This document shows positions 1 through 64,000 of a DNA stretch of 64,000 nucleotides, piece after piece (within the stretch, counting starts at the first letter, position 1; the number at the start of each line of letters is the position of its first letter). A program made the position numbers and the translations under genes. The notes beneath the pieces are model-generated. The model was not told where the DNA came from. It saw only the letters and a program-made list of their open reading frames with translations, and made no database searches. This DNA comes from Pectobacterium punjabense (lineage in GTDB: Bacteria > Pseudomonadota > Gammaproteobacteria > Enterobacterales > Enterobacteriaceae): assembly GCF_012427845.1 (NCBI RefSeq), contig NZ_CP038498.1, positions 3,100,001 to 3,164,000 on the forward strand. Direction: 5' to 3'.

Positions 1-143
1 TCAATAAACGACGCCGACTCCAATTGCAGTGTGTTGAAATCACATCGCTCACGAATGCTATCCGGTAGATGGATAGTCAGAAAATCCCGTGCGACCGCGA
101 TGTCGCTCAGAAACAGTTTAAAGATCGCATCATGCGATGGCAT
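1..143 (-). CDS. Rpn-family nuclease/transposase-like protein, N-terminal part, cut by window edge
   Basis: Reading the minus strand from 143 gives an open frame beginning MPSHDAIFKLFLSDIAVAR that continues past base 1. The motif HDAIFKLFLSD with the following phenylalanine- and leucine-rich stretch is the typical N-terminus of the Rpn family (PF04754, PD-(D/E)XK-type proteins linked to recombination). Only about 47 codons are visible, so nothing can be said about the catalytic part or whether the gene is intact. The start at 143 is chosen because the protein then begins directly at the family motif; an in-frame upstream extension was not examined further. Family assignment is from motif memory. 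Confidence 0.7.
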   Translation of the reverse strand, partial: MPSHDAIFKLFLSDIAVARDFLTIHLPDSIRERCDFNTLQLESASFI

Positions 144-306
144 TTCATCCCCTTTCTTGTCAGACACTGGCTAAAACTCAGTGAGGAGGATAAGGGGGAT
201 GCGGTATCAAAACAGAAAACGGCATAGGAAGTGGAAAGCGCCTCGAAGAAAACACGTTTTTCATGTTAAAAACAAGGCGCTAATCGTCGAAAAGAATCTG
301 TTGCCG
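144..306. other. Intergenic end of the nas operon
   Basis: This 163-base gap separates the divergent Rpn-like gene from the 3' end of cobA. It contains an inverted repeat with arms AGCGCCT (238-244) and AGGCGCT (276-282), and inside it GTTTTT/AAAAAC arms. Read on the minus strand this is a plausible but weak transcription end for the nas operon; the long loop makes it uncertain. Confidence 0.35.
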
Positions 307-1140
307 TCAGGCAGCTTCATGTTTTTCCATCGTCAGCCGCGCGGGAATCGCGTCAACACCCAGTGCCGGATGGCGGCAGAAGCGAACGACGTCACCGACC
401 ACCAGCAGGCTGGGCGACTGTGGTTGATAGCGTGCCAATAATGCCGGTAGGGTTGCCAGCGTCGCGGTCAATAGCCGCTGATCGGGCTGAGTACCGCGTT
501 CGATAATCGCAACGGGCGTCTGCGCGGACAGCCCGTGTTCAATCAGGCGCTGACACAGCCGACTGCTGTGGCTCAACCCCATGTAGAACACCAGCGTTTG
601 CTGGCTGTCCGCCAGCGTCGGCCAGTCCAACTGTGGTTCGCCATCGCGCGAATGCCCCGTCACAAAACGCACCGACTGCGCACAGGCACGGTGAGTTAGC
701 GGTAGTCCTACCGCCGCGGCGCAGCCCGTCGCCGCAGTAATGCCCGGCACCACGTGACAGACAATTCCCGCCTGCTGGGCATAGTCCATTTCTTCGCCAC
801 CACGCCCAAAAATAAACGGATCGCCGCCCTTGAGACGGATCACCCGCTGTCCTGCCTGCGCTAGCTCGACCAACAACTGATTGATTTTTTCCTGCGACAG
901 TCGATGACAGCCGCGCGTTTTGCCGACGTCGATACACAGCGCCTGTTCTGGCACCAGATCCATAATCTCTGCCGACACCAGCCGATCGTAAACCACAACA
1001 TCCGCCTGCTGGATTGCTCGCAGCGCCTTCAGCGTCAGCAGTTCCGCATCCCCCGGACCTGCACCCACCAGCCAGATTTCACCACCGAGTACGGGCTGAC
1101 GCCGCTGCCCCTGTGCCAATATTGATTGTGTTGTCATCAT
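307..1140 (-). CDS. cobA: Uroporphyrinogen-III C-methyltransferase (siroheme synthesis)
   Basis: The product (277 residues) is a SAM-dependent SUMT that methylates uroporphyrinogen III at C2 and C7 to precorrin-2, the siroheme precursor. Family motifs are visible: VGAGPGD near the N-terminus, the [16 protein letters not shown] block, VVPGITAA and the LPLTHR region. It has the methylase domain only, without the oxidase/ferrochelatase part of CysG. It is the last gene of the nas operon, 25 bases after nasA, which fits a need for extra siroheme for the nitrite reductase. Start 1140 is chosen because GAGG sits 6 bases upstream; an upstream ATG at 1152 has no such site. The role is firm. The symbol cobA rather than cysG or a nas name is a convention. 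Confidence 0.93.
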
Positions 1141-1165
1141 GTCACACCTCATTACGCCGTGGCGC

Positions 1166-3874
1166 TCAACCTGCTTTTTTCAGTTCATCGACCGTTATTG
1201 GTACATGCTGACTCAATAAGGCCTTCAGTTCGGGGATACAGGAACCACAGTTAGTGCCACATTTCAGCGTGCCGCCTAATGCCGCCACGCTATGGCACCC
1301 TTTACGAATCGCGCCGACGATGATCGCTTCACCGACGCTATAGCAACTGCAAATCGTCGCCCCTTGCGTCACCTGCCCCTGCGGTGCCTGACCCGCCAAC
1401 AGCGCCTGACGCTCATGCGGCAACAGTGGCGGTGTGGCAAACGCCTGACACACCGCATCGCTGTCGATGCGTAGCGTTTGTGCACTGACATAACAGGCCA
1501 GCACGACGCGCCCCTCACGCCAGCCAATCAGGTGAAACACGCCGTTGCCCTGTGCGATCTGGCACTGCATATTTTCCAATCCATAATGCTCAGTTAGCCA
1601 TGCTTGCCAGTCGTCTACCGGCGTGCGGTCGGCAAACAGATACTGCGTCACACCTTCATGGGGCACTTTGCTCCAATAGGTTGCAGGCGGCGGCAGAACA
1701 TCATGCTCTGCGGGTAATGTTAATGGCGCTAAAACCGGTTCATCGGCAAAAAATAGCGTAGCCTGCCAGGCGGTATGCCACGGCTGGATACGCACCCGAC
1801 TGTGTTTACTTTCCGGCTGACCGGAATACGGATCGGTAATCGGGGCAACTAAACTGTCAGCTCGCGCCTGAGCGCTGAACTGCTGATTCCAATGCATCGG
1901 CGCAAACACGCTGCCGCGCGCCTGCCCAACATCAAGGCGCGCCCGCGCCAACATCCAGCCATGAACCGATGACAGACGTACCAAATCGCCTGCCTGAATA
2001 TCATGCGTCTGTGCATCCTGTGGGTGCAGTTCGCAATAAGGTTCGCTGATATGACGCATCAGACGGGCGGCTTTACCGGTACGCGTCATCGTGTGCCACT
2101 GATCGCGGATACGTCCGGTGTTCAGCACCAGCGGATACGCCGCGCTCCACGGGCTTTGCGGCAGCGACGGCGTGACCGCCACCAGACGCGCTTTGCCGTC
2201 GGCATGCCAGAATCGGCCATCGTCACCCAGTCGGGCGCGCCCGTGTGGGTATGTCGCATTCACCGGCCACTGTATCGGCTCCAACTGCTGCCACAGCTCA
2301 TTGCTGAGCGTCGCCAACCCGCTGATATCAAACGCGCGGCTACCGTTATTCTCAAATCCAGACAGCGCCGCATGTTCACGGAAGATCTCTGCGGGATGCT
2401 GATAAGCGAACGCCTCAGCAAATCCCATGCGTTGTGCCACCTGACTCAGCATCCACCAGTCGGCTTTGGCTTCCCCCGGAGCAGGCAGAAAGGCGCGCTG
2501 GCGGGAAAGTCGGCGTTCGGAATTGGTCACCGTGCCGTCTTTTTCCCCCCAGCCTAGCGCGGGGAGTAAGATATCGGCGGTTTCTGCGGTATCGGTATGG
2601 CGCATCACTTCGGAGACGATTACCAGCGGGCAGCGCTCAAGCGCCTGTTTCACGCGGTCGGCATCCGGCATCGATACCACCGGGTTGGTGCCCATAATCC
2701 ACACGGCTTTAATATCGCCGCATTCAACGGCGCGGAACAGATCTACCGCACTCAGTCCGGGCTGCGTCGCGACATTATCGCTCTGCCAGAAACGCCCCAC
2801 GCGCTCGATATCCTGCGGCGTAAAACCCATATGACTGGCAAGTTGATTAGCCAGTCCGCCCACTTCTCGCCCGCCCATGGCATTTGGCTGTCCGGTTATC
2901 GAAAAGGGACCGCTACCGGGTAAACCAATTTTGCCGCTCAGCAGGTGAGCATTGATAATTGCATTGCATTTATCGCTGCCGGAAGACGACTGATTAATCC
3001 CCTGCGAATAGAGCGTCACCACCTTTTCACTTGTGCTGAACAGATGATAGAAACACTCGACATCGGCTTCATCCAACTGACAGAAATCCGCCACCTGCGC
3101 CACGGACCAGGCCTGTGCTGACTGTAATGCCTCCTCCACGCCGGAAAAGCGTTCTACCAATGCGTCGCGATCGAGACGCGAACCTTGTGCAATCCACTGC
3201 AGCAGGCCGTTAAACAGCCCCGCATCGCTGCCGGGCTGGAGCGGTAAATGCAAATCGGCGATATCGCAGGTTGCGGTGCGCCGCGGATCGATCACCACCA
3301 CCTGCATCTGCGGTCGCTGCTGTTTCGCCTGCACCAGCCGCTGATACACTACCGGATGTGCCCAGGCGGTATTCGAGCCCACCAGCACCACGACATCCGC
3401 TTGTTCGATATCTTCATAATTACAGGGAACCGCATCCGCTCCTAATCCGCGCTTGTAGCCAATCACCGCCGACGCCATACACAGGCGTGAGTTGGTATCC
3501 ATATTGGCGACGCCAATAAAGCCCTTCATCAGCTTATTCGCGACGTAATAATCTTCCGTCAACAGTTGGCCTGAACCATAAAACGCTACCGACTGCGGGC
3601 CGTGCTGCTGCATCGTCGCCAGCAGCCGTTCGGCTACCGTATCGAGCGCCCGATCCCAGCTAACACGACGGCCTTCCACGAGCGGCCACAATAGCCGGCC
3701 TTTCAAATCCAGCGTCTCTCCCAGCGCGGAGCCTTTGACGCACAGCCGCCCCAAATTGGCCGGATGTGCCGGATCGCCGCTGATCTTTACCGCACCTTGC
3801 CCGTCGTGTTCTGCCAGCACGCCACAGCCGACGCCACAATACGGGCAGGTTGTCCGACAGACGCGCGCGTTCAT
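1166..3874 (-). CDS. nasA: Assimilatory nitrate reductase catalytic subunit
   Basis: This 902-residue molybdopterin oxidoreductase reduces nitrate to nitrite in the cytoplasm. The N-terminal [4Fe-4S] ligands are C10, C13, C17 and C45 (CPYCGVGC then GRLCVKG). Mo-bisMGD binding segments follow ([14 protein letters not shown], the molydopterin dinucleotide-binding domain near [15 protein letters not shown]). A C-terminal BFD-like [2Fe-2S] domain is present with cysteines in ICSCYS and KCGTNCGSC, as in Klebsiella NasA. The ATG overlaps the stop codon of the upstream reductase gene by 4 bases (ATGA at 3871-3874), so the two are translationally coupled. The likely electron donor is the NasC-like domain encoded immediately upstream. 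Confidence 0.95.
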
Positions 3875-6800
3875 GATGCTTTCGCCATATCATGGTCTGT
3901 CAGACCAACGCTTTCCGGCACGGCCAGCGGTTGACGGCACACCCAGATTTCGTCGTCTTCTACGCGCACCGGCCAGGCGCGAACGTACAGCGCACTGTCA
4001 TCCGTGCTGACGCCATCTCGCAGCTTGAAGCGTTTTTTGTACAGCGGAGAAATCACCACTGGTTCGCCCGCCACGTCACCGATCAACCCACGCGACAGCA
4101 CATTCGCCCCGCTGCCCGGTTCGTGGTTTTCCAACGCGTACACCTGCTGCTCACTGCCCGGCAGGTGGAATAGCGCAATCTGTTGCTGTCCGAGGCGTGC
4201 CGCCATTCCGGCATGACGTGGAATGTCACCCAACGTTGCGACCTGTACCCACTCTGCTTCATGCACGGCGGGTTTGAGCGCGACCGGTTCTGGCGATATC
4301 GCTTTCTCATGCTCCTGCGCCGGACGGATCTGCCCGCGTTCTGGCACCATCACCACTGCTTCATCCGGGCTATCGCTGTTCAGGAAACCACGGAACAACG
4401 CCAGACGTTCCGGGCTTTCCAGCGTGGTTTGCCATTCGCACTGGTAGGCCTCCACCACGCGTTGCATCTCTTTATCTAACTCTTCGCCGATATTCAGACT
4501 GTCTTCCAGGATCACCTGGCGCAGATAGTCGATGCCACCTTCCAGATTATCCATCCAGGTGCTGGTACGCTGGAGACGATCGCCGGTACGGATATAGAAC
4601 ATCAACACCCGATCGATGGTGCGCAACAAGGTTTCGGTATCGAGATCGCTGGCAAAAAGATCCGCATGGCGCGGCTTCATGCCGCCGTTGCCGCACACAT
4701 AGAGATTCCAGCCTTTGTCCGTGGCAATCACGCCGATATCTTTACTTTGTGCCTCCGCACATTCGCGGGTACAGCCAGACACCGCCATTTTGATCTTATG
4801 CGGTGAACGCAGTCCCTTGTAGCGGTGCTCCAACTGAATCGCCAGCCCGGTGGAATCCTGCACGCCATAGCGGCACCAGGTCGATCCCACGCAGGATTTC
4901 ACAGTACGCAGCGATTTACCGTAGGCATGACCCGTTTCAAACCCAGCATCGATCAGTTCACGCCAGATCGCCGGAAGCTGCTCCAATCGCGCACCGAATA
5001 AGTCCACCCGCTGACCACCGGTGATCTTGGTATACAGGTTATAGCGCTGTGCCACCTGACCGATGGCGATCAGCCCTGCCGGTGTGATCTCCCCCGCCGG
5101 AACGCGCGGCACCACAGAATAGGTGCCATCTTTTTGGATATTGGCAAAGAAACGATCGTTGGTATCCTGCAACGGCAGGTGTTGTGGTTGCAGCAAATAG
5201 TCATTCCAGCAGGAGGCCAGCATCGACCCCACCAGCGGCTTACAGACTTCACAACCTAAACCATGACCGTAACGCTCAAGCAGGCTGTCAAACGAGCGGA
5301 TTTCATGCACGCGGATCAGGTGATACAGCTCCTGACGCGAATAGGCAAAATGCTCGCAAATATCTTTCTTCACTTCGACGCCCAGTTGCGTCAGTTCGTA
5401 CTCCATCACCTGTTTAAGCAATGGCACACAACCGCCGCAGCCCGTCCCCGCCTTGGTACAGGTTTTCAGCGCACCCAGTTCGCCGCAGCCGCCCGCTACC
5501 GCAGCGGAGATGTCACCTTTGCTGACGTTGTGGCAGGAACAGATCTGTGCGCTGGCAGGTAAAGCCGCCACGCCCAGCCCTTTCGGTGCATCGCCAGAAC
5601 GCGCCGGTAAAATCAGCCCTTCTGGCTGTGCAGGCAACGGCATATCGTTGAGCATCATTTGCAGCAGCGTACTGTAATCACTGCTGTCGCCAATCAGTAC
5701 CGCCCCCAGTAAATGCTTACCGTCGGCAGATACCACGATTTTCTTGTAGACCTCGTTCGGGCCATCCGTCCACTGGTAGCTTTGGCTTCCCGCCGTGCGC
5801 CCGTGCGCATCACCAATCGACGCGACTTCCACGCCCAGCAGCTTCAATTTGGTACTCATGTCTGCACCGGTAAATGGCGTATCGCGCTGCGCCAAGGTGT
5901 CCGCCACGCTGCGCGCCATCTGGTAGCCCGGTGCCACCAGACCGAAAATCTGGCCTTTCCACAGCGCACATTCGCCGATGGCGAAAATCGCGTCGTCTGA
6001 GGTCTGGCAATGGTCATCAATCACAATGCCACCGCGCGGCCCTTTCTCTAAATCACAGCTATCCGCCAATTTGTCACGCGGACGAATGCCGGCGGAAAAC
6101 AGTACCAGATCGGTTTCCAACACGCTGCCGTCAGCAAAGCAGAGGCGATGCAATGCCTGTTCGCCGTCGGTGATTTCACGTGTTTCTTTGCTGACATGAA
6201 TCTGTACACCTAGCGCCTCGATCTTGCGACGCAGCATTGCTGCACCGCCGTCATCCAACTGTACCGCCATCAGGCGCGGTGCAAACTCCACCACATGGGT
6301 GTCCAGCCCCAGCTGACGCAGGGCGTTGGCCGCTTCCAGCCCCAGCAAACCGCCACCAATCACCACACCGGATTTAGCCTTTTTCGCCTGTGCGGCAATC
6401 GCATCCAGATCGTCCAACGTGCGATAAACCAGACAGCCGGGGCGCGTATTGCCGGGAATCGGTGGAACAAACGCGTAGGACCCTGTCGCCAACACCAGTT
6501 TGTCGTAGGCGATTTCTCTGCCCTGTGCATCACATACGCACTGACGTTCCCGATCGATCGCGACGATCTCGCTGGCGCTGCGCAGCTCAATACCGCTCTC
6601 GACAAAAAAGCCCTCTTTTACCAGCGACAGTGAGGCGGCGCTGCGCCCGGAAAAATACTCAGAGAGATGAACGCGATCGTAGGCTTCATGGCGCTCTTCG
6701 CCAAATACCACGATGTGGTAATGCTGATGCAGATCACGTTCAACCAGTTGTTCAAGAAAATAGTGGCCGACCATACCGTGGCCAACGACCACTAAAATAG

Positions 6801-8058
6801 GTTTGCTCATGACAGGAATCCTTACAGCTTCAGGCTGTGAGTCAGAATCAGGGGAAGAAAGGCCGAAAAGCAGCGCGGCAGGCGGTATCATCTCGCCTTC
6901 AGTGGTGCTCTCCATCGCGGCCAGCAAACGCGGGCTGTCGTCGGTGTCGCCATATAGCAAGACACCGCTCAGCCGACCGTCGCGCAGGAGCAGACGGCGA
7001 TAGTGCTGCGTCTGCGGATCAAACGTGGTGTACACCTCATCATTCGGCGCCACGTTAATATCGCCACCGCTGACCACACCAATTCCTGTGACTTTCAGCC
7101 GCGTCGTCGCCTGTTCACGCTGATAGTCTTGCGGGGCATGTCCAGCAAGGCGCTGTGCCACCAGCGTGGCATGAGCGAAACACGGGGCAACCAGCCCGAC
7201 GATTTCGCCATTGAGTTCGCAGCATTCTCCAATCGCGCTGATATACGGGTCGGCGGTTTGCAACTGTCCGTCTACCAAGACGCCACGATTACAGGGCAAG
7301 CCACACTCGCGCGCCAGTTGGCTGGCAGGGATCACGCCAGCGGTTACTACCACCAGACCGGCGGGGATCGTGCGGCCATCCGCCAATGCGACAGCCGTCA
7401 CGCCGTGTTCATCACCGTGCAGCGCCGCAACCTGTACATCCGTCATACAGGTAATGCCGCGCGCGCGCAGACTGTCGCACAACAGGTCGCTCGCCGTGGC
7501 GTCCAGTTGACGCTCCATCAGAACCGGAACGCGATGCAGCAAGGTGACGTCAGCCCCGCGCAGTTGCAGCGCCGCGGCGGCTTCAATGCCGAGCAAACCG
7601 CCGCCGATCACCACCGCAGGAACGGACTGAGCAATCGTCGCTAACATCAGTTCAACATCATCCAGCGTGCGGAAACCGCATACGCCAGCCAAATCGATAC
7701 CGGGCATCGGCGGCATAAACGGCGTAGAGCCTGTCGCCAGCACCAGATGATCGTAATGCATCTGCCGTTGCGTCGTTGTCACCTCACGCGCTTGACGATC
7801 GATATGGGTGACCCGTTCACCCAACAGATAACTCACCGGCAGCGCCGCATCATCGTCGATAGCCGCAGGCGTCAGCAACGTATCCGTAAACGCTTTTTCG
7901 CCGCTCAACACGGGCGACAACAGGATGCGGTTATAGCTGACGCGCGGCTCATCACCAATCACGGTGATTCGATAGCGCGTCGCGGCCAGTTGCCGCAGTA
8001 CATCGACGAATCGAGCGCTCGCCATCCCGTTACCAATCACTATCAGATGCGGTTTCAT
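3871..8058 (-). CDS. nasB: Fused NADH:nitrate-reductase flavoprotein (NasC) / assimilatory nitrite reductase (NirB-NirD)
   Basis: A single open frame of about 1395 residues. Residues 1 to about 400 are a FAD/NAD(P) pyridine-nucleotide oxidoreductase like NasC (IGNGMAS, ATGSTPF, VVIGGGLLGIEAA). Residue 417 is a methionine beginning a complete NirB: a second FAD/NAD reductase (VVGHGMVGH, ATGSYAF, VIGGGLLGLEAA), a BFD [2Fe-2S] domain (ICSCHN ... GTGCGGC) and a siroheme/[4Fe-4S] domain (SCVGSTWC, GCTRECAEAQ). The last 100 or so residues are a NirD/Rieske-like domain lacking the Cys-His cluster ligands, as in NirD. The enzyme should reduce nitrite to ammonium and pass electrons from NADH to NasA. 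Klebsiella, as remembered, has separate nasC and nasB genes. The start at 8058 or 8061 follows a GAGG; longer in-frame starts run into nasD. The 417 junction keeps its own ribosome site (see separate entry). Confidence 0.9.
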   Translation of the reverse strand: MKPHLIVIGNGMASARFVDVLRQLAATRYRITVIGDEPRVSYNRILLSPVLSGEKAFTDTLLTPAAIDDDAALPVSYLLGERVTHIDRQAREVTTTQRQMHYDHLVLATGSTPFMPPMPGIDLAGVCGFRTLDDVELMLATIAQSVPAVVIGGGLLGIEAAAALQLRGADVTLLHRVPVLMERQLDATASDLLCDSLRARGITCMTDVQVAALHGDEHGVTAVALADGRTIPAGLVVVTAGVIPASQLARECGLPCNRGVLVDGQLQTADPYISAIGECCELNGEIVGLVAPCFAHATLVAQRLAGHAPQDYQREQATTRLKVTGIGVVSGGDINVAPNDEVYTTFDPQTQHYRRLLLRDGRLSGVLLYGDTDDSPRLLAAMESTTEGEMIPPAALLFGLSSPDSDSQPEAVRIPVMSKPILVVVGHGMVGHYFLEQLVERDLHQHYHIVVFGEERHEAYDRVHLSEYFSGRSAASLSLVKEGFFVESGIELRSASEIVAIDRERQCVCDAQGREIAYDKLVLATGSYAFVPPIPGNTRPGCLVYRTLDDLDAIAAQAKKAKSGVVIGGGLLGLEAANALRQLGLDTHVVEFAPRLMAVQLDDGGAAMLRRKIEALGVQIHVSKETREITDGEQALHRLCFADGSVLETDLVLFSAGIRPRDKLADSCDLEKGPRGGIVIDDHCQTSDDAIFAIGECALWKGQIFGLVAPGYQMARSVADTLAQRDTPFTGADMSTKLKLLGVEVASIGDAHGRTAGSQSYQWTDGPNEVYKKIVVSADGKHLLGAVLIGDSSDYSTLLQMMLNDMPLPAQPEGLILPARSGDAPKGLGVAALPASAQICSCHNVSKGDISAAVAGGCGELGALKTCTKAGTGCGGCVPLLKQVMEYELTQLGVEVKKDICEHFAYSRQELYHLIRVHEIRSFDSLLERYGHGLGCEVCKPLVGSMLASCWNDYLLQPQHLPLQDTNDRFFANIQKDGTYSVVPRVPAGEITPAGLIAIGQVAQRYNLYTKITGGQRVDLFGARLEQLPAIWRELIDAGFETGHAYGKSLRTVKSCVGSTWCRYGVQDSTGLAIQLEHRYKGLRSPHKIKMAVSGCTRECAEAQSKDIGVIATDKGWNLYVCGNGGMKPRHADLFASDLDTETLLRTIDRVLMFYIRTGDRLQRTSTWMDNLEGGIDYLRQVILEDSLNIGEELDKEMQRVVEAYQCEWQTTLESPERLALFRGFLNSDSPDEAVVMVPERGQIRPAQEHEKAISPEPVALKPAVHEAEWVQVATLGDIPRHAGMAARLGQQQIALFHLPGSEQQVYALENHEPGSGANVLSRGLIGDVAGEPVVISPLYKKRFKLRDGVSTDDSALYVRAWPVRVEDDEIWVCRQPLAVPESVGLTDHDMAKAS
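6808..6824 (-). promoter_or_regulatory. Internal ribosome-binding site and ATG at the NasC/NirB junction
   Basis: On the minus strand TAAGGA (6819-6824) lies 8 bases before ATG (6808-6810), which starts the NirB-like part (MSKPILVVVGHGM). The TAA is a stop in the +1 frame only; the main frame reads through as PEAVRIPVM. The arrangement looks like an ancestral nasC stop plus the nasB start. It could still start a separate NirB-NirD polypeptide. Confidence 0.6.
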
Positions 8059-8077
8059 CATCGTTCTGGCCTCGCTC

Positions 8078-8872
8078 TCAGGCTGCTTTAGGCTGTTTTT
8101 CATATAAGAAATGCAGCACCTGCTGACGGTAATGGTGATAGCGCGGATCGTCAGCCAGCGCGACGCGTGAACGCGGACGCTCCAGCTCAACCGTCATGAT
8201 CTCACCCACCGTCGCCGCCGGACCGTTGGTCATCATTAGCACACGATCCGACAGCAGCACCGCTTCATCTACATCGTGCGTAATCAGCACAATCGTGGTC
8301 TGCAAGCGTTGCTGAATCTCCATCACCGCGTCCTGAAGATGCGCACGGGTCAGCGCATCCAGTGCACCGAACGGTTCATCCATCAGCAACACTTTCGGCT
8401 TCATTGCCAATGCACGGGCGATGCCGACACGCTGTTTCATCCCGCCGGAAATCTCATTAGGCCGTTTGTTCAGCGCATGCCCCATGTGTACCAGTTCCAG
8501 ATTGTGGGTAATCCATTCGTGCATCTCGTGCTTGTTCATCTGCCCACGAAACACCTGCCGTACCGCCAGCGCGACGTTTTCGTAGGTAGTCAGCCACGGC
8601 AGCAGTGAGTGGTTCTGAAAAACCACACCACGCTCTGGCCCCGGTCCGTCAATTTCACGGTTGTCACACAACAGGCCGCCGCTGCTCGGCAGCGTCAGAC
8701 CGGCGATCAGGTTCAATAGCGTGGATTTTCCGCAGCCGGAGTGGCCGATCAGGCTGATCGTTTCTCCGGTGTGAATATCAAAACTCACTTGATCCAGCGC
8801 CAGAAATTCACCGCTGGCGGTATTGAAACGCTGGCTCACCTTTTGCACTTGAATAATCGGTGTTGTACGCAT
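8078..8872 (-). CDS. nasD: Nitrate ABC transporter ATP-binding protein
   Basis: The 264-residue ATPase energises nitrate/nitrite import together with the permease and binding protein encoded upstream. Walker A (GHSGCGKST), the signature SGGMKQRVGIARALA and Walker B (VLLMDEPFGALD) are intact, followed by the switch histidine in LITHDVDEA. It belongs to the NrtD/SsuB/TauB group; nitrate specificity comes from operon context. Start 8872 is preferred over longer in-frame starts because AAGGAG lies 8 bases upstream and just after the nasE stop. The reductase gene begins about 20 bases downstream. Confidence 0.92.
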   Translation of the reverse strand: MRTTPIIQVQKVSQRFNTASGEFLALDQVSFDIHTGETISLIGHSGCGKSTLLNLIAGLTLPSSGGLLCDNREIDGPGPERGVVFQNHSLLPWLTTYENVALAVRQVFRGQMNKHEMHEWITHNLELVHMGHALNKRPNEISGGMKQRVGIARALAMKPKVLLMDEPFGALDALTRAHLQDAVMEIQQRLQTTIVLITHDVDEAVLLSDRVLMMTNGPAATVGEIMTVELERPRSRVALADDPRYHHYRQQVLHFLYEKQPKAA

Positions 8873-8882
8873 CGTCTGCTCC

Positions 8883-9797
8883 TTAGCGGTTGTCATAGCT
8901 GAAACGGTTAGCAATCCACACCAGCCCCTGCTCAAGCAGCAGACCGATAACGCCAATCACCACGATGGCGATGATGATGTTTTCTACATTCAGGTTGTTC
9001 CATTCGTTCCAAATCCAGAAGCCGATACCCACGCCGCCGGTCAGCATTTCTGCCGCCACAATCACCAGCCAGGCGACGCCAATCGACAGGCGCACGCCGG
9101 TCAATACGTTAGGCAGCACCGCCGGCAGCAGAATTTTGCGCATGATGGTGAATTCGGAGAGCTTCAGGACGCGTGCTACGTTCAGGTAGTCCTGCGGGAT
9201 ACGGCGCACGCCTTCGGCGGTATTGAGGATCATCGGCCAAATGGAGCAGATAAAAATGGTCCAACTGGATGCCGGTTCAGCACGCTGGAACAGCAGCAGG
9301 CCAATCGGCAGCCACGCTAGCGGACTGACTGGGCGCAGCAGCGAAATGATCGGGTTGAGCATGTTAGCCAGAAAGGTAAAACGGCCAATCAGGAAGCCCG
9401 CGGGAATACCCACCAGCGCCGCCAGCCCGAAGCCGATACCCACACGTTGCAGCGAGGCCAATACGTTCCAGCCAATGCCTTGATCGTTCGGCCCTGCGAT
9501 ATAAAACGGATCGGCAAAGAGGCTGAGCGCCGCAAGCCAGGTCGTCCACGGTGTTGGAAAGTTTTCGCTGTTGAGCGCGGCAATCTGCCAGACGGCAACC
9601 AGCAGCCCTAGCCCCAATACGGCAGGGAAAAGCTGCTGAAACAGCTTACGCAGCAGCGGTCGGTAGGCAAAAGCGGGAACCGTCGGCGATTTCTCAGGCG
9701 TCGCCGGTTTGGTTGGCAGAGGCGTAACCTCGGCGCTGTGTACGGTTTCGGGGGCGTTATCCGCGGTAATTGGAATGACCTGGGCCTGGTTTTTCAT
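8883..9797 (-). CDS. nasE: Nitrate ABC transporter permease
   Basis: About 304 residues. After a hydrophilic, Pro/Thr-rich N-terminal tail of roughly 60 residues comes a typical NtrB/SsuC-type permease with about six membrane segments and the EAA-like loop (AEGVRRIPQDYLNVARVLKLS ending in the LPAVLPNVLTGVR region) that contacts the ATPase. It forms the inner-membrane channel of the nitrate/nitrite importer. Two adjacent ATGs are possible (9800 and 9797). The GAGG is 3 bases from the first and 6 from the second, so the second is taken. It lies between nasF and nasD with short gaps, all one operon. Confidence 0.92.
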   Translation of the reverse strand: MKNQAQVIPITADNAPETVHSAEVTPLPTKPATPEKSPTVPAFAYRPLLRKLFQQLFPAVLGLGLLVAVWQIAALNSENFPTPWTTWLAALSLFADPFYIAGPNDQGIGWNVLASLQRVGIGFGLAALVGIPAGFLIGRFTFLANMLNPIISLLRPVSPLAWLPIGLLLFQRAEPASSWTIFICSIWPMILNTAEGVRRIPQDYLNVARVLKLSEFTIMRKILLPAVLPNVLTGVRLSIGVAWLVIVAAEMLTGGVGIGFWIWNEWNNLNVENIIIAIVVIGVIGLLLEQGLVWIANRFSYDNR

Positions 9798-9809
9798 CAT
9801 TAACCTCAC

Positions 9810-11069
9810 TTATTTCTTCACGCTAAAACTGTTGGCATAGCCTGCCGGATCGCTACCGTCCCAGCGGCGACCGTCGATAAGCACGCTGCTGCGCATATCG
9901 CTACCGGGCAACGACACATTCCCTACGGCGTCAGCCGCCTGTTTGTAGATATCAATGCGGTTAACCTGCTTCGCGACGGCCAAATAGTCCGGCTCTTCGG
10001 TGAGCAAGCCCCAGCGTTTATGCTGGGTGAGGAACCACATCCCATCGGACAGATACGGATAGTTCACCGAACCGTCGTGGTAGAAACGCATCGCGTGTTC
10101 GTCCTTCCAGCTTTTCCCTAATCCGTTTTCGTACTGGCCCAGCATGCGTCCAACGATGGTTTCTTCTTTGGCATTGATGTAGGCGCGTCCGGCGATCACA
10201 CCTGCCGTCTCACGGCGGTTGTCGTCTGAAGCATCAATCCAGCGCGAGGCATCGAGGATCGCAGCAGTCAATGCGCGGGCGCTATTCGGGTTGCCGTTCA
10301 CCCAGTCGGCGCGAGTACCCAGCACTTTTTCCGGGTGATCCGGCCAAATGTCTTGTGAGGTGGCAGCGGTAAAGCCGATTTTTTCGCTGATGGCGCGCTG
10401 GTTCCACGGCTCACCGACGCAATAGCCAACCATGTTGCCAATCTTCATGTTCATCACCATCTGCGGCGGCGGCACCACGACGGTGCGCACATCGTTCAGT
10501 GGATGAATTCCAGCAGAAGCCAGCCAGTAATAGAGCCACATGGCGTGGGTGCCGGTCGGGAAAGTTTGCGCGAAGGTGTAGGTACCCGCCGGGCTGGCAG
10601 CAACATATTTTTGCAGGGCGGCGAGATCGGTAACGTTGGCTTCACGCAGTTGGTTCGCCAGCGTGATCCCTTGTCCGTTCTGGTTGAGCGTCATCAGTGC
10701 CGCCATGTTGCTCTGCGACCCAGACAACCCCATTTGCAGGCCGTACAGTTGCCCATACAAAATGTGCGCGGCATCCAGCTCGCCCGATACCAGCTTGTCG
10801 CGCACCGCCGCCCAACTGGCTTCTTTGCTGGGAACGATGGTGATGCCGTACTTCTTATCAAAGCCTTTCACTGCTGCCATCACAACCGAGGCACAGTCCG
10901 TTAACGGGATGAACCCAACCCGAATTTCCTTTTTTTCTGGCGCATCGGAACCCGCAGCCCAGGCGCTATTCATCAACCCCGGCAACATCAGGCTGCCTCC
11001 CAGTGCGGCGCTCCCCAACAGAAATTGGCGGCGAGAGACGGTCATGCTTTTGGTTTTGGAATCACTCAT
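9810..11069 (-). CDS. nasF: Nitrate/nitrite-binding periplasmic protein, Tat-exported
   Basis: This 419-residue protein of the NrtA/NasF group captures nitrate or nitrite for the NasED importer. The N-terminus carries a twin-arginine signal (SRRQFLLG at residues 12-19) followed by a hydrophobic stretch and an AWA-type cleavage region. The mature part begins with IRVGFIPLTDCA, the usual first strand of NMT1-like/NrtA binding proteins. Start 11069 is chosen because it places the Tat motif at the usual distance; the longer open frame runs into the leader terminator. It is the first gene of the nas operon, preceded by a sigma-54 promoter and a leader terminator. Confidence 0.93.
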   Translation of the reverse strand: MSDSKTKSMTVSRRQFLLGSAALGGSLMLPGLMNSAWAAGSDAPEKKEIRVGFIPLTDCASVVMAAVKGFDKKYGITIVPSKEASWAAVRDKLVSGELDAAHILYGQLYGLQMGLSGSQSNMAALMTLNQNGQGITLANQLREANVTDLAALQKYVAASPAGTYTFAQTFPTGTHAMWLYYWLASAGIHPLNDVRTVVVPPPQMVMNMKIGNMVGYCVGEPWNQRAISEKIGFTAATSQDIWPDHPEKVLGTRADWVNGNPNSARALTAAILDASRWIDASDDNRRETAGVIAGRAYINAKEETIVGRMLGQYENGLGKSWKDEHAMRFYHDGSVNYPYLSDGMWFLTQHKRWGLLTEEPDYLAVAKQVNRIDIYKQAADAVGNVSLPGSDMRSSVLIDGRRWDGSDPAGYANSFSVKK

Positions 11070-11101
11070 CAACGACACCCTTACGCAAAACACCCTTTCA
11101 G

Positions 11102-11164
11102 GTGGTAAAAACAAAAACGGCGTCCACAAGCCCATGCAGAATCTGCACGCTTATGGACGCCGTT
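11102..11164 (-). terminator. nasF leader terminator (NasR antitermination target)
   Basis: On the minus strand an 11-bp perfect stem is formed by AACGGCGTCCA (11154-11164) and TGGACGCCGTT (11116-11126), followed by a T-rich run (TTTGTTTTT). The loop folds further through AAGC/GCTT and TGCAGA/TCTGCA. It lies between the sigma-54 promoter and nasF, exactly where the Klebsiella nasF leader terminator is relieved by nitrate-bound NasR. The upstream NasR-binding hairpin was not resolved with confidence. Confidence 0.9.
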
Positions 11165-11238
11165 GTCCGATTAACACCTTCCGCACCGCCGTTGGCCCGA
11201 AACGCATTATGAATGTTTGGTTATTGCTAATGAGTTAG

Positions 11239-11254
11239 AGCAAGGTTTGTGCCA
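11239..11254 (-). promoter_or_regulatory. Sigma-54 promoter of the nas operon
   Basis: The minus strand reads TGGCACAAACCTTGCT, a full match to the -24/-12 consensus TGGCAC-N5-TTGCW. Transcription would start near 11228, about 65 bases before the leader terminator and 160 before nasF. NtrC control is expected from the Klebsiella nas system; no convincing NtrC site was found by eye upstream. Confidence 0.88.
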
Positions 11255-11365
11255 GCTATCACAGTTTTGCGTATTCACGTGAGGGATTATTTAATCGAGA
11301 GGTGAATTGAAATTTCGATAACAATATGTAATTTAAGGTTATTATTTCGTGCGCCAGAATATTGC

Positions 11366-11575
11366 CATTTCTATGCTACGCCGTAGCACGCGCCCGACAC
11401 GGGGCGCTCAGTCGCCGACGCCCCGTGACCCGCGGCTTTCCGCGAGAAATAACGTCGCTACGCGATACCTTCAGAAAAAACAGCCTCTTAACGGACCGCC
11501 GTTGACGCGTTCCCGACGCGGCAACGGCTTTCGCGGCTTCCCTGCCGCTCATCCTAAGACTGTTTTTCCTTCAGC
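11366..11575. repeat. Highly structured intergenic repeat region below nasR
   Basis: The segment between the nasR stop and the nas promoter is dense in inverted repeats. These include TGCTAC/GTAGCA around 11372-11386, ACGGGGCG (11399-11406) with CGCCCCGT (11419-11426), CGCGG/CCGCG (11431-11444), and a 12-bp stem GCCGTTG-a-CGCGT / ACGCG-g-CAACGGC (11498-11528). That last stem is enclosed by imperfect arms at 11468-11490 and 11555-11574. It looks like a dispersed, self-folding repeat unit; copy number elsewhere cannot be judged here. An open frame over it (11349-11732, plus) has no coding look. Confidence 0.6.
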
Positions 11576-11728
11576 GTTATTTACGCTCATCACAACACAA
11601 CGACAGCGAGAACCCGCTACGCACGAAACCACTTCACACCGTCAGTTACTCAGCTATTTTCCCACTCACAAGACGGCGTCTTGCACCGCGAGCAAGCAGA
11701 ACACGCACAGTTCATGTGCATATACCTC

Positions 11729-13018
11729 TTAAGGGGTATCATTGAATACATCGGCCACCGCGAGCATCGCCGTTGCAATATCGATCAGCTTTTTATTCTG
11801 GCTCATCGCCATGCGGCGCAGAGTTTTGTAGGCCTCTTCTTCACTTAACCCACGGTGCTGCATCAGCAACCCCTTCGCACGATCGATCTGTTTTCTTTCA
11901 TTCAACGTGGCTCGCAGCGCAGCCAATTCATGATCCTGCGCCTGCAAGCGCCGCGACTGTTGCTGCACCAGCGACAGCAGCGATCGCCCCAGCTGTGGGC
12001 TGACGCCGTCGCTATGTAACCAACCGGGTTGCGCGTTTTGTCCTTCCACGTCGTGACCGGCGATAAATATCGAATAACCGGGATCGTCACTTTCCTGCTG
12101 CACCATTAGCTCTTCAAAATCTGCCCGTTGATCGCTGCACGCCTTCTCCGCTGCCGCAATACGCGTTCGACAGCGCTGCATCAGCGTCAGCTCCAGTTCA
12201 TCTTCCATTTTTTTCATTTCATCAATGCGCCGCGTGGCAATCGAAAACCAGTGCAGGCTATCGGCTTCCGACAGTTTTTCTACCGGGCTGCGAGTGCACA
12301 CGATGCGACGCAGACGTTCAAACTCGCTGTCCACCGCGATAGTGCACCAACGCTGCTGGCTTTCTTCGTCGCTAAAATTCAGGAAGGTATCGAAACAGCG
12401 TTCCTGCCGTTCAATTAAATCCAGCAGCTTTTGCCGGGTGTCCTCATCGACACTCCCCACAGCATAAGCCGCCGCACCGACAGCACGCTCCTGCCCCGCC
12501 AGCTCTTTCCCTTGCATAAAACTGAACATGGCAATCAGCGCACGGGAAATCCCCGGATCGGCTGCCGTGTCCGACACCTCAAAAACCAGCGCCAATAGGT
12601 TACGAATAATGTCGTTGAAGAATGTCATCGCCTGCGGCTGGGGCAGCAAACGCTGGCGAGTCTGCTGACGCAGCGCGGGCAGCAGACTCAACGCATAGAC
12701 CACGCTGGCAACACGGCTGAATAGGCGACTCGCCTGCGGCAATTCCGCCGTCATTTTCTCCAACCCGGCCAGATGCGTCATCAGATTCGTCTGCGCCACC
12801 TGTACATCTCTTTCACGTAATACCAGTTCGTCGGCGAACAATCGGCCATCGGAGCAAAGAAACAGGTTGGTCGTTCCTCGTTCACGCTGCAATAGATGCA
12901 CAAGCTGGCTGATTTTTCCCACCAGCTCACCGCTTTGCAGCAGGTAACGCAGGCTGTTCAGCTCACACTGGCGCGAGGCGAGTAAAAATCGAATTGTTGT
13001 TGAAGGCTCCGCTACCAT
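11729..13018 (-). CDS. nasR: Nitrate-responsive transcription antiterminator NasR
   Basis: This 429-residue protein has an N-terminal nitrate-sensing NIT domain (roughly residues 30-300, including QRERGTTNLFL) and a C-terminal ANTAR RNA-binding domain (about 370-425: ERKQIDRAKGLLMQHRGLSEEEAYKTLRRMAM). With nitrate or nitrite bound it prevents termination in the nasF leader RNA. Start 13018 is selected because AGGAG lies 8 bases upstream; an earlier in-frame ATG at 13057 lacks one. It is transcribed in the same direction as nasF but separated from it by 659 bases containing the structured repeat and the nas promoter, so it is probably a separate unit, as in Klebsiella. Confidence 0.93.
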   Translation of the reverse strand: MVAEPSTTIRFLLASRQCELNSLRYLLQSGELVGKISQLVHLLQRERGTTNLFLCSDGRLFADELVLRERDVQVAQTNLMTHLAGLEKMTAELPQASRLFSRVASVVYALSLLPALRQQTRQRLLPQPQAMTFFNDIIRNLLALVFEVSDTAADPGISRALIAMFSFMQGKELAGQERAVGAAAYAVGSVDEDTRQKLLDLIERQERCFDTFLNFSDEESQQRWCTIAVDSEFERLRRIVCTRSPVEKLSEADSLHWFSIATRRIDEMKKMEDELELTLMQRCRTRIAAAEKACSDQRADFEELMVQQESDDPGYSIFIAGHDVEGQNAQPGWLHSDGVSPQLGRSLLSLVQQQSRRLQAQDHELAALRATLNERKQIDRAKGLLMQHRGLSEEEAYKTLRRMAMSQNKKLIDIATAMLAVADVFNDTP

Positions 13019-13317
13019 TGCTGTCTCTCCTAAAAAACCATCTTTAGGAATATGCAATTAGTACGCCAGTTACATCAGCCTACAGCGGGCAAGCGGCAAG
13101 GGCATGTTGCCCGCACGGTGACAGCCGCTCTCGTACACTTTTCACCTTAATTTTTAAACTCCGTTGCTAAACCTTCCCCATCTCAACAGTTACGCTCTTC
13201 ATCGTTACTAAAACAGTTTTATAGCCATAGCACGATACTGACACTTGCACGGAAGCAGAAAGAACCGCGGTAAAAATCGCATCGTAGCTATGCCACAGCC
13301 CATAGGAGCGCATGAAC
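13019..13317. other. Divergent intergenic region nasR / tail-fibre gene
   Basis: About 300 bases between divergent genes. It holds an inverted repeat GCGGGCAA (13085-13092) / TTGCCCGC (13107-13114). No promoter was recognised with confidence. The last part carries AGGAG at 13303-13307, which serves the tail-fibre gene. Confidence 0.4.
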
Positions 13318-14865
13318 ATGGCGAGTTTATCTGAACAAGAAAGTTGGATTGATGGGATTTACCAGCTTGAAACATCAGACCCGGTTGTCGCGGGTCCAGG
13401 GGGAATTTCCAATCGTCAGGCTGAGCAATTAGCCAACCGCACGGCTTACCTGAAAAAAATGCAGGAAACCACTGGCGAGAATTTGCAAAAGCATCTCGCA
13501 GCCAGCGATCCGCATTCGCAATATGCGCCCAAAAATAGCCCGGTACTAACGGGAACGCCCACCGCGCCAACGACAGCGCAAACAGCAAATAACACACAGA
13601 TTGCTACCACGGCATTTGTGAAATCGGCCATTGCCGCACTGATCAATGGTTCGCCAGCAGCACTGGATACGCTGCAAGAGTTAGCGAATGCGTTAGGCAA
13701 TGATCCAAATTTTTCAACCACCATCTTGAATAAGCTGGCACAAAAGCTGGAGAAAGAACAAAACGGTGCAGACATCCCCGACAAGGCCAAATTTCTGGCT
13801 AACATCGGGTTAAAATCTGCTGCCACACGTACTGTAGGTACAGGTGCCAGCGATATTCCCGATATTGCTATTGGAGATGGCCGCTATTTAGAAAAAACGA
13901 CCACGGCGGTAGCAGCAACGAAACTGGCCGCAGCGAGAAAGATTGCAGGCGTATTGTTTGATGGTACTGCGGATATTGCCCTGATGCCTGAAAATATCGG
14001 GGCCTTACCGGCGACAGGGACAGCGATAGCAGCCACAAAATTAGCTGTGGCAAGAACGATCAACGGTATGGCGTTTGATGGCACAGCGAATATTTCACTG
14101 ACTCCGGCGAGTGTGGGAGCATTGCCAACGGCAGGAACAGCAGCGGCGGCGACTAAGCTAGCAGTGGCACGAACGATCAACGGCGTGGCGTTTGATGGCA
14201 CAGCGAATATTTCACTGACTCCGGCGAGTGTGGGAGCATTGCCAACGGCAGGAACAGCAGCGGCGGCGACTAAGTTAGCAGTGGCACGGACGATTAACGG
14301 CATCACGTTTGATGGCACAGCGAATATCTCACTTACCCCAGCAAATGTTGGGGCATTGCCCGCCGCAGGTACAGCGGTGGCTGCCACCAGATTAGCGACA
14401 GCCCGAAAGATTAATGGCGTTTCGTTTGATGGTACGGCGGATATTAATCTATCCAGTGAGTTTCCAGTCGGTGTCCCTATTCCATACCCATCAGCAACCC
14501 CGCCTACGGGCTGGATAAAGTGCAACGGGCAGTCATTTAATAAATCACTGTATCCGATTTTGGCGTCTCTCTACCCATCCGGTGTATTACCAGACCTACG
14601 CGGCGAGTTCGTGCGTGGTTGGGATGACGGGCGCGGCGCTGATACAGGGCGCGCACTGCTGAGCTGGCAAAATTTTGATATTCAATCTCACAAGCATTCA
14701 GGCGGTATATCGCGTCGATATGAATGGGGGGGGTATATCGACGGATGGGGCGATCAAGGAGCAGGAGGCGTCGATAACTACGACCCATCGGATACAGGAT
14801 CAGTTGGTGGAAATGAAACTCGTCCACGCAATATCGCCTTTAACTACATCGTGAGAGCAGCATAA
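13318..14865 (+). CDS. Phage tail fibre protein with 39-residue repeats
   Basis: A 515-residue fibre protein. The N-terminal 60 residues (SWIDGIYQLETSDPVVAGPG then ISNRQAEQLANRT) are the virion-attachment domain seen in Mu/P2-like fibres. Next come the PVLTGTPTAPT segment typical of lambda-type fibres and about five copies of a 39-residue unit (core ATKLAVARTINGxxFDGTANISLTP). The last third is a phage collar/tip domain (PPTGWIKCNGQSF, LPDLRGEFVRGWDDGRG, ETRPRNIAFNYIVRA). The second ATG (13318) is taken because AGGAG is about 9 bases upstream; the first ATG (13312) is too close. No other phage genes flank it, so it is an orphan cassette, perhaps once or still serving a phage or tailocin elsewhere. 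It overlaps the assembly gene by one base. Confidence 0.88.
   Translation: MASLSEQESWIDGIYQLETSDPVVAGPGGISNRQAEQLANRTAYLKKMQETTGENLQKHLAASDPHSQYAPKNSPVLTGTPTAPTTAQTANNTQIATTAFVKSAIAALINGSPAALDTLQELANALGNDPNFSTTILNKLAQKLEKEQNGADIPDKAKFLANIGLKSAATRTVGTGASDIPDIAIGDGRYLEKTTTAVAATKLAAARKIAGVLFDGTADIALMPENIGALPATGTAIAATKLAVARTINGMAFDGTANISLTPASVGALPTAGTAAAATKLAVARTINGVAFDGTANISLTPASVGALPTAGTAAAATKLAVARTINGITFDGTANISLTPANVGALPAAGTAVAATRLATARKINGVSFDGTADINLSSEFPVGVPIPYPSATPPTGWIKCNGQSFNKSLYPILASLYPSGVLPDLRGEFVRGWDDGRGADTGRALLSWQNFDIQSHKHSGGISRRYEWGGYIDGWGDQGAGGVDNYDPSDTGSVGGNETRPRNIAFNYIVRAA
13903..14460 (+). repeat. 117-bp tandem repeats inside the tail-fibre gene
   Basis: Nearly five in-frame units of 117 bp (39 codons) encode the fibre shaft. 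The middle copies starting near 14131 and 14248 are almost identical at the DNA level, while the outer copies are diverged. That is the pattern left by recent duplication or conversion between neighbours. Confidence 0.85.
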
Positions 14866-15482
14866 TGAGCAACTATTCAACACAAATTAAAAACGCAGAA
14901 CTGAACGAACACGGCTTAGCCATCAATACGGGATGGATTACCGTTTATCACGTGAACCCGACGACGCGGGAATACCAGAGCGCCAGCTATGAATATGTAA
15001 TGCAAGGTGTTGGTCTTCCTGCCGACAGCTACGCCGACGAACCGCAATTGCCGCCTGTTGGCCAAGCCCTGCGCCGTTCCGCTGATGGCACATCGTGGGA
15101 GCCGGTGCCGGACTATCGCGGTCAGACGGTTTACAGCACAGAAACCCGCCAGCCGCAGACGGTGATGCAATTCGGTGAATTGCCTGAAAATATGACATTT
15201 CTGGCTCCTGCAACCGAATTTGATCGGTGGGATGGGACGACCTGGGTGACAAACCTCGAAGCACGACAGCTTGCTGCGACCAAAAGCCTTCAGCAGGAAC
15301 TGGCGGCACGGCGCGCGACAGCAAATACCCGGATTACCGAGCTGGGCTACGCAGTGGACTTAGCTATCGCCACGGATGAGGAGCAAGAACGGCTAACCCA
15401 ATGGAAAATTTATCTGGTCACGTTGAGCCGCATTGACCTCACCACCGCACCCGTTGTGTGGCCAGAAGCGCCTTCCGTCTAA
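14865..15482 (+). CDS. Tail fibre assembly protein (Tfa family)
   Basis: This 205-residue protein resembles the Caudo_TAP/Tfa chaperones needed for trimerisation and attachment of phage tail fibres. The fibre-like N-terminus, the central SADGTSWEPVPDYRGQTVY segment and the C-terminal helical part ending ...LTQWKIYLVTLSRIDLTTAP(V/I)VWPEAP are characteristic. Its ATG shares one base with the fibre stop (TAATG), so the two are coupled. The pair forms a complete fibre module. Confidence 0.88.
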   Translation: MSNYSTQIKNAELNEHGLAINTGWITVYHVNPTTREYQSASYEYVMQGVGLPADSYADEPQLPPVGQALRRSADGTSWEPVPDYRGQTVYSTETRQPQTVMQFGELPENMTFLAPATEFDRWDGTTWVTNLEARQLAATKSLQQELAARRATANTRITELGYAVDLAIATDEEQERLTQWKIYLVTLSRIDLTTAPVVWPEAPSV

Positions 15483-15505
15483 TCGGTAACACCAGCAATT
15501 CATTA

Positions 15506-15636
<131 letters not shown>

Positions 15637-16144
15637 CATGGTGTGCCATATTTAGCGTTCGGCACACCCATAATTTCAGTTCCTTTAGGCGGAGTATTCT
15701 GATAATTCCCCATTATTATTCATCATGAAATGTAAAATTTAATAAAAAATGAAACTGTTATATTTATCAATTTCACATCTGTACTAATTAAACTCACAAT
15801 CAACTTTAATACTGAATATATAGCGAAATAAAAAACCAAAAAATTAACACAAGCAACATCAAAAACCAAATATATCTTAAAATAAGAATATAAAACCAAA
15901 ATAGCAAAATTAAAGATAAAAAACCCGAATCGACAAACTGTACTATTTATTCGTTATTTTTTGCACGCTATAATCCCCGCACGTTTCACTCACTATTTAT
16001 TCTTATCTCAATTCAATCAGTGAAGTTAATTTCTGGCGGATGCAAATGCCGTCGGCGGTAATTTATTCGCATTTTATTCATCACTATTTATTCCGGCAAG
16101 CATCGGAATAGCTGCATTTTCCTGCCTTAAGCTAGGAGCGTAAC
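15637..16144 (+). other. AT-rich region upstream of cydA
   Basis: This stretch of about 500 bases has no gene. It is very A-rich between about 15690 and 15930. A TATAAT hexamer at 15969-15974, with a weak TTTATT 17 bases upstream (15946-15951), is the best candidate for the cydA promoter and would leave a leader of about 165 bases. The low G+C contrasts with the neighbouring genes and would suit silencing or regulator binding; no specific site was identified. Confidence 0.5.
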
Positions 16145-17722
16145 ATGTTTGATGTCGTCGAGCTGTCGCGGCTGCAATTTGCCCTGACTGCCATGTATCA
16201 CTTTCTTTTCGTCCCACTGACGCTGGGGTTGTCTTTCCTGCTGGCCATTATGAACACGACTTACGTGTTAACTGGCAAGCAGATCTACAAGGATATGACG
16301 AAATTCTGGGGCAAGCTGTTCGCCATCAACTTCGCACTGGGCGTAGCAACCGGTCTGACGCTGGAATTCCAGTTCGGTACTAACTGGTCTTACTATTCTC
16401 ACTATGTGGGCGATATTTTTGGCGCGCCGCTGGCGATGGAAGGGCTGATGGCGTTCTTCCTGGAATCCACGCTGGTTGGTCTGTTCTTTTTCGGCTGGGA
16501 TCGCCTGACCAAAGTCCAGCATATGTTGGTGACCTGGTTCGTTGCGCTGGGCTCCAACTTCTCCGCCCTGTGGATTTTGGTCGCCAACGGCTGGATGCAA
16601 AACCCGATTGCCGCCGAATTCAATTACGAAACCATGCGTATGGAAATGCTGAGCTTCGCTGAACTGGTGTTGAACCCCGTCGCACAGGTGAAATTCGTAC
16701 ATACCGTAGCGGCAGGCTACACCGCCGGTGCGATGTTCGTGCTGGGCATCAGTTCTTACTATCTGCTGAAAGGCCGCGATATCGCATTTGCCAAGCGTTC
16801 GTTCGCCATTGCCGCCAGTTTCGGTTTGGCCTCGGTGCTGTCCGTCATCGTACTGGGCGATGAATCCGGCTATGTGATGGGCGATGTGCAAAAAACCAAG
16901 CTGGCAGCGATCGAAGCCGAGTGGGAAACGCAGCCCGCACCAGCCTCTTTCACGCTGTTCTCTATTCCTAATCAGGAGACGATGCAGAACGATTACGCTA
17001 TCCACGTTCCTTACCTGCTGGGGTTGATTGCCACCCGTTCACTCGACAAACCCGTAGTCGGCATTAAAGACCTAATGGCACAACATGAGATACGCATTCG
17101 CAACGGTATGACGGCCTATGGTCTGTTGGAAGAACTACGCTCAGGCAACACCGACCTCACCGTTCGCGCACAATTTGAGGCTGCCAAGCACGATCTCGGC
17201 TATGGCTTATTGCTTAAGCGCTATACCGATGACGTCGCCAACGCCAGTGAAAATCAGATTCAACAGGCCACGAAGGATTCAATTCCTCGCGTCGCCCCGC
17301 TGTATATCGCGTTTCGGCTGATGGTGGGTTGCGGCGTGCTGATGCTCGCTATTTTTGCCCTGTCGTTCTGGAGCGTGATACGTGGCCGCATGGGACAACG
17401 TAAATGGCTGCATCGCGCGGCGCTGTACGGCATTCCCTTGCCCTGGATCGCCATTGAATCCGGCTGGTTTATCGCTGAATACGGTCGTCAACCTTGGGCA
17501 GTCGCCGAAGTTCTGCCTACCGCTATCGCCAATTCGTCTCTGGAAGCACACGATATTCTGCTGTCGATGGGGCTGATTTGCGGACTGTATACGCTGTTTC
17601 TGGTTGCGGAACTGTATCTGATGTTCAAGTTTTCCCGACTGGGGCCAAGCAGCCTGAAAACCGGCCGCTACCACTTTGAACAACTGACAACACCGCCACT
17701 CGCGACACCTGCAAAACCGTAA
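16145..17722 (+). CDS. cydA: Cytochrome bd ubiquinol oxidase subunit I
   Basis: This 525-residue, multi-span inner-membrane subunit binds haems b558, b595 and d and oxidises quinol, reducing oxygen to water. Seen in sequence: the haem ligand H19 (AMYHFLF), the second ligand histidine in VKFVH, the methionine in FRLMVG, a long periplasmic Q-loop (roughly residues 250-370) and the GRQPW motif. Length matches the E. coli CydA type (522). Start 16145 follows GGAGCGTAAC. It heads cydA-cydB-cydX. Pectobacterium genomes usually also carry a cydAB near tol-pal, so this may be a second copy; that cannot be checked in the window. Confidence 0.93.
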
Positions 17723-17736
17723 CGGGAGCCATAATA

Positions 17737-18876
17737 ATGCTGGATTATGAAACATTACGCCTGATTTGGTGGGGATTGATTGGCCTGTTGTTTATCGGCT
17801 TCGCCATCACCGACGGCTTTGACATGGGCGTGGGCATTCTGCTGCGCCTGCTGGGCAAGAACGATACCGAACGGCGGGTGATGATTAATGTGATCGCCCC
17901 ACATTGGGACGGCAATCAGGTCTGGCTGATCACCGCGGCAGGCGCGTTGTTCGCCGCCTGGCCGATGGTTTATGCCGCCGCGTTTTCCGGTTTCTACTTC
18001 GCTATGATTCTGGTGCTCGCCGCTCTGTTTTTCCGCCCGGTTGGCTTTGATTATCGATCCAAGTTGGAAAACCAGCGCTGGCGCAATATGTGGGACTGGG
18101 GCATTTTCATCGGCAGTTTCGTCCCCACGCTGGTGTTCGGCATCGCATTAGGCAACCTATTGCAGGGCGTGCCGCTGAGCGTCGATATGTATTTGCGCCT
18201 CACCTACCACGGCGGGTTCTTTGGCCTGTTGAATCCGTTCGGGCTGCTAGCGGGGTTAGTGAGTGTCGCCATGATCGTCACCCACGGCGCGATTTACCTG
18301 CAAATGCGCACCACCGATGCACTTCAGCGTCGTGCGCAAAAAACCGTTCTGATCGCCAGCACGCTGATGAGCATCACCTTCTTACTGGCTGGCCTCTGGG
18401 TGCTGTTCGGCATCGACGGCTACGTGATTACCTCCACGCTGGATAAAGCAGCCCCGTCTAACCCGCTGAATAAAGAAGTTGTCCAGCAGGCTGGGGCGTG
18501 GTTAACCAACTTTACGGCCCACCCTGCGCTGTGGGCAATTCCTGCACTGGGTGTGGTTCTGCCGTGGTTCACCTGTCTCTTCTCTCGCGTAGACCGCTGC
18601 GGCTGGGGGTTTCTGACCTCGTCATTGACGATTGTCTGCGTGATTCTGACGGCAGGGGTTACGCTATTCCCGTTCGTGATGCCTTCCAGTGTCGATCCCA
18701 ACGTCAGCCTAACCATCTGGGATGCCACATCCAGCCAGCTTACGCTTCAGGTGATGACCATTCTGGCCTGTATTTTTGTTCCCACCATCCTGCTTTATAC
18801 CAGTTGGTGTTATTACAAAATGTTTGGCCGGATCGATGCCCGCTACATCGAAGCCAATAAGCATTCCGTTTACTAA
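17737..18876 (+). CDS. cydB: Cytochrome bd ubiquinol oxidase subunit II
   Basis: This 379-residue integral membrane partner of CydA starts with MLDYETLRLIWWGLIGLLFIGFAITDGFDMG, where the conserved GFDMG segment is diagnostic of CydB. Further family features are the HWDGNQVWLITAAGALFAAWP block and the C-terminal VPTILLYTSWCYYKMFGR. It follows cydA by 14 bases with GGAG in the gap and is followed 19 bases later by cydX. Confidence 0.94.
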   Translation: MLDYETLRLIWWGLIGLLFIGFAITDGFDMGVGILLRLLGKNDTERRVMINVIAPHWDGNQVWLITAAGALFAAWPMVYAAAFSGFYFAMILVLAALFFRPVGFDYRSKLENQRWRNMWDWGIFIGSFVPTLVFGIALGNLLQGVPLSVDMYLRLTYHGGFFGLLNPFGLLAGLVSVAMIVTHGAIYLQMRTTDALQRRAQKTVLIASTLMSITFLLAGLWVLFGIDGYVITSTLDKAAPSNPLNKEVVQQAGAWLTNFTAHPALWAIPALGVVLPWFTCLFSRVDRCGWGFLTSSLTIVCVILTAGVTLFPFVMPSSVDPNVSLTIWDATSSQLTLQVMTILACIFVPTILLYTSWCYYKMFGRIDARYIEANKHSVY

Positions 18877-18895
18877 CGACTTGAGGAGAAAGAGC

Positions 18896-19003
18896 ATGTG
18901 GTATTTCGCCTGGATACTCGGCACGCTGCTGGCCTGCGCGTTCGCGCTGGTCACCGCACTGGCAGTAGAGAATCATGAAGCGGGCAAAGACGCTTCCAGA
19001 TAA
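18896..19003 (+). CDS. cydX: Cytochrome bd small subunit CydX
   Basis: A 35-residue single-span peptide beginning MWYFAWILGTLLACAFAL, the hallmark of CydX/YbgT, which stabilises haem binding in cytochrome bd. The start is supported by TTGAGGAGAAAGAGC directly upstream. It is the third gene of the cyd operon. The tail after the membrane span is short and charged (ENHEAGKDASR). Confidence 0.93.
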   Translation: MWYFAWILGTLLACAFALVTALAVENHEAGKDASR

Positions 19004-19139
19004 AAAGACGCTCTGCCATCACGGGTTTCATCATGCCGTGCTGATGACAATCAGGGCAGACGAAATCCGCCAAGGGCGCTAAAATGCAAACACAGCGCCC
19101 CAAGCGGATGCCCTTTTCAACCTGAAATCAGACGACAAC

Positions 19140-19505
19140 ATGACAACGCCCAGACAGGACAAAACACCGTGGTGGAGCCAGGGGAAAACCCCGGACTACC
19201 GTTTTTCATTAGCGAATGAGCGCACCTTTCTGGCGTGGATTCGCACCGCGCTGGCGTTTCTTGCCGGCGCGGTGGGTATCGATCAATTTACCGTGCATAT
19301 CGATCCGCTGTTGCGTCAGGGGCTGTCGCTGTTGCTCGTCATCAGTGCGGCGCTACTGGGAGGCTTGGCCTATCGTCGGTGGGTCAGTAATGAGAAAGCG
19401 ATGCGTCAGGAAAGCAATATGCCGTATACGCCAATGCTGCTGATCGTGACGCTGTTTATCACCCTCATTGCCATCGCGCTTGCGGCGATGATTCTGTTCG
19501 GGTAG
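19140..19505 (+). CDS. yidH: DUF202 inner-membrane protein, YidH-like
   Basis: This 121-residue protein has the DUF202 opening (RFSLANERTFLAWIRTALAFLAGAVGID) and three predicted membrane spans. It corresponds in length and motif to E. coli YidH. Its function is unknown. It lies 136 bases after cydX in the same direction and is followed by a second DUF202 gene three bases later, so the pair is co-transcribed and may belong to the cyd unit. Confidence 0.85.
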   Translation: MTTPRQDKTPWWSQGKTPDYRFSLANERTFLAWIRTALAFLAGAVGIDQFTVHIDPLLRQGLSLLLVISAALLGGLAYRRWVSNEKAMRQESNMPYTPMLLIVTLFITLIAIALAAMILFG

Positions 19506-19508
19506 TGC

Positions 19509-19829
19509 ATGGACACGACACGCGATCCGGGATTACAGCCACAGCGAACCGGCATGGCCTGGTCACGTACGCTGTTTGTGATGCTGATCAACAGCCTGCT
19601 GTGTTTTCGTCTGAGCATGGTGGATGACAGCCGAGTAGTGTTTGCCTGCGCCATGCTGTTGTTATGCATTTCCGCGCTGATGTCGGTGCTAGCGATTGCG
19701 CGTTATCGTTTTAATGCCCGTTGCCAGTTGGTGCTATCGCGCATTAGTCACGGGCTGATCGTGTTCACGTCATCATCAATTGTTATCACCGCGCTGGTCT
19801 TGCTACTCCATTTCAGCGGCGTGGGGTAA
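19509..19829 (+). CDS. yidG: DUF202 inner-membrane protein, YidG-like
   Basis: A 106-residue membrane protein with RDPGLQPQRTGMAWSRTLFVML, the YidG form of DUF202 with its characteristic QPQRTGMAWSRT motif, and three hydrophobic segments. It starts three bases after the yidH-like stop. Function is unknown; the pairing with yidH is the same as in E. coli, but there the pair is not next to cyd genes. Confidence 0.85.
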   Translation: MDTTRDPGLQPQRTGMAWSRTLFVMLINSLLCFRLSMVDDSRVVFACAMLLLCISALMSVLAIARYRFNARCQLVLSRISHGLIVFTSSSIVITALVLLLHFSGVG

Positions 19830-19882
19830 GCCCCCATTTTCTGTACTTTTTTCTGAAAAGAAAGGTTTTTGGAAAAGAAAGG

Positions 19883-19908
19883 CGGTGAAGCCCAAACGTG
19901 CTTCACCG
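19883..19908 (-). terminator. Terminator of fdhE
   Basis: The arms CGGTGAAGC (19883-19891) and GCTTCACCG (19900-19908) form a 9-bp stem with an 8-base loop. On the minus strand it is followed by a pyrimidine-rich run (CCTTTCTTTTCC). It begins 11 bases beyond the fdhE stop. Confidence 0.75.
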
Positions 19909-19918
19909 ATGAGACGGG

Positions 19919-20848
19919 CTATTCGATCGAACTTTCCGGGAACAAGAAAGGGTTGATGCTACTGCGAGAAAAGCCCTCTTCCTCCATTTTCACATCCAGC
20001 ACCAGCGACGCCAGATCGTCAGCGACGGCTTCTACACGGTGATCTTTTTCCTGGTATAGCAGCTTCAGATACGTGCCACAGTGACCACAGCTTTCCGCTT
20101 TGATGGCGGAGTTTTCGCTATCCAGTGACCAGTAATTCAGCTCGCTCGATTCTTCACAGTTGCTGCATTTCACCCGCACCATGTGCCATTCGCTTTCGCA
20201 CAGATTACAGTGCAGATAACGCAGCCCGCTGGATGTACCTAACTGCACCACGCCAGAGACCGGAATACTGCCGCACACCGGGCAGAACTGGCGATGTTCA
20301 CCGGGTACAGCACGAGCTTTACCGGGCAGCAGACCTGCCATCTGTGCCCAGAAAAGCGACAGCGCAGCCCAGATAAACGGGGCTTTATCGTTGCTTTCGG
20401 CACGAAATTCGTGTTGCAGCAGCGCCGTTGCCTGTTCTTCCAACTCCTGCTCAGAAGCCTTTTCCAGATTCTCCAGCGTGGCTAACACCTGTCCGCTGGC
20501 ATCCGGTTTCAATTCTTCAATCAACGCACGCAGTAGCGTATGCCAGTGCGCATCGCGCGGGAACACGGCGATATCAAGCGGCGGGCGTTCGCCGGACTGC
20601 TTCAGCACGTCACTCAGGTCAATCTGCAACGGATGATCGTGCAACACCTTCTGTTGGGCTTCCACCACGCCTGCGGCGAAGGTGAGATAATCCCCCAGCG
20701 GGTGATCTTCAGCTAGCTGACGCAGACGTTCCGCACGGCTGCTGTACAGGCTTTTCAGATTGGCGAAAAGCAGCGGAGGGATATTTCCTTCCGACATCGA
20801 TTTTTCATTCTGTTCTAACTGTTCCTGAGGAACAATACGAATACTCAT
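19919..20848 (-). CDS. fdhE: Formate dehydrogenase accessory protein FdhE
   Basis: This 309-residue cytoplasmic protein is needed for activity of the respiratory formate dehydrogenases. Four CxxC motifs are present (CPVC, CNLC, CSNC, CGHC), the rubredoxin-like iron sites of FdhE, along with the C-terminal [11 protein letters not shown] segment. The structural fdo/fdn genes usually upstream are not in this window, so here it is a stand-alone gene. It has its own terminator immediately downstream. Confidence 0.93.
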
Positions 20849-21083
20849 CAGGGGGATTTTCCTGTTATTTACGTTGTCTATCCGATAGATTTCGGGATGC
20901 GGGAAGGCCGCCAGCGCGGTCCGAAAGATAGCGGGTATAGCTCACCTTTAGCCAAGATTATACCCATCATGCCTATCGACTTCCTGATTTCCGGCAAGGT
21001 TATGGCTGTTTTTTGCTATCAATAGGGTTGCTTCCCGCCATGACGTAGACAGTAGCAGAAAAGCAGCAAGCCGCTCCACACCT

Positions 21084-22535
21084 CTAAAGAGGTGCTCGTG
21101 TCAGACGTTCGTTTATCTGTGCCCGAATCAGCGCGGCTAACACGATCACGCTTTGTTCACAGCGTTCGTCCCATTCGTAGGAGGCGTTGAAGCGGAAATA
21201 GCCGTCGAATTGGTCACCAGTCGTGAACATTTTCCCCGGCGCAATGCTGACGCCCCGCTCCAGCGCACAGCGGTATAGCTCCGTGCTGCTGACGCCTTCA
21301 GGTAATTCCAACCAGAGAAAATAGCCGCCTTGTGCATGATGAATGCGAACGTCACCCGGAAAATGCCTACGTAGAGACTGTAACGCCGCATGCTTACGCT
21401 GCTCCAGCGCCCGCCGCAGGCGGCGCAGATGGCTGTCATAGCTGCTGGTCGCCAGATAGTCAGCAATCGCCAGTTGCATCGGCGCACTGGTTGATAAGGT
21501 ACTCATCAGCTGTAAACGCTGAATGCTGCCCGCATAGCTCCCTGCTGCCACCCAGCCGATACGAAATCCCGCCACCAGATTTTTAGAAAACGAGGAACAG
21601 TGCAAAATTGTCCCTTTTTTATCCAACGCCTTAGCAGGCAGCGGACGTTGCAGGCCAGTGTATAGCTCGCTATAGACGTCGTCCTCGACCAGTCCGACAC
21701 CGTGTTTCTCCAGCATTGCCACCAGCCGCTGTTTCTTCTCCCAGGACAACGTGTAGCCGAGCGGGTTATGGAAATTAGTCATCAGCCAGCAGGCTTTGAT
21801 CGGGTAGTCATTCAATGCCTGCTGCAACGCCTCAAGATCGATACCCTGTTGCGGATCGGTCGCAATCGCAATGGCCTTGAGCTTAAGACGTTCAATCGCC
21901 TGTAGCGCACCGTAAAAAGCCGGAGATTCGATCGCCACGTAATCACCCGGTTCCGTCAATACCTGAAGGCTGAGATTGAGGGACTCCATCGCCCCCGCTG
22001 TAATGACAATTTCATCGGGCGAGACGGCAATCCCCTGCAACGCGTAGCGCTGGGCGATGTTCTTCCTCAGATTCTCGTTACCCGGCGGCAAATTATCCAG
22101 CGCACTTTGTGGCTGCATATGGCGGGCGACCGAGGCCAGTGAACGCGTTAACTGGCGCTGCGGAAAGAGCTGTGGATCGGGAAACGCCGATCCAAACGGC
22201 ATCACCGTCGGATCTTTGCTGGCCTGAAGCACGTCAAAAATGAACGCGTTAACGTCCACGTCTTCGGTAAGCTGGACGCGATCCCGCCCGACAGGCGAAT
22301 GTGAGCTGTCTATTGACGCCGGAGATAACCGCGGAGCCGCGTAGTAACCAGACTGCGGGCGCGACACGATTAATCCCTGACTTTCCAGCAGTTGATACGC
22401 GTGCAGCACCGTCATCAGGCTCATGCCCGCATGCAGTGATTTTTCCCGCAGCGAGGGCAGTTTGTCTCCCGGCTGCCAAATGCCTTCCTGAAGCTGCTCA
22501 CGGATCTGGTGAGCGAGCTGTTCAAACTTTGCCAT
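21084..22535 (-). CDS. MocR-type regulator (GntR DNA-binding domain fused to aminotransferase fold)
   Basis: A 483-residue protein. Residues 1-70 are a GntR winged helix (IREQLQEGIWQPGDKLPSLRE ... QLLESQGLIVSRPQSGYY). From about residue 110 it is a fold-type I PLP aminotransferase domain with the PLP lysine in SSFSKNLVAGFRIGW and the NFHNPLGYT loop. MocR proteins use PLP or amino compounds as effectors. The target is unknown. The glutamine amidotransferase gene upstream on the same strand, 108 bases away, is a candidate partner. The specific subfamily was not identified. Confidence 0.88.
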   Translation of the reverse strand: MAKFEQLAHQIREQLQEGIWQPGDKLPSLREKSLHAGMSLMTVLHAYQLLESQGLIVSRPQSGYYAAPRLSPASIDSSHSPVGRDRVQLTEDVDVNAFIFDVLQASKDPTVMPFGSAFPDPQLFPQRQLTRSLASVARHMQPQSALDNLPPGNENLRKNIAQRYALQGIAVSPDEIVITAGAMESLNLSLQVLTEPGDYVAIESPAFYGALQAIERLKLKAIAIATDPQQGIDLEALQQALNDYPIKACWLMTNFHNPLGYTLSWEKKQRLVAMLEKHGVGLVEDDVYSELYTGLQRPLPAKALDKKGTILHCSSFSKNLVAGFRIGWVAAGSYAGSIQRLQLMSTLSTSAPMQLAIADYLATSSYDSHLRRLRRALEQRKHAALQSLRRHFPGDVRIHHAQGGYFLWLELPEGVSSTELYRCALERGVSIAPGKMFTTGDQFDGYFRFNASYEWDERCEQSVIVLAALIRAQINERLTRAPL

Positions 22536-22643
22536 AGCACTAGGGTTTCGCTGGATGAGTATGTCATTATTTTCGGTTCGATCATCATCGACCGATGACG
22601 ATCGAGCAGGATGTGTTATCGCTAGCCACGCTTCGAGCGAGGG

Positions 22644-23366
22644 CTATTTCGCCGCGTAGCACGCGACAAAATCCAGCAGAATCTTGCGCGCCCAGACGGG
22701 CTCTTGCGGAATATCCATCATCCGATCGACATCCCAACCGCCCTGCCGCAGCGCCGTTTCATTATGGCGCAGGCACGTCAGCATGATGTTCGCACTGAAT
22801 TCGGGGTGAAATTGTACCGTCAAGACTTTATCGCTGTAGCGGATAATCTGGCAACCATCCATCTCTGAGCTCGCCAACACCTGCGCGCCTTCTGGCGCTT
22901 CCAGCACAGATTGTTGGTGGGTCAGGTAAGCGCCAAACTGCGATGGATAATCACGCAATAATGGGTCTTGTGCCGCGACTTCATGGGTTGTCACCACTTG
23001 AACGCCGACTTCCTTGCCATTCGGGTTATCGCCTACTTTGCCGCCCAGCGCATCGGCCAGCAACTGGTGCCCATAACACACGCCCAGCAGCGGAACATCC
23101 GCGTAATACGCCTCGCGCAGCCAACCCGCGGTGTATTCACTCCAGTCCAGCCGATCTGTGACCATCGACCACGAACCGGAGATAATCGCCGCCACCAGCG
23201 TATCAAACGGCGGCAGCGGTTCCCCAAGATCGGGACGAACCACCTGCACCGGCTGTGTTTTCCCTTCGACAGCATCGACAAACCATTTCCCTTGTTGCCC
23301 AACCTGAGACGCAATGCCTTCCGGCGGTTGACCCAACTGAATCACTAGCAATACCTTTTCGCTCAT
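22644..23366 (-). CDS. Class I glutamine amidotransferase-like protein
   Basis: A 240-residue GATase1 domain protein. The nucleophile cysteine is in LGVCYGHQ and the catalytic His-Glu pair in VQFHPEFS, so glutaminase activity is likely. No synthetase domain is attached. Similar stand-alone proteins act on GMP-synthase-like or gamma-glutamyl substrates, but the substrate here cannot be told. It lies upstream of the MocR gene on the same strand. Confidence 0.85.
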   Translation of the reverse strand: MSEKVLLVIQLGQPPEGIASQVGQQGKWFVDAVEGKTQPVQVVRPDLGEPLPPFDTLVAAIISGSWSMVTDRLDWSEYTAGWLREAYYADVPLLGVCYGHQLLADALGGKVGDNPNGKEVGVQVVTTHEVAAQDPLLRDYPSQFGAYLTHQQSVLEAPEGAQVLASSEMDGCQIIRYSDKVLTVQFHPEFSANIMLTCLRHNETALRQGGWDVDRMMDIPQEPVWARKILLDFVACYAAK

Positions 23367-23506
23367 CGTCCTGTTCTACCTGTATTTGAAAATCACCCGT
23401 TTGATAAACTTTTCTTCTGAAAAACCACAGAATGCGGCTTCATCCACCTCAACGAACGTAGCACTAACCCAATACGATTCCTACCCAAGTCACACTCGGG
23501 ATAGCA

Positions 23507-23535
23507 AAAGGCCACCTCAATAGCCGGTGGCCTTT
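23507..23535 (-). terminator. Terminator of gcd
   Basis: AAAGGCCACC (23507-23516) and GGTGGCCTTT (23526-23535) form a 10-bp stem with a 9-base loop, followed on the minus strand by a T run (CCTTTTGC). It lies 40 bases beyond the gcd stop. Confidence 0.85.
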
Positions 23536-23574
23536 CATCTCTACCGTTGCAACGGCAATACCGACGCTTCCGTG

Positions 23575-26004
23575 TTATGGAAGACGATAGGCAATCACGT
23601 AATCTCCACGATCCGGTGAATTACGCGCACCGCCTGCCGAAATAACGACGTACTGCTTGCCATCAACCGAGGATTTATAGCTGATCGGCGTACTTTGACT
23701 TCCTACTGGTAGCCGGGCTTTCCAAACTTCTTTACCCGTCGCGCTATCAAACGCACGCAGATAGTAATCCTGCGTTGACGCGATAAACACCAGGCCGCCC
23801 TGAGTAGCAAGCGTACCGCCAATCGTTGGCATCCCAATCGGAATCGGCAGCCCCATCTTGATGCCAAATGGCCCCGTGTCTTGTACCGTACCAACTGGAA
23901 CCTGCCAGGCGATTTGCTGCGTCTTTAAATCCACTGCCGTTAATGTGCCAAATGGTGGCTTCTGGCAAGGGATCTCAATAGGCGACATAAAGCGCACTTT
24001 GGCATTAACCGAATACGGCGTGCCATCCAGCGGAACCGGACGATCGATGCTGGCCGCTTCGTTACCATCACTTTTCTTACCCTGATTCTCCGCCGACGTC
24101 GGTACGAGTTGAACTTCCAGCCCCACTCTCATGTCGTTGATGAACAGATAATTATTCACCGGATCGGTAGATAACCCGCCCCAGTTCATCCCGCCCAATG
24201 AGCCCGGCAGGTTAAGTGACGGATCGTGACCTGGTGGGGTAAACAGTCCGTTGTAGCGTTTAGACTTGAAGTGAACGCGGCAGAGCAGCTGGTCGAACGG
24301 TGTCGCCCCCCACATATCCGATTCCTTCAGGACATCGGCCCCAATTTGCGGCATGCCAACGGAAACAGGCTGAGTCGGCGAATACACTTCGCTTGGAATT
24401 TCTCCCTGTTCAACCTTTCTTTCTTCGACTTTCGTCAACGGTTTACCCGTCGCACGATCGAGAACGAACAGTTGACCGGCTTTGGTGCCGAACACTAACG
24501 CGGGTACGTTCTTGCCATTTTCGCTGGGGAAATTAACGAAAGAAGGCTGCATCGGCACATCAAAGTCCCACAGGTCATCGTGAACCGTCTGGTAGACCCA
24601 TTTGACCTGCCCCGTGGAGGCATCCACCGCCACCATTGACGCACCAAATTTACGATCCAAATCGCTACGTTTGACACCCCATAAATCAATGGCGGCGCTT
24701 CCCGTCGGCATGAACACCGTATTTGACTGCGGATCGTAGGACATCGGCGCCCATACGTTAGGCGTCGAACGCGTATAGTTCTGACCCTGTGCTGGCTCTG
24801 TTGTCTCCTGCGGATTACCAGGATCGAACGCCCAACGCAGCTTGCCAGTAATTACGTCAAACCCGCGAACGACACCGCCAGGCATATCGAGGCTAACGTT
24901 ATCCGCGACTCTGCCGCCAATGACGATGGTCGTCCCTGCCAGGGTAGGCGCTGACGTCGGATAATATTGCCCTTTATCGCTACCTTTGCCCATGTGATCG
25001 CTGAGATCCACCCGGCCATTGGTACCAAAATCTGGACAAAATGCCCCCGTATCTGCATCAACCGCAATCAGTTCCGGCGTCACGCTATTCATCAAAATAC
25101 GACGCTGGCAAACCGCGCCGACTGGTACCGAAACCTGTTCAACGGGCGTAGACCCCGGAAGATCGGGCTGAGCCAGCGGCTGTGTGGCATCAAAATAGGC
25201 AAGGCCACGGCAGCGCATCCACTTCTTCTGCTGAGCACCAATCTCGGTTTTCCACAGTTGCTCACCGCTTGTGGCATCCACCGCAATAATATTGTTATGC
25301 GGCGTACAGAGGAACAAACGGTTACCCACTTGCAGCGGAGTCTGCTGATCTTCAGCACCACCACCGCCCGGACTTTGCGGCACATCACCAGTACGGTACG
25401 TCCACGCGACCTGTAGATCTTTCACATTATCACGCGTGACCTGATCCAACGCGACAAAGCGTGAAGCACCGGAGGTGTTGCCGTAACTCGTCCAGTCACG
25501 CTGCTCTTCACCCGGTTTTACAGGAACGAGCGGCAACTGAGCGCCGGAAGAAGGCACTGGAGCATGAGGGACGAACATCCCACCGACTGTCGCAACAAAA
25601 GCCAGCGCCAATACGCCCGCAGAAAGCCCTGCCACACGCCAACCAGGTTGGTTGCCCGCGCGATTACGTAAGAGCGGTAGCGACAACGCGACCAAAATGG
25701 CAATCCCTGCCAGCGTGAGCAAGCGTGACACCAGAGGCCAGAAATCCAGCCCCACATCCCACAATGCCCATACCGCCGTTCCCAATAAGACGGCAGCGTA
25801 CAAATAAGCGCCTACGACGCTTTTACGCCAAATCAGCACACCGGAAATCAGTAATGCTACGCCAGATACCAGAAAATATGGGCTCCCCCCCAAACCAATA
25901 AGTTTGGCGCCATAATAGGCAAAAAAAGCACCTATCGCCGTTACGATTAACCCCAAGATCAGCAGCCAAATACCCTGCAACTGGGACACAAGTGGTTTTG
26001 CCAT
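23575..26004 (-). CDS. gcd: Quinoprotein (PQQ) glucose dehydrogenase, membrane-bound
   Basis: A protein of about 809 residues. The first 150 or so residues hold five membrane spans that dock to ubiquinone. The rest is a PQQ-binding beta-propeller in the periplasm (WTSYGNTSGASRF, TPHNNIIAVDATSGEQLWK, WDFDVPMQPSF, the C-terminal VISAGGARNSPDRGDYVIAY). It oxidises glucose to gluconolactone. Length matches E. coli Gcd (796). The ATG at 26004 has GGA 7 bases upstream and is taken; 26016 is an alternative. No pqq synthesis genes are in the window, so cofactor supply must come from elsewhere. The gene has its own terminator and is monocistronic. Confidence 0.94.
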   Translation of the reverse strand: MAKPLVSQLQGIWLLILGLIVTAIGAFFAYYGAKLIGLGGSPYFLVSGVALLISGVLIWRKSVVGAYLYAAVLLGTAVWALWDVGLDFWPLVSRLLTLAGIAILVALSLPLLRNRAGNQPGWRVAGLSAGVLALAFVATVGGMFVPHAPVPSSGAQLPLVPVKPGEEQRDWTSYGNTSGASRFVALDQVTRDNVKDLQVAWTYRTGDVPQSPGGGGAEDQQTPLQVGNRLFLCTPHNNIIAVDATSGEQLWKTEIGAQQKKWMRCRGLAYFDATQPLAQPDLPGSTPVEQVSVPVGAVCQRRILMNSVTPELIAVDADTGAFCPDFGTNGRVDLSDHMGKGSDKGQYYPTSAPTLAGTTIVIGGRVADNVSLDMPGGVVRGFDVITGKLRWAFDPGNPQETTEPAQGQNYTRSTPNVWAPMSYDPQSNTVFMPTGSAAIDLWGVKRSDLDRKFGASMVAVDASTGQVKWVYQTVHDDLWDFDVPMQPSFVNFPSENGKNVPALVFGTKAGQLFVLDRATGKPLTKVEERKVEQGEIPSEVYSPTQPVSVGMPQIGADVLKESDMWGATPFDQLLCRVHFKSKRYNGLFTPPGHDPSLNLPGSLGGMNWGGLSTDPVNNYLFINDMRVGLEVQLVPTSAENQGKKSDGNEAASIDRPVPLDGTPYSVNAKVRFMSPIEIPCQKPPFGTLTAVDLKTQQIAWQVPVGTVQDTGPFGIKMGLPIPIGMPTIGGTLATQGGLVFIASTQDYYLRAFDSATGKEVWKARLPVGSQSTPISYKSSVDGKQYVVISAGGARNSPDRGDYVIAYRLP

Positions 26005-26363
26005 AGAAAATTCCATCAATACGAGCAAACCTTGTCTTCACATCATTTGCCCCACATCTAACACGCTGATGAAGAAAGGAATGCATTACGTTAATGTTTT
26101 AGAAAAGCGAGAGCGTGGGTCGAGAAACCGCATAAACATGCTGGATATATCGTTTCCACCCCACTTACATAGCGTAGATGTTTTTTAAAGGGTCACAATC
26201 ATATTGCACTTTCTTAATAAGAAAATAAAATTTCTATAACATTTTGTTTCGTAAGGATTTCCCCACCGCCGGATGAAAATAGCTGAATAGTGGAATAAGA
26301 AATAGATGGAAATATAAACAAGCGTAACGCTATATAAAGATAACGTTGACTGTTTTATATCAT
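26005..26363. other. Intergenic region between gcd and ylaC-like gene
   Basis: About 360 AT-rich bases containing the gcd promoter region and the 3' end of the ylaC-like unit. No clear promoter, operator or hairpin could be assigned by eye. Confidence 0.4.
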
Positions 26364-26840
26364 TCAGAGAGAGGGCTGTTGGCGATAAGCCAGCGAGAAA
26401 ATATCGTAGAAATCAACATCGCCTTTCGTGCGTTGAATCTTCTCTATCCCCGCTTTCACGGCAGGTGGCACCTGCTCGTTACGTAGCAGTTTATCCAATG
26501 TGTCCTGCGATACATGGCGGATCGTAAACCACTCACCATTGTAGCAAACGCGTAAATCCAGCGTATCAATGTCCTCAAAGCGGTAGGTCGGATTAATATC
26601 CATTGAGAGTGCCAACGACATCACCAACAGGAAGATGGTAAAACCAATCAGGTACGGCAAACCAAAATAAGGCGCGTAAAACAGGATCATCGCAACCGGC
26701 ACGTAACTCACCAGCATCGCGGCAAACAAATAGGGATGTGACTGCATGAATTTGCGGCTAAAACGTATTTTATTATCGCGTTTTTCTTCCCGATTAATAC
26801 GTTCGATCTCTTCAGTCAGAAGGCGTTTTACTTCATCCAT
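26364..26840 (-). CDS. ylaC: Inner-membrane protein, YlaC family
   Basis: A 158-residue protein with two adjacent membrane spans (about residues 38-85) between charged ends. It resembles E. coli YlaC throughout: the N-terminal RLLTEEIERINREEKRDNK segment, YRFEDIDTLDLRVCYNGEWF in the middle and the C-terminal KGDVDFYDIFSLA. Function is unknown. The start at 26840 (MDEVK) gives the family length; longer starts add a hydrophobic stretch not seen in YlaC. Confidence 0.82.
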   Translation of the reverse strand: MDEVKRLLTEEIERINREEKRDNKIRFSRKFMQSHPYLFAAMLVSYVPVAMILFYAPYFGLPYLIGFTIFLLVMSLALSMDINPTYRFEDIDTLDLRVCYNGEWFTIRHVSQDTLDKLLRNEQVPPAVKAGIEKIQRTKGDVDFYDIFSLAYRQQPSL

Positions 26841-26974
26841 CGTCATCACCATCATGCATATAAAAACTGTCATGCTTTAACAAAAACACAACACGGCTGG
26901 CGTTGATTAGAACATAGCCATACCAGAGATAACAGATACAGTTTTCGACAGATTGACTATAACAGTTCGTCTGA

Positions 26975-26997
26975 TGCCGGGATGAACGATCCCGGCA
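26975..26997 (-). terminator. Hairpin after the chuWXY unit
   Basis: TGCCGGGAT (26975-26983) and ATCCCGGCA (26989-26997) form a 9-bp stem with a 5-base loop, about 25 bases beyond the chuY stop. There is no T run, so it may be an RNA-stabilising hairpin rather than a full terminator. Confidence 0.5.
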
Positions 26998-27021
26998 ACA
27001 TGGATGACGACATCACGAAAA

Positions 27022-27651
27022 TTACGGAATGGCAGGCATCGTGAGATCGGGATCGATCAGATTGTAAATGTGATTACCGAACACGGGTTGTTGCAACAAT
27101 TTATCAACCGCCAGCGCCACATCCCAGCGAGAGACTAACCCCAGCGTGGCCGCACCTTGTGTCAGTTGCGCATTGTGCGTCGCGACCACATCCAACAGGC
27201 CACCGGGACGAACAATACAGTGATCCAACGTACTGCTTTGCAACCAACTTTCTGCCAGCGATTTCTCACGTACTGCGAAACCAAACGCCGCTCTGGCGCG
27301 TGGCGACAGCTGTGGCCAACTATCGCCACAGCCCAGCGAGGTCACCAGCAGCATACGCTTGATACCCGCCTGTTCTGCACCGTCGATCACCGTCCGGTGC
27401 CCTTGATAGTTTACTGTACCGCCACCCATCGTCGATACCACAATAGCGGACGGCCCAGCAACGCGACAGGCTTCTGCTACCGTTTCCGGGTCACAGGCAT
27501 CACCTTCCACCACGGTCATCCCCTGTTCACGCCAGTGTTTAGCCTGCTCAGGGTTGCGTAATACCAGTACTACCGCCTGCTCGCACTCAATCGCTCGTTG
27601 TAATAAGCAGGCGCCGACCCCATTGCCTGCGCCAAAAAGTAACCATGTCAT
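27022..27651 (-). CDS. chuY: NAD(P)-binding anaerobilin reductase-like protein, ChuY/HutY type
   Basis: A 209-residue Rossmann protein (GAGNGVGACLLQRA at the N-terminus, then VVSTMGGG and the LLVTSLGCGDSW segment of the NmrA-like SDR group). In E. coli O157 ChuY reduces the open-chain product of anaerobic haem cleavage. The gene is third in chuW-chuX-chuY and its ATG overlaps the chuX stop by four bases, which supports the assignment. The sequence alone would only say NAD(P)-binding protein. Confidence 0.8.
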   Translation of the reverse strand: MTWLLFGAGNGVGACLLQRAIECEQAVVLVLRNPEQAKHWREQGMTVVEGDACDPETVAEACRVAGPSAIVVSTMGGGTVNYQGHRTVIDGAEQAGIKRMLLVTSLGCGDSWPQLSPRARAAFGFAVREKSLAESWLQSSTLDHCIVRPGGLLDVVATHNAQLTQGAATLGLVSRWDVALAVDKLLQQPVFGNHIYNLIDPDLTMPAIP

Positions 27652-28148
27652 ACCTGCTCCGGTTGTAATTCATTCGCCAGCGCGCGGAACGCCTCAACCT
27701 GAGCGCTCAGCAGCTGGCGGTGGCTGTCTCGTCCAAGGAAGATTTTAAACATCGCTGCACCGCTGGCATTAAAGAACACCACGGAGGCTGTGTCCATCCC
27801 CATGAACTTACGTTCAATAAACGCAATATGCTGGCAGCTCGTCGCGCGGATATGTCCGCTCAGGCCATTTTTGCCACGTAAATTAAAATAACCGTGACGA
27901 TGCGTCCCGGTTGGCAGCTCGCTCTTAAACTCCAGAATCGCATCCGCCGTGTGGCTAATTAACGTCACTTCACCCCAGGTCGCAATCGTGTCCCACACCT
28001 GATCGAAACGATCGCCCGTCGCCAGCGTACGCTGAGCCGCAGGCAGCGCCTCGACGACGGCAAACAGCGAAGTATTATATTTTCCGGCAATCTCTTCCAA
28101 TGTGCCATCAGGGTTAGTTGCCAGTAATTCATTCAGTGTCATGGTCAT
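27648..28148 (-). CDS. chuX: Cytosolic haem carrier/utilisation protein HutX/ChuX
   Basis: A 166-residue protein of the HutX/ChuX family, which binds haem in the cytosol and hands it to the degrading enzyme. It shows the family's N-terminal LEEIAGKYNTSLFAVVEALP segment and the central HGYFNLRGKNGLSGHI and IAFIERKFMGMDTASVVFFN strands. The start at 28148 has GGAG 8 bases upstream. It lies 14 bases after chuW and overlaps chuY. Confidence 0.9.
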   Translation of the reverse strand: MTMTLNELLATNPDGTLEEIAGKYNTSLFAVVEALPAAQRTLATGDRFDQVWDTIATWGEVTLISHTADAILEFKSELPTGTHRHGYFNLRGKNGLSGHIRATSCQHIAFIERKFMGMDTASVVFFNASGAAMFKIFLGRDSHRQLLSAQVEAFRALANELQPEQV

Positions 28149-28162
28149 GGTTGCGTCTCCGG

Positions 28163-29476
28163 TTAGTGCGCATGCTCTTCGGCATTAAGTTGAGGGATAA
28201 TTTGTTGTAATGCCTGCATCAGGTTATTCGCCCAGAAGCGGCCATCGTTAGTCAGGCGCAGGCAGGTGGAATCGTCACAGGTTAGCCCCGCCTGATGCCA
28301 CTGACTCAGCAAGGGCTGAAGTTCGCGGGCATGCTGGGTAAGCTGAGGCAGTTTGATACGGCCGACCTCAATGCCCGCCTGAAGCTGATGCTGCCACGGC
28401 CCGGTAGAACTGGCTGGCGTCATCATCATGATCGGTTTTTGCCCCTGATCGATCTGCTGATAATAGCGCTCCAGACTGCGCTCCATCATGTAGGCTTGGC
28501 CGTTTAAATTACCGCCTGCACCGCTTCCCATCGCCAGACAGTCTGCACCTTGCTTAATCAACAAATTGTACAAGTTACGTTCACGGGTGGTACGCGCCCA
28601 GTGGCTGTTGCTAAGCTGGTGCCAGCCCGCATCCGCGAGAAATGCCGCACCCGTCCGGTAAAAATCACGTCGAGCGACCACATCAGGCAGTGCAACACGC
28701 TGGTTTTCAGCCGCTTTCGCCAGCGGCGTCGTTGGTAACAGATTAAGCGCATACAGATCGACGCCGTCTAGCGCTAAATCGCTGACGATCGCCAGATCTT
28801 CGCGCCAGATTTCCGGTGTTTGTTCCGGCAGGCCAAACATCAGGTCGCATACGACCGCCGCCCTGTCGCGTTCACACAGTCGCTCAAGGAAGCGAATTGA
28901 TTGTTGTTTATCTGAGGTGCGTGCCATGCGCTGACGAATACGGGTATCAAACGTCTGAATCCCAATGGAGAAGCGGTTCGCTCCCGCATCCAGACAGGCA
29001 TCGATCCGCTCATCATCAAAATCCATCGCCCGCCCTTCTACCGTGATTTCACAGTCTGGAGCCAGCGGCAGAGAGGTGCGGATTGCGCGAATGATCTGCG
29101 ATAGTTCATCAGCTGCCAGCGCCGTTGGCGTACCGCCACCAAAGTAAACCGCATGAATAGGCGCAGACTGATGCAGCGGGCTGTCCGCTTCCATCGCCAA
29201 TTCCTGCAACAAATAGCGCGTATAGGTCGCGGTACTGTCATCACGCAGTTTGTTCTGGTAAAAGCCGCAGAACGTGCAGTGCGTGGCACAGAAAGGAATA
29301 TGCAGATAGAGCAAGCGCTTACGAGCAGGCAATGTTTGCTGCTTCAGCGCCTGCCAACCGGCTGGAATGTGTTCTGGTGAAAGTGGCACATGGTTGCGCC
29401 AAGGCATTGCCATACGTCGGGCACCAAAAGGTTGCTCACCGGGCTCGGCATAATACGGCGTCAAATCGATGTTCAT
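28163..29476 (-). CDS. chuW: Anaerobic haem-degrading radical SAM methyltransferase ChuW/HutW
   Basis: A 437-residue radical SAM enzyme of the HemN-like group. The cluster-binding motif is CATHCTFC (CxxxCxxC), preceded by LYLHIPF and followed by VYFGGGTPTAL. In E. coli O157 ChuW opens haem to anaerobilin without oxygen and releases iron. The start at 29476 (MNIDLTPYY) is preferred; the longer frame would need a TTG. It is first in the chuWXY unit, and a Fur-box-like sequence lies about 40 bases upstream. Confidence 0.9.
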   Translation of the reverse strand: MNIDLTPYYAEPGEQPFGARRMAMPWRNHVPLSPEHIPAGWQALKQQTLPARKRLLYLHIPFCATHCTFCGFYQNKLRDDSTATYTRYLLQELAMEADSPLHQSAPIHAVYFGGGTPTALAADELSQIIRAIRTSLPLAPDCEITVEGRAMDFDDERIDACLDAGANRFSIGIQTFDTRIRQRMARTSDKQQSIRFLERLCERDRAAVVCDLMFGLPEQTPEIWREDLAIVSDLALDGVDLYALNLLPTTPLAKAAENQRVALPDVVARRDFYRTGAAFLADAGWHQLSNSHWARTTRERNLYNLLIKQGADCLAMGSGAGGNLNGQAYMMERSLERYYQQIDQGQKPIMMMTPASSTGPWQHQLQAGIEVGRIKLPQLTQHARELQPLLSQWHQAGLTCDDSTCLRLTNDGRFWANNLMQALQQIIPQLNAEEHAH

Positions 29477-29508
29477 TAACGGCCCCCAAATAATCAATAA
29501 AATAAATT

Positions 29509-29527
29509 AAATGATAATTATTTTTAT
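29509..29527 (-). promoter_or_regulatory. Putative Fur box upstream of chuW
   Basis: AAATGATAATTATTTTTAT in the AT-rich spacer matches the GATAAT-N-ATTATC Fur pattern in its core (GATAATTATT). It sits just before chuW, where iron repression of a haem-degradation unit is expected. Confidence 0.6.
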
Positions 29528-29840
29528 TTGGCAACCTGCCCGACGGGCAGAAAGGAGGCGGGTTATTCTTTCCGCATCATTTTCTCTTTAAATTAACCGA
29601 TTTGCTTATTTTGTTTAAAATTTACCGAGTTAATAAACACGGTTAATTTTCATTATTTTCATAGTATTAATCCGCCACACCACTTTTAAATGTTAAATAA
29701 ATGAAAACAAAAACCACTACATTAAAGTTCGTTAACTTTACAACCAATGAAATATTGCAAGTCCTTATTTAATAAGTAATGAGATTGGCGTCACATTTTA
29801 AAGAATTCATTTAAATTTAATTATTACCCCTTGCGCCCAA
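29528..29840. other. Central part of the chuW / receptor divergent promoter region
   Basis: About 310 AT-rich bases between the two Fur-like sites. They should contain both divergent promoters; no individual -35/-10 pair stood out clearly. Confidence 0.4.
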
Positions 29841-29848
29841 ATGATAAT

Positions 29849-29867
29849 GTTAATGAGAATCATTAAC
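29849..29867 (+). promoter_or_regulatory. Fur box upstream of the haem receptor gene
   Basis: GTTAATGAGAATCATTAAC closely matches the 19-bp Fur consensus (GATAATGATAATCATTATC). An overlapping ATGATAATG half-site lies directly upstream. It is 18 bases before the receptor start, so Fe-Fur would block transcription or early elongation. Confidence 0.88.
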
Positions 29868-29884
29868 CTTTCAGAGAAGAAGCC

Positions 29885-32068
29885 ATGAATAAAAAGGCCA
29901 CACGCTGGGCGCTATTTATGCTGCCTGCTATTTATAGCGGCGCAATTAGTGCAGCTACAAACGATTTATCCATAAATAATTTATCCTCAAGCTATACGAC
30001 GACAAACAGCGATGAAATAACCGTTATTAGCGCAGGGAGAACGGAACAGAATTTATGGGAAAGTCCCGTCACGATGCAGGTTGTCGATAATGAAAAACTG
30101 AATAAATATACCGGTGATTCTATTGCCGAAGCGCTGCGTGATATTCCCGGCGTCGATATTACCGACACCGCATTAGCAGGCCGTAAACAAATACGTATTC
30201 GCGGTGAAGAAGCCTCACGCGTCTTAGTGTTAATTGACGGACAAGAAGTCACTTATCAACGCGCCGGACCTAATTACAGCCTCGGATTATTAATTGATCC
30301 TTCTTATATCGAACGTATCGAAGTGGTAAAAGGTCCTCATTCGGTATTATATGGTTCACAGGCTATCGGTGGCGTGATCAATTTTATTACCCGCAAGGGC
30401 GGAGACAAGCCGCTGAGCGGAAAAATCAAAGCCGTTTATGACAGTGCAACCGCAGGCTGGCAGGAATCAGGTTTAGCCTACGGCTCTATCGGTAATTTTG
30501 ATTATCGCCTCAGCGGCAGCTATAGCGATCAGGGCAACCGCAGCACGCCGGATGGGCGCCTACCGGATACGCATTTCCGCAACAGCGGCCAGTCCGCCTG
30601 GCTCGGCTATCGCCTTGACGATCATAAATTCGGCCTGTCGCTGGACAGCTTCAAACTCAGCACGCAGACCTACACCGATTCGGATGAATACGACAGCTTC
30701 AGCGTGCGCATTCCTGAACTGGAAAGAAAGAAGGTCGGCCTGTTTTATGACTGGCAGATCGGCGGCGATGTGCTGAAAAACCTGCATCTGGATGCCTATC
30801 AGCAAAATATCAAACGCGAATTCCGTAACGATCTGTCACAGAGCGGTAATCCGCTCAGATATGAAGGCATGGCGCTTTATCAAGGCAAAATGGCGATGAG
30901 CACGGGAACCGACGACAAGCAGACCAGCCGGGGATTAACCTTACAGGCGGATATCACGCCATTAGCCGGACACATGCTGATCGCTGGGGGACAATGGCTC
31001 TCCGATGTCGTGAAGCAAAATGCCTTCTCTGATGTTCATGTCAACGGCTTTGCCTCTCCTGTTCTCCCCGTATCCCTGTCAGTCAACCCCAGCTCGGTAT
31101 CCAATAACCACTGGCGGCAGAACAGTTGGGCGCTGTTCGCACAGGATGAATGGAAAATAACGCAGGACTGGACATGGACGCTGGGTGCACGCCAATACTG
31201 GGTTGAGTCGCTCTCCTACGGAGGACAAAAAACAGGTTCAATAACAATGAACGGTATGGTAAGGCCGAACAATAGTACGTCCGCGGCCGCGAAAGAAAGT
31301 GATAGCACATTAGTCACCGCCAGCAGCCTGCGCTATTCCGGCTTTGACAATATCCAACTGCGCGCCTCCTTTGCGCAAGGTTATGTCTACCCTACCCTGA
31401 CACATAAATTTTACGACACGGCGGCAGGCGGAAGCACCACTTACGGCAACGCCAACCTAAAGGCGGAAACGTCGGATAACTATGAAGTCGGCATGCGCTA
31501 TAAAGATGAGAGCTGGCTGCTGGACAGCGCTATTTATCACTCACGCGCCAAAGACTACATCACCACGCTGAACTGTGCCGGTAACGCGGTCTGTTCTGGC
31601 AGCACGAACAGCAGCAGCCGCTACTACGCCAACGCCAACCGTGCGACCACGTACGGGATGGAAATGTATGCGGAATACCTCGGCTGGCCACTGTCTCCCT
31701 ACGTTAACGGCAACATCATCCGTCGTGAGCTAGAACTGCCGACCCGCAGCACCTATCGTACGGGTGAACCCACCTTTACCGGAAAAATCGGACTCAAAAA
31801 CATCACGTTATTCGAGCGCATGGAGCTGGAGTCAGATCTCTACTTCCGAGCAGCCTCGCGCGCGAAGGATGAAACGGCAGATACCGCCGTCCAGCACAGC
31901 GGCTGGGCAACGGCCAATCTGGAATTCACGAGTACCTTCGGCAGCGAGAATCAGTATCAAGTCACGCTGGCATTGAACAACCTACTGGATAAACGCTACA
32001 CCACCGCGCACGAAAGCATTCCTGCATCCGGCTTCAGCACCGCGATTGGCGCGGCGTTCTCATTCTAA
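29885..32068 (+). CDS. TonB-dependent outer-membrane receptor, probably for haem
   Basis: A 727-residue receptor. Residues 1-24 are a signal peptide. A TonB box (DEITVIS) follows near residue 43. The plug domain spans about 55-175 (RIRGEEASRVLVLIDGQEV, VVKGPHSVLYGSQAIGGVINFITRK). A 22-strand barrel ends in aromatic F (GAAFSF). In the barrel FAQGYVYPTL and NANLKAETSDNYEVG stand where haem receptors have FRAP and NPNL, but in altered form. Substrate is therefore inferred from neighbours: chuWXY diverges from it and a haem-binding protein gene follows five bases later. A Fur box lies upstream. Confidence 0.82.
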   Translation: MNKKATRWALFMLPAIYSGAISAATNDLSINNLSSSYTTTNSDEITVISAGRTEQNLWESPVTMQVVDNEKLNKYTGDSIAEALRDIPGVDITDTALAGRKQIRIRGEEASRVLVLIDGQEVTYQRAGPNYSLGLLIDPSYIERIEVVKGPHSVLYGSQAIGGVINFITRKGGDKPLSGKIKAVYDSATAGWQESGLAYGSIGNFDYRLSGSYSDQGNRSTPDGRLPDTHFRNSGQSAWLGYRLDDHKFGLSLDSFKLSTQTYTDSDEYDSFSVRIPELERKKVGLFYDWQIGGDVLKNLHLDAYQQNIKREFRNDLSQSGNPLRYEGMALYQGKMAMSTGTDDKQTSRGLTLQADITPLAGHMLIAGGQWLSDVVKQNAFSDVHVNGFASPVLPVSLSVNPSSVSNNHWRQNSWALFAQDEWKITQDWTWTLGARQYWVESLSYGGQKTGSITMNGMVRPNNSTSAAAKESDSTLVTASSLRYSGFDNIQLRASFAQGYVYPTLTHKFYDTAAGGSTTYGNANLKAETSDNYEVGMRYKDESWLLDSAIYHSRAKDYITTLNCAGNAVCSGSTNSSSRYYANANRATTYGMEMYAEYLGWPLSPYVNGNIIRRELELPTRSTYRTGEPTFTGKIGLKNITLFERMELESDLYFRAASRAKDETADTAVQHSGWATANLEFTSTFGSENQYQVTLALNNLLDKRYTTAHESIPASGFSTAIGAAFSF

Positions 32069-32073
32069 GCATC

Positions 32074-32901
32074 ATGATGATGAAGGCGCTTATTGTGTTA
32101 ATGCTCTTCGGGCTGTCTTCCTTCACCTGCGCGGCTGAGCCGCGCGTGGTGATTGCCGGTGGTTCGCTGGTGGAAATCGTTTATGCGCTCGGCGCAGGCG
32201 ATACCGTTGTGGGCGTCGATCAGACCACCACCTATCCACCACAAACAGCAACGCTACCCAAAGTCAGCAACTGGCAGCAGTTGACGAGCGAAGGGATTTT
32301 GTCGCTGCACCCAACGCTGTTGATGACCTGGCAGGATGCCAACCCGCCGCAGGTACTTAATCAGCTTGAGCAGGCTGGCGTAACGGTAGCCCGTTTTACC
32401 CGCACGCCCAGCACGCCAGCGCAACTGCTTAGCAATATTCGTCAGGCTGGGGCATTGCTCAATCGCACGGAGGCTGCCGAGCAATTGGCCACCCGTCTCT
32501 CTCAGCAGCTCAGTGCGGTATCAGAGCAGCTAGCAACGCGAAAAGATCGCGTCAGCGTTGTGTTTCTGCTGAGTGTTGGCGGCGGTGCAGCGCAGGTCGC
32601 GGGGAAAAATACCGTAGTAGATAGCCTGATCGCGCTGGCAGGCGGAAAGAATATTGCCACGCATAGCCAGTATCGTATTTATGGCGGCGAGGCGATGATT
32701 GCGGCGAACCCAGAGGTGGTTGTGGTGACCACACAAAGTGTGGAAAACGGCGTGGAGGCGCTAGCGGCCGTGCCCGGTTTAACGCAAACCGCAGCCTGGA
32801 AAAACCAGCGTATTATCGCGCTCGATCAGGCGATTTTACTGGGAATGGGGCCGCGCGTCGCCGAAGCGGTTGAAGCGCTGAATCGCGGATTTTATCCTTA
32901 A
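32074..32901 (+). CDS. hmuT: Haem ABC transporter periplasmic-binding protein
   Basis: A 275-residue cluster-A substrate-binding protein with a signal peptide (residues 1-20, ending TCAA). It shows the TroA/BtuF fold pattern of HmuT: RVVIAGGSLVEIVYALGAGDTVVGVDQTTTYP, then PKVSNWQQLTSEGILSLHPTLLM and AEAVEALNRGFYP at the end. It would carry haem across the periplasm. It follows the receptor by five bases. The permease and ATPase (hmuU, hmuV) that normally follow are absent; the next gene is convergent ybiT. Any of three successive ATGs at 32074-32080 could be the start. Confidence 0.87.
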   Translation: MMMKALIVLMLFGLSSFTCAAEPRVVIAGGSLVEIVYALGAGDTVVGVDQTTTYPPQTATLPKVSNWQQLTSEGILSLHPTLLMTWQDANPPQVLNQLEQAGVTVARFTRTPSTPAQLLSNIRQAGALLNRTEAAEQLATRLSQQLSAVSEQLATRKDRVSVVFLLSVGGGAAQVAGKNTVVDSLIALAGGKNIATHSQYRIYGGEAMIAANPEVVVVTTQSVENGVEALAAVPGLTQTAAWKNQRIIALDQAILLGMGPRVAEAVEALNRGFYP

Positions 32902-32927
32902 CAAAACGAATATATCCCCTAGATAAC

Positions 32928-32949
32928 ACGGCCTCAATAATGAGGCCGT
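32928..32949. terminator. Convergent hairpin between hmuT and ybiT
   Basis: ACGGCCTCA (32928-32936) and TGAGGCCGT (32941-32949) form a perfect 9-bp stem with an ATAA loop between convergent genes. T runs are poor on both sides, but the position fits a shared end. Confidence 0.65.
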
Positions 32950-32958
32950 ATCACACAC

Positions 32959-34551
32959 TTACTGAATACCCTGACTGCGCAGATAATCTTCATAGTTGCC
33001 GGTGAAATCGATCACTTTATTTGGCGTAATTTCCAGAATTCTGGTCGCCAACGAGCTGACAAATTCACGGTCATGAGAGACAAACAGCAGCGTTCCTTCA
33101 TACATTTCCAGCGCCATATTCAGCGATTCAATGGATTCCATATCAAGGTGGTTGGTCGGTTCATCCATCACCAAAATATTTGGACGCTGCATCATCAGTT
33201 TACCGAACAACATGCGGCCTTTTTCACCACCGGATAACACCTTCACTTTCTTCTTGATATCATCCTGGCTGAACAGTAAACGGCCGAGTATGCTGCGCAC
33301 GGCTTGCTCGTCGTCTTTTTCCTGTTTCCACTGGCTCATCCAGTCAAAAACGGTCAGTGTGTCATCGAATTCGTATTCGTGATCCTGCGCGTAGTAGCCA
33401 ATTTTTGAGTTTTCAGACCATTTCACCGTACCGCTATCTGGTTCAAAATCACCGACCAGCGTTTTCAGCAATGTCGATTTACCGATACCGTTGGCACCCA
33501 GAATAGCGACTTTCTCACCCACTTCGACCATCAGTCCCAGCTTGCTGAACAGTGGGCCATTATCAAAACCTTTGCTCAGCGCTTCGACTTCCAGCGCATT
33601 ACGGAACAGTTTCTTATCCTGATCGAAACGGATAAACGGGTTTTGACGGCTAGACGCTTTCACTTCATCCAACTGGATTTTATCGATCTGGCGTGCGCGC
33701 GATGTCGCTTGCTTGGATTTAGAGGCGTTGGCGCTAAAGCGGCTAACGAACGATTGCAGTTCGGAAATTTGCGCTTTCTTCTTGGCGTTATCGGCCAGCA
33801 AACGCTCACGAGCCTGCGTCGCGGCCGTCATGTATTCGTCGTAGTTGCCAGGATAAATACGCAGTTCGCCGTAGTCCAGGTCCGCCATGTGCGTACAAAC
33901 CATGTTCAGGAAGTGACGGTCATGCGAGATGATGATCATGGTGCTGTTACGCTCGTTCAGCACTTGCTCCAACCAGCGGATAGTATCGATATCCAGGTTG
34001 TTGGTCGGTTCGTCGAGCAGCAGGATATCGGGATCGGCAAACAGCGCCTGCGCCAACAGGACACGCAGTTTCCAACCGGGAGCAATCTCACTCATCAAGC
34101 CATAGTGCTGCTCAACAGGAATTCCCACACCCAGCAACAGTTCACCCGCGCGTGACTCTGCGCTGTAACCATCCATCTCACCGTATTGCACTTCCAGATC
34201 GGCGACTTTATAGCCGTCGGCTTCGCTCATTTCAGCCAATGAGTAGATGCGATCGCGCTCTTCTTTTACCGCCCACAGCTCGCCGTGGCCCATAATAACG
34301 GTATCCAGTACGCTGTATTTTTCAAACGCGAACTGATCCTGACGCAGTTTACCCAGACGTTCATTAGGATCGAGGAAGACGTTACCGCCGCTCGGCACCA
34401 GATCGCCGCCGAGAATCTTCATAAATGTAGATTTACCGCAGCCATTTGCGCCAATCAAACCGTAACGGTTGCCGCCGCCAAATTTAACGGAAATGTTTTC
34501 AAACAACGGCTTGCTGCCGAACTGCATGGTGATATTGTTGGTACTTAACAC
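32959..34551 (-). CDS. ybiT: ABC-F family ATPase YbiT
   Basis: A 530-residue cytoplasmic ABC-F protein with two ATPase domains (GANGCGKST and GANGIGKST; signatures [18 protein letters not shown] and [22 protein letters not shown] and DEPTNHLD) and no membrane part. ABC-F proteins act on the ribosome. It is nearly collinear with E. coli YbiT. The start is taken as GTG at 34551, which gives the same N-terminus and length as E. coli YbiT. The longer ATG at 34590 lies in GGCATAATG, which looks more like a -10 region than a translated start. Confidence 0.93.
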
Positions 34552-34668
34552 AGCACTTATACTCGAGTCGGAATGTGATTTGGCGCGCATTATGCCACAA
34601 GCGCGCGTCAGGATCGCGGTTAGTTTTGAGTAATATTTAATCGATAGCGCATACAGGAGAGAAATGCG

Positions 34669-35565
34669 ATGCCTACAGTACGTCGTTTCAAACAGGTCGA
34701 TGTTTTCACCCAGCAGCCTTTCAAGGGCAATCCGCTTGCCGTCATTATGGAAGCGAATGGGTTAACCGATGCGCAAATGCAGGATATCGCGCGTTGGACA
34801 AACCTGTCAGAAACCACGTTTGTCCTGCCTGCTACCGATCCTCTGGCGGATTATCATGTTCGTATTTTTACGCCAGAAGCGGAAATGCCCTTTGCCGGAC
34901 ACCCCACGCTAGGCACGGCACATGCCCTGCTGGAAGAAGGATTGCGCCCTAAATCTCCGGGCCAGTTAGTGCAGCAGTGCGGCGTTGGCCTAGTCCCAAT
35001 CAATATCGGTGATGACAAGAGTCTGGCGTTTCACGCACCGCAGGCTACCATTGTGCCGTTTGACGATGAACACACGCCGCTGCTGGAAAAAGCGCTCGGC
35101 ATTACGGGTTTTGATAGCGCCACTATCGATAACCGCTACCCACCCACCGCGGTACAGATGGGCATTCGCTGGCTCGTGGTTCGTGTCGATAGCGCTGACA
35201 CCTGTCTTAACATCATACCGGATGCAGACGCGCTCACCGCCGTGCAAAACCTCAGCCAGACCAACGGCATCGCCATCTATGGCCCGCACGATAACGCAAC
35301 GCCTGCCGACTATGAAGTTCGCACGTTCTACATTGAATGCGGCCATCTTAAAGAAGATCCGGTTACCGGCAGTGCCAATGCCTGTCTGGCAACGCTGCTT
35401 CGCCAGCAGCACTCTACCAATAACGTCACCGCACCACTCAGCTATCTGGCTCGACAGGGCACGATGCTGCACTGCGATGGCCGCATTACCGTGACTTACC
35501 TGAACGATGAACCATGGATCGGCGGACACAGCGTCACAATCGTTGACGGGACGTTACAGTATTAG
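34669..35565 (+). CDS. PhzF-family isomerase-like protein
   Basis: A 298-residue protein of the PhzF/YddE fold (diaminopimelate-epimerase-like). Family motifs are visible: [25 protein letters not shown] with its conserved glutamate, [19 protein letters not shown] and [19 protein letters not shown]. Substrate is unknown; outside phenazine operons these are orphan enzymes. GGAG lies 9 bases before the start. An acetyltransferase gene follows 14 bases later, so the two are co-transcribed. Confidence 0.88.
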
Positions 35566-35579
35566 AAGGGAGAAGTTTT

Positions 35580-36140
35580 ATGGAAGCACCACTGGTAGAT
35601 ACGTTATTTACAGATAAATTGTATCAATTAAGCCATCAGCCCCACCTACGCTTAACAATACAGGAAGAAAGCGATGCCGATGCGATTTTTACCCTGATCC
35701 AACAGGAAAAATCGCGTCTGCGGCAGACGTTGCCCTGGCCGGATTCTGTCAAGACCGTCGATGACACGCGTGAAACCATTCGCGGCAACAGAAAGGAATT
35801 CTTCGCCAAAACGGCAGCCGTGTATGTCATCCGTTGGGACGACATGCTAGCGGGCATCGTCTCTTTCAATACGATTAAGAACAAAGAAGGCACCATCGGG
35901 TATTGGATCGCAGAAGAATTCGAAGGTAAAGGCATCGTTTCTCAGGCCGTCAGTACACTGATAGCAGCCTATGTCGATGCCAGCCTCATTGAGCGCTGTA
36001 TCATCAAAGCATCAACTGCCAATACACGCAGTAACGCTGTCGCCCAACGACTTGGTTTCCGTTTTCATCACATGGAAAAAAAGGCCGAGAAGATTAGTGA
36101 GCAGTGGTTCGATCACAATATTTATCACTATTCCGCCTGA
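35580..36140 (+). CDS. RimL-like GNAT acetyltransferase
   Basis: A 186-residue GNAT protein of the ribosomal-protein-serine N-acetyltransferase (RimL/RimJ) group. It shows the conserved RLRQTLPWPDSV near residue 48, IGYWIAEEFEGKGIVSQAV (acetyl-CoA-binding Q/RxxGxG-type loop in altered form) and ANTRSNAVAQRLGFRF near the C-terminus. The true substrate may be L7/L12 or another N-terminus. It follows the phzF-like gene and precedes a region carrying the small CRP-linked gene. Confidence 0.85.
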   Translation: MEAPLVDTLFTDKLYQLSHQPHLRLTIQEESDADAIFTLIQQEKSRLRQTLPWPDSVKTVDDTRETIRGNRKEFFAKTAAVYVIRWDDMLAGIVSFNTIKNKEGTIGYWIAEEFEGKGIVSQAVSTLIAAYVDASLIERCIIKASTANTRSNAVAQRLGFRFHHMEKKAEKISEQWFDHNIYHYSA

Positions 36141-36244
36141 CACTGCCTCGTAGTGTATTCCCTCACCTGATTCGCTGCTCTATCGGGCGCGCATCAGGTT
36201 CTTTTCACGCCCGGAACATTCCATTTGCCAAGTCGTTATATTTT

Positions 36245-36260
36245 TGTGACTAACATCACA
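36245..36260. promoter_or_regulatory. CRP-like site 1
   Basis: TGTGACTAACATCACA is a perfect TGTGA-N6-TCACA palindrome with T-rich and A-rich flanks, the CRP-cAMP consensus. Its centre (36252.5) is about 50 bases upstream of the transcription start predicted from the promoter at 36267-36295. Confidence 0.85.
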
Positions 36261-36266
36261 AAAATG

Positions 36267-36295
36267 TTGAAATCCAATTTCATCTCCGCTACCAT
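36267..36295 (+). promoter_or_regulatory. Sigma-70 promoter of the small gene
   Basis: TTGAAA (36267-36272) and TACCAT (36290-36295) are separated by 17 bases. Transcription would start near 36302, directly in or before the second CRP-like site. Confidence 0.65.
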
Positions 36296-36301
36296 TAAAA
36301 A

Positions 36302-36317
36302 CGTGATGAACATCACA
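36302..36317. promoter_or_regulatory. CRP-like site 2
   Basis: CGTGATGAACATCACA matches the CRP pattern except for one base in the first half (CGTGA). It is centred 57 bases from site 1, close to five helical turns, and overlaps the predicted start of transcription, so it could repress or act on another promoter. Confidence 0.7.
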
Positions 36318-36346
36318 CTTAATTAACCCGTTAGAGGAGTCTGAAA

Positions 36347-36445
36347 ATGACTATGTTTCGTAAAATCAGCAAATTCTTCAAAAGAGTGGGAGATGTTTAT
36401 GTCAGCTACTGTGAACGTATTGGGTCAATCATCAGCCCGTTCTGA
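36347..36445 (+). CDS. Small 32-residue amphipathic protein, uncharacterised
   Basis: ATG at 36347 is preceded by AGGAG with 7-base spacing, a near-ideal ribosome site. The 32-codon frame starts MTMFRKISKFFKRVG and ends GSIISPF with a TGA. The N-terminal part is basic (R5, K6, K9, K12, R13) with F4, I7, F10, F11 and V14 on one face, so it could form a membrane-surface helix; the end is hydrophobic. A complete expression unit surrounds it: promoter, two CRP-like sites, and a terminator 20 bases after the stop. It has some feel of the E. coli small protein AzuC, but I cannot claim homology. It might also be a regulatory RNA of about 200 bases with a short coding part. Function is unknown. Confidence 0.75.
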   Translation: MTMFRKISKFFKRVGDVYVSYCERIGSIISPF

Positions 36446-36465
36446 TTGTGATGTAAACAATCTCT

Positions 36466-36498
36466 AAAGCCGCCTCTACCAGGCGGCTTTTGTTTTTC
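36466..36498 (+). terminator. Terminator of the small gene
   Basis: AAAGCCGCCT (36466-36475) and AGGCGGCTTT (36481-36490) form a 10-bp stem with a CTACC loop followed by TTTTGTTTTT. It is an unambiguous intrinsic terminator that isolates the small gene from treB. Confidence 0.93.
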
Positions 36499-36712
36499 TT
36501 GCGCCCCTATTCTTGTTTATCTTCCTTTCTTTTTTGTCTACCCGCACAACACAGATTTGTGCAGCACGCCGCATGCCTGAACATTCTCTTTTAAAAACAG
36601 CCCAATGCATTTCTCTCTCACGGCAAAATCACCATTAACAGACTATGCTTTTCTGTAGCTGTACTTGCTTTGCGTCCCCGACGTCTGCGCTAAAAGATAT
36701 AAGGACATGGCT

Positions 36713-38131
36713 ATGAGTAAAGTGAAACAACAGGATATTGACCGTCTGATCGAGCTAGTCGGCGGGCGTGAGAACATCGCAGCGGTTACACACTGCATCA
36801 CTCGCCTCCGTTTTGTCTTGCACGATGCTTCCAAAGCGCATCCCAAAAACATTGAAGAAATGCGAATGGTGAAAGGCTGCTTCACGAATGCCGGACAATT
36901 TCAGGTCGTGATCGGCACTGATGTAGACGAGTATTATAAGGCGCTGCTCGCCACCACGGGCAAAGGTGAAATCAATAAGGAAGAAGCCAAAGTCGCTGCC
37001 CGCCAGAATATGAGCTGGTTTGAACGCAGTATTTCACATTTTGCCGAGATCTTTTTCCCGCTGCTCCCCGCACTCATCAGCGGAGGTTTGATCCTCGGGG
37101 CGCGTAACGTTATCGGCGATATCCCGATGCGCGACGGGCAAACGCTGGTACAGCTCTACCCAACCTGGCAAACCGTCTATGATTTCCTCTGGTTATTGGG
37201 CGAAGCCATCTTCTTCTATCTTCCTGTCGCCGTCTGCTGGTCAACCGTGCGTAAAATGGGTGGCACGCCCATCCTCGGTATTGTACTGGGTATCACGCTG
37301 GTGTCGCCGCAGTTGATGAATGCCTACCTCATCGGCCAACAAACGCCGGAGGTGTGGAATTTTGGCTGGTTCACGATTGAGAAGATAGGTTATCAGGCAC
37401 AGGTTATCCCTTCCGTATTAGCCGGGATGGCGTTAGCGCTGATCGAAACACGGCTGAAAAAAATCGTACCGGATTACCTCTATCTGGTGGTCGTGCCCGT
37501 AACGTCGCTCATTCTGGCTGTTTTCCTGGCACACACGTTGATTGGTCCGTTTGGTCGCATGATTGGCGATGGCGTCGCCTGGGCCGTTAAAGCAGTCATG
37601 ACAGGCAGCTTTGCCCCCGTTGGTGCTGCGCTATTTGGATTTCTGTATGCACCGCTGGTCATCACAGGCGTGCACCAAACCACGCTGGCGATTGATATGC
37701 AGATGATTCAGAGTATGGGCGGCACACCTGTCTGGCCACTCATTGCGCTGTCTAATATTGCGCAGGCTTCGGCCGTCGTAGGGATAATACTCGTTAGCCG
37801 GAAAGCAAACGAACGTGAGATTTCTGTCCCTGCGGCAATCTCAGCCTTTCTTGGCGTGACCGAACCGGCCATGTACGGGATTAACCTGAAATACCGCTTT
37901 CCAATGCTATGCGCCATGGCAGGCTCCGCTGCCGCCGCACTTATTTGCGGCCTGTACGGCGTAACCGCAAATGGTATCGGCGTGGGAGGACTGCCGGGCA
38001 TTCTCTCCATCAAGCCGCAGTTTTGGGGGATCTTCGCCATCGCCATGCTGGTTGCTGCCGTCATTCCAATTATGCTGACATCGCTGGTCTATAAGCGCAA
38101 AATCCGCAATGGCACGCTAGAACCCGTATAA
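36713..38131 (+). CDS. treB: PTS trehalose-specific enzyme IIBC
   Basis: A 472-residue inner-membrane permease that imports trehalose as trehalose-6-phosphate. The N-terminal EIIB domain has its phosphorylation cysteine at residue 28 (VTHCITRLRF). The EIIC domain has about ten spans (FFPLLPALISGGLILGARN, GIKYRFP-type segment GINLKYRFPMLCAM). No EIIA is attached, as in E. coli, which uses Crr. It is nearly the same length as E. coli TreB (473). The second ATG (36713) is chosen because AAGGA is 7 bases upstream; the ATG at 36707 is too close. treC follows; no treR gene is adjacent. Confidence 0.95.
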   Translation: MSKVKQQDIDRLIELVGGRENIAAVTHCITRLRFVLHDASKAHPKNIEEMRMVKGCFTNAGQFQVVIGTDVDEYYKALLATTGKGEINKEEAKVAARQNMSWFERSISHFAEIFFPLLPALISGGLILGARNVIGDIPMRDGQTLVQLYPTWQTVYDFLWLLGEAIFFYLPVAVCWSTVRKMGGTPILGIVLGITLVSPQLMNAYLIGQQTPEVWNFGWFTIEKIGYQAQVIPSVLAGMALALIETRLKKIVPDYLYLVVVPVTSLILAVFLAHTLIGPFGRMIGDGVAWAVKAVMTGSFAPVGAALFGFLYAPLVITGVHQTTLAIDMQMIQSMGGTPVWPLIALSNIAQASAVVGIILVSRKANEREISVPAAISAFLGVTEPAMYGINLKYRFPMLCAMAGSAAAALICGLYGVTANGIGVGGLPGILSIKPQFWGIFAIAMLVAAVIPIMLTSLVYKRKIRNGTLEPV

Positions 38132-38196
38132 CCGTCACAATATCTATTCAGCCACGTCTGTTGAGCCGTGGCTATATCGCTACAGGAGGATTTTTC

Positions 38197-39882
38197 ATGA
38201 GTACGTCACTCCCCTGGTGGCAAAACGGCGTAATTTATCAAATCTACCCGAAGAGCTTTCAGGACAGTACCGGAAATGGCACTGGCGATATCGCTGGCAT
38301 CACTTCCCGACTCGATTACCTGCAACAATTGGGCGTCGATGCGATCTGGCTGACTCCAGTTTACCTCTCTCCTCAGGTTGATAACGGCTATGACGTCGCC
38401 GACTACTGCGCCATCGATCCAACCTACGGCACCATGGCCGATATAGAAACGCTAATCGCCGAAGCACATCGACGCCATATCCATATCGTTATGGATATGG
38501 TGTTCAATCATACTTCTACGCAACACCACTGGTTCCAGAATGCTCAGGATCGCCGTAGCCCCTATCGCCATTTTTATATCTGGCGTGATGGGAATGACGG
38601 CGCACTGCCCAATAACTGGCGTTCAAAATTTGGCGGCTCAGCCTGGCAGTGGCATGCGGAAAGCAAGCAGTACTATCTGCACCTGTTCGCCACCGAGCAA
38701 GCTGACCTGAATTGGGAGCATCCGCGTGTACGGGATGAACTAAAACAGGTCTGTGAATTTTGGGCGGATAAGGGCGTGGATGGGCTGCGGCTGGATGTGA
38801 TCAATCTGGTTTCCAAACAGCAGGATTTACCATCAGATGCACAGGGCGATGGACGCCGTTTCTATACCGACGGTCCCCTGATTCATGAGTACTTGCAGGA
38901 ATTCAGTCAGGATGTTTTTCAGCCCCGTGGCTTGATGACTGTCGGCGAGATGTCATCAACCTCGTTAGATCACTGCCGCCGCTACGCGGCACTAGACGGC
39001 AGCGAACTCTCCATGACGTTCAATTTTCATCATCTGAAAGTTGATTATCCGAATGGGGAAAAATGGGCGCTGGCGGAACCTGATTTTATTCAGCTCAAGA
39101 AAATTTTTAATCACTGGCAACAGGGTATGCACAACCACGCCTGGAACGCCCTGTTCTGGTGTAATCACGACCAGCCGCGTATTGTGTCGCGTTTTGGTGA
39201 TGAAGGTGAATTCCGTGTGCAATCCGCCAAGATGTTGGCGATGCTGCTTCACGGTATGCAAGGCACGCCCTATATCTATCAGGGCGAAGAACTGGGCATG
39301 ACGAATCCCGGCTATACGCAAATTGAACAATATCGCGATATTGAAAGCCTGAATCAATTTACCGAACAGCGCGACCGCGGTCAGGCAGATGACCACATAT
39401 TAGCGATCCTCGCCAGCAAATCGCGCGATAACGGTCGTACGCCAATGCAATGGAATGACAGCAACCATGCTGGATTCACGACCGGTACGCCATGGATAAC
39501 ACCATGCCAAAATTTCACCCACATCAACGTGGAGCAGGCGCTGGCGGATAAAGCATCCGTCTTCTATACCTACCAGCAGCTTATCGCTATGCGTAAAGCA
39601 CTTCCGCTGCTAACGCACGGAGGCTACCAGGATTTGCTGCCTGACCATCCCACTGTCTGGTGCTATCAACGAATCTGGGAAGGACAACGACTTCTGGTTT
39701 TGGCAAATCTCACTAAACAACCGCAGCGCTGGCAGCCACCAACGGATACCCATGACCACCGCTGGCGACTGTTATTCAGCAATTATTCTGATGCACAGCC
39801 CCAGCCCGCCATTCTGGTACTACGCCCATTTGAGGCCATATATTGGGTACAAGGAATGCAGGAAAAAGAGGGAAAGGTTTAG
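38197..39882 (+). CDS. treC: Trehalose-6-phosphate hydrolase
   Basis: A 561-residue GH13 enzyme cleaving trehalose-6-phosphate to glucose and glucose-6-phosphate in the cytoplasm. The catalytic residues lie in DGLRLDVIN (nucleophile D), VGEMSS (acid E) and CNHDQPR (transition-state D). The N-terminal WWQNGVIYQIYPKSFQDSTGNGTGD is typical. The start at 38197 has AGGAGGA 6 bases upstream. It follows treB by 65 bases in one operon. Confidence 0.95.
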   Translation: MSTSLPWWQNGVIYQIYPKSFQDSTGNGTGDIAGITSRLDYLQQLGVDAIWLTPVYLSPQVDNGYDVADYCAIDPTYGTMADIETLIAEAHRRHIHIVMDMVFNHTSTQHHWFQNAQDRRSPYRHFYIWRDGNDGALPNNWRSKFGGSAWQWHAESKQYYLHLFATEQADLNWEHPRVRDELKQVCEFWADKGVDGLRLDVINLVSKQQDLPSDAQGDGRRFYTDGPLIHEYLQEFSQDVFQPRGLMTVGEMSSTSLDHCRRYAALDGSELSMTFNFHHLKVDYPNGEKWALAEPDFIQLKKIFNHWQQGMHNHAWNALFWCNHDQPRIVSRFGDEGEFRVQSAKMLAMLLHGMQGTPYIYQGEELGMTNPGYTQIEQYRDIESLNQFTEQRDRGQADDHILAILASKSRDNGRTPMQWNDSNHAGFTTGTPWITPCQNFTHINVEQALADKASVFYTYQQLIAMRKALPLLTHGGYQDLLPDHPTVWCYQRIWEGQRLLVLANLTKQPQRWQPPTDTHDHRWRLLFSNYSDAQPQPAILVLRPFEAIYWVQGMQEKEGKV

Positions 39883-39904
39883 AGGGTATCAACTATCAGG
39901 TGAG

Positions 39905-39928
39905 ATGTAGCGGGTCATCCCGCTACAT
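39905..39928 (+). terminator. Hairpin after treC
   Basis: ATGTAGCGGG (39905-39914) and CCCGCTACAT (39919-39928) form a 10-bp stem with a TCAT tetraloop 22 bases after the treC stop. No T run follows, so it may act with Rho or as a stabiliser. Confidence 0.6.
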
Positions 39929-40058
39929 TGTCAATGATCTAACATGAGCTATTCGGCCGTTTACACTGATATCAATCGGCATTGTCGCAAGGGATGACAG
40001 AGCGATGTTCTCAGCGAGTTTTCGTTCTCAGGGACATTCCAACTCAGTGTGGAAAAAA

Positions 40059-40370
40059 TTAGCGCTTAGCCAGCAGCAATCCCAATACCAGACCGACGGT
40101 GGCACCAATACCAATACCGTGCCACGGTTTGTCATGTACATAAACATCGGCTTTGTCGGCCACCTGCTTTGCACGTGCATAATAGCTGTCAGTCACGCCG
40201 ATACGGGCTTTAACTTCGAGTAGTGCTTTTTCCGCCCCCTTCTTCAAATCAAGATAGGCTTGGTCTGCCTGATCGCCCGTATAGCGCAGCACCTCATCTA
40301 ACGTCTCGGACAGAAGTTTTAAATCATCATCGACACGAATTTCTTCAGGCTGTTTTTTGGTTGCCGCCAT
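40059..40370 (-). CDS. elaB: ElaB/YqjD-type ribosome- and membrane-associated protein
   Basis: A 103-residue DUF883 protein. The N-terminal acidic helix (DDDLKLLSETLDEVLRYTGDQ) leads to a C-terminal single membrane anchor (HGIGIGATVGLVLGLLLAKR). E. coli ElaB, of the same size, binds ribosomes at the membrane in stationary phase. It lies downstream of nuo, the same neighbourhood as in E. coli. The start at 40370 has AAGGA 8 bases upstream, while the longer frame from 40400 lacks one. Confidence 0.9.
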   Translation of the reverse strand: MAATKKQPEEIRVDDDLKLLSETLDEVLRYTGDQADQAYLDLKKGAEKALLEVKARIGVTDSYYARAKQVADKADVYVHDKPWHGIGIGATVGLVLGLLLAKR

Positions 40371-40516
40371 AGAGTGCTTCCTTCTGTTATGAGAAGTCAT
40401 TGGTTATGAAAAACCATGAGTTATAAATCGTTGTCTTCTTAACTATAGACAATTTTTCCTGCCTTCTACGGCTTCAGCAGACCAGATCATTCCTAAAACG
40501 CATTTTGCTTCCATAA

Positions 40517-40554
40517 AAAAACGCAGGGAGCGTTTTTCAACGTCGCTTGCGACG
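40517..40554. repeat. Cluster of short hairpins between elaB and nuoN
   Basis: Two adjacent perfect hairpins are seen: AAAAACGC-aggga-GCGTTTTT (40517-40537), which has T/A runs on both strands, and CGTCGC-tt-GCGACG (40541-40554). A third, weaker GAGC/GCTC fold lies near 40568-40580. The first could terminate transcription in either direction; the block precedes the nuo terminator. Confidence 0.6.
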
Positions 40555-40584
40555 GCCCAAAGGGTGGCGAGCAGGAAGCTCACC

Positions 40585-40620
40585 ATAAAAAAACGCCGTT
40601 GATTCTCATCAACGGCGTTT
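40585..40620 (-). terminator. Terminator of the nuo operon
   Basis: AAACGCCGTTGAT (40591-40603) and ATCAACGGCGTTT (40608-40620) form a perfect 13-bp stem with a TCTC loop, followed on the minus strand by seven Ts. It lies 29 bases after the nuoN stop. Confidence 0.95.
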
Positions 40621-40648
40621 CATGACTCAAGCAGACTCTCGTCAGTGG

Positions 40649-42106
40649 TTACATCATTGGCTGCGCCAACTGCACCAGAGAGATAAGCGGTTGCGGGTAC
40701 AAACCAAGGAACAGCACCGCGATGGAGGAGATCAATACGACCACACCACCGGCCGTTAAGGCCCAATTATTTGGTGTATCACGCTGTAGCTGTTGAGGCG
40801 CATTCAGGAACAAACTGACCATCACACGCAGGTAGTAGTACAGGCCAATGGCGCTACCCAGCACGACGGCACCGGTCAACCACCACAGCTCAGCATTCAC
40901 GCCGACAGCCAGCACGTAGAATTTGCCGAAGAAGCCCAACGTCATCGGGATACCAGCCAGAGACAGCATCATCACAGTCATCACCGCAGACAGGATCGGT
41001 TTATGCCAGAACAAACCACGGTAAGAGAACAGTGAATCAGCATCCGAACCACGGTACGGGCTGGACATCAGGCTAACCACACCAAACGCGCCCAGGCTGC
41101 TGAACAGGTAACCCACCAGATACACGCCTACGGTTTCCAGCGCCAGTTGATGGCTCTGAACCGCAATCAGGGCAACCAGCAAATAGCCCAAATGCGCGAT
41201 GGAAGAGTAGCCGAGCAGACGTTTGATGTTGGTTTGCGATACCGCCATCACGTTACCGAACAGGATCGACGCGAATGCGATGATGCCCAGCACAATTCTG
41301 ACGGATTCGCTGTCAGCCACCGGTGCATACAGGAACAAACGCATTACCGCACCGAAAACCGCAATTTTACCGGCCGTCGCCAGAAACGTAGACACGGGTG
41401 CAGGTGCGCCCTGATAGACATCAGGCGTCCACAGCTGGAACGGAACCAGAGACAGTTTGAAGCCCAGACCAACAATCATCATCCCCAGACCTGCCAACAA
41501 CAGCGGCTCATGGATTTGGTGATCGCTCAGGCTCTTACCGAGGCTGGCAAAGCTCATATCGCCCGATTCAGCATAAATCAGCGCCATACCAAACAGCAGG
41601 AAGGAAGACGCCGCCGCCGACAGCAGCATGTATTTAATACTGGCTTCCAGCGAACGCTTCAGACGGAAAGCATAGCCGACCAGGCCAAACAGCGGCAGAG
41701 AAAGCAGTTCAATACCAATGAACAACGAAGCCAGATGATTGGCACTCGACAGCAGAATCCCACCTAAGGCAGCAATCAGAACCAGCAGGTAGAACTCGTC
41801 ACGGTTGTCTGGGTAGCCTTGCAGCCATGGGTAGGCAAACGTGCTGGTTGCCAGACTGGCAAGCAGAACCAGTCCGGTATAAAACATCGAGAAGCCATCA
41901 ACACGCAGCAGCGGCGTCACGTCCGTTGGGCCAACCTGACCGACAAAGTACAGTGACAGCAACGCAATATTCAGGCCGATAACCGTCATGGTTGCGTTGA
42001 CAAAATGGTTGCGTCGCCACGCAATGCACAGCATCACAACCACTACCGTCAATCCGACGATCAACAGCGGCGATAGCGCAATTAGTTGTTGAAGAGTTAT
42101 TGTCAT
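40649..42106 (-). CDS. nuoN: NADH-quinone oxidoreductase subunit N
   Basis: This 485-residue Mrp-antiporter-like subunit of the complex I membrane arm is one of three proton-pumping units. It has about 14 membrane spans with the conserved lysine-bearing segment [21 protein letters not shown] motif ([15 protein letters not shown]) and the [14 protein letters not shown] helix. It is last in the operon, six bases after nuoM, with a strong terminator behind it. Confidence 0.96.
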
Positions 42107-42112
42107 GGCGAA

Positions 42113-43648
42113 TTACGGCCTTGTTGTTGAAATAATTGAATCTGGAGCAGACGACATAAACCACTGCTGGATATTTGACATCGCGGCACTGGAGGTATCC
42201 AGAATCGGTTGCGGGTAAACCCCTAACAACACCAGTAATACCACCAACAGCAGCACGATAGACAATTCGCGGATCGACATACCCTTCAATGGCTCATCAG
42301 ATTTAGGCTTACCGTAATAAGCACGCTGGATCATGATCAGTGAGTAGACCGATGCAAATACCAGACCGAAGGTTGAGATCACCGTAATCACTGGCACAAC
42401 CTGATAGCTGCCGAACAGAATCATGAATTCGCCGACAAAGTTACCCGTGCCCGGCATACCCAAGGTTGCCACAGCAAAGAACAGAGACAGTGCAGGCAAG
42501 AACTTCAGACGCGACCACAGGCCACCCATTTCACGCATGTCACGGGTATGCAGACGCTCGTACAGTTGACCACACAGAATGAACAGACCCGCAGCGGACA
42601 ACCCGTGCGCAATCATCTGAATCACCGCGCCCTGATAAGCCAGTTGATTACCGGAATAGATGGCAATCATCACGAAGCCCATGTGGGACACAGAGGTATA
42701 AGCAATCAGACGCTTGATATCCGTCTGTTTAAACGCCAGCCACGCGCCGTAGAAGATACCAATCACACCCAGCCACATAGCAATCGGAGCAAAGGCATGA
42801 GAGGCATTTGGGAACAGCGGCAGGCTGAAACGCAGCAGACCATAGGCCGCCGTTTTCAACAGAATACCCGCGAGGTCAACAGAACCTGCGGTAGGAGCCT
42901 GACTATGCGCATCCGGCAACCAGCCGTGCAACGGCACGACAGGCATTTTTACGGCAAAAGCGATGAAGAAACCCAGCATCAGCAGATATTCGACGCCATA
43001 TGACATTGGTGTCTTCAGCAGGTCTTCGTAGTTGAATGTCCAAACGCCAGTAGCATTGTGATGCACAAAGACCAGCGCCAGGATCGCAATCAACATGATC
43101 AGACCGCTTGCCTGGGTATAAATGAAGAACTTAGTCGCCGCCGTAATTCTGGTTTTACCGTCAGAGCCTTTATGCCCCCACAGTGCAATCAGGAAATACA
43201 TCGGTACCAGCATCATTTCCCAGAAGAAGAAGAACAGGAACAGGTCAATGGCAAGGAACACACCAATCACGCCGCCCAGAATCCACAGCAGATTCAGGTG
43301 GAAGAACCCCTGATAGCGTTGAATTTCATTCCAGGAACAGAGGATTGCCAACACACCCAGCAGCCCCGTCAGCACGACCATCAGCAGTGACAAGCCGTCC
43401 AGCGCGAGGTGAATACCGATGCCAAAGCGCGGTATCCAAGGCACAAAGTATTCAACCTGCCAGTCTGGAGCGCCTTTCGGTGCTACGAGTGAATAACCGC
43501 CTTGCAACCACAGTTGTAAAGACAGTGCGAGTGTCAGCCCCATTGCAATCAACGCTATCCAGCGCGGTACTTTCGTACCAAAACGCTCTAACTGCCAACA
43601 CAGCAGACCGCCGATAAAGGGGAGAAGAATTAGCCAAGGTAGTAGCAT
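42113..43648 (-). CDS. nuoM: NADH-quinone oxidoreductase subunit M
   Basis: A 511-residue proton-pumping antiporter-like subunit of complex I. The conserved glutamate is in FFFWEMMLVPMYFLI, the pump motif is MPVVPLHGWLPDAHSQAPTAGS and the next helix is KRLIAYTSVSHMGFV. It is followed by nuoN after six bases and preceded by a 100-base spacer containing a hairpin after nuoL. Confidence 0.96.
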   Translation of the reverse strand: MLLPWLILLPFIGGLLCWQLERFGTKVPRWIALIAMGLTLALSLQLWLQGGYSLVAPKGAPDWQVEYFVPWIPRFGIGIHLALDGLSLLMVVLTGLLGVLAILCSWNEIQRYQGFFHLNLLWILGGVIGVFLAIDLFLFFFFWEMMLVPMYFLIALWGHKGSDGKTRITAATKFFIYTQASGLIMLIAILALVFVHHNATGVWTFNYEDLLKTPMSYGVEYLLMLGFFIAFAVKMPVVPLHGWLPDAHSQAPTAGSVDLAGILLKTAAYGLLRFSLPLFPNASHAFAPIAMWLGVIGIFYGAWLAFKQTDIKRLIAYTSVSHMGFVMIAIYSGNQLAYQGAVIQMIAHGLSAAGLFILCGQLYERLHTRDMREMGGLWSRLKFLPALSLFFAVATLGMPGTGNFVGEFMILFGSYQVVPVITVISTFGLVFASVYSLIMIQRAYYGKPKSDEPLKGMSIRELSIVLLLVVLLVLLGVYPQPILDTSSAAMSNIQQWFMSSAPDSIISTTRP

Positions 43649-43696
43649 GGCGCTTTGTGTCCCTAAATTAAAGAAATCTGAAAACTTGCCGTGGCA

Positions 43697-43719
43697 GGCA
43701 TTCCTTTATGTGGAATGCC
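43697..43719 (-). other. Stem-loop in the nuoL-nuoM spacer
   Basis: GGCATTCC (43697-43704) and GGAATGCC (43712-43719) form an 8-bp stem with a 7-base loop in the only sizeable gap between the late nuo genes. No T run follows on the minus strand, so it is more likely an RNA-processing or stability element than a terminator. Confidence 0.55.
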
Positions 43720-43748
43720 CCGCCTTTCATACGTTACCGGATACTGCC

Positions 43749-45599
43749 TTACACCAGCAGTAACAAGCCCAGCACCAGCACGGCACCAAAGCCCATAGAG
43801 GCAACATACCAGCGCAACTGACCATTCGCACTGAGCGCCAACCCACGATTACCCCAACGGGTGATGAGGGCAGGCAGGGTCATCAGTGCATTTAACGGAT
43901 CACGCTGCAACAGCTTCGCGATAGCCAGATACGGTTTAACAAAGACATGGTCGTACAACCAGTCGAAGCCCCATGCATGGAACCACCAGGTTGAGAAGAA
44001 ACGGCCTGGCGCACTGTTCGCAATGCTATTCACCGCCTGACGTTTACCCAGCCACAGCACAGCGGCAAGCAGAATACCGGCAATCACCACCACACCAGAG
44101 GTAATTTCCAATGTCAGCAACTGGCCATGTTCAAGCGCTGTCGTTGCCGGCAATACACCATGCAACGGAGGAACAATCATCGCACCAATAAAGGTGGACA
44201 GAACCATCAGCACAACCAGCGGTAAGTGGTGCGAAATGCCTTTTCCTGCATGCGCCTTGGTTTTCTCTTCACCGTGGAACACGATGAAAATCATACGGAA
44301 CGTATACAGCGAGGTCATGAAGGCTCCGGCCAATCCAGCCACCATCAGATTGATGTAACCATTTGCCCATGCGCCAGCCAGAATTTCGTCTTTACTGAAG
44401 AAGCCTGCGGTAACCAGCGGTAATGCAGCTAGCGCCGCGCCCCCGACCAGGAAGCAGACATAAACCAGCGGAATTGTTTTACGCAGGCCGCCCATCTTGA
44501 AGATGTTCTGCTCGTGGTGGCAGGCCAAAATCACCGAACCAGAGGAGAGGAACAGCAGCGCTTTAAAGAATGCGTGCGTCATCAGGTGGAAAATCGCAGC
44601 ATCCCATGCCTGCACGCCCAGCGCCAGGAACATGTAACCAATCTGGCTCATGGTAGAATAGGCCAGTACACGCTTGATGTCGGTTTGAACCAAGGCAGCA
44701 AAACCCGCCAGCACCAACGTTACTGCACCGACAATACCCACCAGATGCAACACATCCGGCGCCATCAGGAACAGGCCGTTGGTACGCGCAATCAGGTAAA
44801 CACCCGCGGTAACCATCGTTGCGGCGTGGATCAATGCAGACACCGGCGTTGGACCAGCCATCGCATCTGCCAGCCAAGTTTGCAACGGCAACTGTGCTGA
44901 TTTACCCACCGCACCACCCAGCAACATCAGCGTAGCCCAGGTGATTTCAGGTGAACCTTCAGCCAGTTTCTGCGGTGCCAGAACCATCAGTTCGCGGAAG
45001 TTGAGCGTGCCCAACTCTTTGTAAAGGATGAACAGAGCAAAGGCTAAAAAGACGTCACCAACACGCGTAACGATAAAAGCCTTCATCGCTGCCGCACCGT
45101 TCTTCGGATTGGTGTAGTAGAAACCGATCAGCAGATAACTGCACAGCCCTACCCCTTCCCAACCGAGATACATCAGCAGCAGGTTATCAGCCAGTACCAG
45201 AACAACCATACTTGCGATAAACAGGTTGGTGTAAGCGAAGAAGCGAGAATATCCCTCTTCCCCACGCATATACCAGGAGGCAAACAGGTGGATAAAGAAG
45301 CCGACCCCCGTCACCACAGATAGCATCGTCACCGAGAGGCCGTCGAGCACCAGCGTTACGCTAATGTCGAAATTGCCAACGGTCATCCACGTCCACAGAT
45401 GTTGATTAAAGAAGGTGACACCGCCGCTGTGCTGCTGGCCCATGAAATCAACCACAACCCAAGCGGTAACTAACGCTGCCAAACCAATCGAGCCAACACC
45501 GATCGTCGCGGACGTGTTTTCAGACCAGCGACCACGGGAAAATGCCAGCAGCAGAAAGCCGAGCAGCGGGAAGAGTATTGTTAAATAGAGTAAGTTCAT
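43749..45599 (-). CDS. nuoL: NADH-quinone oxidoreductase subunit L
   Basis: A 616-residue distal antiporter-like subunit of complex I with the long lateral helix at its C-terminus. Typical motifs are [52 protein letters not shown] and [15 protein letters not shown]. Its start overlaps the nuoK stop by four bases. Confidence 0.96.
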
Positions 45600-45898
45600 C
45601 CGCGCATCTCACTGACTGTATCAATATTCAGGGTTTGACGACGACGATACATCTGCAACAACAGTGCCAGACCAATACTGGCCTCAGCTGCCGCCAGCGT
45701 AATCGCCAGAATGTACATCACCTGACCATCCGGCTGCTGCCAGTAACTGCCTGCGACAACAAAAGCCAGCGCGGCAGCGTTGATCATGATTTCCAAACTA
45801 ATCAACATAAACAGCAAGTTACGACGAATCAACAGACCAGTCAGCCCCAAAACAAACAAGATAGCGGCTAAAATCAATCCATGTTGTAACGGAATCAT
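45596..45898 (-). CDS. nuoK: NADH-quinone oxidoreductase subunit K
   Basis: A 100-residue, three-span membrane subunit of complex I. It contains the buried glutamates in [13 protein letters not shown] and [14 protein letters not shown] that form part of the proton path. It overlaps nuoJ and nuoL by four bases at each end. Confidence 0.96.
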
Positions 45899-46455
45899 GC
45901 ACGTTCCCCCGTTATTTTTTTCTCAACATCCTGGTTCGCGCTTTCTTTATTAACAACATCACCACGTTTATCTTCACGACCAATGTGGAAAGCGACAACC
46001 AATCCCGCCAGCAGTAGCATTGACGCTAATTCAACCGCCAGAACATAAGGACCAAACAGGCTGATACCCACGGCTTTCGCCTCAACAGGCGTGCCGGTGA
46101 TGCCCTGCTCTTTCAGGCTAAGGATGGCGTTAACCACAATCACCAGTAACGCCAGTGACAAAATGCTTGGGCCAATCCAGACGCTGGGTTTCAGCCAATT
46201 CCGTTCTTGTTCTTCTACGGAATTACCGAGGTTGAGCATCATGACGACGAACACAAACAGCACCATGATGGCGCCCGCATAGACGATGATACTCAGCGCA
46301 CCGGCAAAATTAGCCCCGAGCGAGAAAAAGACGCCCGCAATCGCCATAAGCGAGGTGACCATATATAACAACGCATGCACAGGGTTGGTATGCGTAATGA
46401 CGCGCAGTGTCGCCAATATCGCAATCAAACCTGTGGTATAAAAAGCGAATTCCAT
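45895..46455 (-). CDS. nuoJ: NADH-quinone oxidoreductase subunit J
   Basis: A 186-residue, five-span membrane subunit of complex I with the conserved [21 protein letters not shown] helix that contains the pi-bulge region. The charged C-terminal tail (about 30 residues after [16 protein letters not shown]) is cytoplasmic. It overlaps nuoK and follows nuoI by nine bases. Confidence 0.95.
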
Positions 46456-46464
46456 GCTAGCTCC

Positions 46465-47007
46465 TTAGGGCAACAGGCCTTTGACATCAATAGGTTTGGC
46501 TTCGTTTTCAGCTTCGCCTTTGTCTTTCCCATCGATTGCCATACCAGCCATCCGGTAGAAATTGTATTCCGGATATTTACCCGGCCCCGATATCAGCAGA
46601 TCTTCTTTCTCGTACACCAGATCCTGACGTTTGTAATCACCCATCTCGAAATCCGGCGTCAGCTGGATAGCGGTTGTCGGGCAAGCTTCTTCACAGAAGC
46701 CACAGAAAATGCAGCGCGAGAAGTTGACGCGGAAGAACTCTGGATACCAGCGACCATCTTTGGTTTCTGCTTTCTGCAATGAGATACAGCCAACCGGACA
46801 GGCCACTGCGCACAGGTTGCAGGCAACGCAACGCTCTTCACCATCGGGATCGCGGGTCAGCACGATACGACCACGGTAGCGCGGCGGTGGATTCACAGGC
46901 TCTTCTGGGTACATCCTGGTTTCGCGCTTCTTGAAAGCATTCGATCCCACCATACAGATACTGCGTATCTGGGTGCCGAAACCAACCACTAACTCTTTCA
47001 ATGTCAT
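46465..47007 (-). CDS. nuoI: NADH-quinone oxidoreductase subunit I
   Basis: A 180-residue ferredoxin-like subunit carrying clusters N6a and N6b. Two complete [4Fe-4S] motifs are present, [15 protein letters not shown] and [15 protein letters not shown]. It connects the peripheral arm to the quinone site. It lies between nuoH and nuoJ with short gaps and has the same length as E. coli NuoI. Confidence 0.97.
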
Positions 47008-47024
47008 GGTTTATTCACCCCTTC

Positions 47025-47999
47025 TTAAGCGTTGTACAAAATGACGGCCGCTGTCGCCAGCAGATTCAAAAGCGTTATCGGCAGACAGACTTTCCAACCG
47101 AAAGACATCACCTGGTCATAACGTGGACGGGGTAACGAAGCACGGATCAGGATGAACATCATCATGAAAAAGCCTGTTTTCAGCGCAAACCAGACAAACG
47201 GAGGCAAGAACGGACCATGCCAGCCACCGAAGAATAAGGTCACCATCAGCGCGGAAACGGTCACGATCCCGATATATTCGCCCACGAAGAACAGACCGAA
47301 TTTCATACCGGAGTATTCAATGTGGTAACCATCTGCCAGTTCTTGTTCAGCTTCAGGTTGGTCAAACGGGTGGCGGTGACACACCGCCACGCCCGCGATG
47401 GCAAACGTAATAAAGCCGAAGAACTGAGGAATTACGTTCCACAGATGTTCCTGAGAATCGACGATATCACGCATGTTGAACGAACCCGCCTGCGCGACAA
47501 CACCCATCAGTGACAGACCGATAAACACTTCGTAGCTCACAGTCTGAGCGGAAGCACGTACCGCACCGAGTAGCGAGTATTTGTTGTTACTCGCCCAACC
47601 GGCAAACAGCACCGCATAAACAGCCAGCCCTGCCATCATCAGGAAGAACAGGATACCAATGTTCAGATCGGCGACACCCCAGGTTGGCGTGATCGGCACA
47701 ATCGCAAAGGCAATCAGCATTGACGTAAACGCGATCATCGGTGCCAGCGTGAAGATCACCTTATCGGTGAAATTCGGCACCCAGTCTTCTTTGAAGAACA
47801 TTTTGATCATGTCAGCAACAAGCTGCAATGAACCGCCCCAACCTACCCGGTTCGGTCCATAACGTCCCTGGAAGAGGCCGAGCAGTCGACGCTCACCCAT
47901 ACTCATGAACGCGCCACAGGTCACGACAACCAGCAGAATCACTATCGCTTTTCCGACGGTGATCAGAATTTCGATTAATTCCGGCGTTAACCAACTCAT
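47025..47999 (-). CDS. nuoH: NADH-quinone oxidoreductase subunit H
   Basis: A 324-residue, eight-span subunit that forms part of the quinone chamber. Conserved segments are [24 protein letters not shown] and the acidic loop [28 protein letters not shown]. Its start overlaps the nuoG stop by four bases. Confidence 0.96.
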
Positions 48000-50722
48000 T
48001 GTGCGGCCTCCCGCAGATTTTCAACGGTTGCACCCGCCAGCACCGGTGCAATACCCGGCAAGCCCAGCGGTAAACCAACCTGTCCCTGACTCAATGCCGC
48101 ACTTAAGCGCAGTGGCAGACGTAGCGTTTGTCCTGCACAAGTCAATTCCAGCAACGCCCCCGAGTTTACACCCAGTGTCGCCGCATCAGCCGGATTCACC
48201 ATCACGTAAGGCTCTGGCATACGCTGCTGAATCACGTCAGAACGCTGTGACATTTCGTCACTACCGAACAGGTGATAATACGGCGCAACGCGCCACTGAC
48301 CCGCTTGTGGGACGAAAGCCGCTGGGATGTTGTCGAAGTACGCCAGCGAACCTTCTCCGGCTTCGATCATACGAACGCCAGGATCGCCATGACGCAAATG
48401 TCCGCCCACTTCGTCCTGGAATTTGTTCCAGGCTTGCGGTGAGTTCCAACCTGGTGCCCAGGCAAACGGAATCTGCTGACGGTTAGCTGTTGGGCTGTTG
48501 TTCCCTTCCATTGAGAAGGCAAACATCGTGTCTTTGTCGACAGGCTGACGCGGTTCATGCACGCTGATATTGGCACGCATTGCAGTACGGCCGCTGGAGC
48601 GAATCGGCGAACGCGACAGTTTCTGCCCACGAATACGGAACGAGGCGTCCGGCGCAGCATCTTTAATCGCCGCCAACTGCGGCAATGCCGTAACACACGC
48701 GTCAATCACGTTATCCAGTTGCGTCCAGTCAACCTGACGGCTGTTATAGGTGATATACAGCGAATGCAGCCAGCGCCAGCTTTCCAACATCACGACTTTG
48801 TCGTTGTAGTACGTTGGGTCGTAAACCTGGAAGAAACGCTGAGCGCGGCCTTCCTGATTCACCAGCGTACCGTCGCTTTCAGCGAAGCTGGCAGCAGACA
48901 GGATGATACTGGCCTTGTCCATGATGCGAGTACGTTGATGATCGACCACAATCAGGTTTTCAGCTTTTTCCAGTGCAGCATCAACGCGAGCGACCGGTGC
49001 ATGGCGATAGAGATCGTTCTCCAGAACCACCACGCTGTCGGCTTCGCCGTTCTCCAACTGCACCAGCGCATCGTCCAGCGAACCGCCGCCCATAATTGAC
49101 AACCCGATGCTGTTTGCAGCAGGTGCAACAAAGGTAATACCGACGTCAGAGCCACGATTTTTCAGCGCTTTAGCAACGTTTGCCGCTGCGGAGATCACCT
49201 CTTCGCTGCCAGCATTGGTGCCAGAGATGATGAGCGGCTTTTTCGCACCGGCCAGCGCCTGTACGATGATATCGACTTTTTGGTCAAGCCCCGCAGCCAG
49301 ATCGGCGACTGCCGGCGCGCTGCTATCCAGCCCGTGCGCAATGGCAAAACCAAGGCGCGCCTGATCGGCAACCGGTGCACGATAGTTCCATGCCGCAATG
49401 TCGTCCAGGCGGGTGTTATCTACGTTGGTGACAAACAGCGGGTGCTTGGCATGCTGACCAATGTTCATGATCGCCGCAATCTGCCAGTCAGCCACTTTCT
49501 GTGCGGCCGCCATTTCGCGGGCTTTGCCTTTAACGGCTTGACGAACGGCCAATGCGATACGCGCACCCGTCTGCGTCAAATCCTCGCCTAGAATCAGAAC
49601 TGCGTCGTAGCCCTCGATCTCACGCAGCGCCGGTGTTCTCACACCGCTTTCGCGTAGCACTTTCAGAATCAATTGCAGACGATTTTGTTCTTCCTGCGCG
49701 ATACCGGTGTAGAAGTTCTCTGCTCCTACCAGCTCACGTAATGCGAAGTTACTTTCAATGCTGGCACGCGGCGAACCGATACCGATCGTTTTCTTCGCCT
49801 GACGCAGCACATCCGCCGCACCTTGCAGTGCCTGATCGGCATTCAGTGCGATCCAGTCATTACCACGACGTTGCAGCGGCTGGTTAGGGCGGTCTTTCTG
49901 GTTGACATAACCGTAACCAAAGCGACCACGGTCACACAGGAAATAGTGGTTTACGCTACCGTTGAAACGGTTTTCGATACGACGCAGTTCGCCATAGCGT
50001 TCACCGGGGCTGGTATTACAGCCGACGCTGCACTGTTGGCAAACGCTCGGTGCAAACTGCATATCCCATTTACGGTTGTAGCGCTCGGAATGCGTTTTGT
50101 CGGTGAATACGCCAGTAGGGCACACTTCAACCAGGTTACCGGAGAACTCACTTTCCAGCGTGCCATCTTCCGGGCGACCGAAATAGACGTTGTCGTGTGC
50201 GCCATAAACACCGAGATCTTTACCATCCGCATAATCCTTGTAGTAACGAACGCAGCGATAGCAAGCAATACAGCGGTTCATCTCATGAGAAATAAACGGC
50301 CCGAGATCCTGATTACGATGGGTACGCTTGGTGAAGCGATAGCGACGGAAGTTCTGCCCCGTCATCACCGTCATATCCTGCAAATGACAGTTACCGCCTT
50401 CCTCACACACCGGGCAATCGTGCGGGTGGTTGGTCATCAGAAACTCAACTATCGTCTTACGGAATAGCTTCGCCTCTTCATCTTCGATCGCGATGAACGC
50501 GCCATCGGTTGCTGGTGTCATACAGGACATCACCAGACGACCGCGAGTATCTTCCGCGTTTTGATACTGTTTTACCGCACAGAGGCGGCAAGATCCGACG
50601 CTCCCGAGCGCGGGGTGCCAGCAAAAGTAAGGAATATCAAGTCCCAGAGTCAGGCAAGCTTCCAGAAGGTTGTCTGCTCCGTTTACTTCATACTCTTTGC
50701 CGTCTACATGAATAGTAGCCAT
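47996..50722 (-). CDS. nuoG: NADH-quinone oxidoreductase subunit G
   Basis: A 908-residue peripheral subunit holding several iron-sulphur clusters: a [2Fe-2S] site ([15 protein letters not shown]), the [15 protein letters not shown] and CIACYRC sites, and the extra N7 cluster (CQQCSVGCN ... FLCDRGR) typical of enterobacteria. A molybdopterin-oxidoreductase-like but inactive body follows. The start at 50722 gives [18 protein letters not shown], the E. coli N-terminus and length; 50731 is an alternative. A 187-base spacer with an ERIC-like repeat separates it from nuoF. Confidence 0.96.
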
Positions 50723-50778
50723 AGTCAGCATGCTTCCATAATGGCCCGTGTTGCCACGAGCGCTAATCAAAAATTCTG

Positions 50779-50842
50779 TATACCCTCATCTTTCAAATCG
50801 CAAATGCGTTGGCTACCTGCGCCTTGAAGTCTATTGGGTTTA
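50779..50842 (-). repeat. Compact ERIC-like palindromic repeat between nuoF and nuoG
   Basis: The plus strand runs from TATACCCTCATCTTTCAA (50779) through AATGCGTTGGCTACCTGCG to CCTTGAAGTCTATTGGGTTTA. The outer ends are imperfect inverted repeats. The internal GTTGGCT with TGCG and the TTCAA/TTGAA arms match the outer part of the ERIC element at 15506, without its central core. It looks like an internally deleted, mobile-repeat-like unit of about 64 bp. Confidence 0.65.
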
Positions 50843-50844
50843 TG

Positions 50845-50868
50845 AGGGTGGCTTATTTGCGCCACCCT
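50845..50868 (-). other. Stem-loop directly downstream of nuoF
   Basis: AGGGTGGC (50845-50852) and GCCACCCT (50861-50868) form an 8-bp stem with an 8-base loop, 42 bases after the nuoF stop. On the minus strand no T run follows. It could stabilise the upstream nuo message or cause partial termination. Confidence 0.6.
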
Positions 50869-50909
50869 GCGGATACATTCACTGCATCTCGCACGTATTA
50901 AGCGATAGC

Positions 50910-52259
50910 TTACCAGCGCTCTTTCAACAGGTTAGGCTGGATACCGCCAATCGTTTTAAGATTGCCTAAATACTGTTTAGAGATACCCGCTTCGAATTCT
51001 TCCCGGAAATACTTGATGGCACTTTGCAGCGGCTCGACTGCACCCGGCGCATGCGCACAGAAGGTGTTACCCGGTCCGAGGAAGCGGCAAAGCTGCTCTA
51101 GCGTTTCGATATCGCCAGGCTGGCCTTCGCCATTCTCCAGCGCACGTAAAATCTTCACGCTCCACGGCAAACCATCACGGCATGGCGTACACCAGCCACA
51201 GGATTCGCGAGCGAAGAACTCTTCGAGATTACGCGTCAACGAAACCATATTGATCTCATGATCGACAGCCATCGCCAGCGCAGTACCCATACGGCTACCT
51301 GCTTTCGCAATGTGCTCAAAATCCATGGGTAGATCGAGGTGACTTTCCGTCAGGAAATCCGTGCCTGCACCGCCCGGCTGCCAGGCTTTCAGCTTCAGAC
51401 CATCGCGCATGCCGCCCGCGTAGTCTTCCAGAATCTCACGCGCCGTAGTACCGAAAGGCAGTTCCCACAGGCCCGGATTCTTGACGCGGCCAGAGAAACC
51501 CATCAGTTTCGTGCCTGCATCTTTACTTTTACCCGCAGATAACCCCTGATACCACGCCGCACCGTGCTCGATAATTGCCGGTACGTTACACAGTGTTTCC
51601 ACGTTGTTGACGCAGGTCGGCTTACCCCAAACACCCGCAGACGCTGGGAATGGCGGCTTGGAGCGTGGGTTGGCACGACGGCCTTCCAACGAGTTAATCA
51701 GTGCAGTTTCTTCACCGCAGATGTAACGCCCCGCGCCCGTATGCACGAACAGCTCGAAATCAAAACCGCTGCCCAAAATATTCTTGCCCAGCAAGCCAGC
51801 GGCTTTCGCTTCTTCAATTGCGCGACGCAGGTGAACCGCAGCTTCGATGTATTCACCACGCAGGAAGATGTAGCCACGATAGGCTTTCAGTGCAAACGCG
51901 CTGATTAGCATGCCTTCAACCAGCAGATGAGGCTCTTGCTCCATCAGCAGGCGGTCTTTATAAGTACCCGGCTCCATCTCATCCGCGTTACACAGCAGGT
52001 AGCGGATGTTCATGCTTTCGTCTTTCGGCATCAGGCTCCACTTCAAGCCTGTTGAGAAGCCCGCACCGCCACGCCCTTTTAGGCCAGCGTCTTTAACCAG
52101 TGAGACCACTTCATCCTGTGCCATGCCCGTTAACGCTTTTTGCGCGGCGACATAGCCGTTTTTGCTGCGGTATTCATCCAGCCACACTGGCTGTTTGTCT
52201 GCGCGTAAACGCCAGGTCAGAGGATGCTGCTCAGCCGTCAGAACAATGTCTTTACTCAT
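50910..52259 (-). CDS. nuoF: NADH-quinone oxidoreductase subunit F (NADH/FMN site)
   Basis: A 449-residue subunit where NADH is oxidised. The FMN/NADH region shows [16 protein letters not shown] and the N3 cluster ligands are in [12 protein letters not shown] plus a later cysteine ([11 protein letters not shown]). It pairs with NuoE; its ATG overlaps the nuoE stop by four bases. Confidence 0.97.
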
Positions 52260-52801
52260 TGATACTGCTCCAATAACGTTTCAATACCTTCCGGCGTCAC
52301 ATGGCTGTGGGTATCGTCATCAATCATCATTGACGGCCCTTTATCACAGTTCCCCAGGCAGCAGGTCGGCAACAGCGTGAAACGCCCATCGAACGTTGTC
52401 TGTCCCGGTTTAATGCTGAGCTTACGCTCCAGCGCAGCCTGAACGCCCTGATAACCATTGATGTGGCACACAACGCTGTCGCAATAGCGAATAATGTGGC
52501 GTCCGACAGGCTGGCGATAAATCTGGCTGTAGAACGTAGCCACGCCTTCCACATCACTGGCAGGGATACCCAGCAAGTCGGCAATCGCGTGGATAGCCCC
52601 ATCCGGCACCCAACCGCGTTCTTTTTGCACAATTTTCAGCGCTTCAATTGATGCGGCGCGTGCATCTTCATAGTGATGTTTTTCGTGCTCAATGGCGTCA
52701 CGTTCGGCGTCACTCAATACAAAAGTGCTTTCTTTTGTCAGCGAATCGGCAGCCGGTTGTCCCAGAGCGTCAATATGATCGTGATTGTTGTGATCATGCA
52801 T
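52256..52801 (-). CDS. nuoE: NADH-quinone oxidoreductase subunit E
   Basis: A 181-residue thioredoxin-fold [2Fe-2S] (N1a) subunit with ligands C107, C112 (YCDSVVC), C148 and C152 (TCCLGNC). It is about 15 residues longer than E. coli NuoE because of an N-terminal tail rich in His, Asn and Asp ([15 protein letters not shown]). It lies two bases after nuoC and overlaps nuoF. Confidence 0.96.
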
Positions 52802-52803
52802 AG

Positions 52804-54603
52804 TTAGCGGTCCACATCTGACATTACGAAATCAATACTGCCGAGGTAAACGATCAAATCGGATACCAGACATCCGCGAATTACAGAAGGAATCTGTTGC
52901 AAATGCGCATAGCTCGGCGTGCGAATACGGGTACGGTAGCTCATCGTGCCGCCGTCACTGGTCAGGTAATAGCTGTTGATACCTTTTGTTGCCTCAACCA
53001 TCTGGAATGATTCATTGGCAGGCATAACCGGTCCCCAGGAAACCTGAAGGAAGTGGTTAATCAGCGTATCGATATGCTGCAACGTGCGCTCTTTTGGTGG
53101 CGGCGTCGTCAGTGGGTGATCCGCTTTGAACGGCCCTTCCGGCATGTTCTTGAGACATTGATCCAGAATACGCAGGCTCTGACGCAGTTCTTCAACTTTT
53201 AGCATAACGCGGCTATAGCAATCGCTGATGCCGTCGCCGACTGGAACTTCAAAGTCAAAGTTTTCATAGCCAGAATATGGACGCCATTTACGCACGTCGA
53301 AACCGATGCCTGTAGCACGCAGACCCGCCCCCGTTACCCCCCATTCCAATGCTTCTTTCGCATTGTAAGCGGCAACGCCCTGAGTACGGCCTTTCAGAAT
53401 GGTGTTCTGCAACGCGGCTTTAACGTAGGTATCCAAACGGCTCGGCATCCAGTCGAGGAATTCCCGCAGCAGGCGTTCCCAACCGCGTGGCAGATCGTGC
53501 GCCACACCGCCAATACGGAACCAGGCTGGGTGCATACGGAAGCCGGTAATCGCTTCAACTAAATCGTAAATTTTCTGGCGGTCAGTAAACGCAAAGAACA
53601 CCGGTGTCATCGCACCGACGTCCTGAATATAGGTACTGATATACAGCAGGTGGCTATTAATACGGAACAGCTCAGACAGCATCACACGAATCGTTTTCAC
53701 ACGATCCGGTACCTCGATACCCGCCAGTTTCTCAACGGCCAGTACATACGGCATCTCGTTAACGCAGCCGCCAAGGTATTCAATACGGTCAGTATAAGGA
53801 ATGTAGCTATGCCAGGATTGACGCTCACCCATTTTCTCTGCGCCACGATGGTGGTAACCCACATCAGGCACGCAGTCGACAATTTCTTCACCATCCAATT
53901 GCAGGATAATACGGAAAGCACCGTGTGAAGACGGGTGGTTCGGACCAAGGTTGAGGAACATGAAGTCCTCATTCTCAGTGCCGCGCTTCATACCCCATTC
54001 TTCGGGTTTGAACGTCAGCGCTTCCATTTCCAGATCTTCTTTCTGCTTAGTCAGCTCGAAAGGATCGAACTCGGTCGCACGCGCTGGATAATCTTTACGC
54101 AGTGGATGCCCTTCCCACGTCTGCGGCATCATGATGCGCGTCAGGTTTGGGTGACCATCGAAGGTCATGCCGAACATCTCCCACGTTTCCCGCTCATACC
54201 AGTTGGCATTCGGGAAAAGTTTGGTTACGGTCGGTAAATGCAGGTCATTCTCAGCCAGCGCGACTTTGAGCATAATGTCGCGATTACGCTCAATGGAAAT
54301 TAAGTGGTAAAAGACGGAGTAGTCGGCGGCAGGTAAACCTTCACGATGGGTGCGCAAACGTTCATCCATACCGTGCAGGTCAAACAGCATGACATAAGGC
54401 TTCGGCTGTTTTTTCAGGAATGCGACAACATCCAGTAATTGCTCACGCTTGACCCACACCACCGGGATACCTGTGCGGGTTGCCTGTACAGTAAATGCAT
54501 CTGGTCCAAAACGGTTACACAGTTCGCCAACGACCGGATCGCTAAGGTGATCGCGGGTTTGCCAGCCTGGCTGAGCGAGATCGTGTGTCGTTAAATCTGT
54601 CAT
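52804..54603 (-). CDS. nuoC: NADH-quinone oxidoreductase fused subunit CD
   Basis: A 599-residue fusion of NuoC (30-kDa-type, about residues 1-190, with [24 protein letters not shown]) and NuoD (49-kDa-type, about 205-599, with [23 protein letters not shown]). The fusion is normal for enterobacteria. NuoD forms the quinone-binding pocket with NuoB. It follows nuoB after 97 bases. Confidence 0.96.
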
Positions 54604-54700
54604 AAATATGTCACCACATTAAATGTGCTATTTCTGCATCTGATAATGACCGCACACTATTATCGGGTATTACACGGTCACCGGGTTTATCATCTACAGG

Positions 54701-55375
54701 TCAAATCTCATCAGGCGAGCGCAGGTTGGTCACTGCGATTCGTTCGCCGCGTTTGCGCTCACGCTCAGATTGCATATTGGCGCGGTAAACGCCCTGTTCA
54801 CCTACCACCCATGACAGAGGACGGCGTTCTTTACCGATGGATTCTTTCAGCAACAACAGCGCTTGCATGTAAGCTTCTGGGCGCGGAGGGCAGCCCGGAA
54901 TGTACACATCAACGGGCAGGAATTTATCTACGCCCTGAACAACGGAATAGATATCGTACATACCGCCGGAGTTAGCACACGCGCCCATGGAGATAACCCA
55001 TTTAGGCTCAAGCATTTGCTCGTACAGACGCTGAATAACAGGGGCCATTTTGGTAAAGCAAGTCCCCGCTACTACCATGAAGTCAGCCTGACGTGGCGAC
55101 GCACGCAGAACCTCAGCACCAAAACGTGCAACGTCATGAACGGCGGTAAATGACGTCACCATCTCTACATAGCAACAGGAAAGACCAAAGTTATACGGCC
55201 ACAGGGAATTCTGACGACCCCAGTTCACCGTATCGTGTAATGCATGTTCCAGTTTGCCCATGTAGACACTGCGGTGAACATGTTGCTCCAGAGGGTCGGA
55301 AACGATCTCCTGACGTTGCAGGGGATAACGGTCATTCTCACCGTCCGGCTCTATGCGGGTGAGCGTATAGTCCAT
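54701..55375 (-). CDS. nuoB: NADH-quinone oxidoreductase subunit B
   Basis: A 224-residue subunit carrying cluster N2, the last centre before quinone. The four ligands are C67 and C68 (GLSCCYVEM), C133 ([10 protein letters not shown]) and C162 ([10 protein letters not shown]). It is nearly identical in layout to E. coli NuoB (220 residues). It lies 17 bases after nuoA. Confidence 0.97.
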
Positions 55376-55392
55376 CTTAAAATGCCTCGCTG

Positions 55393-55833
55393 TTACTGCG
55401 GATGAGTGTTGGTAGTGTTGATGATGTCTGATTTAACAACTTGTCTCTTGGATCGAACCGGGGTCCAGTCAAGTGCCCCAACACGAACCAGATAAACCAA
55501 ACCAGCCAACAGCACCAAAATGAAAATGGTTGCTTCAATGAAGCCTATCCAGCCGCTTTCTTTGATAGACACCGCCCAAGCGTAAAGATAGAGGGCCTCA
55601 ACGTCGAAGATAACGAAGAACATAGCGACAAGATAAAATTTAGCAGACAGACGTAGCCGCGCTGAACCCACGGAGTCAATCCCGGATTCATAAGGTACGT
55701 TTTTGGCCCTGGCTCTGGCTCTCCCACCCAGCAAGAACCCACCGGTCAGCATGAAAACGCACAGGCCTACGGCAATGATAAGGAATAGCGCAAAAGCCCA
55801 ATGATGGGCGAGGATTTCAGTAGTTGTTGACAT
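55393..55833 (-). CDS. nuoA: NADH-quinone oxidoreductase subunit A
   Basis: A 146-residue, three-span membrane subunit and the first gene of the nuo operon. The conserved [40 protein letters not shown] region, including the loop near the quinone cavity, is complete. The upstream region must hold the operon promoters. Confidence 0.96.
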
Positions 55834-56453
55834 TCTCTTTGCTTACTCATCAAAAGTGGCGGGTAATATCTCTGCTCTGTTATCGGCAGTTAATGCGCCA
55901 CATCGATTAAAAGGAAGGATTAATAACCACAAAAAAGCACGGAAACGTATCAGGTAAGCCTTGCTTGGTATGGTTGAGCCCCAAATTTGTAACCTTTTTT
56001 TCAACCTTACTAAAAATAACAGTACATTACTTTACATGCACGCTGTTTTGTTAACATTTTGTGTTCTCACTCGTAGCTAAATCGAGTCAGTGCCTTCGTC
56101 AGTTAACCAGAGCGCAGCGACACAGAAAGCAAGTTTGCAGCGTCACTATACCATTTTCACAGAAAATGCCTGTTCCCCCATGTGGTTATTAGGGGTATTT
56201 TTTGATCCAGCACACATTTTTACCAATTTAGTTAGTAAAAAAACCACACTGATTCAAGGCAAGGCTGGACATCATTCTCCATAACATAATTTTAAAAAAA
56301 TAGAACCATTGTTTTATAAAAACAAAATATGCCCTATATCGCCACGCCTAGCCTATTGATGCCAAATGGAAAACGCAAAGAGGGAGAAAACTGGGGAAAT
56401 GGGGTCAATCAGACCCTGTCTACGCGGGTTTAACACATTAGTCATAAATCATC
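55834..56453. other. Regulatory spacer between lrhA and nuoA
   Basis: About 620 AT-rich bases upstream of nuoA. In E. coli the nuo promoters here answer to ArcA, NarL, IHF and Fis. I saw no site that could be assigned reliably by eye. A short plus-strand frame at 56090-56284 has no ribosome site or recognisable product and is not called. Confidence 0.5.
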
Positions 56454-56489
56454 ATCATTCGGGGTGCATCCCTACCCTCCCCGAATGAT
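56454..56489 (-). terminator. Hairpin after lrhA
   Basis: ATCATTCGGGG (56454-56464) and CCCCGAATGAT (56479-56489) form an 11-bp stem with a 14-base loop, 20 bases past the lrhA stop. No T run follows on the minus strand. It is probably the end of the lrhA transcript. Confidence 0.7.
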
Positions 56490-56508
56490 AATTAACTACC
56501 CATTACGA

Positions 56509-57459
56509 TTAGATCACATCCTTCAGCGACGAATCGGAAGACAGCATTCCATCCGCACTGTTTGCCAACATGCTGACAGGCGTAATGTGAGAAGGCTTCC
56601 CTGATTCAATCACATTGAAAATTGCCGTCGCCAGTTCATTCTCCTGGTTAGGATTCTGACAGAGAAAATAACGGGTTTCAGGCAATCTCGGCAACCCTTC
56701 CTCTTCACCCAGCACCCGCAGTTCCGGACTCATCATTTCCACCGAGCGTACGGTGATCCCCATGCCGGCCTTCACTGCGGCGCGCACAGCAGAGAGCGTT
56801 GAAGCCACATAGGCGATTCTCCAGGGAATCCCTGCGGCTGTCAGTTGCTGCGTGGCCAACGAGCGGAAAGGGCTTGGTTCATCCAGCACAACCAGAGGAA
56901 TAGGTTCATTCGCTCTGAACTGGTAATCTGCCGCGCAATACCATAACGTCGGGGAACTACGTAATAACACATGCGGAAACACCACACCGTTCATTGTGGT
57001 AATAACCAGATCTATTTTCCCCTGATTCAACATGTCCATCATTTCAGCACTACGTTTTACGCTGACATTGACGGAGAGTTTAGGAAATACAGAGGTCACC
57101 CGATGTAAAATATAAGGCAGGATAGTGTCTGCCGTATCATCAGACGCCCCGATAGTTAGCGTGCCTTGAATATCACTGTACATTAATGAAATACAGGCTT
57201 CATCATTGAATTGTAATATTTTTCTGGCATAACCTAGAAACTGTATACCGTGTTCGGTCAGCAATTTATTACGCCCGTGTCGGGCAAAAAGCTCCTTTCC
57301 GATGAGTTGCTCCAGCCGCTGCATCTGCTGGCTGACTGCCGATTGAGTCCGATTGACGGCGGCCGCCGCCGCTGCAAATGTATTTAAATCTGCAACGGCA
57401 ACAAACGTCCTCAGTAAATCAAGATCGAGATTAAGTACTGGTCGATTTGCACTGGTCAT
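56509..57459 (-). CDS. lrhA: LysR-type regulator LrhA/HexA
   Basis: A 316-residue LysR protein with an N-terminal helix-turn-helix ([40 protein letters not shown]) and an effector domain. It is nearly identical in the N-terminus to E. coli LrhA. The Pectobacterium/Erwinia orthologue, HexA, and PecT of Dickeya repress exoenzymes and motility. The ATG at 57459 matches E. coli; GTG at 57471 would add four residues. The nuo-lrhA-alaA order is as in E. coli. Confidence 0.93.
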
Positions 57460-57959
57460 ACGATTTTTCACTTATCTATTTTAATTTTAACAAAATATTC
57501 CTGGTGTTTTATTACATGTACGGGTAATGGCCGATACATTTAAAGACACTATCGCAGACGCACGATAAGGGCAAAAAAATACTTATATTTCGTTACCCCT
57601 ATCGCCTTTCGATTGGTAAGACATCACATAATTAAATGGCTCACCAGCCTTAATCCTTTATTCAATAACAACGGCACTTTCTCTTTATTTCATTCTGCGA
57701 AATAAAGACGTTCTACACGTAAATAAACGAGCAATCCTTGTCACCCTATTCTTGCACTAAAAAATGCGTCCTGAACTGCTGTCTGCCCCCTACCATATCG
57801 CACCATCCAACGAGTACACAACCATATAGTGCAGATGCGCAATCATTTGCAGCAAAAGCGATAATCATTCTTCAAAAGGCACTTTAGGAGGAGTACATTA
57901 AGCGGGTTATGCTATTCCGCATGGGAATATGCGCTCTCTGCAAAAGGTTCGTACTATTT
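57460..57959. other. Divergent spacer between lrhA and alaA
   Basis: About 500 bases, AT-rich near lrhA. It holds the divergent promoters, none assigned with confidence. A very strong ribosome-site-like AGGAGGAG occurs at 57886-57893, far upstream of the alaA ATG (57960); see findings. Confidence 0.45.
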
Positions 57960-59174
57960 ATGTCTCCGATTGAAAAATCCAAAAAACTGGAGAACGTATG
58001 CTATGACATCCGTGGCCCAGTTCTAAAGGAAGCCAAGCGGCTTGAAGAAGAAGGCAATAAGGTCCTTAAACTGAATATTGGCAACCCTGCGCCCTTCGGC
58101 TTTGAGGCACCGGACGAAATTCTGGTCGATGTCATCCGTAACCTGCCAACCGCACAGGGCTACTGTGATTCCAAGGGGCTCTATTCCGCCCGTAAGGCCA
58201 TCGTTCAGCACTATCAGGCGCGGGATATGCGCGATATTACGGTTGAAGACGTCTATATCGGCAACGGTGTTTCCGAACTCATCGTGCAATCTATGCAGGC
58301 GCTACTCAACCCAGGTGATGAAATGCTGGTTCCCGCACCAGATTATCCACTCTGGACTGCGGCAGTTTCCCTATCTAACGGCAATGCCGTCCACTACCTT
58401 TGTGATGAGTCTTCTGATTGGTTCCCCGATCTGGATGATATCCGCAAAAAGATCACCTCGAATACTCGCGGTATTGTCATCATCAACCCGAACAACCCGA
58501 CGGGTGCGGTCTACAGCAAAGAGCTACTGCTGGATATCGTGGCTATCGCGCGCGAGCACAACCTGATCATTTTCGCCGACGAAATTTACGACAAAATTCT
58601 GTATGACGATGCGCAACATCACTCGATTGCCGCTCTGGCACCAGACTTGTTGACAGTCACGTTCAACGGACTGTCCAAGACATACCGTGTGGCAGGTTTC
58701 CGCCAAGGCTGGATGGTATTAAACGGCCCGAAAAAACACGCCAAAGGCTATATTGAAGGGTTGGAAATGCTGGCCTCAATGCGGTTGTGTGCCAACGTAC
58801 CCATGCAGCATGCGATTCAGACCGCCTTGGGGGGATATCAAAGCATCAGTGAATTTATTCAACCCGGCGGACGCCTGTACGAACAGCGCAACCGCTCCTG
58901 GGAATTGATCAACCAGATCCCCGGCGTGTCGTGCGTAAAACCACGCGGCGCGCTCTATATGTTCCCGCGTATTGACGCCAAGCGCTTTAATATCCATGAC
59001 GACCAAAAACTGGTGTTGGATCTTCTGTTACAGGAAAAAGTGTTGCTGGTTCAGGGAACCGCTTTTAACTGGCCTTACCCAGATCACGTACGCATCGTCA
59101 CGCTACCGCGTATTGATGAACTGGACATGGCAATTCACAAATTAGGGCGTTTTCTGGGACACTATCACCAATAA
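57960..59174 (+). CDS. alaA: Glutamate-pyruvate (alanine) aminotransferase AlaA
   Basis: A 404-residue fold-type I PLP enzyme that makes alanine from pyruvate and glutamate. The PLP lysine lies in TFNGLSKTYRVAGFRQGW; NPNNPTGAVYS and the ADEIYDKI aspartate are present. The sequence follows E. coli AlaA closely. The start at 57960 (MSPIEKS) matches E. coli although the ribosome site before it is weak; an in-frame ATG at 57909 would add 17 residues. It is followed by yfbR. Confidence 0.94.
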   Translation: MSPIEKSKKLENVCYDIRGPVLKEAKRLEEEGNKVLKLNIGNPAPFGFEAPDEILVDVIRNLPTAQGYCDSKGLYSARKAIVQHYQARDMRDITVEDVYIGNGVSELIVQSMQALLNPGDEMLVPAPDYPLWTAAVSLSNGNAVHYLCDESSDWFPDLDDIRKKITSNTRGIVIINPNNPTGAVYSKELLLDIVAIAREHNLIIFADEIYDKILYDDAQHHSIAALAPDLLTVTFNGLSKTYRVAGFRQGWMVLNGPKKHAKGYIEGLEMLASMRLCANVPMQHAIQTALGGYQSISEFIQPGGRLYEQRNRSWELINQIPGVSCVKPRGALYMFPRIDAKRFNIHDDQKLVLDLLLQEKVLLVQGTAFNWPYPDHVRIVTLPRIDELDMAIHKLGRFLGHYHQ

Positions 59175-59199
59175 GCCCAGCACTAAACGATCCTACCAT

Positions 59200-59222
59200 C
59201 GCCGGGCGATCGTCGCCCGGCG
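59200..59222 (+). terminator. Hairpin after alaA
   Basis: CGCCGGGCGA (59200-59209) and TCGCCCGGCG (59213-59222) form a GC-rich 10-bp stem with a TCG loop, 26 bases after the alaA stop. No T run follows, so it may stall or stabilise rather than fully terminate. Confidence 0.65.
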
Positions 59223-59317
59223 AAAACCAGACCTTCGTTTGCATAATCTTCGGCAAGTGCTCACAATAGATACCCACGATATTGCTATTCCACCGTGCTG
59301 TTGCCTGAGAGATCTCA

Positions 59318-59917
59318 ATGAATCAGAGCCACTTTTTCGCCCACTTATCCCGTCTAAAACTCATCAGCCGTTGGCCACTAATGCGCAACGTGCGTACGGA
59401 AAACGTCTCCGAACACAGCCTTCAAGTCGCCTTTGTCGCTCACGCGCTGGCGGTTATCAAAAACCGCAAATTCGGGGGCAACCTGAACGTAGAGCGCATT
59501 GCGCTACTGGCGATGTATCATGATGCCAGCGAGGTGCTGACAGGCGACATGCCGACGCCGATCAAGTACTACAATGCGCAGATCGCGCATGAGTATAAGA
59601 AGATAGAGAAAATTGCCCAGCAGAAGCTGATCGAAATGCTGCCAGAAGAGTTACAGCAGGATTATCGGATGCTGCTGGATGACAACTATACCAGTGAGGA
59701 AGAGCGCGCCATCGTTAAACAGGCAGACGCGCTCTGCGCCTACCTGAAATGCCTGGAAGAATTATCCGCGGGTAACGCGGAATTCACGCTTGCTAAGGCA
59801 CGGCTGGAAAAAACATTGCAACTGCGCCACAGCCCGGAAATGGACTATTTCATGACGGTGTTCGTTCCCAGCTTCAGCCTGTCGCTCGACGAAATCAGTC
59901 AAGACTCTCCGTTATAA
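59318..59917 (+). CDS. yfbR: 5'-deoxynucleotidase YfbR
   Basis: A 199-residue HD-domain phosphohydrolase that dephosphorylates deoxynucleoside 5'-monophosphates. The metal ligands are in [17 protein letters not shown] and [12 protein letters not shown], with the later aspartate in [12 protein letters not shown]. Length equals E. coli YfbR. It follows alaA in the same order as in E. coli and converges on yfbS. Confidence 0.94.
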
Positions 59918-59945
59918 CACGCGTCTGCTATAGCGGCTGGAACAC

Positions 59946-61778
59946 TTAGAACGGATACAGCCACGGCACCATCACCACGCTGACAAGCATCACCAGTACG
60001 GTAAAGGGGACGCCAATACGTACAAAGTCCCCAAATTTATAACCGCCCGGCCCCAGTACCAATGTATTAACCGGTGATGATACGGGCGTCATAAATGCGG
60101 CAGATGCCGCAACGGCGATGATCATCGCAAAGGGATAAGGTGACACGCCCATTTGCTTCGCTGCGGCGATCGCAATGGGCGCCATCAACACCGCCGTCGC
60201 CGTGTTGGAAATAAACAGGCCAATCACGGCACATAGCACGAATAAGCACACCAGCATCACATGTGGCCCGGCATTCCCGGCAACATCCATCAGCCCCTTA
60301 ACAATCAGCGCAACACCGCCAGTTTGCTGCAACGCCAATGCAAACGGCATCATCCCGACGATGAGAATAATACTCGGCCAGTGGATAGCTCGATAGGCAC
60401 CTTCCATGTCGATGCAGCGGAATTTGCCCATCAGTAAACAGGCGATCAGCGCAGCAACCGCATTCGGTATTTCATCCGTCAGCATCATCGCTACCATCAG
60501 CGCCAGACAAAACAACGCGTGCGGAGCCTGACTCACCGCAGGGGCGACATCATCCACTTCGGCAGGAAGATTGAGCAAAAGAAAGTCATTTTTCTGCGTG
60601 TGCAACTGCCGGATCATACGCCAGTCCCCCATCACCAGCAGAATATCACCGAGCTGGAGCGGCTCATCAGCGAGGATACCCTCCATTGCTTCACCCGCCC
60701 GACGAATCCCTACGACGCTCAGGCCATAGCGGCTACGGAATCCAACGTCGTAGAGCGTTTTTCCCAGCAGCTCGGAATCGGGGATCAAAGACACTTCCGC
60801 CATCCCCACATCACGCGCCTGCTCAGAGAAATACTCACCGCGTAGTACCATCGGTTCAAGCCGCTGCGAGGTGCAAAATTCGCGCAAATCCACCTCAGAT
60901 GCCGACATATCGATCAGCAGCACATCATTCAGGCGAAGTTCGGTATTGCCAGCTACGCTGATCATCACGCGGCGGAATTTACGCCAGCGCTCAATCCCGA
61001 CCACATTCGCCCCAAAGCGTTGGCGCAGACGTAAATCGTCCAGACGATGGCCGATAAAAGGCGATCCTGGGCGAATTGCCAATCGGCGTGCCCTGCCCGT
61101 CAATCGGTAATCACGGATCAGATCGCGAAACGTTCTTCTCTTCCACATCTCTTTTGCTGTTGCTGTCTCAGCGTCACCAAGCCAGTAACGTGCCACCATC
61201 ATATAGGCCACGCCTAGCAACAGGGCAACCATCCCTATCGGTGTCACGCTGAAGAACCCAAAGCCCGCGACACCGTCGCGCATCAGCTCGCTGCTCACTA
61301 CCATATTCGGCGGCGTCGCCACCAGCGTCATCATGCCGCTAATCAACCCAGCGAAACTCAGCGGCATCATCAGCCTTCCAGGGGAAATTTTCATCCGCGC
61401 AGAAACACTCAGTACCACGGGAATAAAAATCGCGACAACGCCGGTGGAACTCATGAAAGCCCCTAGCAGCGCAACAGTGACCATCAGTAAGATCAGCATC
61501 TTCATTTCGCTGCTACCCGCAACGCGAACCAGCCAGTCCCCGACCTGATAAGCGACACCAGTACGAACTAACCCTTCACCAATCACAAACAGGGCAGCAA
61601 TCAGGATCACATTAGGATCGCTGAACCCCACCAGCGCTTCAGATAGCGTCAGCGTACCGCTCAGTACAAACGCGATAATGACCAACAGCGCTACGACGTC
61701 CATGCGTAATTTATTGGTGGTAAACAACACAATGGCGATCAGCAACAGGGATAAAACCCAGAGAAGTTCGCTATTCAA
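59946..61778 (-). CDS. yfbS: SLC13/DASS-type transporter with two TrkA-C domains, YfbS
   Basis: A 610-residue inner-membrane transporter. Membrane spans occupy roughly residues 1-190 and 400-610, and between them lie two RCK_C/TrkA-C domains (about 205-290 and 300-380). The second half repeats the motif [21 protein letters not shown]. Length equals E. coli YfbS. The substrate is unknown; related proteins carry dicarboxylates or sulphate. Confidence 0.9.
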
Positions 61779-61845
61779 AACGGTTCCCCTGACGGAAAAT
61801 ACAGAGTGAAAGGTGTAGATTCAGCATGCCATAGATAAGGAAGCT

Positions 61846-61878
61846 AACACCCATGCAGCTTGAAGTATGACGGATATA
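61846..61878. repeat. Partial ERIC-like end
   Basis: ACCCATGCAGCTTGAAGTATGACGGATATA-type sequence matches the right end of the ERIC element at 15506 (ATGCAACTTGAAGTATGACGGG) but has no core or left end. It is probably a decayed remnant upstream of the yfbT terminator. Confidence 0.6.
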
Positions 61879-61884
61879 GTCTGC

Positions 61885-61914
61885 CATAAAAAAAACCTCG
61901 CGGATGCGAGGTTT
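61885..61914 (-). terminator. Terminator of yfbU-yfbT
   Basis: AAACCTCG (61893-61900) and CGAGGTTT (61907-61914) form an 8-bp stem with a 6-base loop; on the minus strand it is followed by eight Ts. It lies 43 bases beyond the yfbT stop. Confidence 0.93.
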
Positions 61915-61956
61915 GATCATATTTAGTCACAGTTTTGTCATTATATTACAGACGAG

Positions 61957-62613
61957 CTATTGGCGCAGAAGTACCTTAACGCCACTTTGTGATTTCTCTA
62001 TTTCTATCTGCTCCAACGAATCAAGCACCAGATCGACCTGATCCAGCTTCGGCGTATCCGCTGGTGCTTTCACTGCAATAACCTTACAGCCCGCCGCCAG
62101 ACCCGATAACACCCCTGCGGGCGCATCTTCAACAACGACACATTCTTCCGGTTTCAACCCTAACTGCTGTGCACCAAGTAAATAAGCATCAGGGTTAGGT
62201 TTACCTTTGGCAACCTGCTCCGCCGTAATAAAAGCGCGAGGAGCAGGGAGTTCTCCACGATGATGACGCGCGCTGGCAATCGGTACGGTGCCGGATGTCA
62301 CAATTGCCCAAGGAATATCCAAAGCATCCAACCGTTCCAACAGCGCCTTCGCCCCTGGCATTGCAACAATACCTTGTGTGTCAGAAGCTTCCGTTTTCTC
62401 CAGCGCATCGAACTCCTGTTGAATCGTTTCTTCGCTCTGCCCCTGAAGAAAGTGGCGCAAGGACGTGATTGCCTGCTTGCCGTGAATAAAATCCAGTACT
62501 TCCTGTGGTTCAATATCGTGATCTTTTGCCCAGTTAATCCATGCACGTTCTACAGCAGGCAGTGAATCAACCAGCGTACCATCGAGGTCGAACAGAAAAC
62601 CTTTACACTCCAC
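61957..62613 (-). CDS. yfbT: HAD-family sugar phosphatase YfbT
   Basis: A 218-residue HAD phosphatase that removes phosphate from sugar phosphates. Motif I is FDLDGTLVDS, motif II is AIVTSGT, and the KGKPNPDAYLLGA and VVEDAPAGVLSGLAAG blocks follow. GTG at 62613 is preferred as the start: AAGGGG lies six bases upstream and it gives the E. coli N-terminus (x-x-CKGFLFDLDGT). The ATG at 62631 would add six residues and has no such site. It follows yfbU. Confidence 0.9.
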   Translation of the reverse strand: MECKGFLFDLDGTLVDSLPAVERAWINWAKDHDIEPQEVLDFIHGKQAITSLRHFLQGQSEETIQQEFDALEKTEASDTQGIVAMPGAKALLERLDALDIPWAIVTSGTVPIASARHHRGELPAPRAFITAEQVAKGKPNPDAYLLGAQQLGLKPEECVVVEDAPAGVLSGLAAGCKVIAVKAPADTPKLDQVDLVLDSLEQIEIEKSQSGVKVLLRQ

Positions 62614-62634
62614 AGAAAGCCCCTTTTTCATTAA

Positions 62635-63129
62635 TCAGGCGTTGATGATCTGTGCGATCTCAACCGCACTCAAGTGATACTGACGCGGGCAGGATTGCCA
62701 AACAGCCAGCATTCTGTTGTATTTTTCCCACATTTTTGTCTGCGCGTTAAAACCATGCGTACCCGCATCAAAGTGAGGGTAACGACCTTCAACATGTACC
62801 ATGAAGCGTACAAAGCCCAGATAACGCGCTTCCGTTGCCGCATCAAAACCCAGGAAGGTCAGACGTCGCTCATCCAAATCCTGCTTATCTTTCAGATTGG
62901 TCCATGACACCTGCAAAGCATGATGCATTTCCATGACGTTAATAATGGTACGGCAAACTTCTTCCGTCAGCTCACCAAACTCACGGTCTAACTCCCGCAT
63001 CTGCAAACCGTAACCACGCTCGATGATCGTTTGTAGCCGACGATAGCGCTCAGCGTTATCTGGATCGAGCATCGTCATCATTTTGTATTGGTTTGAAAGG
63101 ATCAATCTCTGGGCATTCGTCATTTCCAT
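62635..63129 (-). CDS. yfbU: YfbU family protein
   Basis: A 164-residue soluble helical protein, UPF0304, nearly identical to E. coli YfbU in length and sequence ([18 protein letters not shown] at the N-terminus, [13 protein letters not shown] and CPRQYHLSA later). Function is unknown. It is co-transcribed with yfbT and both end at the terminator at 61893. Confidence 0.94.
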
Positions 63130-63294
63130 GTTGCTCTCCTGAACCCTCTTTGGTGTAAGCCAATGTCGCTAAATAGGTATTACCCGCAGAATCGCATACT
63201 GAATCGTGTCACGATAGCGGTAGCCACCGCTTCTTTGATTTGAAACAGGGGAAAGAACAAAATAGCCATCAACCCGCACACAGCCTGACGCCGA

Positions 63295-63753
63295 TCACAA
63301 ATCATCAAGGAAGGTTTTATCAAGCTGCTTAAATGCACGCTTCAGCACATCCGCCAACGCTTGGTAAGTTGGCGCTTCCTCCTCCAGCGGAGCGAGTGCC
63401 TGTCCTGATTCCGCAAGTTTATGGCGAATCTCATGGAACCACTGTGCCAGCGTTGGTGGTAAAGGCGTAACAGAACGGCGGCCAAGCCACCACAGGCCCT
63501 GTAACGGCAGGCTACAGGCAAAAAGCGCGGTGGCGATGGCCGGGCCGAGCTGGCCACCAAGCGCAATCTGCCACGTTAAGGTAAACACCGCCAGTGGCGG
63601 CATGATGCGAATGCCGAACCGCGTCGCTCGCGCCACGCGGTTTTCGGGGAATAGGGGTGCCAACTGCTTTTCTGCTGGCCATGTCTTCATGTAATGCTGC
63701 CCACGTTGGAGTAACTGTAGCCAACTAATTCTACTGTCTGGTTTCGTCGCCAT
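63295..63753 (-). CDS. yfbV: UPF0208 membrane protein YfbV
   Basis: A 152-residue inner-membrane protein with two spans (about residues 48-90) and a conserved C-terminus ([23 protein letters not shown]). E. coli YfbV is linked to Ter macrodomain insulation. The start at 63753 has GAGG 8 bases upstream; GTG at 63759 would add two residues. It diverges from the region where ackA lies in related genomes. Confidence 0.93.
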
Positions 63754-64000
63754 AGCCACACCTCAACTTTACAGATAAAAAATAAAACTTTTGCACAAAT
63801 CAACAACTCAAGTTGATAAGGTTAAAATATATTTTGTGTTTACCCTACGCTATCGGTATCCTAGATCGGCCTTTTGGCCGCTGTATACCTAAAGTAGTAT
63901 GACTACACGCAGGGAGTATAATTCCCTTTGCGACATAAGCGCAGCCAACGGCCATAACGCGGTTATCATCGCTTTAAAAGCTGCGGTTTACATCAGGTCG
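63754..64000 (+). other. Intergenic region, probably upstream of ackA
   Basis: About 250 bases run to the window end with no gene. In E. coli the next gene after yfbV is ackA on the opposite strand. No start codon of ackA is visible, so this would be its promoter region; the call rests on gene order only. Confidence 0.4.

Follow-up and report, generated by a model that had tools for sequence, protein, structure and literature searches.

A putative CRP-repressed, AzuC-like microprotein gene located upstream of treB in Pectobacterium punjabense

The window analysed here, a stretch of 64,000 nucleotides from Pectobacterium punjabense, carries on its + strand a self-standing small gene (36245–36498) made up of a palindrome, a promoter, a second palindrome, an AGGAG, a 32-codon ORF and a terminator. 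It is preceded by a GNAT acetyltransferase gene (35580–36140, + strand), present upstream in 25/25 loci of the genus, and followed by treB (trehalose PTS IIBC; 36713–38131, + strand), found in 20 of the 25 genus loci of ~3 kb with one partial match, and then by treC. All the elements of the unit described below are on the + strand. The first CRP-type palindrome, TGTGACTAACATCACA (36245–36260), is a perfect TGTGA-N6-TCACA kept in the 25 Pectobacterium genomes. A promoter scan gives a TTGAAA −35 element at 36267–36272, the TTGA of which is also kept in 25/25 genomes, and, after a 17-bp spacer, a TACCAT −10 element at 36290–36295. Judging from the −10 element, transcription would start near 36302, and the position of the centre of palindrome 1, about −49.5, depends on this putative start. 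The second CRP-type palindrome, CGTGATGAACATCACA (36302–36317), would thus lie over the start, at about +8, and its CGTGA-N6-TCACA is kept in 25/25 genomes. A Shine-Dalgarno sequence AGGAG (36335–36339) is separated by seven bases from the ATG at 36347, which opens the 32-codon ORF MTMFRKISKFFKRVGDVYVSYCERIGSIISPF (36347–36445, stop codon 36443–36445 included). Between the stop codon and the terminator is a hairpin, GATTGT-N7-ACAATC (36444–36462), kept in Pectobacterium and Samsonia and not conserved in more distant genera; the intrinsic terminator detected by a terminator scan (36466–36498) consists of a 10-bp stem (36466–36490) and a T-rich tail. The two sites, the 17-spaced promoter, the AGGAG, the 32-codon frame and the terminator listed in a preliminary description of this DNA were all found where it had placed them.

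The unit stands above chance because its elements are combined and conserved, since the promoter and terminator scans are not above chance by themselves: the promoter match is 9/12, with four such sites observed in 2 kb for 2.9 expected, and two terminator-like sites were observed for 2.3 expected. CRP-like sites with at most one mismatch number four in the window for 1.8 expected, palindrome 1 being the sole perfect one, and the genome, 4.79 Mb in all, contains the paired-palindrome pattern three times (none for the reversed-pattern control). In 25/25 Pectobacterium genomes the elements follow one another as palindrome, TTGA, palindrome and AGGAG, which agrees with the earlier proposal that the gene has two CRP-type sites and is served by a promoter and a terminator of its own. 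Mean pairwise identity among the genus loci is 0.92–0.99 across the parts of the unit except codons 1–6 (0.79), and falls to 0.70 and 0.63 in the spacers on either side. Clear homologues (E ≤ 2e-7) are present in five further genera of a 149-genome draw from the family. Both the coding sequence and the twin-palindrome promoter are thus conserved.

Variation within the ORF bears the signature of selection on a protein, from which translation is predicted. Across the 25 genomes codons 7–32 carry 11 synonymous and 3 non-synonymous variants, for a chance expectation of 25% synonymous (binomial p 4.7e-5), whereas frame +1 gives 1 synonymous versus 13 non-synonymous variants (p 0.99) and frame +2 gives 2 versus 11 (p 0.92), so that purifying selection is detected in the frame of the ORF only. 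The count becomes 18 versus 9 (p 7.8e-6) when five ORFs of equal length from two other genera are added (n = 30), and 25 versus 29 (p 7e-4) when the two most divergent members are included too. The C-terminal half is nearly fixed, CERIGS[IV]ISPF remaining constant between genera while its codons change; in this region the two divergent members retain only Y18, C22, R24–G26, P31–F32 and a few near-invariant positions. A frame broken in related genomes, combined with the lack of a transcript, was among the observations that the preliminary description had named as refuting the gene; the frame is in fact conserved in 25/25 genomes of the genus. We rejected an overlapping ORF of 22 codons in frame +1 (36399–36467, read by eye), as this frame shows no protein-level selection; it has an internal GGGAG in front of it and, also by eye, is missing from the loci of genera g122 and g73.

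The basic, amphipathic character previously attributed to the N-terminus is supported by a hydrophobic moment of 0.71, which a fraction of only 0.005 of composition shuffles equals, and a helix is predicted from residue 3 to residue 29 (mean pLDDT 76, pTM 0.34). There is no hydrophobic transmembrane stretch, the best 18-residue segment having a mean hydrophobicity of −0.09. Such a predicted helix fits binding at the inner face of the membrane. The suggestion that the gene belongs to no described family also held: the ORF matches no family in Pfam or in NCBIfam (none up to E 1 in the latter), the unit matches no Rfam family at cut-off, and neither the gene nor a set of small genes with paired CRP sites was found described among the papers listed by searches of the open-licence PMC literature. 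A structural search with the single-helix model returned no PDB match, an uninformative outcome.

The closest known parallel that we see is AzuC. The gene is not the AzuC orthologue, because that orthologue sits separately in Pectobacterium, at 993.0 kb, where it matches NCBIfam NF033642 with 57 bits for a curated cut-off of 30; the window ORF gives no NF033642 match up to E 1, and its genomic place is not that of azuC. The orthologue at ~993000 (L210) has a CRP-type palindrome upstream and no apparent ATG start. Both AzuC and the window ORF are short basic amphipathic peptides encoded by a free-standing small transcript, a predicted one in the case of the window unit. In E. coli the azuC palindromes are at −48.5 and −18.5 from the annotated start; the upstream one thus corresponds to that at −49.5 from the putative start of the window unit, with seven bases to TTGA in both cases, and both promoter regions contain a second CRP-type site, which differs in position (about +8 in the window unit, −18.5 in azuC). 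At least one CRP-type palindrome is present in the 26 of 26 azuC-orthologue promoters that could be parsed, their placement being read by eye and 4 of 30 loci being unparsed. The peptides differ at their ends: K[DNH][VI]PPG.. is the usual ending of AzuC orthologues, a VPPG/IPPG-type motif read from most rows of the alignment, whereas the window ORF has no VPPG and ends in ERIGSIISPF. Profile comparisons gave weak scores and mixed results. The median score of the AzuC profile on the window-ORF family is attained by a fraction of 0.0063 of composition shuffles, and that of a profile of the divergent AzuC subset by 0.0010; reciprocally, the profile of the window-ORF family gives shuffle fractions of 0.054 on AzuC peptides, 0.0004 on the AzuC-like second ORF and 0.0009 on the 23-aa type presented below, and the 23-aa profile gives 0.27 on the window-ORF family. 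The shuffles control for composition and not for amphipathic periodicity, and part of this similarity signal could come from amphipathic helices that arose independently. Given these mixed scores and this possible mimicry, we claim for the window gene an AzuC-like mode of action and not AzuC membership.

We consider it probable, at roughly 60%, that the unit is a CRP-repressed, and hence glucose-on, gene for a membrane-binding, AzuC-like microprotein, possibly carried by a dual-function RNA; transcription, CRP binding, repression, membrane binding, a target and RNA activity are all inferred from the sequence. A free-standing gene would produce a transcript of ~195 nt encoding the 32-residue basic amphipathic helix. 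cAMP–CRP would bind palindrome 1 just upstream of the −35 element and palindrome 2 over the start of transcription, and would most likely repress; low cAMP, brought about by glucose or another preferred sugar, would switch the gene on. Bound to the inner face of the cytoplasmic membrane, the peptide might then modulate an enzyme or transporter of carbon metabolism associated with that membrane, in the way AzuC acts on GlpD, and the transcript may in addition base-pair. AzuC is reported to up-regulate GlpD in E. coli, AzuCR combining CRP repression, GlpD binding and base pairing to cadA and galE (PMC8672173). Repression appears the most likely mode because the first site is placed as in vcdRP and the second covers the putative start. 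VcdRP of Vibrio cholerae is a small RNA with a terminator and an ORF of about 30 residues, linked to carbon metabolism; CRP exerts repression on it through a site that precedes the −35 box, as evidenced by crp and cyaA mutants, a site-deleted reporter and a gel shift (PMC8672173). No matching unit appears in the available part of a P. atrosepticum sRNA study (PMC4710047); starvation was profiled there, and a CRP-repressed gene should be off under such conditions. The unit also resembles Spot 42, a small RNA with an annotated micro-ORF, SpfP, but the peptide of the window unit is not SpfP, no palindrome is detected by our regular expression near the annotated spf start, and Spot 42 gives no Rfam match at gathering score in the window and is not among the five matches found up to E 1 in 36140–36720.

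CRP often activates transcription, its usual activating positions being −41.5 and −61.5. The small protein gene might therefore be CRP-activated, and on when glucose is scarce, palindrome 1 recruiting the polymerase and palindrome 2 fine-tuning expression. The perfect core of palindrome 1 and the imperfect −35/−10 match (9/12) are in favour of this scheme, which we nevertheless find unlikely: a centre near −49.5 is not a usual activating position, and palindrome 2 would lie under the polymerase. Furthermore repression is what has been reported for AzuCR and VcdRP, both with sites upstream of the −35 element, and azuCR and Spot 42 are cited as CRP-repressed (PMC8672173).

More doubtful is the idea that the unit is first of all a dual-function RNA, base pairing being its main activity and the peptide secondary. 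AzuCR and VcdRP are precedents (PMC8672173), and in the genus conservation of the synonymous sites and of the 3′ untranslated stretch exceeds that of the neighbouring genes, with identities of 0.982 and 0.986. In the 20 of the 25 genus genomes in which both neighbours were found, synonymous diversity is 0.067 in the unit, whereas treB has 0.300 and the GNAT gene 0.259, and a value as low as that of the unit's last nine informative codons is reached in 0 of 279 background windows. This synonymous constraint is compatible with a role of the RNA and no proof of one. Several of the fixed codons are the common ones in enterics, AGA and GGA being exceptions, and part of the constraint could stem from high expression, an abundant product favouring preferred codons. 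The conserved stretch of the 3′ part is CAGCCCGTT, replaced by CAGCCCATT in three rows of the alignment. The 3′ untranslated stretch is fixed in Pectobacterium and Samsonia but unconserved in other genera, where the C-terminus of the peptide is kept, which speaks against any pairing region beyond the ORF being widely conserved. VcdR acts through four cytosines in a row in its 3′ part (PMC8672173), whereas such a run is lacking in the window transcript, the conserved CAGCCCG of which has three. No target was found, treB, the sole candidate examined by name, being rejected as it ranks 35th of the 38 window genes by simple duplex energy, and the consensus RNA fold (33/34 loci) pointed to no target or function. 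The five Rfam matches in 36140–36720, none of which reaches its cut-off, were judged to be chance; elsewhere in the window the nuoG RNA motif (RF01748; 50733–50776, − strand) is the sole Rfam match at gathering score.

A small membrane toxin or antimicrobial peptide, of the type I toxin or bacteriocin-like kind, would also be short, basic and amphipathic, but it is very improbable here, given that the unit lies beside the same upstream gene in all 25 genomes of the genus, that the peptide lacks the transmembrane stretch mentioned above, that the minus-strand promoter match is weak (9/12) and that the neighbours are the acetyltransferase gene and treB.

The unit is also independent of treB, which begins 267 bp beyond the ORF. 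Within ~1.5 kb downstream treB is not found in 5 of the 25 genus loci. In P. brasiliense CFBP8736 neither treB nor treC gives a match in the 8-kb locus, 4 kb on each side, and in Pectobacterium sp. CFBP8739 treB is not found within 4 kb and only a treC fragment lies beside the unit; the unit is kept in both strains. In genera g39 and g122 the unit comes after a phzF-like gene, and treB gives no match in these loci of ~3 kb. Since units persist at loci where treB is not found, the unit is not the leader of the treBC operon. A treBC leader peptide or attenuator, in which translation of the ORF would set terminator read-through into treB, as the short distance to treB, the hairpin in front of the terminator and a sub-threshold Rfam phenylalanine-leader match (28.8 bits for a cut-off of 55) could have suggested, was rejected as highly implausible, the unit not always being directly upstream of the operon and the ORF containing no run of one amino acid.

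The arrangement of the window unit, with palindromes ~57 bp apart and TTGA ~7 bp past the first, recurs in a set of small genes of the GTDB family that we searched for by DNA pattern and not by peptide. The strict pattern was GTGAN6TCAC, 5–8 bp, TTGA, 28–37 bp, GTGAN6TCAC, membership of the set requiring in addition a small ORF after it. The pattern occurs in 73 of 392 family genomes and 32 of 154 genera (reversed control, 0); outside the family, an order-wide search gave matches in 2 of 229 genomes, both unlike the rest by eye. Counted from the list, there are 88 places, 81 with a match of 69–75 bp (67 genomes) and seven with a match of 66 bp, the latter being a different class. Beside a gene we take to be udp a looser pattern gives matches of 66–67 bp and not 69–75 bp, and this arrangement, presumably of the CytR type, was set aside; in several species the inner inverted repeat of the window unit is disrupted. 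Some true relatives escape the strict pattern, for example the g39 unit (L046), which has TTGT.

The window's own unit apart, 67 of the 88 places were read (66 of the 81 long ones and one of the seven short ones), and 66/66 long places precede a small ORF with a ribosome-binding-like site. As this ORF test is lenient by itself, the weight of the set rests on the recurrence of related peptides: 51 of the 66 are a 23-aa MKLxNKII peptide or its shorter relatives, 8 are of the SPF type like the window ORF, and 7 are others. A second, AzuC-like ORF (like MRVVRKINQILKALGKTYRGVNPHAIFR) follows the first in 18 of the 51 MKLxNKII-type loci, short forms included. The 23-aa genes (MKLxNKIIAxF...FGTFN) thus have the twin-palindrome promoter and its spacing in common with the window unit and encode a different peptide; two of these peptides were tested and match no Pfam or NCBIfam family. 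In a peptide-first test, a profile of the 23-aa peptide, used without regard to the promoter, found the gene in 26 of 149 genomes, and a CRP-type palindrome is present within 180 bp upstream in 26/26 (two palindromes in 19), compared with 2 of 359 control windows taken from the same loci. The clean part of this test consists of seven genes, because the other 19 had already been selected by promoter; each of the seven is positive and has a single site.

Pectobacterium carries microproteins associated with CRP sites at three loci: the AzuC orthologue, a two-ORF unit and the window unit. The two-ORF unit, of the 23-aa type, is in the same genome as the window unit, at 831.8 kb (L103, ~831600–831850, − strand); it is a second twin-palindrome unit, its small ORFs are MKLLNKIIAMFENININFGTFNQ and MRVVRKINQILKALGKTYRGVNPHAIFR, and the ORF divergent from it looks like an NCS2-type permease. 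In E. coli, blastn gave a single 28-base match at E 1 for the window unit and nothing for two 23-aa units. At two loci of two other genera (L078, L097) the 23-aa unit is downstream, on the same strand, of an ORF that we take to be atpD-like, with a presumed glmU-like ORF further along in L097; in the atpC–glmU gap of E. coli K-12 no such ORF is present on the one strand read.

What is new is the recurrence of the twin-palindrome promoter, in its 69–75 bp form, in 67 of the 392 family genomes, a small ORF following all 66 of the 81 such places that were read. We propose tentatively that it is quite possible for the Enterobacteriaceae to possess an unrecognised microprotein regulon built on one module, in which two CRP sites ~57 bp apart bracket the promoter and would impose tight, glucose-on expression. 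Its members would include the 32-aa family, the 23-aa MKLxNKII family with its AzuC-like partner ORF, and a 16-aa form; some of them may be dual-function RNAs, and AzuC would be their best-studied relative. CRP-mediated glucose control belongs to the textbook cases of regulation, yet gene finders easily miss its smallest outputs. If it is true that the module marks microproteins, a simple DNA pattern would find them, and AzuC would gain relatives, the features common to which may help to explain the action of these peptides on the membrane and on metabolism.

Several loci display variants of the products. In three genomes of genus g128 (loci L117, L118 and L119) the promoter of the set precedes an ORF of 47–52 aa that is extended at its N-terminus and has LGQxFVGxGKRMY as its C-terminus. 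Shorter forms of the 23-aa peptide, of 16–17 residues and ending in SF, RF or NYSN/NFSN, are encoded at L148, L154, L155, L162, L170 and L244–L248. Finally, at L121 the known sRNA STnc410 (RF02060) lies near the 23-aa unit, at 1816–1973 of that locus on the − strand, which is the strand opposite to the unit.
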